Source of the DNA: Acidobacteriota bacterium
GTDB lineage: Bacteria > Acidobacteriota > Terriglobia > Versatilivoradales > Versatilivoraceae
Length of the DNA stretch: 50,534 nucleotides
Assembly (NCBI GenBank): GCA_028875575.1
Contig: JAPPDF010000066.1
Span: forward strand, 1-50,534
Reading direction: 5' to 3'
Shown: in pieces, positions 1 through 50,534 of the stretch
How the letters are laid out: the number at the start of each line of letters is the position of its first letter
Position numbering within the stretch: position 1 is the first letter of the stretch
Program-made: the position numbers and the translations under genes
Notes under the pieces: generated by a model
Databases searched by the model: none
What the model was told of the DNA's origin: nothing
Seen by the model: only the letters and a program-made list of their open reading frames with translations

Positions 1-342
1 CGGCGCTGGGCATGCCCTGGCTTGTCCTTTTCCCTTCAGCGCGCACAGGCTCCCTCGACCGTAGAAACCGCTACGCTCTTCGGTCGCGAGCACGCGCTGA
101 AGGGGAAATGCCTGCGCCATGATCATGCCCCCTGGTGAGAAACGCGGGCCATCCCCCTCACCGGTTCTGGTCTCAGCCACCGACCCACATCCGGGGGGAG
201 CCCCTCCGGCTGTGAGTCGCCCTCCTCACTGCTCGCCCGGGCCTCTGCCGGATTCGACCTCGAAAGCGCCGGGCGTTCCCTCCCCTCCGTCGCGACAGTC
301 GACCAAATTTCTGAGACAGGACACCAGGCATCGGGGGAAGGT
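1..342. other. Leader region without a supported gene; contains a long inverted repeat
   Basis: No open frame here looks like a protein; the overlapping frames on both strands are arginine/proline-rich shadows. Positions 32-43 (CCCTTCAGCGCG) pair perfectly with 93-104. Inside the loop GACCG (57-61) can pair with CGGTC (81-85) and GTAG (61-64) with CTAC (71-74), these last two being alternatives at one base. This could be the end of an upstream transcript, a structured RNA or a repeat. The upstream gene is outside the window. Confidence 0.4.
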
Positions 343-1065
343 GTGGAAATCGGCATCGTCGGCTTTGGAAGGTTCGGTCGGTTCGCAGCGGAGATTCTCG
401 GGAGGGATTTCCCGGTTGCCGTCTTTGACCGCAAGACTCTCTCCGGACAAGGCGGCGTTCGGTTCGCCACTCTAAGAGAGGTGGCCCGCAAGCCCTGCCT
501 GCTGCTTTGCGTTCCCATCTCCCAAATGGAGCGGATATGCAGCCGCCTGGGGCCCCTGCTGACCCCCGGTCAACTGGTCATGGATACCTGCTCCGTCAAG
601 GAAGAGCCGCTCAGGCTCATGTTGGACCTCTTCCCCGAGTCGGTTGAAGTCCTGGGAACCCATCCCCTCTTCGGTCCGGAAACGGGCCGTCACGGGATCG
701 CCGGATTGGAAGTGGTTCTCTGCCCCGGCAGGGGCAACCGGACCGGGAAAGTCGAACAGTACCTGAAGAATCTGGGATTGAAGGTGACCGTGACCACCGC
801 AATCGAGCATGACCGAGCCATGGCCAGGACCCAGGCCCTGTTCCACTTCCTGGCTCTAGGGTTTTCCCGGATGCACGTGGACCCCGACACCTTGTCCACG
901 CCCGGCCCCGCCCAACTGTTCCGGGCCTTTGAGGATGTTCGGGGCGATTCCAGGCAGCTGTTTCGCGACCTGCAGCAAATGAACCGCTTTGCCCCCGGCC
1001 AGAGGAAAAAGCTCATCGACAGCCTGACTGCATTGGACAGGAGCCTGTCCAAGACGAAGGGCTGA
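343..1065 (+). CDS. tyrA: Prephenate dehydrogenase-like protein (TyrA family)
   Basis: NAD(P)-dependent oxidative decarboxylation of prephenate (or arogenate) in tyrosine synthesis is the likely reaction; cytoplasmic. The protein starts with a Rossmann nucleotide-binding loop (GIVGFGRFG, residues 4-12) and has the family motif GTHPLFGP near residue 105, followed by a helical C-terminal half with HDRAMARTQALFHFLA. At 240 residues it is shorter than the usual 280-370, and no chorismate mutase or ACT domain is fused. The GTG start is preceded by GGGGGAAG at suitable distance. It faces the M24 peptidase gene, whose end lies 36 bp away. Family assignment is firm; prephenate versus arogenate preference cannot be read from the sequence. 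Confidence 0.85.
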   Translation: MEIGIVGFGRFGRFAAEILGRDFPVAVFDRKTLSGQGGVRFATLREVARKPCLLLCVPISQMERICSRLGPLLTPGQLVMDTCSVKEEPLRLMLDLFPESVEVLGTHPLFGPETGRHGIAGLEVVLCPGRGNRTGKVEQYLKNLGLKVTVTTAIEHDRAMARTQALFHFLALGFSRMHVDPDTLSTPGPAQLFRAFEDVRGDSRQLFRDLQQMNRFAPGQRKKLIDSLTALDRSLSKTKG

Positions 1066-1101
1066 GTGGCTCCCTGGCCGCACCGACCGCGTCCCGGACG
1101 T

Positions 1102-2277
1102 TCAGATCCTTCGTATCTCCTGCTGGATGGGATCCCCGGTGACCAGCAGCTCCTCCTCACCCAGGTAAACATTCAACTCGCTGCGGATGCCGAAATCCGG
1201 CAAGTAGATTCCCGGCTCTATGGAAAAGCAGGTGTGTGGAATCAAGAGCCGTTCGTCCCTGGTTTCCAATCCATCCATGTTGGCTCCGTTGCCGTGGTCC
1301 GACTCCCCGATGCTGTGGCCGGTCCGGTGGATGAAATACTGGCCGAACCCGGCCCGCGAGATCACCTGGCGAGCCACGCCATCCACCTCCCATCCCCGTA
1401 CGGCAGTCCGTCGGCTGGTCTTGGAGCGCACGAACTCCAGGGTGCGATCCCGTGCCTCCCGGACCACGTCCCAGACCCGGACGATTCTGTCGGGGATCGA
1501 TTCTCCCAGGAAGGCGACCCAGGTGTAGTCGGCGTAGACGGCCTGCGGCCTGGAGAGCTTGGCCCAGAAATCGATGAGCAGCAGGTCGCCCGGCCGGATG
1601 GGCGCCGAGCCTTCCGAGGAGGGTTCATAGTGGGGGTTCCCGCTGTTCCGGTTGACGGCCACTATGGGAGGAGAGGAGGATTCCAGGCCCCGTTCCCGAT
1701 ACCTTTGGCACATGCTCTGCTGCAACTCGTACTCGGTGAGATGGCGACGGTTCCCGGTGGCCTCCCCCACCTGATTGAAGGTCTCGAACAGGACGTCCAT
1801 CAGGAGACGGCTGGCCTCGAGGTGGGTCTGGAGCTGTTCACGGCTCCAGCGCGCCTCGAAGTATTGAACCAGGTCGGCCGAGGAAACCACCGTCTTGCCG
1901 AGGCTGCGCACCAGCTCCAACGTGCCGGCATCCACTCTGGAAACATAGGGGATGAAGCATTGGGGAGAATACTCCATGGCCACCCGACTGCTCCCCTGTA
2001 GCAGGCGCTCCAGACCCGCCTGCATCTCCTCCCAACTGCTGAAGAGAACCGAGGGCGCTGGCTGTTGCTCGAAACCCTGGCGCTCGATGCTGTGACAAAG
2101 GAAGGTCATGGGGCCCTGGGCGGGGATCCAACAGAACCAGCGCCGGGTCAGCATGGCGTCCTGCAGACCGAGCAGCTTGCGGGCAATCGGATTGAGGCCC
2201 TGAAAGTCATATAGCAGCCATCCATCCAGCTTCCTGGCCTTTAATTGCGCTTGAACTTCCTGGAGATCCATGGTCAT
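1102..2277 (-). CDS. M24 family metallopeptidase (Xaa-Pro aminopeptidase-like)
   Basis: A cytoplasmic metallopeptidase of the pita-bread fold that probably removes N-terminal residues ahead of proline. The N-terminal creatinase-like domain (about residues 1-160) is followed by the M24 domain. Metal ligands are visible in order: Asp in LLIDFWAK, Asp in YADYTWVAF, His in HRTGHSIG, Glu in FSIEPGIYL and Glu in GIRSELNVYL, so the active site looks complete. Length 391 is normal. No signal peptide is seen. The start was taken at the first ATG of MTMDL, with GGAGCAG upstream; the second ATG two codons later is an alternative. It is convergent with the tyrA-like gene and divergent from metK. Exact substrate is unknown. 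Confidence 0.85.
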   Translation of the reverse strand: MTMDLQEVQAQLKARKLDGWLLYDFQGLNPIARKLLGLQDAMLTRRWFCWIPAQGPMTFLCHSIERQGFEQQPAPSVLFSSWEEMQAGLERLLQGSSRVAMEYSPQCFIPYVSRVDAGTLELVRSLGKTVVSSADLVQYFEARWSREQLQTHLEASRLLMDVLFETFNQVGEATGNRRHLTEYELQQSMCQRYRERGLESSSPPIVAVNRNSGNPHYEPSSEGSAPIRPGDLLLIDFWAKLSRPQAVYADYTWVAFLGESIPDRIVRVWDVVREARDRTLEFVRSKTSRRTAVRGWEVDGVARQVISRAGFGQYFIHRTGHSIGESDHGNGANMDGLETRDERLLIPHTCFSIEPGIYLPDFGIRSELNVYLGEEELLVTGDPIQQEIRRI

Positions 2278-2363
2278 GGCGTCATCTGCTCCTTGATCGG
2301 AGGCGGTCCTTGAGGAGGTCGCCCGCCCTTACCGTCCTTCCTTCCTCACCAACGGCAATTGGC

Positions 2364-2369
2364 TTGACA
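2364..2369 (+). promoter_or_regulatory. Possible -35 element upstream of metK
   Basis: A perfect TTGACA lies 165 bp before the metK start. The best -10 candidates 15-17 bp downstream (GACTAT at 2385-2390) are weak. If transcription started just after them it would remove part of the hairpin stem at 2393, so either this box or that stem may be fortuitous. Confidence 0.3.
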
Positions 2370-2392
2370 AACCGGAAGGCCCGAGACTATCG

Positions 2393-2450
2393 TTCAGCCG
2401 CTCGCCCAAAGGCCCAGGGACCGGGGCAACCGGTCCTCTTCATGGCTGAA
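2393..2450 (+). promoter_or_regulatory. Candidate structured RNA leader of metK
   Basis: A 7-bp outer stem (TTCAGCC 2393-2399 with GGCTGAA 2444-2450) encloses a perfect 7-bp hairpin (GGACCGG 2418-2424, loop GGCAA, CCGGTCC 2430-2436). metK is a classic target of S-adenosylmethionine-sensing RNAs. The block GGGACCGGGGCAACC vaguely recalls the conserved core of SAM-I-like aptamers, but the full SAM-I consensus is not present. Seen: nested complementarity upstream of metK. Inferred: a regulatory role. Confidence 0.35.
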
Positions 2451-2534
2451 GTGGAATTATATGACGAGTTTGTGGTTAACCCGCAGCATTGGATTGCGGC
2501 GATTGTAAAGAGACCATCGAGGGAGTAAGCAGTC

Positions 2535-3740
2535 ATGGCAGACAGGGAAAGAATGCTGTTCACCAGTGAGGCCGTTTCGGAAGGACATCCCGACAAGGTT
2601 GCGGATCAGGTGTCCGACGCCATCGTGGATGCCTACATCGCCGGCGACCCGGCGTCCCGGGTCGCGTGTGAGACGCTGGTGACCACCGACTATTGCCTGG
2701 TTGCGGGGGAAGTGACCTCCAATGCCAAGGACAGTGTCGACGTGGAGCAGGTCGTCAGGGATACGATTCGGGAGATCGGCTACGTGGAAGGTGGCATCGG
2801 TTTCGACTATCGGAGTTGCCGGGTAGACGTCAGGATCGATCCCCAGTCGGAGGATATCTCTCAGGGAGTTACCGAGGGCAAGGGGCTCTTCAAAGAGCAG
2901 GGAGCCGGGGACCAGGGCATGATGTTCGGCTACGCCTGTGACGAGACTCCGGAACTGATGCCGACCCCCATCATTCTGGCGCAGAAGCTGGTGGAAGAGC
3001 TGGCGAAGCTGCGTAAAACTGGTGCCCTGGACTATGTCCGACCCGACAGCAAGAGCCAGGTGACGGTGGAATATGCGGACGGCAAGCCGGTGCGCATCGA
3101 CTCGCTGGTCATCTCGACCCAGCATCACGAAAGCGTCGCTCACCGGCAGATCCATGAAGATGTCCTGGAACAGGTTGTCCGCCCCGTCGTCCCGGCCAGC
3201 TTGCTGGACGATCAGACCCAGTACTATGTCAATCCCACGGGCAAATTTGTCCGCGGAGGCCCCCAGGGGGATACGGGCCTGACGGGGCGCAAGATCATCG
3301 TGGACACCTACGGGGGCTGGGCTCGGCATGGCGGCGGAGCTTTTTCGGGGAAGGACCCATCCAAGGTGGACCGAAGCGCCGCCTACGCGGCTCGCTATGT
3401 GGCCAAGAACGTTGTGGCGGCCGGACTGGCGGCGAAATGCGAGGTCCAGCTGGCTTATGCCATTGGTGTGGCGCAGCCGGTTTCGATTCTGGTCGACACC
3501 TTCGGCACCGGCAAGCTGAGCGGAGACGAACTGGTCAAGGTGGTTCGAGAGGTCTTCGATCTTCGGCCCAAGGGAATCATCGACGCGCTTTCTCTCAAGC
3601 GCCCCATATTCAGGGCCACGGCTGCCTACGGTCACTTTGGGAGGCCGGCCGGCGCGGACGGATCCTTCAGTTGGGAAAAGACCGATCGGGCCGAGGCTCT
3701 TGGAAGGCTCGCCCGGGCGGCGATAGCCAGTTCGGGCTGA
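2535..3740 (+). CDS. metK: S-adenosylmethionine synthetase
   Basis: Makes S-adenosylmethionine from methionine and ATP, the methyl donor that the type I methyltransferase HsdM at 40 kb would also use. All three MetK repeats are present in 401 residues. Signatures are [19 protein letters not shown] near the N-terminus, [12 protein letters not shown] near residue 125, and the phosphate-binding [19 protein letters not shown] near residue 272. The ATG at 2535 follows GAGGGAGTAA. The gene is transcribed alone, with a possible structured leader upstream and a short GC-rich hairpin downstream. This is a housekeeping gene of normal length with no visible damage. Confidence 0.97.
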
Positions 3741-4148
3741 GCGGTTCCCGCGGTTTCCAACACGCGGCGTCGTGTTTGCCCCACCGGCCCGCAGGGCTGC
3801 CAGGAAGGCGCGCGCAACCATGCCAGGTTGCTTCAGCCCTTTCCTGATCTCCTGTATTTTCTTGGGCCCCACGGCCCGCTTTCTCTGTGTCTGAAACAGG
3901 ACAACACTCTTGAGGAGTAGCAGCACGTTCCAGTAACGTAGTGCCCGTCCGAACCCTGCCAGGCACGGCCGTCCCCAACGACCCCAACATCCACGTCTTT
4001 TCAAAAGCGCACCCCCGCGGCAAGAAATGCACCCGCCCGCCCGGCCGACCCACCTGTGCTAAGATTCCGGCGGTATCGTCCGCAAACCCGGATTGGCAGT
4101 CCCGAACCTGCAGGCCCCGCGCCAAGCGGCCTGGAAGACGCAGACTCC
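3741..4148. other. Intergenic region after metK: weak hairpin and a promoter
   Basis: No gene is supported. AACACG (near 3759) can pair with CGTGTT (near 3770) around CGGCGT just after metK. It could be a terminator hairpin but no T-run follows. The minus strand has an open stretch through 4004 with lysine-rich sequence that I could not match to a family. The right end holds an extended -10 promoter at 4057-4065. Confidence 0.4.
4057..4065 (+). promoter_or_regulatory. Extended -10 promoter for the ligase-ACP-PlsC gene
   Basis: TGCTAAGAT fits TGnTAnnnT: TG at 4057-4058 and TAAGAT at 4060-4065. It lies 84 bp before the chosen start at 4149, and it is a further reason to reject the longer frame starting at 4056. 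The same promoter form recurs at 17120, 20173 and 24374. Confidence 0.45.
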
Positions 4149-7091
4149 ATGAATCCCCTGGAGACCGAACCCTCCCCTGCCGACTCAATGAAACCGGATC
4201 GGAAAGACCTGGAGGAGAAGATTCTCCAGGTTGTTCGTGACCTGTTGGCTGAACTGGGGTCTCACCGGGCTCTGCGACACCTCTCGCCGAGCGCTTCGCT
4301 GGAGCGCGAGCTGGGCCTGGCCAGCCTGGAACGGGTGGAACTCCTTCTGCGTCTGGAAAAGGCCCTCTCGCTCGAGTTACCGGAGCAGCTGCTGTCCCGG
4401 GCTGAGGCAGTCAGCGACCTGGTCCGAGCCGTGATGACGGCGAAGTCTCAGGCAGGCAATAGGACATCGGCCTCCCCCGGGACGGACAGAATCGATCCCC
4501 TGCGGCTACAGCAGACCGGGAAGCCCAGGCCGGATCCGGGAGGAGTGGACGCCTGGAACCGGGAGGGCGGCTGGCCCACGACCCTCGATGAGGCGCTCTT
4601 CCATTTTGCTCAGCGGGACCCGGAGCGGGTCCACATTCAATTGCGGCTGGAGAATGGGGAGATGCGCCCGATCACCTATTCCGACCTGCTGTCGGAGAGT
4701 TCGGCGGTGGCGGCGGCGTTGCAGCAAAAGGCGGGGTTGCAGTCCGGGGACCGGATCGCGCTCATGCTCCCCACCGCCCCCGACTTCTTCCCGGCTTTCT
4801 TCGGCGCCGTTCTGGCCGGCACCGTTCCGGTTCCCCTCTATCCCCCCTGGCGGCCCGACCGCATCGAGGAGTACGCCCAGCGTCAGGCCAAGATAATCGC
4901 CGATTCCGGGGCACGAGTGCTGGTGACCTTTCAGGAGGTTGGTCGCTTGGCTCGGCTATTGGGCAGCCAGGTCCCCGGATTGGAAAGCGTGGTGACTCTG
5001 GACAGCCTGGGCAAGGCCTCCGGCACCGTGGTCCGGCCCCTGCCCCGGGATGTCGCCTTCATTCAGTACACCTCGGGGAGCACCGGCGACCCCAAGGGGG
5101 TGGTGCTGACCCATTCCAATCTCATTGCCAATATCCGGGCCATCGCGGAGGCGCTGAAGATCGACTCGCGGGATGTGGGGGTGAGTTGGCTTCCCCTTTA
5201 CCATGACATGGGCCTGATCGGAGCCTGGCTTTCCTGCCTTTATCTGGGGGTTCCCATCGTAATCATGTCTCCCCAGGCTTTCCTGACCCGACCGGAGCGG
5301 TGGCTGTGGGCCATACACCGCTATCGCGCCACCCTCTCGGCCGCACCCAACTTCGCCTACGAACTCTGCATGCGGCGGGTCGACGAGCGGAACCTGGAGG
5401 GACTGGACCTCTCCTGTTTGCGCGCCACCCTGAACGGTGCCGAGCCGGTTCAACCCGAGACCCTGGAGGGGTTTTCACGGAGATTCCAACCCTACGGCCT
5501 CCACGCGGACGCCCTGATGCCGGTCTACGGCCTGGCCGAGTCTTCGCTGGCGGTGACCATCCCGCCCCTGAGCCGAAGGGCTCTTCTCGACCCCATCGAC
5601 AGGGGCACTCTTGAAGAAACCGGAAGAGCGGAGCCCGCCTCCGGTCAATCCGCGAACCCGCTGACCTTTGTTTCTGCCGGTAGGCCGCTGGCCGGCCACC
5701 AGGTCAGAATTGTCAGCCGTGCCGGGGAGCCTGTTCCGGACCGGGTCCAGGGCCACATCCAATGTCGTGGGCCCTCCGTCATGCAGGGTTACTTCGGAAG
5801 AGCCGAGGCTACAGCCGAGGTCTTGCAGCATGGCTGGCTGAAGACGGGCGACCTGGGCTACCTGGCGGATGGAGAGCTCTTTGTCACCGGCCGGGTCAAG
5901 GACATCATCATCCAGGGAGGGCGAAATCTCTATCCCCAGGAACTGGAGCATATTGCGGGGGACGTGGAAGGCGTTCGGCGAGGCTGTGTCGCCGCATTCG
6001 GGGTCAGCGGAAGAGGCGTGGCGGGCGAGCGCCTGGTTCTGGTGGCCGAAACGCGTCGAACCGAACCCGAGCAGAAGGAGGAGCTGGCTGCCGCCATCAG
6101 GGAGAGGATGGACTCTCAGTTGGGAATCCCTCTGGATGAGGTTGTGCTGGTTCCCCCGCAAAGCGTGCCCAAGACCTCCAGCGGCAAGATCCGAAGGGAC
6201 AATTGTCGCCGCCTCTACCTGCAGGGCAAGCTCCATTCCCCGAGCCCGGCGGTCTGGGTGCAGGTGGCGCGGCTGGCTCTCCGGAGCCTGGGGCAGCGGG
6301 GCCGCCGGCTGATCGGGACGGTGGCCCGGTGGCTCTATGGCAGCTACGTGTGGATGGTGCTGGTCGCGGTCGGGCTGCCCTGCTGGGTGTTGCTGCTGTT
6401 GACGCCGTCCCGCACCGGACCTCGAACCGGACCCGCCCTGCTCCGATGGATCTCGCGAATCACTCTGCGATTGGGAGGGCTGCAGCCGGTGGTGGCCGGC
6501 CTGGAGAACCTGCCCCCGGTTCAACTCTCCGGACAGTCGCGGTTCCTGATCGTTTCCAACCATGCCAGCTATCTGGACATCCTGGTGTTGATGGCGGCCC
6601 TGCCCTTCGACTTTTCCTTTGTGGCCAAGCGGGAGGCCGCCTCCTGGCCCTTCGTAGGCACCTTCATACGTCGGTGCGGCTACCTCACCGTAGACCGTGA
6701 GAACGCGCCCGAGGCCGTTCAGGACAGCCGCCGCATCGAGGAGAGGTTGCTGGGCGGAGCACCGGTCCATGTGTTCCCGGAGGGCACCTTCACCCATGCC
6801 AGCGGGCTGCGGCCATTTCAGATGGGAGCCTTCAAGTTGGCGGCCGACACCGGATCGCCGTTGCTGCCGGTCACGCTTCGCGGGACGCGTCAGGTGCTCC
6901 GCGACGGCCGGCTGCTGCCCTCGCCGGCCCCGCTCGGGGTGGTTATCAGTCCGGCCATCCGGCCAGGCGGAAAAGGGTGGCCGGAAATGATCCGCTTGAG
7001 GGATGTGGCCTACGCAGAGGTCTTGAAACACTGCGGCGAAGGTCCCCTGGACCTGGTGCTGGCGGGTCCGCCCAGGGCTGGCGCCGAGTGA
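4149..7091 (+). CDS. ACP - fatty acyl-AMP ligase - PlsC acyltransferase fusion
   Basis: A 980-residue enzyme that should activate a fatty acid as acyl-AMP, load it on its own carrier domain and pass it to a glycerophospholipid or similar acceptor. Order: carrier domain about 14-95 with the phosphopantetheine serine in GLASLERVEL (about Ser59); AMP ligase about 130-690 with YTSGSTGDPKG (about 306), YGLAESS (about 459), KTGDLG, GRVKDIIIQGGRNLYPQE and the catalytic Lys in SSGKIRR (about 676); a membrane segment around 729-751; then PlsC with NHASYLD (about 803) and FPEGT (about 875). The ATG at 4149 follows GGAAG; the frame is open further upstream but that part lies over the promoter. Domain calls are firm; the lipid product is unknown. 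Confidence 0.88.
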   Translation: MNPLETEPSPADSMKPDRKDLEEKILQVVRDLLAELGSHRALRHLSPSASLERELGLASLERVELLLRLEKALSLELPEQLLSRAEAVSDLVRAVMTAKSQAGNRTSASPGTDRIDPLRLQQTGKPRPDPGGVDAWNREGGWPTTLDEALFHFAQRDPERVHIQLRLENGEMRPITYSDLLSESSAVAAALQQKAGLQSGDRIALMLPTAPDFFPAFFGAVLAGTVPVPLYPPWRPDRIEEYAQRQAKIIADSGARVLVTFQEVGRLARLLGSQVPGLESVVTLDSLGKASGTVVRPLPRDVAFIQYTSGSTGDPKGVVLTHSNLIANIRAIAEALKIDSRDVGVSWLPLYHDMGLIGAWLSCLYLGVPIVIMSPQAFLTRPERWLWAIHRYRATLSAAPNFAYELCMRRVDERNLEGLDLSCLRATLNGAEPVQPETLEGFSRRFQPYGLHADALMPVYGLAESSLAVTIPPLSRRALLDPIDRGTLEETGRAEPASGQSANPLTFVSAGRPLAGHQVRIVSRAGEPVPDRVQGHIQCRGPSVMQGYFGRAEATAEVLQHGWLKTGDLGYLADGELFVTGRVKDIIIQGGRNLYPQELEHIAGDVEGVRRGCVAAFGVSGRGVAGERLVLVAETRRTEPEQKEELAAAIRERMDSQLGIPLDEVVLVPPQSVPKTSSGKIRRDNCRRLYLQGKLHSPSPAVWVQVARLALRSLGQRGRRLIGTVARWLYGSYVWMVLVAVGLPCWVLLLLTPSRTGPRTGPALLRWISRITLRLGGLQPVVAGLENLPPVQLSGQSRFLIVSNHASYLDILVLMAALPFDFSFVAKREAASWPFVGTFIRRCGYLTVDRENAPEAVQDSRRIEERLLGGAPVHVFPEGTFTHASGLRPFQMGAFKLAADTGSPLLPVTLRGTRQVLRDGRLLPSPAPLGVVISPAIRPGGKGWPEMIRLRDVAYAEVLKHCGEGPLDLVLAGPPRAGAE

Positions 7092-7171
7092 GACCGGCAT
7101 GAGGTCCGGGCGCCGACACCGTCCGACCCGCGCACCGCGCAAGGATTGGACCGTCTCGGACGGGAAGCGTC

Positions 7172-7873
7172 ATGATTCCCCTGAAAGACATCAACCGAAC
7201 CCGGACCTTCCCGGCGGTCACGCTGTTTCTGATAGCGGTCAATGCGGCCGTCTTCGTCTACCAGTTGTCCCTAGGGTCCGGGCCGTTGCTGACAGGGTTC
7301 TTCTACCAGTTCGGACTGGTTCCCCGCGCGCTGCTCAGTTTCGGCTACTGGCAGGAAGCCGGGCTCCTGTTGGGTCTGGCTCCCCTCTTTACCTCCATGT
7401 TCCTGCATGGCGGCTGGATGCATTTCCTGGGAAATATGCTCTACCTGTGGGTGTTCGGCGACAACGTGGAGGACTGGCTGGGGGCGCTGCGCTTCCTGCT
7501 TTTCTACCTGGTTTGCGGTCTCCTGGCGGCCCTGTTGCAGATTGCCGTTAATCCCGCCTCGCCCATACCCATGATCGGAGCCAGCGGCGCCATCTCCGGG
7601 GTGTTGGCGGCCTATCTGGTGCTGTTCCCGGGAGCCCGGGTTCTCACCTTCGTGCCCATCCTGTTCTTCTTCTATCTGGTCCGGCTGCCGGCCCTGATCT
7701 TCCTGGGACTGTGGTTTCTGCTGCAATTCTTCAACGGCGCCGTTTCCCTGACGGCAGGGGATCTCTCCATGGGAGGCACGGCCTGGTGGGCTCATATCGG
7801 CGGCTTTGTCGCCGGGCTGGTTCTGATCCTGAAAACTCGCAAGTCGCGGCGACGAGCGAGGGTCCATTACTGA
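7172..7873 (+). CDS. Rhomboid family intramembrane serine protease
   Basis: Cleaves membrane proteins within the bilayer. The 233-residue protein is mostly hydrophobic with about six helices and a long L1 region. Rhomboid hallmarks are present: the motif GGWMHFLGNMLYLWVFGDNVED after helix 1 region, the catalytic serine in GASGAISG (about residue 138), and the catalytic histidine in WWAHIGGFVAGL (about 206). GGGAAG precedes the ATG. It lies 80 bp after the acyltransferase fusion and 33 bp before the sugar kinase and may share a transcript. Its substrates cannot be inferred. Confidence 0.92.
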   Translation: MIPLKDINRTRTFPAVTLFLIAVNAAVFVYQLSLGSGPLLTGFFYQFGLVPRALLSFGYWQEAGLLLGLAPLFTSMFLHGGWMHFLGNMLYLWVFGDNVEDWLGALRFLLFYLVCGLLAALLQIAVNPASPIPMIGASGAISGVLAAYLVLFPGARVLTFVPILFFFYLVRLPALIFLGLWFLLQFFNGAVSLTAGDLSMGGTAWWAHIGGFVAGLVLILKTRKSRRRARVHY

Positions 7874-7906
7874 GGGTCCGGCCGCCGGAGTCCGGGCAAG
7901 TGAGAC

Positions 7907-9385
7907 ATGCTCTCCAGCAATCCTCTGATCCTCACCATTGACGCCGGGAGCTCCTCGGTTCGGGCCACCATCCATGATGGCTTCGGCCAGGCCCTGGCCG
8001 GCCTGGAGGCTCGAAGACCCTACCAGTTCGCAACCACCTCGGATGGGGGCGTGGAGGTGGGCGCCGATGCCCTGTTCAAGCTGGTGGTGGAGGCGGTCGA
8101 CGAGATCCTGCTGCGAAGCGGCCGCCGGCGTCGGGCAATTGCCGCCGTTGCCATGTCGACCTTTTGGCACAACCTGGTGGGGGTGGATGCCGAGGGGCGG
8201 GCGCTGACTCCGGTATACTCCTGGGCCGATACGCGCAGCGCCGCCGCCGCCGAGGAGCTTCGCAGCCTGGTGGACGAAAGCCGGTACCACGCCCGCACCG
8301 GCTGCCCGCTCCATCCCAGCTACCTGCCGGCCAAGCTGTCGTGGCTGTATCGGTCCAGTCCGGAACTGTTCCGCGGGACCCCCCGGTGGATGTCGTTCGG
8401 GGAATATGCCTATTTGAAACTATTTGGCGTCAACCGATGCAGCGTCTCCATGGCGTCGGGGACAGGACTGCTGGATCAGGACCGCCTGGAGTGGGACGAG
8501 GGAATTCTGCAGGTCCTGCCTCTGGAGCGAAATCAGTTGTCCCCCCTCATCGACCTGGACACGCCGCTGTCGGGCCTCAGGCCGCCCTTCGCCGATCGCT
8601 GGCCGGACTTGAGTGGAGTTCCCTGGGTGGCCGCCGTTGGAGACGGGGCCTGCAGCAACGTGGGCAGCGGCTGTTGCACGCCGGATCGTCTGGCCCTGAT
8701 GGTTGGCACTTCGGGCGCCATGAGAGTCATGGGCAAGACGGACCCGCCGTCGGTCCCACGAGGGCTATGGTGCTATCGGGCCAACCGGAGCCGCTTTGTC
8801 ATGGGTGGGTCTCTCAGCAACGGAGGACTCCTCTTCGAGTGGATGACCGAGACGCTGCGGCTGGAGCGAGATCCGGAGGCTGTGGAGCGCGGACTGGCGG
8901 AGATGGCCCCGGATTCCCATGGACTGACCCTTCTGCCCTTTCTGGCCGGAGAGCGCAGCCCGGGTTGGCAATCCAAGGCCCGTGCGGCCGTAACGGGCCT
9001 GAGCCTGCACACCCGTCCCATTGAGATCCTTCGGGCTTCGCTGGAATCGGTGGCCTACCGGTTTGCAAAGATCGCTGCACTGCTGGAGCCTGTGGTCCCG
9101 GAGGATCGAGAGATTGTGGCTTCCGGCGGGGCGCTCCTGCAATCGCCTGCCTGGCTGCAGATCATGGCGGACGTGTTGGGACAGCCGGTGGTGGCTTCGG
9201 CGGTGAAGGAAGCCTCGAGCCGGGGCGCAGCCTTGCTGGCCCTGGAAGCCCTGGGTTTTCTCGACAACATCGAGGAGGTGGAGACCCCTCTGGGGGCACG
9301 CTTCAATCCTTGCCCGGAACGGTACCAACGTTACCGGAATGGTCTGGAAAGGCACGACCGGCTCTACCGCCTGCTGCTGCCGTAG
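7907..9385 (+). CDS. FGGY family carbohydrate kinase (gluconokinase/xylulokinase-like)
   Basis: Phosphorylates a sugar or sugar acid. The 492-residue protein has the N-terminal ATPase fold signature (LTIDAGSSSVRATIHD), a conserved MSTFWHN/WADTR region typical of gluconate and xylulose kinases, the central GDGACSNVGSG and TSGAMR motifs, and the C-terminal adenosine-binding segment (IVASGGALLQSPAWLQIMADVLGQPV). The ATG follows only a weak ribosome site. The transaldolase gene next door favours a substrate entering the pentose phosphate pathway, with gluconate or xylulose the best guesses. Specificity within FGGY kinases cannot be fixed by eye. Confidence 0.85.
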   Translation: MLSSNPLILTIDAGSSSVRATIHDGFGQALAGLEARRPYQFATTSDGGVEVGADALFKLVVEAVDEILLRSGRRRRAIAAVAMSTFWHNLVGVDAEGRALTPVYSWADTRSAAAAEELRSLVDESRYHARTGCPLHPSYLPAKLSWLYRSSPELFRGTPRWMSFGEYAYLKLFGVNRCSVSMASGTGLLDQDRLEWDEGILQVLPLERNQLSPLIDLDTPLSGLRPPFADRWPDLSGVPWVAAVGDGACSNVGSGCCTPDRLALMVGTSGAMRVMGKTDPPSVPRGLWCYRANRSRFVMGGSLSNGGLLFEWMTETLRLERDPEAVERGLAEMAPDSHGLTLLPFLAGERSPGWQSKARAAVTGLSLHTRPIEILRASLESVAYRFAKIAALLEPVVPEDREIVASGGALLQSPAWLQIMADVLGQPVVASAVKEASSRGAALLALEALGFLDNIEEVETPLGARFNPCPERYQRYRNGLERHDRLYRLLLP

Positions 9386-9520
9386 CCCGCATTTCTCTAC
9401 CCGGGTGGGGCGATCATGGCGCTGGGATTTTGATTGTGTCGGCCGGGGCGGGGGGTTAAAGTTTGTTACCGATGGACTCGCGGGAATCTGGAGTCCCGAC
9501 ACGCACTGCGGGAGGGTTCG

Positions 9521-10678
9521 ATGGACAGCCGGAATTCGGGTCGTAAAGGAACGAGTCCGCTCCTGGACTTGCAGCAGCAGGGTCAGAGCGTCTGGTGCGA
9601 TTCGATCAGCCGATCCCTGCTGGATTCTGGCGAGTTGCGCCGCATGATCGCCGAGGATGGCTTGCGCGGGGTGACCTCCAACCCCTCCATCTTCGAGAAG
9701 GCCATCGACGGTGGCACCGACTACGACGGGGAGATCCGCACCATGGCCGGGGCGGGATTCTCCGCCACGAGGATCTACGAAGTGCTCGCCATCAAGGACA
9801 TTCAGGGAGCGGCCGATCAGTTCAGGGCTCTCTTCGAGACGACCGGGGGTGGAGACGGCTACGTCAGCCTGGAGGTCTCGCCCCATCTGGCCCACCGGAC
9901 CCGGGAAACGGTGGAGGAGGCCCGCCGCCTGTGGAAAGCCGTGGCTCGACCCAATCTGATGATCAAGGTTCCCGCGACTCCGGCCGGCATGCCCGCCATC
10001 CGTCAACTGCTGGGAGAGGGGATCAACGTCAACGTCACCCTGATGTTTTCCATGGAGCACTATCTTCAGGTGGCCGAGGCCTACCTGCAGGGAATCGAGA
10101 CTCTGGCCGCCTCCGGGCGCACCGCCCCGGTCGCCTCGGTGGCCAGCTTCTTTGTCAGCCGGGTCGACACGGTGGTCGACAAGCTGCTGCAGGACCTGGA
10201 GTCACGAGCCGGCAGCGCTACGGAGAAAGAACGCTGCCGGACCCTCCAGGGCCGAGCCGCTGTTGCCAATGCGCGCCTGGTCTATCGGAAATTCAGGGAA
10301 ATCTTTGGCGGGAGCCGCTTCCTCGGGCTCAAGCGACAAGGCTTCCGCTCGCAGCGCCCTCTGTGGGCCAGCACCAGCACCAAGAATCCCCGATATCGGG
10401 ACGTGCTCTACGTAGAAACCCTGATCGGCCCCGATACGGTGAACACCATGCCCTTGTCCACCCTCTCGGCCTTTCGGGATCACGGGGAGGTGAGAGCCAC
10501 CCTGGAAGAGGACGTGGAGGATGCCCGGCAGACCTTTGTCCGGCTGCAGGAGATGGGAATAGACATGGACGCGGTGACCCTCAAGCTGCAGCAAGACGGC
10601 GTCAAGCTCTTCGCCGACGCCTATGACCGGCTGCTGGCCTCCATCCAGAGTAAACAGCAAGCGATCCTCAGCGCTTGA
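9521..10678 (+). CDS. tal: Transaldolase
   Basis: Transfers a dihydroxyacetone unit between sugar phosphates in the non-oxidative pentose phosphate pathway. At 385 residues it belongs to the longer bacterial type. Visible signatures are the N-terminal GVTSNPSIFEKAI, the Schiff-base lysine in NLMIKVPAT (about Lys149), NVNVTLMFS, and ASTSTKNPRYRDVLYVETLIGPDTVNTMP near the C-terminus. The ATG at 9521 was chosen because GGGAGG sits just before it; the frame is open to 9434 but lacks a ribosome site there. It follows the FGGY kinase by 135 bp. It is the last intact core gene before the island of integrase remnants. Confidence 0.95.
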   Translation: MDSRNSGRKGTSPLLDLQQQGQSVWCDSISRSLLDSGELRRMIAEDGLRGVTSNPSIFEKAIDGGTDYDGEIRTMAGAGFSATRIYEVLAIKDIQGAADQFRALFETTGGGDGYVSLEVSPHLAHRTRETVEEARRLWKAVARPNLMIKVPATPAGMPAIRQLLGEGINVNVTLMFSMEHYLQVAEAYLQGIETLAASGRTAPVASVASFFVSRVDTVVDKLLQDLESRAGSATEKERCRTLQGRAAVANARLVYRKFREIFGGSRFLGLKRQGFRSQRPLWASTSTKNPRYRDVLYVETLIGPDTVNTMPLSTLSAFRDHGEVRATLEEDVEDARQTFVRLQEMGIDMDAVTLKLQQDGVKLFADAYDRLLASIQSKQQAILSA

Positions 10679-10831
10679 CGATTCCGGCTTCAACCATGTG
10701 TAGGCCATGACGTGGTCCGTCAGAAACGAATACTCTGGCGGATATTCATCCGAGTACAGGATCCAGAGTTGCAGTTGAGCCGAGTCGTGGCCCTGCTCAG
10801 CCGCTCGGGTCAACCGAGGGTTAACCCTCCC
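10673..10831 (-). pseudogene. Sel1-repeat protein fragment
   Basis: On the minus strand a short frame reads RAAEQGHDSAQLQLWILYSD, then PPEYSFLTDHVMAYTWL. This matches the Sel1-like repeat pattern AEQGHAxAQxxLGxxYxxG...DxxxAYxWL. A stop (10832-10834) precedes it, and the frame runs into the end of the transaldolase gene. It is a one-repeat remnant at the boundary between core genes and the island. Confidence 0.55.
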
Positions 10832-10880
10832 CTATTGGGGTCGCTCCCTCCACAGTGATCCCTGCCGGAAGGCCGAAATG

Positions 10881-10921
10881 CTGAAAGCCCGGACTCGGGT
10901 TGCCCTGCTCAACCTAGCTTG
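10881..10921. repeat. Integrase-end repeat, copy A
   Basis: First of three related ~41-bp sequences (10881-10921, 12424-12465, 13876-13917), each at or just beyond the 3' end of an integrase gene or remnant. All begin CTGAA and contain CTG(C/T)TCAAC in the second half. Copies A and B also share the next ~40 bp to the left (CCACAGTGAT at 10850). It may be the edge or attachment region of the elements. Confidence 0.5.
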
Positions 10922-11013
10922 CCCCGGGCGAGATCGTTCTGCTGGACCTGGTGCGCGCAACCCGCCCCTCGGGCTAGGTAGCGCGCCCAGTCGTCCATCA
11001 GGACACGACGAGC
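10909..11013 (-). pseudogene. Integrase C-terminal remnant (copy A)
   Basis: The minus strand encodes RRVLMDDWARYLARG followed by a tail ending QVQQNDLARGKLG and a TGA. The same LMDDWA-YLA motif closes the intact integrase at 14013, and the tail matches remnant B almost residue for residue (GCxxQVQQxxLxRxK). Everything upstream, including the catalytic domain, is gone; similarity stops near 11013. Confidence 0.7.
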
Positions 11014-11214
11014 AGGTCACGGCGTTGCAGCGGCCGGTCGAGCACTTCGCAGGGCAGGTGACGCGCTTGATCGTGGGCTACAGGACGCTCGCCGAGACGT
11101 TACGCGGGCCGTGGAGATGATGCAGCAGCACGGCCGATAGCAGGGGCCTGAGCGTAACCATGGCCCGAGCCGCCAGGGCACGCGGCCCGATGGCGATTCG
11201 CGGGATGCCGCGTG
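11014..11214. other. Unassigned gap inside the island
   Basis: Between integrase remnant A and the outer-membrane pseudogene nothing is recognised. A plus-strand stretch to 11120 (about residues TALQRPVEHFAGQVTRLI) reads smoothly but has no start and no family that I know. Confidence 0.3.
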
Positions 11215-12108
11215 TCAGAACCGGTACTTCAGGTTGAGACTCACGCCCCAGAACCGGCCGGCGTCCGTCGTCATCTGGTACAGGATGGTCTCGCCCCGCC
11301 CGACGCTCGACTCGTGACTGCGGAGCTGGTCCCAGGGCAGTGGCTCGCTCGCGAACTTGCCAAAGTCGACCCAGCGGAATTTAACGCCGAGCGTGACCGA
11401 TTCCCGGAGCCGATAGTCCACCCCCGCGAGCAATTGGTAGCCGGCCATGACGTCGGTCAGACGTGCGTCGCCGATCGTGGTCGTGCCGGCGATCTTGGCT
11501 CGCAGGAGCGGGTCGGCGAACGTCTAGATCCGCTCAGGGTCATCGTTGCGCTTCCACACCGACCTGTAATCGAGCGATGCCCGCTCCATGCCGAATCCGG
11601 CGCCGAGGTACGGCGTCCAGGATGCCGACGCTCCGAAGTCGTAGTACGCATTCAGGAAGCCACCGTGCGACCGCCAGTCGTCGACGACGCCGATCGCCTG
11701 CTCGATCTCCTGCTCCCGCTTGTCCAGTGTCACGTCGTCGAAGATGTCGATGTCTGACTGATCGCCATAGGCCGTTACTCGGTGGAAGTACTCGCCTTCG
11801 AGCCGGACGGGTCCCCAGTCGTAGCCGAGTGTGGCGCCCGCCCGGATGCCGGTGCCCCCGTCGAACTCGTTGGTCCACGACGTGAGCGGTGGAGCGGCGT
11901 CGCACTCGCCAGTGGCCTCGACGCCGAGCGGGTTGATGATCAGGTCGCACTTGGTGCCCCAGTCGTTGTCCGACCCGTGCATGGTGAGGGGCGGTGCAAC
12001 GCTTGTCCCCAGGTCCATCTCGACGTACAGCCCGGTCTGACCCCGAGCTTCATCGACGCATACGGTCAACACCGTCATCACCGTGACAAGACCAATGCGT
12101 CTGTGCAT
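11215..12108 (-). pseudogene. Outer-membrane beta-barrel protein gene interrupted by one amber codon
   Basis: A 297-residue barrel protein if read through. The ATG at 12108 has CGGAGAG upstream and begins a signal peptide (MHRRIGLVTVMTVLTV, likely cut after EARG). Alternating strands follow (GIRAGATLGYDWGPVRLEGEYFHRV; PYLGAGFGMERASLDYR), ending VSLNLKYRF with the terminal Phe typical of outer-membrane barrels. A TAG at 11524-11526 falls after DDPERI. The frame continues without shift as TFADPLLRAKIAGTTTIGDARLTDVMAGYQLLAGVDYRL. A single substitution would restore it. Either a recent pseudogene or a read error; suppression is possible but unsupported. It lies between remnants A and B. Confidence 0.75.
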
Positions 12109-12383
12109 CGTTGCTCTCCGTGGCCGCCTCTGTATCGGCAGTAACGCCCCTACGGCTGCGCGGGGCCCACCTACCGTCGACAAATCTGCCAGCCGCTCCG
12201 AGTTAGGAACCTGCTTCCAAGGACAGTCGAGCCGGCCAAGCCCCCGAGATGGACCTCCGCGCACGTGTGCGGCGCAATGCCTTCACTTGGGCGCACTATA
12301 CAATAGCAACGTTACTTGTAGTGAACGGACACAGACTCATAGTGTCTATTGCGCTCCTTCCAATTCCTTATTCTGGCAGGAAG
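12109..12383. other. Region upstream of the barrel gene
   Basis: No gene is supported. An AT-rich stretch (ACTATACAATAGC near 12296) could hold a minus-strand promoter for the barrel gene, but no convincing -35/-10 pair was found. Confidence 0.3.
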
Positions 12384-12423
12384 GCGCTCTTTCCACAGTG
12401 ATTCCTGGGGGAGGGCCGCACGA

Positions 12424-12465
12424 CTGAAAACCCGGATCGGGGTTCTCCTGTTCAACTTGGCTTGG
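12424..12465. repeat. Integrase-end repeat, copy B
   Basis: Second copy of the ~41-bp repeat. It contains the near-palindrome AACCCGGATCGGGGTT and overlaps the last codons of integrase remnant B. Similarity with copy A extends left over CCACAGTGAT (near 12393) and right through the integrase tail to about 12545, so A and B are the closest pair. Confidence 0.5.
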
Positions 12466-12997
12466 CCCGGGTGAGGTTGCCTTGCTGGACTTGACGCGGG
12501 CAACCGATTCCCTGGGCCAAGTAACGTGCCCAGTCGTCCATAAGGGCACCTCTGCGGTCGAACAGGTCCGAGCGGGCACAGGCCACCTCGACTCGATTGC
12601 GGAACACATGTGCCAGGGCCGCCTCTATCACCTCCCGGGGATGATCGGTCTCTTTACCTGCTCAGTCTCGGAAGCTGGAGCAGAACCCGTGCGGCACCGC
12701 CGCAATTCCAAGCGCGCGCAGCAGCCACTTAAGCTGCTTGTCGTCGAGGGGCTTCTCGCCGCCAAGAGTGAACACCAGTGCACCGGCTCCCTCGCCGAGT
12801 GACTCGGCCGTCGCGAGAATCTCCAGGCCACGTCCGCACAGCGGCACCCGATGCTGGCGGTTTACCCTCATCCGCCTGGCCGGGACGGTCCGTACATCTT
12901 CGTCCCGATCGATCTCCGCCCACTCGGCCCAGCGCACCTCACCCCACTTGGACGCCGTAATCACCAAAAACTCGAAAGCGCTGCCGGCGGCCTTCAT
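12452..12997 (-). pseudogene. P4-type integrase pseudogene (copy B), catalytic residues lost
   Basis: The minus strand matches the intact integrase over its catalytic half: AFEFLVITASKWGEVRWAEW, MRVNRQHRVPLCGRGLEIL, DDKQLKWLLRALGIAAVPHG. Three lesions are visible. The HxxR arginine is Cys (HGFCSSF versus HGFRSSF). The Trp codon after SSFRD has become TGA. The nucleophile tyrosine is Cys (VACARSD versus AAYARSD). After the stop the frame continues as KETDHPREVIEAALAHVFRNRVE and ends LMDDWARYLAQG with a tail like copy A. The N-terminal half is missing beyond about 13000. The arm-type arginine (ATRWSEV in the intact copy) is also changed, to Lys. It cannot be active. Confidence 0.85.
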
Positions 12998-13185
12998 TGG
13001 TTACAATCCAGCCTATTCGAGTGTTCACGTGCTTTCGTATCCAATCCCGTTCAGGCAACTTAGGCGCTCAAATTCACCCTCCTAAATATCAGATAACCGG
13101 GCACGAAAAGAGTCCTGCAGTTGCGACCGTGCCTGGTTCGGCCGGCCAAGCGGGGCCTCGCCAGCGTGCAGGATGGGGAAAACAC

Positions 13186-13524
13186 ATGAGCGCTTTCGAT
13201 CCAGATACCGACTTGAAACAATGCCTCTTGGAGCTCATCGACGACTCCGGCGTCTCCGATCGCCGCCTTTCGCTGCTCGCCACCGGCAGCACCGAAGCCG
13301 TCCGCCACATGCGCCGAGGATCCTGGCCGCGCCTGGAAACCATCGTGGCCCTTTGCCGCGTGCTCGGCGTCCGGCTTGAGATGGTGCCTTTCGATCAGTC
13401 CAGCCAGCCCCGGGAGGGGAGTCCCGCTGTAGAGAGGCGTCCCGAATGGTCCCACCGGCTGCGGGAAGAAATCCGCCAGGATCTCATCGAGGTCCTCGCC
13501 CACACTGACCATCCCAGGCCTTAG
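13186..13524 (+). CDS. Small XRE-like helix-turn-helix protein
   Basis: A 112-residue protein with a helix-turn-helix resembling XRE/Cro regulators (LSLLATGSTEAVRHMRRGSWPRLETIVALCRVLGVRLEMV, about residues 28-66) and a charged C-terminal helix (WSHRLREEIRQDLIEVL). The ATG at 13186 was chosen because GATGGGGAA precedes it; the frame is open further upstream but without a start that fits. It sits between integrase remnant B and the intact integrase, as expected for a regulator of a small integrative element. Target unknown. Confidence 0.65.
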   Translation: MSAFDPDTDLKQCLLELIDDSGVSDRRLSLLATGSTEAVRHMRRGSWPRLETIVALCRVLGVRLEMVPFDQSSQPREGSPAVERRPEWSHRLREEIRQDLIEVLAHTDHPRP

Positions 13525-13679
13525 CCGAACAGACCAATGTCGGAACAGACGGCAAAGGGAGATTTCCCGGCGCCCGGGTCTTTGGCCCCGGGAACTGCAG
13601 ACGGCCGGCGATGCGCCGGTCGCTCCCGGCCGAGCAGGCAAGGCCCGGCACCTACGGCGCACAGAAGGGAAATCACACG

Positions 13680-13871
13680 ATGACTACTGAAACCAAAATC
13701 GAACCTGGCCGAACCGTCTTGACAGTCGAGACGCAAGAATAAGTCCTGCAGGCCCTTGGCTGCATGTTGGACGACGAGGCCAATGACATCGACGCTCCCG
13801 AGGCGCTCCTCGAAGAGTATGGGACATTGGATTGGGCCGAAGTGCACGGACTTCTGGACGAATCCGACTGA
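13680..13871 (+). pseudogene. Small acidic ORF broken by one TAA
   Basis: From the ATG at 13680 (AGAAGGGA upstream) the frame reads about 20 residues (MTTETKIEPGRTVLTVETQE), meets TAA at 13740-13742, and then continues open for 42 residues that are strongly acidic (LDDEANDIDAPEALLEEYG, ending LLDESD) to TGA at 13869. One substitution would give a 63-residue acidic protein. No family recognised. It may be a cargo gene of the integrative element, or two unrelated short frames. Confidence 0.4.
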
Positions 13872-13875
13872 GTTG

Positions 13876-13917
13876 CTGAAGACCTGGACCCCAGTATTGC
13901 TGCTCAACCTGGCCTTG
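13876..13917. repeat. Integrase-end repeat, copy C (diverged)
   Basis: Third copy of the ~41-bp repeat, reading CTGAAGACCTGGACCCCAG then TGCTGCTCAACCTGGCC. It is the most diverged copy and lies about 100 bp beyond the stop of the intact integrase rather than overlapping its tail. Confidence 0.4.
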
Positions 13918-14012
13918 CCTGCCACCGGACTTCGAGCTTGGCTCTCACCCTGTCCTGCCGCAGGCAAGGGCACCTGCGGGCCTGTTGCGGGCCACCGATC
14001 CCCTGGCCCTCC

Positions 14013-15251
14013 CTACTCCAAGGGCTCCCGGTCCTGCCCCATCCCTCGGGCCAGGTAACCCGCCCAGTCATCCATCAACGTGCGCCGGCGCTCGAACGGG
14101 TCGGAGCGTGCATAGGCCGCCTCCACCCGGTTGCGGACCACATGCGCCAGGGCCGCCTCGATCACCTCCCGGGGATGGTCGGTTTCTTCGGCCGCCCAGT
14201 CCCTGAAGCTGGATCTGAATCCGTGCGGCACCGCCGCGATCCCAAGCTCCCGCACCATCCACCTCAGCTGCTTGTCGTCAAGAGGCTGCCCTTCCCTATG
14301 GGTGAACACCAGCGGACCGTCTCCCTCTCCGAGCGCCTCGGCCGCCTCGAGAATCTCCAGGGCGCGTCCGCACAGCGGCACCCGGTGCTGGCGGTTGACC
14401 TTCATCCGCCTTGGCGGAATGATCCACACCCTCCCGCTGCGATCGATCCCCTGCCACTCGGCCCACCGCACCTCGCTCCACCTGGTTGCCGTCAACACCA
14501 GAAACTCGAAGGCCAGCTTCGCGGCCTCCAATGCCGTCGATCCCCGCACCGTCCCGATAGCGTCAGCCACCTTCCGATGCGGCAAGGCCCGCGTGTGTTG
14601 GGCAACGTGTTGTTGGATGCCCAGGACCGGTCCGATTCGGTCACATGGGTTGTCGATCCGGCACTCCATGGCCACGGCCCATTCCAGGACCGCACGCAGG
14701 CGCAGGCGCACCCGCTGGGCCGTCTCCGCCTTCCGGTGCCAGATGGGCGGGAGGATCTCAAGCACGTCGGCGCTGGTGACCTCGGAGACCGGCACCTTGC
14801 CGATGCGCGGGAAGGCCACCCGCCTCAGGCTCGACAGCCACTCCTGGGCGTGTTTCCGGTTGCGCCAGCCGGCCTGCTTCTGTTCCAGCACACGCGAGGC
14901 GGCTTCGGCGAAGGCGGGGATGCCCTCCGTCCGTCGCTTCTCCGCCAGAGGGTCCCCGCCCTGGCGGGCGAGCTTGCGGTTGGCCAGCGCCATCTCCCTG
15001 GCCTCGGCCAGGGGGACCAGGGCGAGGGGGCCGAGACCAAGCTCACGGCGACGGCCACGGATGACGAGGCGTTGAATCCAGCTACGGGTTCCGGTAGGCT
15101 GGACGAAGAGGTAGAGGCCATTGCCGTCGGCGTGCCTTCCGGGCGGAGCGGAGCGAAGGAAAGAGGCCGAGAGGGCCTTTTCGGGGTGGCGGCCCTTACG
15201 CTTCGTTCCGGGTAGCAGCCGGGTGGAGATGTTTACTGCATCCATTCCCAC
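14013..15251 (-). CDS. Tyrosine recombinase (P4-type phage integrase)
   Basis: Site-specific recombinase for an integrative element. The 412-residue protein has an N-terminal DUF4102-like arm-binding region (ADGNGLYLFVQPTGTRSWIQRL, then GLGPLALVPLAEAREMA), a core-binding domain, and a complete catalytic domain: Arg in ATRWSEVRW (about 255), HGFR (about 342-345), His in LAHVVRNRVE, and the nucleophile Tyr in AAYARSD (about 378). It closes with LMDDWAGYLARG. An ATG two codons in (MDAVNIST) is an equally possible start. Copies A and B are decayed relatives in the same orientation. The DNA substrate and element borders are not established; no tRNA was seen beside it. Confidence 0.93.
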   Translation of the reverse strand: MGMDAVNISTRLLPGTKRKGRHPEKALSASFLRSAPPGRHADGNGLYLFVQPTGTRSWIQRLVIRGRRRELGLGPLALVPLAEAREMALANRKLARQGGDPLAEKRRTEGIPAFAEAASRVLEQKQAGWRNRKHAQEWLSSLRRVAFPRIGKVPVSEVTSADVLEILPPIWHRKAETAQRVRLRLRAVLEWAVAMECRIDNPCDRIGPVLGIQQHVAQHTRALPHRKVADAIGTVRGSTALEAAKLAFEFLVLTATRWSEVRWAEWQGIDRSGRVWIIPPRRMKVNRQHRVPLCGRALEILEAAEALGEGDGPLVFTHREGQPLDDKQLRWMVRELGIAAVPHGFRSSFRDWAAEETDHPREVIEAALAHVVRNRVEAAYARSDPFERRRTLMDDWAGYLARGMGQDREPLE

Positions 15252-15861
15252 ATTGTATGGGGGATGGCAGTGGATTGCAGGGGATGACTCGAGAGGGCAA
15301 CGCCACAGCAGAACTTATATAAGACACTCATAAATAACACAGTTATAGATGAAACTGGATGCCGATAGACATAACTGGAATATGACCTACCGTTAACTAC
15401 GCGGCTACGGAAGCGCGGGACTCACACGACCCCTGGGCTTCCGCGTCCACCCGCAGATGGTCGCCGACTTGGCTGCCAAACCAAAATCGTCAAATGCTCC
15501 ACCGTGTTCGCCCAGCAGGCGAGTCTAAGCCGCAGCTACGCCGCTCTCCCCTAACCCACAACGGTGCCGGGGGAAAAAGGATTTTCAAGAGAGCTTATTG
15601 CAATATTCGCAGCGTGGCAGGTCATCTTGTCGGCGAACCTGAGGTTCTGCCCTCTTCAATATCCGGTGCGAACCGGTGAAAAACGCTGTCTAACCACAAA
15701 AGTCACAATTTGTGTTTTTGTGCCTTTTGTGGCCATTCCTGGTATACGTCCGCTGCCGAATTTTGCGAAAGGCTCAAGAATTATTGCCCCGCTGCCGGGC
15801 CGGGAAGACTGGCTTGGCCGCCGTCCCCGATGTGACCCGTGGGGCGCCCCGCCATTTCGTT
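15252..15861. other. AT-richer intergenic region upstream of the integrase
   Basis: No gene is supported; the frames lack family features. The stretch 15300-15370 (AACTTATATAAGACACTCAT) is clearly more AT-rich than its surroundings and could hold the integrase promoter or an element end. A hairpin lies at 15694-15732. Confidence 0.4.
15694..15732. other. Hairpin in the intergenic region
   Basis: CCACAAAAG (15694-15702) pairs with CTTTTGTGG (15724-15732), and CACAA/TTGTG inside the loop can pair further. A stretch of five T's lies within the loop. This could be a bidirectional terminator between the integrase island and the flippase-like gene. Confidence 0.35.
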
Positions 15862-16884
15862 TCAGCTCACCGAATCCGCCGGTTTCTGGCTGGCGATCCT
15901 GGCGATTCTGCTCCAGGAAAGGCCTTCTCGATGGAGCAGAACGAATCCCAGCAGCAGGAGCGGGACCATGGAAACCATGTAGCAGCCGTTGCTGATGCCG
16001 GCCGCTTGGGAATTTGGGTCCTGGGTTGACAGGAAGGGCGCAAAGAAGTGGGTCAGGGCCAGTTGCATGAAAAACTGGAACCCGCCCACCCCTCCCGGTG
16101 TGGGAATGGCGACCCCCACAACCGTGATCACCGTCAGCAGGAGCGCACCCGTCAGAGGGAAGTCGCTCAGGTAGGCCCTGGCCAGAAACCAGAGCTGCAA
16201 GCTGATGGCAATCCAGATGGCCAGGGAGAGAACCGTGACCTTGACCCGTTCTCCACCCTTTTCCAGCGCCCGGAAGCCGTCCCCAAAGGAAACGACGATC
16301 CGGGACAGCCGCCCCGGGATCTTTCCGGTCCAGTTCCGTCGGCGGACCAGGTAGACGAGGGCCAGCAGTGTCAGTGCCACGGCGGGAAGGCCGATGAGAG
16401 AAAATCTCCGGATGGCCAGCATGATTTCGTGGCCCCGCTCGGAATTAGGGGGGTGTTGTCCGGAGAACAGAGCCAGGTAGACCGCAAAGATCCCGGCCAC
16501 GGTGATGAGGTCCAGCAACCGTTCCAGCAGAGAGGTGGCAATGACCGAAGCGGCCGGTATTTTCTCCTTTCTGGCCAGCACGACCGAGGCCACCACTTCG
16601 CCGGCACGCGGAGGAATCAGGTTGATGACGTACTTGGCTACCGTCAGGGAAAAGAGTCCCTGGTAGGCCAGGGGACGCTTGACGGGGGACAGCAGGACTC
16701 CCCATCTCCAGGCGCGCAGCCCCATATGAAGCAGTGTCAGGCCCAGACCGGCCAGCAGGAAGGCCGGCCGTCCCTGCAACATCACCCTCCAGGACTGCCC
16801 CCAGTCGGGAACGCTGAAGTAAATCAGCGAACCGACCAGAAGCGTCAGGCTCAGGCTGACGATCCAGGGGAACAGCACTCTCAT
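15862..16884 (-). CDS. Flippase-like membrane protein (LPG synthase TM / UPF0104 family)
   Basis: A 340-residue integral membrane protein with about eight hydrophobic segments, matching the lysylphosphatidylglycerol synthase transmembrane or UPF0104/AglD family. The signature region is ALLHMGLRAWRWGVLL-like (here TLLHMGLRAWRWGVLL), then VAKYVINLIPPRAGEVVASVVLARKE and TSLLERLLDLITV; the C-terminal PTPGGVGGFQFFMQLAL is also typical. The soluble lysyl-transferase domain is absent. The ATG at 16884 (MRVLFPWIV) was preferred to an upstream start because it puts the first helix at the N-terminus. Members are thought to move or modify lipid-linked molecules; the substrate here is unknown. Confidence 0.82.
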   Translation of the reverse strand: MRVLFPWIVSLSLTLLVGSLIYFSVPDWGQSWRVMLQGRPAFLLAGLGLTLLHMGLRAWRWGVLLSPVKRPLAYQGLFSLTVAKYVINLIPPRAGEVVASVVLARKEKIPAASVIATSLLERLLDLITVAGIFAVYLALFSGQHPPNSERGHEIMLAIRRFSLIGLPAVALTLLALVYLVRRRNWTGKIPGRLSRIVVSFGDGFRALEKGGERVKVTVLSLAIWIAISLQLWFLARAYLSDFPLTGALLLTVITVVGVAIPTPGGVGGFQFFMQLALTHFFAPFLSTQDPNSQAAGISNGCYMVSMVPLLLLGFVLLHREGLSWSRIARIASQKPADSVS

Positions 16885-17119
16885 TGCGGTCGATTCCGGG
16901 TCCGGAAGCCTTCGGTGTGACGGGCCCTGAAATTGCCTCCGCCGGGCCGGCACGGCGCAGCAACCCTACCACGCCGGGGACACCATCACAAGCCGAGGGG
17001 AATCCCATCCACAGGCAGTGTTGTGGACTATGGGAGAGCGGCGGAACCACGGTTGGCTTCACTGTTCCTGCCGCTGGCAGTCACTCACGGGCCGCCGCCG
17101 CTGACCCGCACGACCCCTG

Positions 17120-17128
17120 TGGTATACT
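17120..17128 (+). promoter_or_regulatory. Extended -10 promoter for the M32 carboxypeptidase gene
   Basis: TGGTATACT: TG at 17120-17121 and TATACT at 17123-17128, five of six bases matching the -10 consensus. It lies 98 bp before the ATG at 17226. Confidence 0.45.
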
Positions 17129-17225
17129 CGCGCTCCAACCGGGCACGGGAACGGGGCGAATTCCGGGAGCGTATTTCTCGCCGGGGTCGTGATCGTGGCA
17201 GGGGCGGCCCGGTTGCCGAGGGGAA

Positions 17226-18725
17226 ATGAGCCAGCTCGATCGTCTCAAAAGCAGGATGGCGGAAGTCTCCGATCTCAAGGCGGCGGCCGCGCTGTTGAGT
17301 TGGGACCAGCAAACCTACATGCCGAGCGGCGGAGCGGCGGCCCGGGCCGAGCAGATCGCCACCCTGGAGAAGCTCGCCCACGGGCGCTTCGTCTCCGAGG
17401 AAGTAGGCGCCTGGCTGGAGGGGGCGGCTGCCGAGACCCAGGCCCACGCCTACGAATCGGACGGCGCCAGCCTGGTGCGACTGACCCGGCGGGACTACGA
17501 CAAGGCTTGCCGAATTCCGCCGGCGCTGGTGGAGGAACTGGCGCGACAGACCTCGCTGGGGATGGAGGTTTGGGTGAAGGCGCGCAGTCAGTCCGACTTC
17601 AGCCAGTTTCAAGGCCCGCTGCAGACCCTGGTGGACCTCCAGCGGGAGCTGGCCGACTGCCTGGGATATCGGGAGAGAAGATACGACGCTCTGCTCGATC
17701 AGTATGAGCCCGGCATGAAGTCGGCAGACCTCGACCGACTCTTTGCCGATTTGAAGAACGGCCTGGTTCCGCTGGTGCAGGACATCTCCCGAAAGCTGGA
17801 CAGTGTCCAGGATGAAGTGTTGCGCCAACGCTTCCCCATCGACAAGCAGACGACCTTTGGCCTGGAAATGGCGAAGGAGATGGGCTTCGACCTCAGTGGC
17901 GGACGCCAGGACCAGTCGGTCCATCCCTTCTGCACCTCTTTTTCCAACCGGGACGTTCGAATCACTACCCGCTTCGACGAGAGGTTTCTACCGTCGGCCC
18001 TGTTCGGCACGCTTCATGAAACGGGCCATGCCCTCTACGAACAGGGAGTGAGCACGGCCTTTGAGCGCACCCCCCTGAGCGGCGGCACCTCCCTGGGCAT
18101 TCACGAGTCCCAGTCGCGGTTGTGGGAGAATCTGGTGGGCCGCAGCCGGGGGTTCTGGAAATTCGCCTACCCGGGGCTTCAGCGCGCCTTTCCTCAGCAG
18201 TTGGCAGGCTGCTCCCTGGAAGCCTTCTATCGGGCCATCAATCGTGTCGAGCCTTCCCTCATCCGGGTGGAGGCCGACGAGGTGACCTACAATCTGCACA
18301 TCATGCTGAGGTATGAGCTGGAAGCTCAACTGGTCGAGGACAACCTTCCGGTGGCGGACCTGCCGGAGGCGTGGAACGGCAGGATGCGAGACTATCTGGG
18401 GATCACTCCGCCCAACGATGCTCTGGGCGTGCTCCAGGACGTCCACTGGTCGCACGGCCTGTTCGGTTATTTCCCGACCTATTCCCTGGGGAATCTGATA
18501 TCGGTGCAGCTCTACGACCGGGCCAAAAGGGAGATTCCCGGCATCCCGGCGGCTATCGAGCGCGGGGAGTTCTCGCCGCTGCTCGGTTGGCTGAGAGAGC
18601 GCGTCCATTGCCATGGCCGGAAATTCATGCCCGCCGAACTGGTCCGTCGGATCACGGGAGAGGATCTGAGGGCCGCGCCCTTCGTGAACTACCTGAAGGC
18701 CAAGTATGGGGAGATATACAACTGA
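17226..18725 (+). CDS. M32 family metallocarboxypeptidase (carboxypeptidase Taq)
   Basis: Zinc carboxypeptidase that removes C-terminal residues from peptides in the cytoplasm. The 499-residue length is typical. The zinc-binding HExxH is seen as [14 protein letters not shown] (about residues 264-268), followed about 30 residues on by the conserved [12 protein letters not shown] that supplies a third ligand. Other family segments are [24 protein letters not shown] at the N-terminus and [26 protein letters not shown] precedes the ATG closely. An extended -10 promoter lies upstream, and bioB follows within 80 bp. Confidence 0.95.
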
Positions 18726-18801
18726 TTCGCTACCCGCGGTGAGGGGAACATCCAGCGTCACCAGGCCGGGACCCCGACCGGAGTCAAGGAAGAGCGCCGA
18801 C

Positions 18802-19812
18802 ATGAAGCAACCCGATTCAAGCCCCATCCGTCATGATTGGAGCCTGGAGGAAATCGGGGGCGTCTACACCCTGCCCCTTCCCGAGCTGATCTTTCGCGCC
18901 CAGAGCCTGCACCGCCGGCACCACTGCGCCGAGGAGGTACAGGGGTGTTCGCTTCTCAGCATCAAGACCGGGGGGTGTCCGGAAGACTGCGGCTACTGCC
19001 CTCAATCGGCCCATTACGATACGGGCGTTGCCGGACAGAAGCTCTTGAGCCCCGAGCAGGTGCTGGCCTCTGCGCGGGAGGCGCGCCGGCAGGGGGCGAC
19101 CCGCTTTTGCATGGGGGCGGCCTGGCGCCAGGCTCCCGAAGGTGACGAGTTCGAGAAAGTGTTGTCCATGGTGCGCGGCGTCAGGGAGCTGAGCATGGAG
19201 GCCTGCTGCACCCTGGGGATGTTGTCGCGGACCCAGGCGGAGGCGCTGGCCGAGGCGGGACTGACGGCCTATAACCACAACCTGGACACATCGCCCGAAT
19301 TCTACGGCCGCATCATCACCACCCGGACCTACCGGGATCGTCTGGAAACCCTGGAACGGGTGCGAAACGCCGGCATCAGCGTCTGCTGCGGCGGGATTAT
19401 CGGCATGGGGGAGAGCCGGCGGGACCGCTGGCGCCTGCTGGAGGAGTTGGCTACCCAGAATCCCCACCCGGAGAGCGTGCCCATCAATCTGCTGGTTCGG
19501 GTGGAAGGGACCCCGCTGGCGGATCAGACAGCGGTGGATCCTTTCGAAATGGTCCGCATGATCGCGACCGCCCGCATCCTGATGCCGGAGGCCATGGTGC
19601 GCCTGAGCGCCGGACGCCTGTCGCTCTCGGATGAAGCCCAGGCGCTTTGCCTGCTGGCCGGCGCCAATTCCGTCTTTATGGGGGAGCGGTTGCTGACGAC
19701 TCCCAATCCCCAAACCGACCTGGATCGAGATCTGCTGGAACGCATGGGGATGCGGCTTCGGGAAGCCGAGACCTCAGCCGGCGCCGGTCGTCAGGACCTG
19801 CCAGAGCACTGA
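18802..19812 (+). CDS. bioB: Biotin synthase
   Basis: Radical-SAM enzyme that inserts sulfur into dethiobiotin. The 336-residue protein has the CxxxCxxC cluster in [19 protein letters not shown] (about residues 58-67), the downstream [23 protein letters not shown] and [13 protein letters not shown] motifs, and the conserved arginine region VRLSAGR that contacts the second cluster. The ATG at 18802 follows AAGGAAGAG; the longer frame from 18706 overlaps the end of the M32 gene and lacks a good ribosome site. No other biotin gene is nearby. Its 3' end overlaps a decayed reductase fragment on the other strand. Confidence 0.96.
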
Positions 19813-20150
19813 GGGCGCCTTCCGAAGCAGCCTTCTGCGAATGGTTCGACAGTCATGCCTGCCGGCCACGAAGTCGGGGGTGAAGTGTCGTAGCGTTCGA
19901 CTTCGAGCACTGCCTTGAACCATGCGTCTGATGAAGTCGACCCCCAGCAGATGCCCCGCATGGAATTTCTCGAAATACCCGGCGGCACGGCGCAAATCCT
20001 CCACGAACTCCTCCCGGCAAACCTCCTGGTAATCCTTGGGATTCAATCGCAAAAATTCGAGGGCCAGCAACTCCCCTGAACGCGGTGCGCAGTAGATCCC
20101 CTCGCAGGTAATGGGGTCCGCGAAGCCGGTCCTGCAAGCCCCGGAGGATT
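19774..20150 (-). pseudogene. C-terminal remnant of a geranylgeranyl reductase-type FAD oxidoreductase
   Basis: The minus strand reads [31 protein letters not shown], which matches the conserved flavin-binding segment GDAAGFADPITGEGIYYALRSGELAA of the geranylgeranyl reductase family, and then about 85 more residues to a stop at 19774. The segment before it, including the Rossmann FAD domain, is absent: upstream lie the hldE promoter and unrelated sequence. The conserved GDAAG is already damaged (GACRTG). The fragment overlaps the end of bioB by about 40 bp. Confidence 0.65.
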
Positions 20151-20172
20151 CCCCCGGCCGGTTCCGGGGCTG

Positions 20173-20181
20173 TGCTATAAT
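20173..20181 (+). promoter_or_regulatory. Extended -10 promoter for the heptose adenylyltransferase gene
   Basis: TGCTATAAT is a perfect extended -10 (TG at 20173-20174, TATAAT at 20176-20181). No clear -35 is present, as expected for this class. It lies 53 bp before the start codon at 20234. Confidence 0.6.
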
Positions 20182-20233
20182 CCCGGCCTGCTATCCCTGC
20201 TCCCTTCCTCCGATCTCCCCGTCGGTTTCCAAC

Positions 20234-20725
20234 ATGTCCGTGCAGAAGATTCTGGCTTTGGAGGACCTGCTGGCGCAACGGGATCGTTTGCGTCAGGAGA
20301 ACCAGCGGACTGTCTTCACCAACGGGTGCTTCGATCTGCTCCACCCCGGCCATATCGATTACCTGAGCCGCGCCCGGCAAATGGGAGATGCCCTCATTGT
20401 CGGAGTCAACAGCGATCGTTCGGTCAGAGAGCTCAAGGGACCCCTGCGGCCCATCCTGACCCAGGATGAGCGGACCCGCCTGCTCTCGGGGCTTGACAGC
20501 GTCGACTACATTACGATCTTTGACGAGGATACGCCCCATCGGTTGATCGAGGCCCTGCTCCCCGACGTGCTGGTCAAGGGGGGCGACTGGACGGTGGAAA
20601 CCATCGTGGGACGGCAGGAGGTGGAGGCGGCCGGCGGCCGGGTGGTCCCCCTGCCCTACCTGAAGGGTCAGTCTTCCACCGCAATCATTGAGCGCATTCT
20701 TCACCGCTATGGCCGGCAAGCTTAG
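20234..20725 (+). CDS. rfaE2: D-glycero-beta-D-manno-heptose 1-phosphate adenylyltransferase
   Basis: Makes ADP-heptose precursor for the lipopolysaccharide core; this implies an outer membrane with LPS heptose. The 163-residue protein is the stand-alone nucleotidyltransferase half of HldE, without the kinase domain. It has the HxGH motif in [17 protein letters not shown] (His37, His40), [18 protein letters not shown], and the C-terminal STAIIERI corresponding to the ISTT-type motif. The ATG at 20234 was chosen over an upstream frame since it gives the canonical N-terminus and lies just after a strong promoter. The kinase partner is not in the window. Confidence 0.93.
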
Positions 20726-20780
20726 CTGGGTCGACCCGGTGGCCAAGCCCCGGTCCTTCTGAATTCATTTCCCCATCGAT

Positions 20781-23700
20781 GTGGCTACCCAATCTCTTCT
20801 TTCCCAACTGGCGCAGGACTCGCTCCTCCAATCGATTCCCCGTCAGGTCGATTCCGGGCCCTGTCGAATCGCCCTGTCCGGCATCGCCCCGGCTGCAAAA
20901 CCCGCCTATCTGGCTCTCCTGCATCGGATCCTGAGTCGGCCGATTCTATTCGTCAGTGCCGGTGTCCCGGACCTGGAAGCCATGGCCGCCACCACGGCCT
21001 TCTATCACCGCGGCCTCTCCGGAAAGCCGGGGGAGCGGGTGGCCGCCTTCCCCGCACTGCAGCCGGGTCCCTATAGCGGTCTTTCACCCCACGCCGAGGC
21101 CGTGGAGCAGCGGACCCTGGCCCTCTGGAAGATGCACCGGCGGTCCCTGGATATTCTGCTCTGCGGGCCCACGGCACTGGTGACTCGCTTGCCGGAGGTT
21201 CTTCCCGACCTCCGGCAGGTGCCCGAATTGGCTCCGGGCAGAGAGATTGCCCTGGAGGAGCTGATCGGCTACCTGAAACGGGCGGGGTACGTCAGGGAGG
21301 AGCCGGTGACCGGTGTGGGGACCTTTTCCCGCCGGGGAGGGATTCTGGATGTCTATCCCCCGGGCTGCCTCAATCCGGCCCGCATCGAGTTTTTCGGAGA
21401 CGAGGTTGAATCGCTCCGGGAGTTCTCCGTCAGCTCGCAGCGGTCGGTGGGGCGCCTCGAGAGCGTGACTCCCGTTCCCATGAGAGAGACCTTTGTGGAT
21501 CCCAATGCTCTGCGGGAGTGGGGCCGGGAGGCTTCGGAGAGGTGGAATCCTCAGGAGTTTCCCGCCTTCTTCGAAACCCAGGTGTTCCAGGCAAGCCGGG
21601 GGGAGCACTTCCAGGGGTTCGAGTTCCTGCATGGGCTGACGCTTCCCCTGCAGGTGCCGTTCCTGGACTACGCGTCCGATTTCGTGGTGGTGAGGGATGA
21701 GCCGGACGAGTTGGAGCAGGGATTGCGCCACTGGTGGGAGGAGATGGCCGAGGACCGGGAGGCTTTGAGCCGGCGCGGGTGGCCCAGCCTGAATCCGGAA
21801 GAGCTCTTTCTGTCCCTGACCGAAGCCGGGGATAGGCTGGAGGACCGACCGGTCATCGACCTGAAGCAACTGGGAATCACGCCGGGTCGGCAGTCCGACT
21901 CTTCGTCCTCCCCGCTTCCGTCCGCGGGCGAGACGCCTTCCCGCCCCGTCGATTCAAGGTCTCGAGCGGCTGCAGCCCCGGCTCCGATCCATCTGGACTG
22001 TCAGACTGTGCCTGTCCGAAAGTACCACGGCGACATCGCCAGTCTGGCCCGGGACCTTCGCCATTTGATGGAAGCCGACGTTCGAATGCTGTTCGCCCAG
22101 TCATCCCTGGGACGAGCCGAGCGCCTGGGGGAAATGCTGCGGGAATACGATCTGCCGGTGGTTTCCGATTTCGACGACAAGGGCCGGGCAGCCGATGGGA
22201 CCCGCGACCGGATTACCGTCGTGGTCGGCCACGTCCTGGAAGGGTTCCGCCACCCCTCCTCCGGGATCTGCATCTTTGGGGACGAGGACGTTTTCGACGA
22301 AGTGGAGTTCCTCTCCCATCCGGCTCCGTCCAGGTCCAGAAGCGGAACTTTTGTTTCGGATTTCCGCGAACTGAGTCCGGGGGACTACCTGGTGCACGTC
22401 GACCACGGCATCGGTCGCTACCGGGGACTGAAGCAGATCGACCGCGATGGAGTGAATCAAGAGTTCATGATCCTGGAGTATTTCGACGAAGCTCGGCTGT
22501 ACGTGCCTCTGGAGAGGCTGGACCTGGTTCAAAAGCACAGCAGCGGCGACAGCGCTCGCCCTCCGCTCGACAAGCTGGGAGGAGTGAGCTGGAAAAAAGC
22601 CAAGAACCGCGCCAGGAAGTCCATCCGGGATATGGCTCAGGAGCTGCTCGATCTCTACGCTCGGAGAAGGATCGCGCCGGGATATCGCTTTTCCGCCAAC
22701 GGGCACTGGCATCGGGAATTCGAGGATGCCTTCGAGTTCACCGAGACCCCGGATCAAAGGGCCGCCATTCTGGACCTCTACCGGGATATGGAAGTGAACA
22801 GCCCCATGGACCGGCTGCTCTGTGGGGACGTGGGCTTCGGCAAGACCGAAGTGGCCATGCGGGCGGCCTTCAAGGCGGCCTTCGACGGCAAGCAGGCGGC
22901 GGTCCTGGCTCCCACGACCATCCTGGTCTACCAGCACTATCTGCGTTTCAGGCAGCGCTTTACCGCGTTTCCCATCGCCATCGAGATGTTGAGCCGTTTC
23001 CGCAGGCCCAAGGAACAAAAAGCCATTCTGGAGCGGGTGGCCACCGGCAAGGTGGACATCCTCATCGGCACTCATCGCATGCTTTCCAAGGACATCCGGT
23101 TCAGAGACCTGGGCCTTTTGATCGTGGACGAAGAGCAGCGCTTTGGAGTGGCTCACAAGGAGAGACTGCGGCAGTTGAAGAAGAACGTGGACACCTTGAC
23201 CATGACGGCCACACCCATTCCCAGAACACTGCACATGTCGTTGACGGGCATCCGGGACATGTCGGTGATCGAGACGCCGCCCCAGGATCGCCTGTCCATA
23301 CAGACGGCGGTGCTGCCCTTCAGCCACCAGGTCATCCAGAACGCCATCAGAAATGAGCTGGAGCGGCAGGGCCAGGTCTATTTTGTCCACAACACGGTGG
23401 AGACCATCGATTCCATTGCCGCACTGATCGGGGACATCTGCCCTGAAGCTCGCCTGCTGGTGGCTCACGGTCAGATGAAGGAGAAAGATCTGGAGGCCAC
23501 TCTGCTGAAGTTCCTGAGGCATGAGGCCGACGTGCTTGTTTCCACTACGATCATAGAAAACGGTCTGGACATTCCGTTGGTCAATACCATGATCGTCAAT
23601 CGAGCCGACCGGTTCGGACTTTCGCAGCTCTACCAGTTGCGGGGACGGGTGGGTCGTTCCAGCCGCCGCGCCTACGCCTATCTGCTGGTTCCGCCGCGCC

Positions 23701-24359
23701 AGACACTCTCCGGCATCGCCCGGCAACGTCTGGCGGCATTGAAGGAGTTCAGCGAGCTGGGTTCCGGTTTCAAGGTGGCGGCCCTGGATCTGGAGTTGAG
23801 AGGTGCAGGCAACCTGCTGGGCGGGGATCAGCATGGGCATGTCAACGCCATCGGCTTCGATCTCTACTGTCAGATGCTGGAGCGGACCATCCGGGAACTC
23901 CAGGGGCAGGAGGTTCTGCCCGACATCCAGACCCGGCTCGATCTCAAGGTGAGCGTCAAGATCCCACCGGGCTACATCCCCGACGAAAGTCAACGCCTGA
24001 GCGTCTACAAGCGCATCTCCTCCCTGAAGCTGGACACGGAGATGAATGGCCTCCGGGAGGAACTGGAGGACCGCTACGGGCCCTTGCCGGAGGAAGTGGA
24101 GAGGCTCCTGGACTATATGAGGGTGCGCCGTCTGGCGGAAAGGATTCTGGTGGAGTCGATGGAGAGGGATCGCCAGGGCATCGCCATCACCTTTCACCCC
24201 AGGACTCCCATATCGCCCCACAAACTGGTGGAAACCGTCTCCAGTGTCCCCGGCCTTTCGGTGAGCCCGGGGGGACAATTGAGGCTTCGGTCGGCCGGTG
24301 TCTCCCAAGGGGAGGTGCTTTCCTCGGTGCGAGCGCTGCTGGTCGAACTGGCTTCCTGA
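20781..24359 (+). CDS. mfd: Transcription-repair coupling factor Mfd
   Basis: ATP-driven translocase that removes RNA polymerase stalled at DNA lesions and recruits UvrA. The 1192-residue protein has the UvrB-like N-terminal domains (SRRGGILDVYPPG near 185), the RNA polymerase-interacting domain (SPGDYLVHVDHGIGRYRGL near 530), the RecG-like helicase core with Walker A GDVGFGKTEVA (about 682) and DEEQRF (about 783), TATPIPRTL, RAG-type motifs RAYAYLL, and a C-terminal TRCF domain. A low-complexity Ser/Pro/Ala linker (about 375-405) separates the N-terminal part. GTG start at 20781. Alone and intact. Confidence 0.97.
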   Translation: MATQSLLSQLAQDSLLQSIPRQVDSGPCRIALSGIAPAAKPAYLALLHRILSRPILFVSAGVPDLEAMAATTAFYHRGLSGKPGERVAAFPALQPGPYSGLSPHAEAVEQRTLALWKMHRRSLDILLCGPTALVTRLPEVLPDLRQVPELAPGREIALEELIGYLKRAGYVREEPVTGVGTFSRRGGILDVYPPGCLNPARIEFFGDEVESLREFSVSSQRSVGRLESVTPVPMRETFVDPNALREWGREASERWNPQEFPAFFETQVFQASRGEHFQGFEFLHGLTLPLQVPFLDYASDFVVVRDEPDELEQGLRHWWEEMAEDREALSRRGWPSLNPEELFLSLTEAGDRLEDRPVIDLKQLGITPGRQSDSSSSPLPSAGETPSRPVDSRSRAAAAPAPIHLDCQTVPVRKYHGDIASLARDLRHLMEADVRMLFAQSSLGRAERLGEMLREYDLPVVSDFDDKGRAADGTRDRITVVVGHVLEGFRHPSSGICIFGDEDVFDEVEFLSHPAPSRSRSGTFVSDFRELSPGDYLVHVDHGIGRYRGLKQIDRDGVNQEFMILEYFDEARLYVPLERLDLVQKHSSGDSARPPLDKLGGVSWKKAKNRARKSIRDMAQELLDLYARRRIAPGYRFSANGHWHREFEDAFEFTETPDQRAAILDLYRDMEVNSPMDRLLCGDVGFGKTEVAMRAAFKAAFDGKQAAVLAPTTILVYQHYLRFRQRFTAFPIAIEMLSRFRRPKEQKAILERVATGKVDILIGTHRMLSKDIRFRDLGLLIVDEEQRFGVAHKERLRQLKKNVDTLTMTATPIPRTLHMSLTGIRDMSVIETPPQDRLSIQTAVLPFSHQVIQNAIRNELERQGQVYFVHNTVETIDSIAALIGDICPEARLLVAHGQMKEKDLEATLLKFLRHEADVLVSTTIIENGLDIPLVNTMIVNRADRFGLSQLYQLRGRVGRSSRRAYAYLLVPPRQTLSGIARQRLAALKEFSELGSGFKVAALDLELRGAGNLLGGDQHGHVNAIGFDLYCQMLERTIRELQGQEVLPDIQTRLDLKVSVKIPPGYIPDESQRLSVYKRISSLKLDTEMNGLREELEDRYGPLPEEVERLLDYMRVRRLAERILVESMERDRQGIAITFHPRTPISPHKLVETVSSVPGLSVSPGGQLRLRSAGVSQGEVLSSVRALLVELAS

Positions 24360-24373
24360 GTTGTCCCTCTCGA

Positions 24374-24382
24374 TGTTACAAT
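24374..24382 (+). promoter_or_regulatory. Extended -10 promoter for the SurA-like gene
   Basis: TGTTACAAT: TG at 24374-24375, TACAAT at 24377-24382. It lies just after the mfd stop and 114 bp before the next start. Two GGTTAAC sequences (near 24407 and 24430) fall in the resulting leader; their role is unknown. Confidence 0.45.
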
Positions 24383-24496
24383 CACTCCCCCCTCCGGCAC
24401 GGACGGGTTAACTTCCGGCAAGAATTCGGTTAACATCGGTTATGTGCTGAATGGAAGGTTCCGGGTTCCGACCGGGGCGATCGAGGAGGAGGAACG

Positions 24497-25582
24497 ATGA
24501 AGCCAAGGATTTCTCACGGGGTGCTGGCTGGAGTGCTGCTGCTATCCGGTTCCTCTTTGGCTCTGGCCGAAACCACCATCTTCGAGGAGATCATCTGCCG
24601 GGTCAACAACGACATCATCACCAAGTCGGAGTACCAGGAGGCCGCAAACCTGCTCAAGCTCCGGGTCCAGAGGCAGCAAAAACTCTCCGGCGAAGCGTTG
24701 GCTCAGGCGGTGCGCGAGGGCGAGAAGGATCTGCTCAAGAACATGATCGAGGAACGTCTCCTGGTGCAAAAGGCAGTTGAGCTGGGGATGACCGCCGACA
24801 CCGACGTCATCAAGTACCTGGACCGGCTCCGAAACGAGAACAACCTCCCCAGCATCGAGGCCCTGGAGCAGGAGATGCGCGGTCAGGGCATCAATCCAGC
24901 CGAGTTCAGAAAGAGAATCAAGGAGCAGAGCCTCAAGGAACAGGTTCTGGGGAGCGAAGTCTACTACCGCATCCGGGTTTCGACCGCGGAGATCAAGACC
25001 TTCTACGAAACCAACCGGGAACAGTTCGATCGGCCCGAGCAGGTGCGGCTCCAGGAAATTCTGATCGCTTCCAACGGAAATGATCCGTCCGAAGTCGAGC
25101 AACGCAGGAAAAAGGCCGAGGAGGTGCTGCAGAAGGCCAGGGGCGGAGAGGTGTTCGACGACCTGGTGGCCCAGTATTCCGAGGGACCGGCCGCCAAGAT
25201 GAGGGGTGACCTGGGATTCTTCCGTAGAGGAATGCTCCTGAAGGAGGTCGAGGATATAGTCTTTTCCCTGCGGCGGGGTCAGATCACCGATATTTTGGAG
25301 GGCCAGGGCGGATTCCGCATCTTCAAGGTGATCGAAAAAAACACCGCCGGCATTCAGCCCCTGGACATGGTCAAGGATCAGATCCGCAACAAGCTGGTCG
25401 AGGACAAAGCGCTCCCGGCTGTCCGGAAGTATATGGAGACGCTGCGCCGCCAAAGCTATATCCGCCTCAAGGAAGGCTACGTGGACAGCGGCACCGAGGT
25501 GGAGACCGCCTCTGCCGACGGAGATCAGCCGGCCGGCGACGAACTCCCTCCAGCAGCCTTCGAGGGCAAGCAGAAGAAGTAG
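24497..25582 (+). CDS. Periplasmic SurA/PpiC-type peptidyl-prolyl isomerase and chaperone
   Basis: Probably folds outer-membrane proteins such as the TonB receptor at 29 kb. The 361-residue protein has a signal peptide (hydrophobic LAGVLLLSGSSLALA, cut before ETTIFEE), a SurA-like N-terminal chaperone region with RVNNDIITKSEY and ERLLVQKAVELGM, and one parvulin/PpiC domain (about 180-270; EILIAS, AQYSEGPAAKMRGDLGFFRRG, GQITDILEGQGGFRIFKV). A short charged tail follows. The ATG follows GAGGAGGAAC, an excellent ribosome site. The S4 gene starts 24 bp after its stop. Confidence 0.9.
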   Translation: MKPRISHGVLAGVLLLSGSSLALAETTIFEEIICRVNNDIITKSEYQEAANLLKLRVQRQQKLSGEALAQAVREGEKDLLKNMIEERLLVQKAVELGMTADTDVIKYLDRLRNENNLPSIEALEQEMRGQGINPAEFRKRIKEQSLKEQVLGSEVYYRIRVSTAEIKTFYETNREQFDRPEQVRLQEILIASNGNDPSEVEQRRKKAEEVLQKARGGEVFDDLVAQYSEGPAAKMRGDLGFFRRGMLLKEVEDIVFSLRRGQITDILEGQGGFRIFKVIEKNTAGIQPLDMVKDQIRNKLVEDKALPAVRKYMETLRRQSYIRLKEGYVDSGTEVETASADGDQPAGDELPPAAFEGKQKK

Positions 25583-25606
25583 GCTCCCACCTCTCCACCC
25601 GAATCC

Positions 25607-25882
25607 ATGCGGTTGGATTTGTTCCTGAAAAGGTCCCGCCTGATTCCCCGCCGGGCCCTGGCTCAGCAGGCCTGCGCAGCCGGAGCCGTCTCGGTCAACG
25701 GGCAGGTGTCGAAGGGAGGCAAGTCGATCAAGGTCGGGGATGTGATCGAGTGCCGGAAGAGAAATGCAATCTTGAGGGTGAGGGTGGCTTGCTTGCCCGG
25801 CTCGGATCCCCGAAGGAACCAAGCGACTTCGCTTTATGAGATCCTGGGGAGCGCTGAAGCTGACCGGCAGCGGTCATCGTGA
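25607..25882 (+). CDS. S4-domain RNA-binding protein (HslR/Hsp15-like)
   Basis: A 91-residue protein made almost entirely of one S4 RNA-binding domain: MRLDLFLKRSRLIPRRALAQQACAAGAVSVNGQVSKGGKSIKVGDVIEC. Hsp15/HslR binds 50S subunits carrying stalled nascent chains; RlbA-type and YlmH-type small S4 proteins are alternatives. It lies 24 bp after the SurA-like gene and is probably cotranscribed. Confidence 0.85.
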   Translation: MRLDLFLKRSRLIPRRALAQQACAAGAVSVNGQVSKGGKSIKVGDVIECRKRNAILRVRVACLPGSDPRRNQATSLYEILGSAEADRQRSS

Positions 25883-25904
25883 TCCCGGCTCCTGGAGTCG
25901 AGCG

Positions 25905-28772
25905 CTACCTGCCCTCAGGGGCCTCGGCCCCATCCTGCCGGTTCCGGCTCTCCGTACATTCATCCACCAGATAAGCGATCGACTGATAGGGAATGTCGGA
26001 GTGCGTCGACAGGCCGATCTCGCAGGTCTTGCTGGTGGAGTAACCCCTCGAGCAGCCTGACGGCAGGGAGGTCTTCAGGGGGCCGAGAGCAGACGCGGTC
26101 AACTCGGGGTGACTGAAGCCCCGGTCTCCGGCAAACCCGCAGCAGCCCACGCTGTCGGGGACAATGACCGCCTCGGCGCAGAGTTCGGCAAGCTGGCGCA
26201 AGGCGCTGTCCAGTCCCATCTTGCGGGAACTGCAGGGACTGTGCAGGGCCACCCGGCCGGCGCTCTTCCTGAAGGTGAGTCCCGGCCGCAGAACCTTCAG
26301 AATGAACTCCGCCGGCTCATAGATGGGGAAATCCGCTTCGAAGAGAGCGGACTCCTTCAGACGAAAGAGGCAGGGGCTGGTATCCACCAGAACGGGATAG
26401 AGGCCGTCGCGGGAAGCCAGATTCAAAGCCCGCCGCAACTCCTCCTGCTTGGCGGCCCCCTGCCGGTCGAACCCCTTGCTCGCAAAGGGCATCCCGCAAC
26501 AGAGGTTGGCCAGGTTTTCCGGATAGACCGACTCGACTCCCGCCTTGCGCATCAGCGCCTCCATCTTGCGATTCTGAGAGGGCTGGTCTCGACCATGGCC
26601 GGGCACGCCCAGCGTCCGGCTGAGACAGCTGGGGAAAAAGACTGCCTTCAAGGGAAACTTGCCGTCTTCCCCTGAGGAAGTCATGACTTCGGCCGCCCGG
26701 GGCAGCCAGGGATTCCACTGCGGCAACCGGTTCCCCGAGAGCTTCCGGGCCCAATCGGTGACGCGCCGCATGCCTTCCGATCCCAGCAGCCGATGGAACT
26801 GGTGGGTGGCGGTCAGGAGCATCCGGAGCGAGGCGGTGGTCAGGCCGAAATGGGCGGCCAGCAAGGTGGCGGCCCGGTCCTGCCAACCGGCAACCTGAAG
26901 GCGCCGCAGGTCCTTGATGAGCTTGCCGGTGTCGATGCCGACCGGGCAAGCCATGGCGCACAGGCCGTCGGTAGCGCAGGTGTCGTTTCCCTGGTAGGCG
27001 TAACGGCTGGTCAGTTCGTCCAGTCGACCGGCGTAATCCCCGTTGGATCGAAGCCGGGAGATTTCTCGCCAGACCGCGATCCGTTGGCGAGGGGTAAGGG
27101 TCAGGTCCCGGGAGGGGCAATTGACCTCGCAGAAACCGCATTCGGTGCACTTGTCGACCACCGAGTGGGCTTTCGGCAAGGGCTTGAGGTTCTTGAGGTG
27201 GATCTGAGGATCGCTGTTGAGGATCACCCCGGGGTTAAGAAGGTTTTCGGGATCGAAGATGGCCTTGATCTCTCGCATCAATCGGTAGGCTTCGGCTCCC
27301 CATTCCAGCTCCACGAAGGGGGCCATGTTGCGGCCGGTACCGTGCTCCGCCTTGAGCGAGCCATCGTAGCTGTGAACCACCATTTCGGTGAGGTCGCCGA
27401 TGAAGTCCCGATAGCGGCGAACTTCTTCGGGCCGGTTGAAATCCTGGGTGAAGACGAAATGGAGATTACCCTCCAGGGCATGCCCGAAGATGATGGCTTC
27501 CGAGTAGCGGTGCTTGCGGAACAGTTGCTGGAGCTGCAGGGTGGCTTCGGCCAGCCGGTCGATGGGGAAGGCCACGTCCTCGATGATGACGGTGGTCCCG
27601 ATTTCCCGGATGGCCCCGATGGAGGGGAACAGGCCCTTGCGGATGTTCCAAAGGCGGAGCTGCTCGGTGGGGTCTCGGGTGAAGGCGACCGGCTCCACCG
27701 TGGGCAGATCCTCCAGGCTTCGGGTGGTGGCTCCCAAGTGCTGGTCCAGCGCTTCCGGTGTTTCTCCCCGGGTCTCCACCAGCAGGGCCGCCACCGACGG
27801 GCCCAGACTCTTCAGGTCCAGGGGAAGACCGGGCTTGTCTTCCACCGAGCGAAGGCCGGCCCGGTCCATGATCTCGACCGCCGAGACGGGGCAGCTCCTT
27901 AGCAGGGTGGTGGCTTCACAGGCGGTCCGAATGTCGGGGAAAAGGATCAGGGCGGTGGCCTTGTGGGGGTAGTCGGGTACGGTCCGGTAGGTGATTTCGG
28001 AGATGAATCCCAAGGTGCCCTCGGAACCGATCATCAGGTGCTGGATCACGTCGATGGGATCTTCGAAATCGATCAGGGAGTTCAGGCTGTAGCCGGTGGT
28101 GTTCTTCATCTTGAATTTGCGGCGAATCCGATTGGCCAGTTCCGGGTCTTCCCGGGTCCGCTTCGCCAGGCGCCCGATGCTTTCCACCAGGTCCTGGCGG
28201 GTTTGGAGGAATCGATCCCTGCTGGTGGCGCTGCGGGTGTCCAGAACGGTGCCGTCGGCGAGGACGATTCTCATGCCCTGAAGGGTCCGGTAGCTGTTCT
28301 GGGAGGTGCCGCAACACATGCCGCTGGCGTTGTTGGCGGCAATTCCCCCCACCATGGCGGCGTTGATGGAGGCGGGGTCGGGTCCGATCTTGCGCCGGTA
28401 GGGAGCCAGGCGAGCATTGGCCTGGGCGCCGACCACGCCGGGTTGCAGCGTGATCAGCTTGCCCTCGTCCTCGATCCGGATTCCCCGCCAGCCCGTGCCC
28501 AACTGCATGAGCACCGAGTCGCTCAGGGCTTGTCCCGAAAGGCTGGTTCCTCCAGCTCGGAAGGTGAGCGGCAGCCGGCGCGCGCGGCACTGCCTCAGGA
28601 CTTCTCCCACCTCGGCCTCGGTGTCGACCCGGACCACCAGCTTGGGAATCAGACGGTAAAAGCTGGCGTCCGTCCCGTAGGCCAGAGTGCGCAGGTCGTC
28701 CCGGATCAGCCTCTCGCCCGGGATGACTCGGGAAAGGTCCTGGAACAGATCGAGATAGCGCCCGTGCAACAT
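25905..28772 (-). CDS. FAD-binding and Fe-S oxidoreductase (D-lactate/glycolate dehydrogenase type)
   Basis: Oxidises a 2-hydroxy acid and passes electrons through Fe-S clusters to the respiratory chain. The 955-residue protein fuses three parts that are separate subunits in GlcD/GlcF systems: an FAD-binding PCMH domain (about 40-260; TFRAGGTSLSGQAL, GGIAANNASGMCCG), an FAD-oxidase C-terminal domain ending DPENLLNPGV (about 520), and a ferredoxin-like region with CTECGFCEVNCPS (about 540-552) and a second cluster CATDGLCAMACPVG. Two CCG motifs follow (CCGMPFASKG about 757, CCGFAGDRGF about 880). D-lactate is the most common substrate of this architecture. The ATG at 28772 has AAAGGAG 13 bp upstream. 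Confidence 0.9.
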   Translation of the reverse strand: MLHGRYLDLFQDLSRVIPGERLIRDDLRTLAYGTDASFYRLIPKLVVRVDTEAEVGEVLRQCRARRLPLTFRAGGTSLSGQALSDSVLMQLGTGWRGIRIEDEGKLITLQPGVVGAQANARLAPYRRKIGPDPASINAAMVGGIAANNASGMCCGTSQNSYRTLQGMRIVLADGTVLDTRSATSRDRFLQTRQDLVESIGRLAKRTREDPELANRIRRKFKMKNTTGYSLNSLIDFEDPIDVIQHLMIGSEGTLGFISEITYRTVPDYPHKATALILFPDIRTACEATTLLRSCPVSAVEIMDRAGLRSVEDKPGLPLDLKSLGPSVAALLVETRGETPEALDQHLGATTRSLEDLPTVEPVAFTRDPTEQLRLWNIRKGLFPSIGAIREIGTTVIIEDVAFPIDRLAEATLQLQQLFRKHRYSEAIIFGHALEGNLHFVFTQDFNRPEEVRRYRDFIGDLTEMVVHSYDGSLKAEHGTGRNMAPFVELEWGAEAYRLMREIKAIFDPENLLNPGVILNSDPQIHLKNLKPLPKAHSVVDKCTECGFCEVNCPSRDLTLTPRQRIAVWREISRLRSNGDYAGRLDELTSRYAYQGNDTCATDGLCAMACPVGIDTGKLIKDLRRLQVAGWQDRAATLLAAHFGLTTASLRMLLTATHQFHRLLGSEGMRRVTDWARKLSGNRLPQWNPWLPRAAEVMTSSGEDGKFPLKAVFFPSCLSRTLGVPGHGRDQPSQNRKMEALMRKAGVESVYPENLANLCCGMPFASKGFDRQGAAKQEELRRALNLASRDGLYPVLVDTSPCLFRLKESALFEADFPIYEPAEFILKVLRPGLTFRKSAGRVALHSPCSSRKMGLDSALRQLAELCAEAVIVPDSVGCCGFAGDRGFSHPELTASALGPLKTSLPSGCSRGYSTSKTCEIGLSTHSDIPYQSIAYLVDECTESRNRQDGAEAPEGR

Positions 28773-29420
28773 CGGTTGACAATAACTCCTTTAAGCGTGA
28801 TCCGTCTCATAAAGAAACGACGGAACTTCCAAATTCCGAGTCAGCTCTTCCCCCGCCCTGCCGTGCGGATCATCCGAGACTGAGACAACGAATTTTCATA
28901 GCCTGTCGGGAACAAGGGCCATGTTCCGCTGCCAGGGTAATCTACCCATTGAATATCGATGCACAGGATTCACAGGACGAGAGCCTCCTGCACCGGAAGC
29001 CGGCTCGGGCGATGATCCGGTGCGGAGTTGCGGTTGTTCAGGGCTGCAAGCCTGCCATCTCCAGAAACAATCCTGTGCATCGATGTTAATAAACCATTTA
29101 CTCCTGCGTGACTTTGAACCGGTTTCCAGCAACCAAGCGCTGGCGGTTGATTCAGGCAAGTCCGGTGGGTCGTTGGACCCCGGTGCGGGTGATCATACCT
29201 TGACCAGGATTGGAATCGCCTGAAGAAACCCTCCGATAACTCGTCGCGACTCCCACCGGCTAGGTTCCAGGACTCCTTGGAGACGACTCGACCGGCTATT
29301 CGCGCCCTCGGGCTCGGAATGCACGAATCGCGACGGATCGTGGTTCAGTATACTATCAGGCGGCCGTACTCCACTTCCCGCCCTCTCGGCGACGAAGCGG
29401 CCGCGTTAGCGCAATCCTGC
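28773..29420. other. Intergenic region between the dehydrogenase and the TonB receptor
   Basis: No gene is supported. It contains an inverted-repeat element (28955-29084) and, near the right end, a -10-like TATACT at 29349-29354, about 80 bp before the receptor start, with no convincing -35. Confidence 0.4.
28955..29084. repeat. 130-bp inverted-repeat element
   Basis: ATCGATGCACAGGATT (28955-28970) is repeated exactly in inverse orientation at 29069-29084. Outside the repeats the flanks are AT-rich; the 98-bp interior is GC-rich. The form fits a small non-autonomous element or a long hairpin. No second copy was seen in this window. Confidence 0.5.
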
Positions 29421-29435
29421 ATGCTGCATCGAGCC

Positions 29436-32400
29436 ATGCCGAACGCTTGCACCTTCAGCCTTTCCCGCTGTCTCGTCTCCACCATGGCTGGCGCGTTGCT
29501 GGCCGCGATGCTCCTCCATCAGGCCGCGCCCGAGGCGGGAGCTCAGGCCGGGACGACCACCGGCACCATCCGCGGCGCCGTACGCGATCAGCTCGGCGAT
29601 CCGATGGAGGGGGCGGTGGTAGTCCTGAAGCACCGGGAGACCGACTTCCGGACCAGCGTGGAGACCTCTTCGTCCGGCACGTTCGCCCGCACCCTGCTGC
29701 CGCCGGGGACCTACGACCTGACCGTGAAGGCGGCCACCGCCGGCTTCAGCACCGAGCGCATCGAGGGCGCGAGACTGCGCGTCGGCGAAATGCTCGACCT
29801 TTCCGCCACCCTCAAGATCGTGACGGTCGAAACCATCACTGTCGTCAGCGAGCTTCCTGCAACGCTCGATACCGCCGACGTCACCAGCTCGCAGCGCGTT
29901 CTGGAGGATGTCGTCGATGGGCTCCCCAGCAACGGCCGCAATTTCATGCGGCTGACGCTGCTTACCCCGGGCGCGTCCATCTCGCAGGGACCGGACGGCG
30001 ACGCACTCAATATCGCCGGTCAGCGCGGCATCTTCAACAACTTCATCGTCGACGGCGCCGACTTCAACAACCCCTTCTTCGGCGAGCAGCGCGGCGGCCA
30101 GCGTCCGGCCTTCACCTTCAATCAGGACGCCATCGAGGAGCTGGTGGTGGTGAATCAGGGCGCCACCGCCGAGTTCGGCCGCTCCAGCGGGGGCTTCGTC
30201 AACGTGATCACCAAGTCGGGTACCAACCGGCTGACAGGCTCCGCCCACTACTTCGGGCAGTGGGACGAGATCGCCGCGCCCTTTCCGGACCAGCGCGGCG
30301 GCGGGCGGCCCGACTTCCACCGGAACCAGGCGGGCGCCACCCTGGGTGGTCCGCTGGTTCGCGACCGGGCATTCTTCTTCCTGGCCTATGACCAGCAGTC
30401 GGCGGCAGAGACCAAGCAGGCGACCCGGCAGGTCCGCAATCCGGCCAACCTGCAGCGTCTGGAGCGCTTTCTGCAGGGGCGCTGGCCGGGCCTGTTCGAG
30501 GATGAGTTCGGGCCGATCCGGCGCACCGACGACGCACGCTCGCTGTTGTCCAAGCTCGATCTGAACCTGGGCGGCCGCCATCAGTTCTCGGTCAAGTACA
30601 ACTACACCTGGTCGGAGCAGGTGAACGGCACTTTCGACGTCGATTCCTGGGGCGCCTCGGCCAACGGGATCGAGGGCGATCACTCGCACGCGGTCAACGC
30701 CAGTCTCCGCTCGCTGCTGACCGACGCCGTTTCCAACGAGCTGCGCCTGCAAGGGGCGCGCGAGGACCGCCCGCGTTGGTACCAGGGACCGCTGCTCCCC
30801 GAAGCCCGCCTGCCCGGTCCGCCCCAGTTTGCCGAGCTGGGTGGGCGGCCTTTTCCCGACATCGCCATGGACTTCGACGACGGGTTCCGCATCGGGCTGC
30901 CGTTTTTCCTGCCGATCGATCCGGCCTTCGACACGCGGTTTCAACTGGTGGACAACCTCTCGTTTGCCGCCGGAACCCACCTGGCCAAAGCCGGGGTGGA
31001 GTACAACCGGACGCGCGTCAAGCAGCAGTTCATCGGGATGGCCAACAGCCGCTACATTTTCGATTCGGTCGAGGGCTTTATCGGTTTCGTTACCCACGGA
31101 AGCGGCTACGTCACTTGCTCGGACGGATCGACCGGCCTGTCCGGAGTCTGTCCGGCCGGCGCGGCCATCGCCGGGCCGGTGCTGCTCTACCTGCAGTCGG
31201 CGACCGTCCCCGGCGTCCCCGCGGAGGCGCTCGGGCGCCAGCAGGCGCAGATGCACGAGCTGGGCCTGTTCGTTCAGGATACCTGGCATCCGCACGAACG
31301 GGTGACGTTGGACATGGGACTGCGCTGGGACGGCGCCTGGCACCCCAGCGTCTTCATCGAGCCGGCCGACACCTTCTTCGCTCCCTACCTGGACGATCCG
31401 CTGTTCCCGTCCGACGGCCGGATTCCGGATGACCTCGACAACCTGCAGCCCCGCCTCGGGCTGGCCTGGGACCTGGGCGGCAACGGCCGCACCGTGCTCC
31501 GCGCCAACGCAGGGTCCTACGTCGCCCGCATCCCGATGCTCGTCTTCGCCCAGCACAGGACGACCAACGGCGCCTTCCAGCAGATACTCTTCCGCAGCAG
31601 CAGCGCTTCGGGGCTTGGCCCGGTCCCGGCCATCGACCGGCAGATCGACACCTCGGCGACGCCGCCCTTTCTGCCGGACATCCAAGTGGCGGACCGCGAT
31701 CTGGAGCTTCCGCGCACCTGGTCGTTCAGGACCGGCGTCGACCAGGACCTGGGGCGCGGGGTTGCGGCCAGCATCGGATACATCCAGGCGCGCACCGACA
31801 ACCTCTTCCGCTTCGTCAACCGCAACGATGCCGTCCTGGGGGCGCCGTTCGGTATCGGGACGCACCCGGCCGGCGGCGGCATCAACGCGCTGACCGTCAC
31901 CGAGAGCAGCGCCCGCTCCCGCTACCATGCCCTTACCGCGGGGCTGCGCGGGCGCAGCGGACTGGCCGGCTGGCCCGTCACCTTCGAGACCCACTACACG
32001 CTGGCGTTCGATCGCTCCGACGACGACAACGAGCGCGATCCCTTCGTCCTCCGCTACGCCCACGCTGGCGACCTGGCGCCGGAGTACGGCTGGTCCGATC
32101 GCGACCGGCGCCACCAGGTGAGCGGGTACGTCCTGGTCACCCTCCCGGCGGGGGTGCAGCTGAGCCAAGTGGTGCGCTACCTGTCCCCGTCGCCGGTCTC
32201 CGAGCAGTGCGACAACCGCGGCGTGCGGGCCTCTCAGCCGGCGGACCGGATCTGCGCTGACGGTTCAGTCCTCACGCGCAACACCATGCGGCGGCAGAAC
32301 GAGTTCTTTTCCTGGGACCTGCGGGTGTCGCGGCCTTTCTCGCTCGGCGGCGCCGCCGTCGAGCCGATCTTCGAGATCTTCAACCTGACCAACAGCGACA

Positions 32401-32510
32401 ACTTCGTCGACTCCGCCGTCGGCTCGCTCCTCTTCAACTTCGACGGTACGCTCCGCAGCGGGCTCGGCGACACGCGGCGCGCCCAGGTGGGGCTCAGCCT
32501 GCGCTTCTGA
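29436..32510 (+). CDS. TonB-dependent receptor, Oar-like, with carboxypeptidase-regulatory-like domain
   Basis: Outer-membrane receptor of about 1024 residues. A signal peptide (MAGALLAAMLLHQ core, cleaved near AGAQA) is followed by a carboxypeptidase-regulatory-like beta-sandwich (TGTIRGAVRDQLGDPMEGAVVVLKH), a plug domain (NGRNFMRLTLLTPG, AGQRGIFNNFIVDGADFNNPFFG, FGRSSGGFVNVITKSGTN) and a long beta-barrel ending in LSLRF. Cysteine pairs in two predicted loops (CSDGSTGLSGVC and CDNRGVRASQPADRIC) could form disulfides. Starts at 29421 and 29436 are both possible; neither has a clear ribosome site. Substrate unknown; such receptors are abundant in Acidobacteriota. Confidence 0.9.
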   Translation: MPNACTFSLSRCLVSTMAGALLAAMLLHQAAPEAGAQAGTTTGTIRGAVRDQLGDPMEGAVVVLKHRETDFRTSVETSSSGTFARTLLPPGTYDLTVKAATAGFSTERIEGARLRVGEMLDLSATLKIVTVETITVVSELPATLDTADVTSSQRVLEDVVDGLPSNGRNFMRLTLLTPGASISQGPDGDALNIAGQRGIFNNFIVDGADFNNPFFGEQRGGQRPAFTFNQDAIEELVVVNQGATAEFGRSSGGFVNVITKSGTNRLTGSAHYFGQWDEIAAPFPDQRGGGRPDFHRNQAGATLGGPLVRDRAFFFLAYDQQSAAETKQATRQVRNPANLQRLERFLQGRWPGLFEDEFGPIRRTDDARSLLSKLDLNLGGRHQFSVKYNYTWSEQVNGTFDVDSWGASANGIEGDHSHAVNASLRSLLTDAVSNELRLQGAREDRPRWYQGPLLPEARLPGPPQFAELGGRPFPDIAMDFDDGFRIGLPFFLPIDPAFDTRFQLVDNLSFAAGTHLAKAGVEYNRTRVKQQFIGMANSRYIFDSVEGFIGFVTHGSGYVTCSDGSTGLSGVCPAGAAIAGPVLLYLQSATVPGVPAEALGRQQAQMHELGLFVQDTWHPHERVTLDMGLRWDGAWHPSVFIEPADTFFAPYLDDPLFPSDGRIPDDLDNLQPRLGLAWDLGGNGRTVLRANAGSYVARIPMLVFAQHRTTNGAFQQILFRSSSASGLGPVPAIDRQIDTSATPPFLPDIQVADRDLELPRTWSFRTGVDQDLGRGVAASIGYIQARTDNLFRFVNRNDAVLGAPFGIGTHPAGGGINALTVTESSARSRYHALTAGLRGRSGLAGWPVTFETHYTLAFDRSDDDNERDPFVLRYAHAGDLAPEYGWSDRDRRHQVSGYVLVTLPAGVQLSQVVRYLSPSPVSEQCDNRGVRASQPADRICADGSVLTRNTMRRQNEFFSWDLRVSRPFSLGGAAVEPIFEIFNLTNSDNFVDSAVGSLLFNFDGTLRSGLGDTRRAQVGLSLRF

Positions 32511-32522
32511 TGGGATTGTTTT

Positions 32523-33518
32523 CTACGGTCGGCGGGTGGGTTTCGAAGGCAATGCCTTGCGAATGTCTCTCTCGAGATCCTCGGCGTCGAATACTGCCGG
32601 GACCTCCAGCAGGCGGATGCCGGCCTTTCTGAGGGCTTCCCGTTTCACGGCATCGCGTATGAAGGTCGTGTCTCTGAAGTGTCCATGCCCCTGATACTCC
32701 ACCGCCAGAACGGGCATGCCGTAAGCATCGATCACCAGAAAGTCCAGGCGCTTGCTGTTGATGGAGCGGAAGGCCAGATCACGTGCTTCTTGCGAACCGG
32801 AGGCCGGCTGGGGCGCCAGAACTTCACCCAGGCTGGTCTGAGCCATGACGCGAAGGCCGCCCGGGGTCTCCTGGGCGACCGTCTCCAGAATCCGGAGAAT
32901 CCGGTATTCCGGCCTGTTGAGAAGGGGGCGCGCCTCGAAATCGACTTTGGAGATGAACTCCAGTTGAGCCGTTGGCTCGCCCAAGCGGTTGGATGGTTCA
33001 GGCCTTGGAGATGGCGCTTCTTCGGCCGTGGAGCCCTCTGTTTGCTTCGGGACAGGCTTGGCCTGACTCGGTGGTTGGGGAACAAGGCCGCGCCCGCTCA
33101 TCGGTTTCGGCTTGGGATCGTCCGGTGGCTCCGCTGCCTTGGGTGGGGAAGATGGCGCCTCCGCGGCTGCGGCGTTTGTTGGAGCCTCCCGGGCCGGCTT
33201 GTCGTACCTCGGCGGCGGGAGAATGAAACCCCGACCACTCGCCGGTCTGGGTTTCGGCCCGCCCGGGGGTTTCGATGCATCAGGCCGCGGAGATGCCCCC
33301 GCTCCACCCGGGGTGCTTCTTGAGACTTCCGGCGCCGGTCGGTCGGCCCTCGGCCGTGGAGGTGTCAACCCCTGCCTCCGCAACGGTTCCGGCTTGGGTC
33401 GACTCCGCTTCCCGCTGCCGGGAAACCTGCCCCCGAACAGGGCCCACAAGAGCAAAATCGGTATCAGGGCCACGCTGCCCCACAGGCACACCCGCAGGAT
33501 GATATCCACCGCGTCCAT
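32523..33518 (-). CDS. DUF2726 protein with membrane anchor and proline-rich linker
   Basis: A 331-residue protein in three parts: one N-terminal membrane helix (VALIPILLLWALFGG, about 15-29), a ~160-residue proline/basic linker, and a C-terminal DUF2726 domain (about 195-325) containing SINSKRLDFLVIDAYGMPVLAVEYQGHGH and AVKREALRKAGIRLLEVP. DUF2726 is distantly related to restriction-endonuclease-like folds; the Asp and Glu of LDFLVID...AVEYQG are spaced like a PD-(D/E)xK core, but activity is unproven. The linker holds two similar units, GGPKPRPASGRGFILPPP and DDPKPKPMSGRGLVPQPP. Function unknown. Confidence 0.75.
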   Translation of the reverse strand: MDAVDIILRVCLWGSVALIPILLLWALFGGRFPGSGKRSRPKPEPLRRQGLTPPRPRADRPAPEVSRSTPGGAGASPRPDASKPPGGPKPRPASGRGFILPPPRYDKPAREAPTNAAAAEAPSSPPKAAEPPDDPKPKPMSGRGLVPQPPSQAKPVPKQTEGSTAEEAPSPRPEPSNRLGEPTAQLEFISKVDFEARPLLNRPEYRILRILETVAQETPGGLRVMAQTSLGEVLAPQPASGSQEARDLAFRSINSKRLDFLVIDAYGMPVLAVEYQGHGHFRDTTFIRDAVKREALRKAGIRLLEVPAVFDAEDLERDIRKALPSKPTRRP

Positions 33519-33766
33519 TCTCTTTCCCCTCTCCGTCCTCTATTCAGGCTGCCGGTTCTTACCTTTCCGAACCTCTCTTGCCGCCTGCAGGTCCATCCTA
33601 TGCCGACGTTCCTCTGGCAGGCACTGAAGGTTCATTGCCATCCAATGTTATTTTGGTCCCGATCCGCCTCCGAAACAAGTCCCACGGTTAGCCACCGCCA
33701 GAACTCTCGAGCTGCGGCAAGCCGGCGCGGGCGCCCTTGAGGAGCAAGAGTGATGGGAAGAGGCAC

Positions 33767-33910
33767 CCCCCCGGGAGCGCGGGCGTCCCGCCCGCATGCA
33801 CTCCCGTTGCGTGCCGCTCAGTTTCCCTGCGATGGGGCAGCCGGCAACCCTGCCGGCGGAACGGCCTGGGCTCGGCCGAAGCAGAATCCTGGCGCCGTTG
33901 CGGGTCGCCC
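33767..33910. repeat. Truncated MITE, same family as the element at 50324
   Basis: Positions 33767-33795 equal the 29-bp terminal repeat of the 50-kb element. The following ~115 bp (ATGCACTCCCGTTGCGTGCC, then GGGCTCGGCCGAAGCAGA) match the reverse complement of that element's right half with scattered substitutions. The other terminal repeat is absent, so this is a one-ended copy. Its inner edge lies against the GNAT remnant. Confidence 0.75.
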
Positions 33911-34192
33911 CGTATTGGACGGTCGCTGGTCGCCGCGTTCGAAAAAGAGGCGCGGCGCCGCGGCGCGCTGACTTTCACGCTGGGCACCGACGACGATAGC
34001 GGTGACACTTCGATCTCCGGAATGGATCTCTACGATGACGTTCCGCGTCACATCGAGGGACTCCACGATCTGGGCTACAAACACCCCTTTCTCTTCTATC
34101 GTCGTCTTGGTTATGTGGTCACCGGCATCATGCCCGAAGCCAACGGACCCGGCAAACCGGATATCTACATGTCCAGGTCCGCACGGTTGTAG
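33911..34192 (+). pseudogene. C-terminal fragment of a GNAT acetyltransferase
   Basis: The frame reads RIGRSLVAAFEKEARRRGALTFTLGTDDDSG, then LYDDVPRHIEGL and KHPFLFYRRLGYVVTGIMPEANGPGKPDIYMSR. This is the second half of a GNAT N-acetyltransferase: acetyl-CoA loop (normally GIGRxL) and the final FYRRLGY strand, as in aminoglycoside 6'-acetyltransferase-like proteins. The first half is missing; the loop is joined directly to repeat DNA. The upstream open frame is repeat-derived and not part of the enzyme. Not functional as it stands. Confidence 0.7.
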
Positions 34193-34259
34193 CGCCCGGT
34201 GGGAATCCGCCTGAACAAGGTGTCGGGTCTGGATCATGAAACGGCGAGTGGGGACTGCT

Positions 34260-35528
34260 CTATGCAGGGACGGCCGAGACCGGGAGCGACTCGAGGCCGC
34301 GCAGGACGATGGCCCGGCGAAAGGCGGGACGGTCAGTAAGCAGCCCTATGGAGCTGAAGCGCTCCAGCAGCACTTCCAGCGCGACCCGGGCTTCCAAGCG
34401 CGCCAGGGGCGCGCCGAGGCAGTGATGGACGCCCCGGCCGAAGGAGAGGTTGCTGCCCCTGGAACGCTCGATGTTCAGACGGTCCGGGTCATCGAACACC
34501 TCCGGGTCGCGGTTGGCCGCGCCGATGGCCAGGATGGCGGGATCGCCGCGCCGCAAGCGAAAGCCCCGAAAGTCGCAGTCGTCAACCACGGCCCGGATAT
34601 CGAGCTGAACCGGCGTGTCGTAGCGCAACAGCTCTTCCACCGCCCCCGGTATCCGACGGGGGTCTTCCCGCAGGAGCTCCAACTGTTCCGGATGCTGCAG
34701 AAGCGCCAGCATCCCGTTTCCGATCAGGTTGGTGGTCGTCTCGTTGCCGGCCACCAGCAGCAGTCGCAGCATGATCAGCATTTCACGCTCGCTGAGGGAA
34801 TCCCCTTCCTCTTCCGCCTTTGCGAGGGCGCTGATGATGTCGTCTTTCGGTTGCAGTCGCCGGGCTCTGATTACGGGCATGAAGTAGGTGTCGAAGGCCT
34901 CGCCGGCGGCAGCGGCCCTCTTTCGCTCCTCCGGGCTGATGAGCGGTTCGAGGATGCGTGCGCGCTGGTTCGACCAGTGCTTGAATCGGAGGCGGTCCTC
35001 CGGCGGCAACCCCAGCATCTCGGCAATCACGATCACCGGCAACGGACCGGCCACCGCCGCCATCAGGTCGAAGCCGGACGGGTCGGCGACCGCATCAAGC
35101 AGTTCGACCATGATCCTACGGATATGGGGCTCGAGGGCGTTTACGGCCCGCGGAGTGAAGGCCTGATTGACCAGGCCCCGCAGGCGCGTATGCTCCGGCG
35201 GGTCCAGGAACAACAGGGACCAGTCCGCCCGGGGGGGAATGAAGTAGACACCCTGCCTCGACACCCGTCGATTGGTCGGCATGTTGGAGAACCGGCGGTA
35301 GTCTCGAAAGATGGCCTCCGCGTCGGCGTAGCGGCTGAACACCCAGCCGTCCAGCACCCGGCTGCGGTGCACCGGCGATCGGGTGCGCAGCCTGGCGTAG
35401 GCGGGATAGGGATTCCGTATTACCCTGTCCGACAGCGGATTGAAGGCCACGCCACTCCGGCGGTACTCCGGGATCAACAGGGCGTCGATGACCAGCGACC
35501 GCAGGGTCCATCTAAGCGCGTCCAGCAT
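34260..35528 (-). CDS. Cytochrome P450
   Basis: Soluble bacterial class P450 of 422 residues; a haem-thiolate monooxygenase. The I-helix oxygen-binding motif is AGNETTTNLIG, the K-helix ExxR is within EELLRYDTPVQ, and the haem loop is FGRGVHHCLGAPLARLEAR with the ligand Cys near residue 368. No N-terminal membrane anchor. GGAGAG precedes the ATG. No ferredoxin or reductase gene is adjacent, so electrons must come from partners elsewhere. The substrate cannot be predicted from the sequence. Confidence 0.95.
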   Translation of the reverse strand: MLDALRWTLRSLVIDALLIPEYRRSGVAFNPLSDRVIRNPYPAYARLRTRSPVHRSRVLDGWVFSRYADAEAIFRDYRRFSNMPTNRRVSRQGVYFIPPRADWSLLFLDPPEHTRLRGLVNQAFTPRAVNALEPHIRRIMVELLDAVADPSGFDLMAAVAGPLPVIVIAEMLGLPPEDRLRFKHWSNQRARILEPLISPEERKRAAAAGEAFDTYFMPVIRARRLQPKDDIISALAKAEEEGDSLSEREMLIMLRLLLVAGNETTTNLIGNGMLALLQHPEQLELLREDPRRIPGAVEELLRYDTPVQLDIRAVVDDCDFRGFRLRRGDPAILAIGAANRDPEVFDDPDRLNIERSRGSNLSFGRGVHHCLGAPLARLEARVALEVLLERFSSIGLLTDRPAFRRAIVLRGLESLPVSAVPA

Positions 35529-35667
35529 GATCGCTCTCCGGATGAATATGGAACGATAAGCTCAATGCAGGTTTTCCAACGATCCCGGCTAACGATTCGC
35601 TCAGAGCCTGTGGCGCCCGGTGCAAGGTGTGGATGTAAGCGCCTGGAGGTCTTGAGGCACAGCGGGG

Positions 35668-36348
35668 TCAGGAAGACTGTCCGGCCTGGATCAGCGCCGG
35701 CAGCTCGCAGGTCAGCAGGTCGCCGACTCCCTCCAGGCTGAGGTCGGCCGGGGGGAATTGAGCCAGAATTTCGGGGTCCAGGGCATAGTGCCCCTGCCGG
35801 GGAAATACGGTGGTGACCCGGCTTCCCCACACTTTCTTGGCGGCGGTCAGGATACGCAGCTTGTCGTCCACCAACACGTAGTGGTCCGCGGGATAGCGCC
35901 GTTCCACGTCTTCCAGCTCCTCCTCCTTGTGCACGTAGATCAGCACGTTGCCGCCGGCGGCCTTCGCCAAGCCGGACTGCTCCATCTTTCGAGGCTGGAA
36001 CACCATGTCGCCGTCGGTGAGGATGGCGACCACGCCCCATTGCTGGAGGTGGCTCACCACCTCCAGCGACCGGGAGTAGAGGCGATCGGCGAAGGGGTAG
36101 TTGAGCATAAAGGAGGCAATCGACATCAGGCGCGGCTCGTGCGGATATCGATTGCGATAGCCCTGCAGAGCCCCCAGGTAGTCGTGATATCCCAGTTCGT
36201 CCCGCAACTCCTCGAAAACGGCCCAATAGCGCTGCTTCCCCTGGTGGCCCACCGTCTGCTCGATGTGGCCCATGAAATCCGCCAGGATGCGGTCGTTGTT
36301 CAGCAAGGTGTTGTCGGCATCGAGTAGAAACGCAACGGAATGTTTCAT
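35668..36348 (-). CDS. HAD superfamily hydrolase
   Basis: A 226-residue phosphatase-like protein. Motif I is LLDADNTLLNND (nucleophile Asp10, acid/base Asp12), motif II is the Thr/Ser of AILTDGD, and the last motif is HYVLVDDKLRIL. The cap is helical and placed after motif I. The ATG at 36348 has GGGAGG 12 bp upstream and puts motif I at the usual distance from the N-terminus; the frame is open to 36411 without a better start. The gene lies between the P450 and the TPR membrane protein, all on the minus strand. Substrate unknown. Confidence 0.85.
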   Translation of the reverse strand: MKHSVAFLLDADNTLLNNDRILADFMGHIEQTVGHQGKQRYWAVFEELRDELGYHDYLGALQGYRNRYPHEPRLMSIASFMLNYPFADRLYSRSLEVVSHLQQWGVVAILTDGDMVFQPRKMEQSGLAKAAGGNVLIYVHKEEELEDVERRYPADHYVLVDDKLRILTAAKKVWGSRVTTVFPRQGHYALDPEILAQFPPADLSLEGVGDLLTCELPALIQAGQSS

Positions 36349-36441
36349 GAAGTCCGGGAACCTCCCTGGCCGTGAATCCCCAAGCCCTTCGGGGGCGGCT
36401 AAGGTTACCACGAATCCGGGAAAGGTCAGGGTGCTTGTAAG

Positions 36442-38451
36442 CTAATCGTGTCTCAGGGAGGGGCCGGAAGTCCTCCACTGAATCCGGGAGTAGCGAACCG
36501 GGCGGTGCTCCCGGTAAGCGTCCATTCTCTGCCGGATCTGGTCGACCAGCTCAGGCTGGCCCATGGAGGAAGCCAGGGATGCGGCCCGCGTGGCCGTTCC
36601 CAGCGCTTGAGGAAACCGCCCTGTCTCGGCGTAAGCCGCCGCCAGGGTGTCCAGGAACATGGGGTTGGCGTCGTTGGGAGGACGGCAGAAGTGTTCGGCC
36701 AGATCAACCGCCTCGGCGCCGGACCGCAGCGCCGGGTCGGGATCTGTGGCCAGAATCCAGGCCAGGCGGTTGGCCACGTGGACCAGGCCCGGATGGATAC
36801 GTAGCGCCTCGCGGTAGTGGTGGACGGCCTGACGGGTGTCGCCCTGGTGCGCCAGCGCGTTGGCCAGGTTGGCGTGTCCCTGCTGGTTCTCCGAGTTCAG
36901 GCTGATGGCCCGTGCAAAGTGGGGAATGGCCTGCTCGATTCTGCCCTGTCCCAGCAGCATGGCGCCCAGGGCGTTGTGGATGGCGTAGGAGTCGGGTTCC
37001 AGGCGCAACGCCTCCTGCAGGAGATCATGGGCTTCCTGGAGTCTCCCCTGCTGCAGGCGCAGGTTGGCCAGATTGCTGCGAGCCTGCGCATTGGCCGGTG
37101 CAATCTTGAGGGCCTCTTCATAGTGACGCCCGGCTTCCTGCAGCCGTCCATCCATGGTCAGAACCACCGCCAGGCTGTTGTGGGCGTTGAGCGACTGGGG
37201 GTCGGTCTTCACCCACTGCCGGCAAAAGGCCTCGTAGTCTCGATAGTAGGCGCCCCGGGTGACGGTCTGGGCGCCCATCAGAAGCAGCACCGCCACGGCC
37301 AGCCCCGTCCAGAGCCTGGGCCTTCCATCCTTCTCGCGGTTGGAGAGAACCCAGGCCAGCAGAAAGAGCGGGCCCAACGCGGCCAGGAACACGTAGCGCT
37401 CGGCAAACGGAGCCTCCTGGTCCAGCAGGTTGGCCGTCGGCAGCAGGGTCAGAACGAACCAGCCCAGCCAGAACCAGGTCACGGCCCGAACCGCGGGCCA
37501 GGATCGCCGGATCCACAACAGCACCCAGCCGGCGATGGCCAGGCCGATGGCCAGCCGCCAGGGGCTGAACCAGACCCGGGCCGGAGGCTCGTAAACCATC
37601 TCCCAGTAGGGCACGGTCACGACCTGTAGCGCGTAGAGGAAGGAAAGCGCGAATTGCCCCAGGTCTCCCAGGCGATACTCCCCGCCCGCAAACAGGAAGT
37701 GGCGGATGGAAAAGTAGAGGGCGCCAATGGCGGCCTCCGGCCAGTAGCGGACCACCCAGCGGCGGAGGCTGCGGCCAGGCGGGGCCGAGGTCATCCCCAG
37801 AGCGTCGGCCAGGGCGAAAATGGCCAGGGTGACCACCGCCTGCTCCTTGCCGAACAGCGCCAGAGCGAAAGCCACGGAGGCGCCCACCCGCCACCAGGGC
37901 CCGGGCCTGAGGAAGCAGTAGAGGGCCAGCAGGACGAACAGGGCCGGCAGCAGGGTCTCGCGTCCCGAGGCGATGGGGTAGACGCAGGAGGAAGCCACCG
38001 GATGCAGGGCAAAAACGGCGGCGGCCAGCAAGGCCCAGCGGGGCTGCAAACCGAAGACCGGCAGTCTGAGCAGGGCGAAGACGACGAGGGCAATCAATCC
38101 GGCCACGGCGGCGTTGAACAGGTGAAAGGGCCCCGGCTCGTCTCCGTGGAGGGATCGTTGCAGCAGCAGCGAGGAGCGCACCACCGGCCGGTAGTAGGGC
38201 AGGCTGAGGAAGTGCCTCTCCGTCAGAATGCGCCCGAGATCCTGAATGGAACGCAGGGGGGCATTGGAGAGAATCACCTCGTAGTCGTCATAGAGAAACT
38301 CGTGGTCCACCGACGGCAGGTAGACGGCTACGACCGCCGCAAACAGCAGTAGCGGAATCCACAGCCGCCAGCCACCGAAAGAGAATCGGGGTCCCTGGCG
38401 AGCAGACGCCGGAGCGGATTTCCGTTTCGCCTTTCTTGCCTTCTTTGCCAA
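36442..38451 (-). CDS. Multi-pass membrane protein with C-terminal TPR repeats (TMTC-like)
   Basis: A 669-residue protein. After a short basic N-terminus about ten membrane helices fill residues 28-400, starting with the segment YDDYEVILSNAPLRSI that is typical of GT-C fold glycosyltransferases. From about 420 several tetratricopeptide repeats follow, for example NAHNSLAVVLTMDGRLQEAGRHYEEALKI, ARSNLANLRLQQGRLQEAHDLLQEAL and HNALGAMLLGQGRIEQAIPHF. The layout matches TMTC-like predicted O-mannosyltransferases. Enzyme activity is inference; the fold and TPR call are firm. Confidence 0.8.
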   Translation of the reverse strand: MAKKARKAKRKSAPASARQGPRFSFGGWRLWIPLLLFAAVVAVYLPSVDHEFLYDDYEVILSNAPLRSIQDLGRILTERHFLSLPYYRPVVRSSLLLQRSLHGDEPGPFHLFNAAVAGLIALVVFALLRLPVFGLQPRWALLAAAVFALHPVASSCVYPIASGRETLLPALFVLLALYCFLRPGPWWRVGASVAFALALFGKEQAVVTLAIFALADALGMTSAPPGRSLRRWVVRYWPEAAIGALYFSIRHFLFAGGEYRLGDLGQFALSFLYALQVVTVPYWEMVYEPPARVWFSPWRLAIGLAIAGWVLLWIRRSWPAVRAVTWFWLGWFVLTLLPTANLLDQEAPFAERYVFLAALGPLFLLAWVLSNREKDGRPRLWTGLAVAVLLLMGAQTVTRGAYYRDYEAFCRQWVKTDPQSLNAHNSLAVVLTMDGRLQEAGRHYEEALKIAPANAQARSNLANLRLQQGRLQEAHDLLQEALRLEPDSYAIHNALGAMLLGQGRIEQAIPHFARAISLNSENQQGHANLANALAHQGDTRQAVHHYREALRIHPGLVHVANRLAWILATDPDPALRSGAEAVDLAEHFCRPPNDANPMFLDTLAAAYAETGRFPQALGTATRAASLASSMGQPELVDQIRQRMDAYREHRPVRYSRIQWRTSGPSLRHD

Positions 38452-38666
38452 TACCTACCCCCGATCGGGCGACCGCTTCCGGCCGACGAGCCTAGCGCCC
38501 ATTATGGTACGATTTTGCTTCTCCGGCACGTCAATCAAGAGATTCAACGCCCGAGATGGTCATTACTGCAATATGGAGACATTTCCCGGATGGTGTTATG
38601 CCTCTTGAAGCCGCGCCGAGCCCAGCAGCAAAATCTAGCCGGTTAGTCCAGCCAGGAGAGCACACA

Positions 38667-38921
38667 ATGACCGACTGGTCCTTGCAAGACGCCAAGAACC
38701 GCTTCTGCGCCGTGGTCGATGCCGCCATCGGCGGCGCGCCGCAGCGGGTGACCCGCCGGGGCAGGCCCGCCGTCGTGGTGCTGGCGGCAGACGAGTACGA
38801 GCGCCTGTGCCGTTTGGAGAAAGCGAGTGCTCCAACGCTGGCCCGGTTGTTGCTGGACATCCCGCGGGCTGATCGGGATTTCGACCGACAGTCGTTACCA
38901 ACCCGCCCGCTGGACCTGTGA
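38667..38921 (+). CDS. Phd/YefM-family antitoxin without its toxin
   Basis: An 84-residue antitoxin of the Phd/YefM fold: WSLQDAKNRFCAVVDAAIGGAPQRVTRRGRPAVVVLAADEYERLCRLEK, with a C-terminal toxin-binding tail (LARLLLDIPRADRDF). CAGGAGAGC precedes the ATG at 38667. In its relatives a VapC/PIN toxin gene overlaps the stop codon. Here TGATG does overlap, and the first codons of a toxin-like start follow (MFLIYTD), but within 13 codons the sequence becomes a HigA-type antitoxin. The toxin is therefore lost. Confidence 0.8.
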   Translation: MTDWSLQDAKNRFCAVVDAAIGGAPQRVTRRGRPAVVVLAADEYERLCRLEKASAPTLARLLLDIPRADRDFDRQSLPTRPLDL

Positions 38922-38959
38922 TGTTCCTGATTTATACCGACGAGAGGAGGAAGGTCGGC

Positions 38960-39250
38960 ATGTTGAAGTGCGTCGTTCACCCTGGCGAGATTCTGAGAGA
39001 CGAGTTGGCCGAGTTTGGCGTGAGCCCTACGGCATTCGCCCGTCAGATAGATGTGCCGCCCAACCGGGTGAGTCAAATCATCGCCGAAAAACGTACTGTT
39101 ACCGGCGATACCGCGCTGCGGTTCGGGCACTGGTTCGGGGTGGACCCCCAATTCTGGCTGAATCTCCAAACACAGTTCGACCTCGCCATCGCTCAGCAAC
39201 AGGCCGGCGCTGCCGTGCGTGAATTGCCCACGGCGGCCGCGGGCAGGTAG
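38960..39250 (+). CDS. higA: HigA-type antitoxin (XRE helix-turn-helix)
   Basis: A 96-residue HigA/VapI family protein: VHPGEILRDELAEFGVSPTAFARQIDVPPNRVSQIIAEKRTVTGDTALRFGHWFGVDPQFWLNLQ. The ATG at 38960 follows GAGGAGGAAGGTCGGC, a strong ribosome site. The frame also extends back to an ATG at 38921 that would add MFLIYTDERRKVG, read here as a leftover of a VapC start. HigA is normally paired with HigB just upstream; no HigB is present. As a DNA-binding protein it may regulate the genes of this island. Confidence 0.85.
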   Translation: MLKCVVHPGEILRDELAEFGVSPTAFARQIDVPPNRVSQIIAEKRTVTGDTALRFGHWFGVDPQFWLNLQTQFDLAIAQQQAGAAVRELPTAAAGR

Positions 39251-39310
39251 CACCGGGGAGACGTCAATCGTTCAGCGGTTTGCTGCACCGCCGGAGGAAG
39301 AGTTTGAGAA

Positions 39311-39994
39311 ATGAGCGATCTTTGCCCAACACTCGCCTCCCTGATCGACATAGGCTTCGAGCGCCGCAAACCTCGAGTGGGAATGGAAACCGTCGGCTTC
39401 AAGTTCAATGTTCTCGACTTGGTGGCCTCGTACGGGATTAATAGGAACTTCCGGACCGTGGTCCTCCTCGGTGGCATCCTCCAAACAAAGCGCACTCTTG
39501 GTCTTGTCGATTCTGAGATTTCTCCAGATCTTGGAAGTGCCCGGGAGGCTGCGGCCTGGATAAGCTATGCCCTTAAGTCCCATAGGTCGGACCTGGAGCC
39601 CCTGCCGGCTTGGTTCGTGGAAGGAGAGCTTCACTGGGACCTCATCCCGTTTGTGCGGCACATGCGGGATTACGAGGCTCGACCACAATGTTACGTCGAC
39701 CGCGAGTATGCTCGTACGCTTAGGCGCAAGCTGCGTGCAGCACTTTCGGACATCTCTAGAGACACTGAGATGAGTTTCAGCTTTGACGGACGTGTCCTTA
39801 GCATCACCCTGTGCGGCACCGTGCATGAGGTCATCGCATCAGGAACAGGTTGGACTTCCGCTTATAGCGTCATGGTAGGTCATGGGACGGCGTTGCCCAC
39901 TCGATTTACCTGCTCAGCGGTTGAAGTGAGTGTGTTTGAGGGCGTTCTGACCTTCGGCAATATTCGCCTGAAGCCATGTAAGGCAACAACCTGA
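39311..39994 (+). CDS. Hypothetical protein at the head of the type I island
   Basis: A 227-residue soluble protein that I do not recognise. GGAGGAAG lies 10 bp before the ATG. The N-terminal half is mixed alpha/beta (TVVLLGGILQTKRTLGLVDSEI); the middle has a Trp-rich segment (AWFVEGELHWDLIPFVRHM) and a basic helix (YARTLRRKLRAALSDI); the C-terminal half looks like beta-strands (MSFSFDGRVLSITLCGTVHEV). It is followed by 124 bp with stop-containing, protein-like sequence before hsdM. Its position suggests a defence-linked role, but nothing in the sequence proves it. Confidence 0.55.
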   Translation: MSDLCPTLASLIDIGFERRKPRVGMETVGFKFNVLDLVASYGINRNFRTVVLLGGILQTKRTLGLVDSEISPDLGSAREAAAWISYALKSHRSDLEPLPAWFVEGELHWDLIPFVRHMRDYEARPQCYVDREYARTLRRKLRAALSDISRDTEMSFSFDGRVLSITLCGTVHEVIASGTGWTSAYSVMVGHGTALPTRFTCSAVEVSVFEGVLTFGNIRLKPCKATT

Positions 39995-40118
39995 AATTCT
40001 CCGAAGGCAAGGTCTAATACGCCAACCACACCCGGCTGGAGGTCCTGGGCTTACCTGCGGCCCATGGCGCCGACATCTCCTACTGACGACGCATCGATAG
40101 CCTGAAGAAAAGGAGACC

Positions 40119-41753
40119 ATGGCAAGAGTACAACCGGGAAAAACACGCTCCCCAAAGGGCGCAATGCCCGGCGGCGCCGGCGCAACCACGGGCTATGAGG
40201 CTGACCTTTGGCGCATGGCGGACGCCCTGCGCGGCAGCATGGATGCGGCTGAATACAAGCATGTTGTCCTGGGCCTCATTTTCCTGAAATACATCTCCGA
40301 CGCCTTCGAGGAGCGGCATGCGGCCGTTCTGTCCGAATGGGGCGGCGAGGCCGCCGAGGACCGCGACGAGTACATCGCCGAGAACATCTTCTGGGTGCCG
40401 CCCGAGGCCCGCTGGGTGCATTTGAAAGCCCAGGCGCGCCAGCCGACCATCGGCCAGCTCGTCGACGGCGCCATGGCCGGCATCGAGCGCGACAACCGGG
40501 CGCTCAAGGACGTGCTGCCCAAGGACTACGCCCGCCCCGCCCTCGACAAGCAGCGGCTGGGCCAACTCATCGACCTCATCAGCAACATCCTGGTGGGCGA
40601 TGAGGAAGCCCGCTCCAAGGACGTGCTGGGCCGGGTCTACGAGTACTTCCTGTCCCAGTTCGCCAGCGCCGAGGGCAAGAAGGGAGGCGAGTTCTACACT
40701 CCGCGCTGCGTGGTCAAGCTGTTGGTAGAGATACTGGAGCCCTATCGAGGACGTGTATACGACCCCTGCTGCGGTTCCTCCGGCATGTTCGTGCAGTCGA
40801 TGGAGTTCATCCGGGCTCATGCCAGCGGCAACGGCAACGGCGGACAGGCCAGAGCCGACATCTCCATCTACGGGCAGGAATCCAACTACACCACCTGGCG
40901 GCTGGCCAAGATGAACCTGGCCATCCGCGGCATCGAGGGCCAGATCGCCCACGGCGACAGCTTCCACAACGACCGCCATCCCGACCTCAAGGCCGACTTC
41001 ATCCTGGCCAATCCGCCCTTCAACGTCTCCGACTGGGGCGGCCAGCGGCTCACCCAGGACCAGCGCTGGCAATACGGTGTCCCTCCCAAGGGCAACGCCA
41101 ACTTCGCCTGGGTGCAACACATGGTCCACCACCTGTCGCCCGCCGGCGCGGCCGGCTTCGTGCTCGCCAACGGCTCCATGTCGTCAAGCCAGTCAGGTGA
41201 GGGAAACATCCGCAGGTCGCTGATCGAGGCCAACCTGGTGGACTGCATGGTGGCCCTGCCCGGCCAGCTCTTCTACTCCACCCAGATCCCCGCCTGCCTC
41301 TGGTTTCTGGCGCGCCGACGGGAGCGGAGCGGTGAGATCCTGTTCATAGATGCCCGCAAGCTGGGACGCATGGTCGACCGCACCCACCGCGAGCTGACCG
41401 ACGAAGACATTGCCCGCATTGCCGGCACCTACCAAGCCTGGCACAGCCGTGCTTCTATTTTCTCGAAGGAAGCGGGCCAGGGCGAGGGTGGCGCTAACGT
41501 GTACAAGGACGTTCCGGGCTTCTGCAAAAGCGCCGTCCTGGAGGAAGTCCGCCAGCACGGCCACGTGCTCACCCCCGGCCGCTATGTCGGCGCGGAGGTT
41601 CAGGAGGATGACGGCGAGCCGTTCGAAGACAAGATGAAGCGACTGGCTGCCCAGTGGCGCAAACAGCAGGCCGAGGCGGCGAAGCTGGATGCGGCTATTG
41701 AGTTGAACCTGAGCGGGCTGGGGTTCAATGGAAACATGGAGGGGGAACAATGA
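40119..41753 (+). CDS. hsdM: Type I restriction-modification methyltransferase subunit HsdM
   Basis: Adenine-N6 methyltransferase that modifies host DNA with HsdS. The 544-residue protein has the N-terminal HsdM helical domain ([35 protein letters not shown]), motif [11 protein letters not shown] (about 214) and motif IV NPPFN (about 297), and the type I hallmark [26 protein letters not shown] precedes the ATG. Its stop overlaps the ATG of a DUF2442 fragment (ATGA). Compared with usual operons, hsdS does not follow directly: about 1.3 kb of small genes lie between. Confidence 0.96.
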
Positions 41754-41875
41754 TTCGACCCACTGAAGTAGCGGGCCGAGAGGGATATCGGATATGGATC
41801 CGGTTCTCGGACGGGGCTACCGAGAGGTTGGCCTGTCCCATCTGGCGGGGCCGGCCAGGTAGGGCGGCAGTTTGA
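41750..41875 (+). pseudogene. DUF2442-like remnant
   Basis: The frame begins [24 protein letters not shown], the expected start of a DUF2442 protein (a short strand pair ending xRFSDGxxGxVDLS). After SDGAT the matching sequence moves to another frame (EVGLSHLAG), giving frame shifts and early stops. Full DUF2442 proteins are about 75-90 residues; this encodes 41. The ATG overlaps the hsdM stop. DUF2442 genes often pair with DUF4160 toxin-like genes, which is absent here. Confidence 0.55.
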
Positions 41876-41922
41876 AGTCAGTGGATGCGGCTGACGGTCA
41901 ACAAAATCATGAGGTGAACCTA

Positions 41923-42354
41923 ATGATCGAGTGGTTCGATGTCCTAAAGTTATCTGTACCAGTATTCTTGGCGTTCCTCGGTTGGCTATTGAATGAACAC
42001 AGCAAGAGGCAGTGGGAACGATATAAGAGAAAGGAAGAGCGATACGTTGCCCTGTTAGAGAGTCTGAAGGGTTTCTACGCCAGCGCCGGTCCGACAACAG
42101 CTAGAGACGACAAGGAGAGATTTCTTCAACAACTCTCTGTTGGTTGGCTCTATTGTCCTGACTCTATAATCCGACAAATTTACATATTCCTGAATCATGT
42201 GAGTACCGACGTCCGCAAGTCTGATGAGGAGAAGGAAAAGGCAGTTGGAGAAATTGTCTCTCTGATGAGAAAGGATCTACTCGGCAAGAGGTTCTTTTTA
42301 CGGGGTAGAACAAGATTGAATGCATCAGACTATCGGCATCTCAAAGCCACTTAA
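41923..42354 (+). CDS. Small membrane-anchored hypothetical protein
   Basis: A 143-residue protein with one N-terminal helix (VLKLSVPVFLAFLGWLL, about 7-23), then a basic stretch (NEHSKRQWERYKRKEERY) and a mostly helical charged domain. The ATG at 41923 follows ATGAGGTGAACC; upstream in-frame starts lie in the DUF2442 remnant. The topology (anchor plus cytoplasmic helical domain) is common for small proteins in phage-defence islands. No named family is recognised. The local DNA is more AT-rich than hsdM, suggesting separate acquisition. Confidence 0.6.
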   Translation: MIEWFDVLKLSVPVFLAFLGWLLNEHSKRQWERYKRKEERYVALLESLKGFYASAGPTTARDDKERFLQQLSVGWLYCPDSIIRQIYIFLNHVSTDVRKSDEEKEKAVGEIVSLMRKDLLGKRFFLRGRTRLNASDYRHLKAT

Positions 42355-42360
42355 ACGGGC

Positions 42361-42558
42361 ATGCGCGTGGTCGTGAACGGGTATGAAGATGGCTTCGATG
42401 ACGTGTCGTACGAACGGATCGCCGTGGTCAAGTTGCACTTGAACCGAGGTATGAAAGACTGGCAGGGTCGGCACCTGGAACCCGCAACGCAGACCGAAGA
42501 AATGCTTGGTGACGAGGATGTCGTGGACGCGCTGGCGATTCTCCGCGAGTCCAATTGA
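42361..42558 (+). CDS. Small hypothetical protein upstream of the HEPN gene
   Basis: A 65-residue acidic protein: MRVVVNGYEDGFDDVSYERI, then a basic middle (HLNRGMKDWQGRH) and DEDVVDALAILRESN. Its stop overlaps the next ATG in TGATG, so the two are translationally coupled. The minus strand is also open here, but the coupling and plus-strand gene order favour this reading. No family is assigned. Confidence 0.45.
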   Translation: MRVVVNGYEDGFDDVSYERIAVVKLHLNRGMKDWQGRHLEPATQTEEMLGDEDVVDALAILRESN

Positions 42559-43037
42559 TGTGCCGTGCTGTCTATAGGCATTTGCGACGGCCCGGACGTA
42601 AGAGATCTGACGCATGCGCCGCGATCGAATACGACAAGTTTCAGATGTTCCTCAAGGGTCTTGAGGAGCAGTACGAGAGTTACCGGCAAACTGACGATTC
42701 CCTGCCCAAGCTGACCGAGGGAGCTATTGCCGGGTTGGTCATTCAGCACTTCGAAACCTGCTTTGACTGCCTGTGGAAGGTGTTGAAGCGGTACTTGATT
42801 GAAGAACTGGCTCTCGCGGACGCGCCCAACAGTCCCAGGTCCATCTTCAGACTGGCCTGCGAGAACGATCTGCTCGATAGGTCACCGGAGGGATGGTTCG
42901 ATTACACCGACGCCCGCATCGGTACGGCTCACGATTACAGCGGCGAGAAAGCGCAAGCCTGCCTGGAAATCATGGGCGATTTCATTGAGGACGCTATCGG
43001 CCTCTACCAGACCATGACCGAGGAGACATGGGACTAG
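42558..43037 (+). CDS. HEPN-domain protein (HepT-like, nucleotidyltransferase substrate-binding type)
   Basis: A 159-residue helical protein. The core from YDKFQMFLKGLEEQYESYRQ through LVIQHFETCFDCLWKVLKRYL matches HI0074/HepT-type HEPN proteins. The RNase-type motif RX4HxY is complete in ARIGTAHDYSGEKA (Arg, His and Tyr about residues 131-138). In HepT the Tyr is AMPylated by MNT for neutralisation (established for the HepT/MntA family). The ATG at 42558 adds ~22 unusual residues before the conserved core, where ATC-GAA-TAC replaces a likely ATG, so the true start is uncertain. Its end overlaps the start of the MNT-HsdS gene. Confidence 0.78.
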   Translation: MCRAVYRHLRRPGRKRSDACAAIEYDKFQMFLKGLEEQYESYRQTDDSLPKLTEGAIAGLVIQHFETCFDCLWKVLKRYLIEELALADAPNSPRSIFRLACENDLLDRSPEGWFDYTDARIGTAHDYSGEKAQACLEIMGDFIEDAIGLYQTMTEETWD

Positions 43038-44683
43038 ACCGGCCCATCGATATCACCACGGACCAGCGCAAGACCGTTATGGCGTTGCTCGCCAGCCACC
43101 TGCCGAACACCACGGCCTGGGTCTACGGTTCCCGCGTGAAGTGGACTTCGAGCCCGAAGTCTGATCTGGACTTGGTGGTGTTTGCAACTCCTGAGCAAAC
43201 CGGCCAAGTCTCGAATCTCAGGGAAGCCTTTGAGGAAAGCAACCTGCCGTTTCGGGTGGATCTGTTTGTTTGGGACGATGTGCCAGAGCAGTTCCGCGAG
43301 ACGATTGAAATGGAGCATGTTGTGTTGCTGGAGAGGGAAAAACAAAAGACAGCAAGGGACTGGCACAAAACCACCCTCGGAGGCTTGTTATCGTTTGCAA
43401 ACGGAAAATCGAGCCCGCGACGATCTGGCAGTTTGCCACACCCCGTCTACGGCTCAAATGGAATTATTGGCTTTTCTGATGAATCCAATGCAGATCCCAA
43501 CACCATTGTCGTTGGGCGCGTCGGAACCAACTGTGGCTCTCTACACTACAGCGACCGAATGTGTTGGGTGACAGACAACGCCATTCGATCAACCGCGATC
43601 AACCGGAATGACGCGAAGTTCGTGTTCTATCTGCTCCAGACACTTCGACTGAATGAGTGGAGAGCGGGTTCCGGTCAACCCCTGATTAACCAGACTATAC
43701 TCTCCTCGATACCTGTGTCAGTGCCGGACCCTAAGGAACAGCGCGCAATCTCCCAGGTCCTCGGGACACTGGACGACAAGATCGAGTTGAACCGGCGGAT
43801 GAACCAGACGCTGGAGGCCATGGCGCGGGTGCTGTTCAAATCCTGGTTCGTCGACTTCGACCCCGTCCACGCCAAAGCCACCCTTAAGCATCACGTTGCG
43901 ACTTTCCCTCAAGGGGGGAGTGATTGGGGCGTCGAACGCGCTCGCGCCTGTCTCGACAGGATGGACTCAAATATCGCAACCCTATTTCCGGACAGCTTCG
44001 TGGATTCCGAACTCGGCCCGATACCGGAGGGGTGGGAAGTGGTTCCGCTGGCTGAAACGATCGAGGTCAATCCATCGCGACCGCTACGAAGGGGAGAGAT
44101 TGCGCCCTATCTCGACATGGCCAATATGCCCACGAAAGGACACACACCCGAAACGGTCATTGACAGGCCCTTTGGATCTGGAATGAGATTTGCTAATGGG
44201 GACACGCTTCTCGCGCGTATTACTCCGTGTCTCGAAAACGGTAAGACGGCGTATGTTGATTTCCTGGAGGAGGATCAGGTCGGCTGGGGATCAACGGAGT
44301 ACATCGTTCTACGCCCCAAGCCGCCGTTACCCAGCAAATTTGCCTATTGCCTCGCACGTAGCGATGGCTTCCGCGAGGTTGCGATTCAAAACATGACAGG
44401 GACAAGCGGCCGGCAGCGTGTTCCTGAGACCGCCATTTCGAATTATAGAATGACCATTCCCAAAGGACTTGGGGTCCCGAGAATGTTCGGAGAGTTAGTT
44501 GAGCCTCTCTTGTCACTCGCATCTCAGAATGCGGATGAATCCCACGCCCTTGCTGCCCTGCGCGATACGTTACTGCCTAAACTCATATCCGGCGAGTTGA
44601 GGGGGGTAAAGCAAGCCCACCAAGTGCAAAATGAGTTCCGACCCTCGGGGTTCTCCCAGCCCATTACCCAGAGAAATGAGTAA
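43028..44683 (+). CDS. hsdS: MNT nucleotidyltransferase fused to HsdS specificity subunit
   Basis: One 551-residue frame joins two proteins. Residues 1-105 form a minimal nucleotidyltransferase with GS(x)10DxD (Gly34-Ser35, Asp46, Asp48) and a third Asp in FRVDLFVW (Asp78), the pattern of MntA antitoxins. From about 110 it is HsdS: first target-recognition domain (GKSSPRRSGSLPHPVYGSNGIIGF), central conserved helix (ISQVLGTLDDKIELNRRMNQTLEAMARVLFKSWFVDFDP), second domain starting LGPIPEGWEVVPL, and the closing ALRDTLLPKLISGELR. The ATG lies inside the HEPN gene. No stop or shift separates the parts. An internal start for HsdS alone cannot be excluded. Confidence 0.85.
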   Translation: MGLDRPIDITTDQRKTVMALLASHLPNTTAWVYGSRVKWTSSPKSDLDLVVFATPEQTGQVSNLREAFEESNLPFRVDLFVWDDVPEQFRETIEMEHVVLLEREKQKTARDWHKTTLGGLLSFANGKSSPRRSGSLPHPVYGSNGIIGFSDESNADPNTIVVGRVGTNCGSLHYSDRMCWVTDNAIRSTAINRNDAKFVFYLLQTLRLNEWRAGSGQPLINQTILSSIPVSVPDPKEQRAISQVLGTLDDKIELNRRMNQTLEAMARVLFKSWFVDFDPVHAKATLKHHVATFPQGGSDWGVERARACLDRMDSNIATLFPDSFVDSELGPIPEGWEVVPLAETIEVNPSRPLRRGEIAPYLDMANMPTKGHTPETVIDRPFGSGMRFANGDTLLARITPCLENGKTAYVDFLEEDQVGWGSTEYIVLRPKPPLPSKFAYCLARSDGFREVAIQNMTGTSGRQRVPETAISNYRMTIPKGLGVPRMFGELVEPLLSLASQNADESHALAALRDTLLPKLISGELRGVKQAHQVQNEFRPSGFSQPITQRNE

Positions 44684-44685
44684 CA

Positions 44686-45531
44686 ATGGGACAGCACTAC
44701 CTTCCACAACACTACCTGCGCCACTTTGCAACACCGGAGGCCCCAGACAAGATCTGGATGTATGACAAATGTTCTAAGGAGTTTAAACGACTTCCGATTA
44801 AGAATGTGGCGCAATCGAGCAGATTCTATAGCGAGAAAGATGAGCGTGTGTTGAGCGACTGGATCGAAGGTCCCGCTCAGGATCCGCTTGGTCAACTGCG
44901 AAACGGCCAAGAGGTTGGAGTCGAAGGTAGACGAGCAGTCACAGTTTATTTGGAATCAATGATCAAGAGGGGGCCGCGTAATAGGCGAAAAATGATTGAG
45001 AAAGCCCCTCAAACCAAAAACGAACTGTTATCAGAGATTAAAGGAAATCTTGAGTTAGAGGCATCGAGATTCAATTTGTCTCAGGAAGAATTACTACACA
45101 AGATCGACGAATGGGAGGGGAAATTTGACAGCAAGCGGCTTTCAATGAAGGACGATCTTATCCGTCGTCAATGGTTTTCGCCGGCCGTGTGCGAGTACAT
45201 CTTTTCTATGACGTGGCGAGTCATCAAAGCAGACGACGCACACCGCTTTATTACCTGTGACCATCCAGTATTCTTCGATGAGGGGTACGGATTGAAACCC
45301 CCATATGGAGAGTTCAGTTTTCCTTTGTCGTCTGATAATGCATTGCACGGCAGTTGGCGGGGGCCGCAAGAGGGGTTTTTTTTCGTTCAGGCGAGGCCAC
45401 CACTTGTTAAGGAAATAGATCGTCGTGTGGCTTTTATGGCGGAGCGCTTCGTGTTTTATCATCGCAATGCCAGTTGGGTGCCCAAAGTTGCCGACAAACT
45501 GAGCCCAAGGCTGACTCCAATTGAGTGGTAG
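44686..45531 (+). CDS. DUF4238 protein
   Basis: A 281-residue protein with the DUF4238 opening HYLPQHYLRHFATPEAPDKIWMYDK and the later RFITCDHPVFFDE and FPLSSDNALHG. DUF4238 proteins occur in many defence islands; their activity is not known. The start is two bases after the hsdS stop, so it is coupled. Directly after its stop is a copy of an HsdS C-terminal tail, which suggests that this gene was inserted at the 3' end of a specificity gene. Confidence 0.75.
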   Translation: MGQHYLPQHYLRHFATPEAPDKIWMYDKCSKEFKRLPIKNVAQSSRFYSEKDERVLSDWIEGPAQDPLGQLRNGQEVGVEGRRAVTVYLESMIKRGPRNRRKMIEKAPQTKNELLSEIKGNLELEASRFNLSQEELLHKIDEWEGKFDSKRLSMKDDLIRRQWFSPAVCEYIFSMTWRVIKADDAHRFITCDHPVFFDEGYGLKPPYGEFSFPLSSDNALHGSWRGPQEGFFFVQARPPLVKEIDRRVAFMAERFVFYHRNASWVPKVADKLSPRLTPIEW

Positions 45532-45532
45532 T

Positions 45533-45583
45533 TTCGCCGCCCTCAACGACTTGTTGCTGCCAAAACTTATCTCAGGGAACTAG
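45533..45583 (+). pseudogene. Duplicated HsdS C-terminal tail
   Basis: Two bases after the DUF4238 stop the plus strand reads FAALNDLLLPKLISGN then TAG. The intact HsdS upstream ends its conserved region with LAALRDTLLPKLISGE. The nucleotide sequences differ at many third positions, so this is an old or foreign copy rather than a recent duplication. Confidence 0.7.
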
Positions 45584-45687
45584 TGGAATGCGGGAGATGG
45601 AGCAAATTTCTACGGCATGGACAGGTAACAGAGCCACGGGAAGTTAGGCCCCGACTGGTCAGAAGCGAAGACTGAGTAGAGAAGACT

Positions 45688-46731
45688 GTGGACGTTAACC
45701 TAAATGTTCCTGCGCTAGAAAAATTATTGGACTACGCAGCCAGCGGAATAGGCAGCGTTGCTGGTCCAATGTTGGCGTCTTGGAGAGCACGGCGAGAAGC
45801 TGAAGCTAAGCGGATAGCTGCAGAGGGCGACGTAACGGCCGAAAACATTCTGGCTGAAGGACAGTCAAGTGCATTGCAGACTATTGCAAACGCACAAGCG
45901 GACGCGCGTGCGAGACTAACATCCTCGAACACAGCCGTACGGGGAGAGTTGACCATTGCCGAGACGGTGAGCCAAAGAATTCAATTCCAAGAGGAGAAGA
46001 GGCAAGGAAATATTGGAGCGGTCGTGAGGCAAGCTGCCGCAGAACTGGGGGGAAGAGATGTTCCAGATCGGGAGCCTGATCACGACTGGACTGCGCGTTT
46101 CTTTAACGAAATACAAGATGTATCTTCGGGAGAGATGCAAACACTTTGGGCGAAAGTACTCGCTGGCGAGGTTGAACGACCCGGAAGCACGTCCATCAAA
46201 ACTCTAAGCATTCTGAAAAATCTTGATCTCGTGACCGCTACCCTCTTTAAAACGCTGTGTTCTGCCTGTGTATCAATCAAACTGGATGAGAATCAATTCA
46301 TTGATGCCAGAGTTCCTTCATTGGGCAGAAATGCAGCAAGCAATGGGCTGCGAGAATACGGACTCGACTTTGGCAACCTCAACCTGCTCAACGAGCATGG
46401 GCTCATAATCTCTGATTACAACTCTTGGTTTGACTGCAGGGCGTGCATAGGGGTGTTTTCGGAGGGAGCTAAGCCGAAGATATTACGCTATCCCTTCAGT
46501 TTTCAGGGCCGATATTGGGTCTTGATACCTACAGCCAAACGTACTGTAAACCGAGAATTTAAGTTGTCAGGAGTGGCTTTGACCTGCTCAGGCCAGGAAC
46601 TATCAGTGATCGTCGGTTTGGAGCCTATGGACAAGTACTCTCAAGCGCTCATGGAGTATTTTAAGGCGAATCATTTACAAATGACTGAAGTTGCCAGTGG
46701 GCAGCCAATGGTTATAGATAGTTCTCCGTGA
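45688..46731 (+). CDS. DUF2806 protein
   Basis: A 347-residue protein starting with GTG. The first 100 residues are an amphipathic, alanine-rich helix region (SVAGPMLASWRARREAEAKRIAAE). The DUF2806 core is DHDWTARFFNEIQDVSSGEMQTLWAKVLAGEVERPGSTSIKTLSILKNL (about 130-180), with its C-terminal beta-rich region following. Function unknown; the family appears in variable genome regions. The gene is preceded by the HsdS tail remnant and followed by an antitoxin-like gene. Confidence 0.75.
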   Translation: MDVNLNVPALEKLLDYAASGIGSVAGPMLASWRARREAEAKRIAAEGDVTAENILAEGQSSALQTIANAQADARARLTSSNTAVRGELTIAETVSQRIQFQEEKRQGNIGAVVRQAAAELGGRDVPDREPDHDWTARFFNEIQDVSSGEMQTLWAKVLAGEVERPGSTSIKTLSILKNLDLVTATLFKTLCSACVSIKLDENQFIDARVPSLGRNAASNGLREYGLDFGNLNLLNEHGLIISDYNSWFDCRACIGVFSEGAKPKILRYPFSFQGRYWVLIPTAKRTVNREFKLSGVALTCSGQELSVIVGLEPMDKYSQALMEYFKANHLQMTEVASGQPMVIDSSP

Positions 46732-46806
46732 CTAGTGTCACCAAACCCCCTGTGCTCAACCGCTCTCCCCCGTTGGAGTAGTTGACTACATTCTCCACGC
46801 AAGAAC

Positions 46807-47039
46807 GTGCCCGCAAATAAGACCACTCCCAATCACGCCTGGACCGTCGCCGCGGTCAAGGCCCGTCTGTCCGAGGTCCTGCGCCTGTCCGAGGAAGAGG
46901 GGCCGCAGCGCATCGGCACAATGAGGCCCCACAAGCCTCTTGGCCAGTGGCTCGTAGAGAACGTGCCACGCGGCACCAATTTGGAGGTACCGGACCGAAG
47001 GTCCCATCGCTCGATTCCCTTCTTTGACGAAACAGGCGA

Positions 47040-47043
<4 letters not shown>
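46807..47043 (+). CDS. Phd-like antitoxin, internally shortened
   Basis: A 78-residue antitoxin-like protein starting with GTG. It has the N-terminal part of Phd/YefM-type proteins ([28 protein letters not shown]) and the characteristic tail [21 protein letters not shown]. In relatives as I recall them a strand segment like FVVVPxxxW stands between; here it is missing in frame. The stop overlaps the ATG of hsdR by 4 bp, where a PIN toxin would normally be. It may be a remnant kept for translation of hsdR. Confidence 0.65.
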
Positions 47044-50203
<3,160 letters not shown>

Positions 50204-50323
50204 AGGTGAACCACAAGTAGACACGGATGGACACGAAGACCGATGGACTTGCTTCAATGACCAACGGTGCCCGTATGCTTCTGCGATATCGTGACCTTGG
50301 TATCACAACGTCATGGGAGGTAG

Positions 50324-50534
50324 CCCCCCGGGAGCGCGGGCGTCCCGCCCGCACAACATTGGCAAGGCCTCGCCCAACTCCTCCACCCGGTTCGACCGGC
50401 AGCGGCGCCGGCACTCTGCTTCGGCCGAGCCCATGCCGTTCCCGCCGGCAGGGTGGCCGGGTGCCTCATCGCAGGGAAACTGAGCGGCACGCAACGGGAG
50501 TGCATGCGGGCGGGACGCCCGCGCTCCCGGGGGG
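50324..50534. mobile_element. 211-bp MITE with perfect 29-bp terminal inverted repeats
   Basis: The left end 50324-50352 and the right end 50506-50534 are exact inverted copies over 29 bp, starting CCCCCCGGGAGCGCGGGCGT. The ~150-bp interior has no coding capacity that I trust. A second, truncated copy is at 33767-33910. No transposase is in the element, so it would need one supplied elsewhere. The window stops exactly at the outer edge of the right repeat. Confidence 0.8.

Follow-up and report, generated by a model that had tools for sequence, protein, structure and literature searches.

To our knowledge, the coupling of restriction to cell suicide is represented by one well-studied case, PrrC/EcoprrI, and by many predictions. 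PrrC/EcoprrI is the precedent for a toxin that guards restriction (PMC3710099, PMC12707154). A table in Anantharaman et al. 2013 records the clustering of HEPN-T with restriction-modification (R-M) operons and the occasional fusion of HEPN-M to methylases, and the authors proposed toxin release as a second line of defense (PMC3710099). The association of HEPN/MNT with R-M operons is already known from that work, the text of which contains neither an MNT-HsdS fusion nor the word "HsdS". Our literature search, in which coverage of subscription journals and preprints was incomplete, found no description of such a fusion.

The other relevant systems are the HepT/MntA families of type VII toxin-antitoxin (TA) pairs. 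In these, a HEPN protein with an RX4HXY motif is encoded beside a minimal nucleotidyltransferase (MNT) with a GSX10DXD motif; the former is an RNase toxin and the latter AMPylates its tyrosine (PMC7641770). Class I pairs are defined by a PF01934 or PF08780 protein with RX4HXY next to a GSX10DXD protein (PMC7641770). MntA-type antitoxins add AMP covalently to the HEPN tyrosine (PMC7641770, PMC11586414). The Legionella HEPN is poly-AMPylated and cuts rRNA, and its RNase site was placed elsewhere than RX4H (PMC11586414).

Organization of the operon and the fused protein

The window, the whole 50,534-nucleotide stretch of Acidobacteriota DNA analyzed here, contains a type I R-M operon on the + strand with the gene order hsdM, HEPN, MNT-HsdS fusion, two cargo genes, and hsdR. 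The architecture, a HEPN gene followed by an MNT-HsdS fusion within an hsd operon, is well supported. The methyltransferase subunit gene hsdM (40119..41753, 544 aa; PF02384 8.6e-107, HsdM_N) encodes a protein sharing 91% identity with the HsdM of a fused locus from the same genus (L057). Between hsdM and HEPN lies the remnant of a small gene of ~81 aa (42361..42558), which has no Pfam hit and is recognized by comparison with relatives. This gene is intact in L057 (81 aa), L078, and L080 and interrupted in L059; in the window, its 5' end is swapped for ~550 bp containing an ORF of 160 aa that matches no known family. The interval between hsdS and hsdR holds a DUF4238 gene (44686..45531; PF14022 7.7e-26), found in the window only among the loci scanned, and a DUF2806/TIGR03899 gene (45688..46731; PF10987 7.4e-34). 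The hsdR gene (47040..50203; PF18766, PF04313, PF11867) is split into frames 47040-49220 and 48983-50203. The frameshift lies near 49184-49190, given that residues 1-717 of the intact L057 HsdR match frame 3 and residues 716-1044 match frame 2 by tblastn. All components of a type I R-M system (HsdM, two-TRD HsdS, HsdR) are hence present, but the frameshift in the assembled hsdR means that restriction may be off at this locus.

The HEPN gene (42558..43037) is positioned directly upstream of the fusion gene, between hsdM and hsdS, and encodes a toxin candidate of the HI0074 family (PF08780 1.7e-17). The start at 42558 given by the initial annotation does coincide with an ATG; a TTG at 42555 is an alternative, and the conserved domain begins from ~42621. 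AlphaFold2 (AF2) models the protein as a five-helix bundle (pLDDT 86) in which residues 1-19 are of low confidence. The best fold match is HI0074 (1JOG), followed by the Legionella HEPN (8XDJ, AMPylated; 8XEH) and then Shewanella HepT. The score against the NCBIfam HI0074 model TIGR01987 is 43.9 bits and does not reach the cut-off of 55.8. As the initial annotation had claimed, the protein retains RX4HXY, in the form RIGTAHDY (R-IGTA-H-D-Y; 42915..42938), the Tyr of which is the expected AMP acceptor by analogy with characterized relatives. The stop of the HEPN gene and the start of the fusion gene overlap by 10 bp (43028..43037), an arrangement likely to result in translational coupling; the overlap is 10 bp in 30 of 52 fused entries and 4 bp in eight.

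The fusion gene (43028-44683) is open for 551 codons in a single frame. A stop or frame change at residues 100-112, which the initial annotation had named as evidence against continuity, was looked for and is absent. The MNT domain occupies residues 1-101 (43028..43330) and is a HI0073-like minimal nucleotidyltransferase, detected in Pfam as Polbeta (PF18765, residues 28-105, 1.8e-9), with PF01909 likewise above cut-off. It carries GSX10DXD and a third Asp as residues G34-S35, D46, D48, and D78, again as first annotated. In Foldseek searches, its first match is HI0073 (1NO5; TM 0.83 normalized to the target, 40% identity), followed by the Legionella MNT (8XEO) and Shewanella MntA; it scores 36.1 bits against the NCBIfam MntA model NF047752, for which the cut-off is 60. 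A linker of ~8 residues (~102-109; 43331..43354) connects this domain to the HsdS part (43355..44683), which comprises TRD1, central helices (235-292), TRD2, and distal helices (482-520). The HsdS part matches Methylase_S (PF01420, residues 111-263, 5.4e-18) and the folds of the solved HsdS subunits 1YDX, 1YF2, and PacII 7VRU. An AF2 model built with 49 relatives, plasmid rows being left out of the AF2 input alignments, recovers both folds at a mean pLDDT of 90.5, with an alpha/beta MNT and long central helices at residues 235-275, and is no guide to the placement of MNT relative to HsdS. The pLDDT falls to ~63 at residues 101-110, compared to 88-95 in the adjacent blocks, and the linker is probably flexible. 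In PADLOC, the best 25 of the 105 families matching the fusion are all Specificity_I. One PADLOC model, PDLC03138, aligns to residues 7 to 278 and therefore spans the MNT; an MNT-bearing S subunit is already in that library, unlabelled.

Distribution and evolution of the MNT-HsdS fusion

To determine how widely the fusion occurs, an MNT profile was scanned against ~85,000 genomes, with one genome per species. The scan returned 451 relatives, and HMMs built locally served to annotate the top 80 loci. The MNT is fused to HsdS in 49 of these 80 nearest loci, contrary to the possibility raised in the initial annotation that homologues are always separate. Within the 49 fused loci, hsdM is in view at 47, hsdR at 35, and both at 33; the tethering of an MNT to the DNA-recognition subunit of an hsd operon is recurrent. 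The fused loci derive from Pseudomonadota (19), Acidobacteriota (8), Nitrospirota (8), Verrucomicrobiota (3), and Latescibacterota (2), with single loci in Nitrospinota, Rhodothermota, Planctomycetota, Thermodesulfobacteriota, Bacteroidota, and Chloroflexota and three that lack a phylum label. A fusion private to the genome or genus of the window is ruled out by this spread across at least 11 named phyla. The initial annotation had asked if a HEPN gene always precedes the fusion: it is directly upstream in 49 of 52 fused entries, with RX4HXY in 46 of these 49 HEPNs. Unfused loci are of two kinds. In 27 of 31, no hsd gene is found in the fetched stretch and the loci resemble ordinary free-standing HEPN-MNT pairs; in the remaining four (L091, L096, L107, L108), hsdM is present and HsdS is truncated, frameshifted, interrupted or displaced, or not found.

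The same architecture is present on the closed 5.1 Mb chromosome of a Terriglobia bacterium (OX638355.1; L057/L077), and plasmid pZMOB01 of Zymomonas mobilis ATCC 10988 carries the fused form. This bacterium and Methylomonas methanica are among the culturable hosts of the fusion. In phage records, only HsdS pieces and no MNT-HsdS fusion were found. An origin by assembly artefact or chance read-through is conceivable in principle for a window that comes from a 101-contig assembly with a frameshifted hsdR. The occurrence of the fusion in dozens of independent assemblies, in closed chromosomes, and on pZMOB01 rules out the artefact and leaves this explanation with a negligible probability.

Phylogenetic analysis points to repeated change in the fused state. 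In a tree of the MNT domain (104 columns), the fused state requires 19-21 changes, at least five of which are forced by well-supported branches, and placement of all fused MNTs in one clade is rejected (AU p = 9e-5). A single ancient fusion with vertical inheritance is rejected on this basis, and the fusion has instead been gained or lost repeatedly, gain being inseparable from loss in an unrooted tree. L133 adds a fusion of HsdS to a member of a distant MNT family; a second HEPN precedes this fusion, and an unfused pair lies in tandem with it.

The window HsdM was also searched in 396 Acidobacteriota genomes, a sample that avoids choosing loci by their MNT. At 60-84% HsdM identity, both plain systems and systems with HEPN and MNT-HsdS are present. 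In the plain systems (L158, L161, L174, L180, L181, L187), the overlap between hsdM and hsdS is 16 bp; HsdM identity to the window is 71-83% in members such as L158, L174, and L181. The HEPN and MNT-HsdS systems are those of the window, G146, G245, G305, G392 (two), and G473, with one more (G432) added by a HEPN-first search. As plain relatives belong to the same R-M lineage, the HEPN/MNT pair is an optional insert. Within the genus of the window, two genomes (G001, G004) have the same fused pair. In a third (G003), hsdM and hsdR are 91-93% identical to those of the window and flank a different, unfused HEPN (31%) and MNT (38%), from which the cassette seems to have been exchanged as a unit.

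These patterns bear on the possibility that the pair is purely addictive, a selfish TA module lodged in the hsdM-hsdS slot whose fusion hinders loss of the operon without any sensing of phage. Its optional presence in otherwise similar R-M systems fits this explanation, as does the filling of the same slot in relatives by other cargo (Fic/DOC, AAA/OLD-like, YhcG (DUF1016), Schlafen AlbA_2, ORF6N). However, chance insertion would require neither the repeated joining of the MNT to the N-terminus of HsdS, as indicated by the AU test (p = 9e-5), nor long-term purifying selection on the joined protein. Weighing these points, we consider addiction as the sole role to be rather unlikely.

Constraint, asymmetric loss, and proposed mode of action

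Strong purifying selection acts on the HEPN as well as on the MNT. All 54 fused MNTs examined share G34, S35, R36, S45, D46, D48, and D78. Across 48 HEPN homologues, RX4HXY always has its Arg, and its His and Tyr each reach at least 90% conservation. Close pairs give dN/dS values of 0.06-0.29 for HEPN and 0.04-0.26 for MNT, ranges that span the 0.14-0.17 of HsdM. Given the invariant catalytic residues and low dN/dS, the MNT cannot be a decaying relic. Combined with the recurrence of the fusion in a closed chromosome and independent assemblies, this invariance indicates that the fusion is more than chance.

At several fused loci, the HEPN alone is lost or damaged. With MNT-HsdS intact, the HEPN is reduced to its last 14 residues in L084 and to its first 25 and last 15 residues in L086, is not recognizable in L153, has an insertion in place of the RX4HXY loop in L085, and has lost the Tyr of this motif in L095 and L120. 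In L085 and L095, alignment by eye places a Lys at the position of the Glu of the Legionella metal site (E47 there). Loss of HEPN alone, with retention of MNT, is the asymmetry expected of a harmful toxin and a protective antitoxin. The MNT-based set is by design blind to MNT loss, and the HEPN-first search answers for one phylum: it recovered 30 HEPNs in 396 Acidobacteriota genomes, with an adjacent MNT at all 30 and fusion to HsdS at seven. One case does not conform: L120 retains the R, H, and Q/E site and looks otherwise undamaged, and a strict AMPylation model does not account for the loss of its Tyr.

The same evidence speaks to the proposal that the HEPN is a substrate-binding subunit rather than a toxin, with the MNT adjusting restriction through modification of HsdS, HsdM, or some other protein. 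The original naming of PF08780/HI0074 (NTase_sub_bind, "NTase substrate-binding"; title of 1JOG) agrees with such a role, and the fusion would put the modifying domain on its substrate. Yet almost all partners retain RX4HXY, the HEPN is the part deleted or broken while MNT-HsdS persists, and the relatives from Legionella and Shewanella are toxins that their MNT AMPylates (PMC11586414, PMC7641770). A non-toxic role is consequently improbable.

Decay of HsdS has a different outcome. In L091, L096, L107, and L108, HEPN and MNT motifs are intact despite the decay of HsdS, which suggests that the MNT needs no working HsdS to neutralize its partner. Persistence of the two beyond HsdS supports an addiction component, and an unfused HEPN-MNT pair beside an hsdR remnant in L060 is also in line with it.

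On balance, the explanation that we favor, and hold to be probable, is that the locus is a type VII TA system of the HI0074/HI0073 branch embedded in a type I R-M system, with its antitoxin fused to the HsdS N-terminus. In this scheme, a type I R-M operon would have absorbed a HepT/MntA-like pair and the MNT would have joined the N-terminus of HsdS. From homologous biochemistry, we infer that the HEPN is an RNase toxin; the biochemistry of the family likewise argues strongly, by homology, that the fused MNT AMPylates it. The MNT half would transfer AMP to the Tyr of the RX4HXY loop and thereby hold the HEPN inactive. With less certainty, control of the toxin would be tied to the continued production and integrity of HsdS, because the antitoxin is part of this subunit. 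If MNT-HsdS were lost, degraded, titrated, or blocked, freshly made HEPN would stay unmodified and arrest the cell. The outcome would be addiction to the operon and possibly, under attack on restriction, a second safeguard of the PrrC kind.

A more direct guard, in line with the release proposed in the initial annotation, can also be envisaged, in which phage proteins that inhibit M2S1 (of the Ocr, ArdA, or Stp types) or DNA-bound states alter MNT access to the HEPN and unleash it as a second line of defense. It draws on the PrrC/EcoprrI precedent (PMC3710099, PMC12707154), on the location of the antitoxin on the recognition subunit through a short and probably flexible linker, and on the strong co-occurrence with hsdM (47 of 49 fused loci). 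It conflicts with the covalent nature of the antitoxin, as toxin that is already modified would not be reactivated by mere dissociation, and with the persistence of HEPN and MNT beside broken HsdS. Direct release is on these grounds doubtful, and activation more plausibly proceeds through newly made, unmodified toxin.

With an enzyme built into HsdS, the embedded TA system would physically couple restriction and toxin defenses, hard-wiring immunity and suicide in one polypeptide from two enzyme families of known chemistry. Both the coupling hypothesis and the trigger of type VII TA systems become directly testable, as culturable hosts exist. Deletion of hsdS in such strains may remove the antitoxin; the paper on hsdS deletion in Zymomonas ZM4 (PMC8432527) mentions neither nucleotidyltransferase nor HEPN and provides no evidence on antitoxin deletion. 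We advance only tentatively the wider proposition that these loci form a widespread class of type I R-M systems that has evolved repeatedly. In such systems, HsdS would double as the AMPylating antitoxin of an embedded RNase toxin, and phage attack on the DNA-recognition complex, or its loss, would leave freshly made toxin unmodified and so trigger growth arrest.

Comparison with known systems

The initial annotation had related the genes to HepT/MntA. A candidate HEPN/MNT pair, conserved among relatives, is indeed present; it is, however, HI0074/HI0073-like, with the Legionella HEPN-MNT as its closest characterized counterpart, and does not belong to the Shewanella HepT subfamily proper. Type VII systems (Shewanella SO_3166/SO_3165; Legionella 8XEH; HI0073/HI0074) share with the locus the same motifs, third Asp, and folds, as well as adjacent genes in one apparent operon. 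They differ in that their MNT is a free protein. Here, the MNT forms the N-terminal domain of an HsdS of 551 aa rather than a stand-alone minimal antitoxin, the HEPN gene comes first, and the locus lies inside an hsd operon.

Two other systems resemble this arrangement. Acetobacter plasmids carry unfused hsdM-HEPN-MNT-hsdS-hsdR operons with the same gene order and families, in which MNT and HsdS are encoded by separate, adjacent or overlapping genes. Cmr1-MntA (PDB 9z7q, 9z7v, 9z7x) likewise has an MNT on a subunit of an immune complex, judged by molecule name only; this subunit is from CRISPR type III-B and its MNT is at the C-terminal end (the match spans residues 352-432 of 438). The same incompletely covered literature yielded no paper about Cmr1-MntA.

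PrrC/EcoprrI offers a parallel in genetic context: PrrC is an anticodon nuclease of the HEPN superfamily, encoded at a type IC hsd locus. In both cases, a toxin or candidate HEPN RNase is encoded inside an hsd operon and its restraint by an R-M-linked protein is expected. PrrC combines an N-terminal ABC NTPase with a C-terminal HEPN nuclease, whereas the HEPN described here is a lone domain of 138-160 aa without the NTPase. The means of restraint would also differ: PrrC is bound by the whole EcoprrI complex, while the HEPN of this locus would be held in check through putative AMPylation by the HsdS-fused MNT.

The hsdM-hsdS interval as a cargo site

The slot between hsdM and hsdS is a cargo hotspot. 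Its occupants include Fic/DOC genes (three loci), AAA/OLD-like, YhcG (DUF1016) and Schlafen AlbA_2 genes, and ORF6N genes. Among the loci compared from other genomes, such cargo is found in L159, L177, L178, L175, L183, L162, L078, L088 and L147, in some cases together with HEPN-MNT. Fic proteins represent another family with AMP transfer activity. In addition, different minimal nucleotidyltransferases directly follow hsdM in L182 (2228-2521; FGSVARG type) and L167 (1089-1421), which suggests that the same hsdM-adjacent slot is used by other MNT families.

Several relatives also carry a small gene of approximately 81 amino acids, for which no Pfam family was assigned, between hsdM and the HEPN gene. 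This interval or gene lies at 41754-42558 in the window, 9381-9688 in the same-genus locus L057, 6323-6568 in L078 and 6324-6569 in L080. The window copy is truncated, with a 160-aa ORF beside it, and the copy in L059 is interrupted.

Variation in HEPN-MNT pairs and hsdR

Some hsd loci contain two HEPN-MNT pairs. In L081, L087, L092, L095 and L133, the pair with the HsdS-fused MNT has a second, unfused pair from another subfamily upstream of it; in L104 and L105, the additional pair is upstream of hsdM. The unfused pair of L060 (5520-7495) directly adjoins an hsdR remnant, with hsdM and hsdS absent nearby, as if it were the survivor of its restriction-modification system. In L120, the motif of the HEPN protein (gene at 6564-6983) reads RVDTSHET; this HEPN has lost the acceptor tyrosine while keeping R, H and the Q/E site, and the MNT-HsdS beside it is intact. 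A strict AMPylation model leaves this loss unexplained.

A frameshift near 49184-49190 divides the window hsdR, as judged against the intact 1053-aa HsdR of L057. This represents either a sequencing error or a recent loss of restriction. hsdR is also fragmented in three other fused loci (L090, L141, L153). Upstream of the hsd operon in the window, two ORFs were judged by eye to be Phd-like (38556-38921; 121 aa) and HigA-like (38918-39250; 110 aa); as a result, this region may form a defence or toxin-antitoxin island.

Parallel with Cmr1-MntA

Chains named Cmr1-MntA are present in PDB entries 9z7q, 9z7v and 9z7x; no paper describing them was found in the literature searched, coverage of which was incomplete. 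These chains, in which a type III-B CRISPR subunit carries the MNT, parallel MNT-HsdS.
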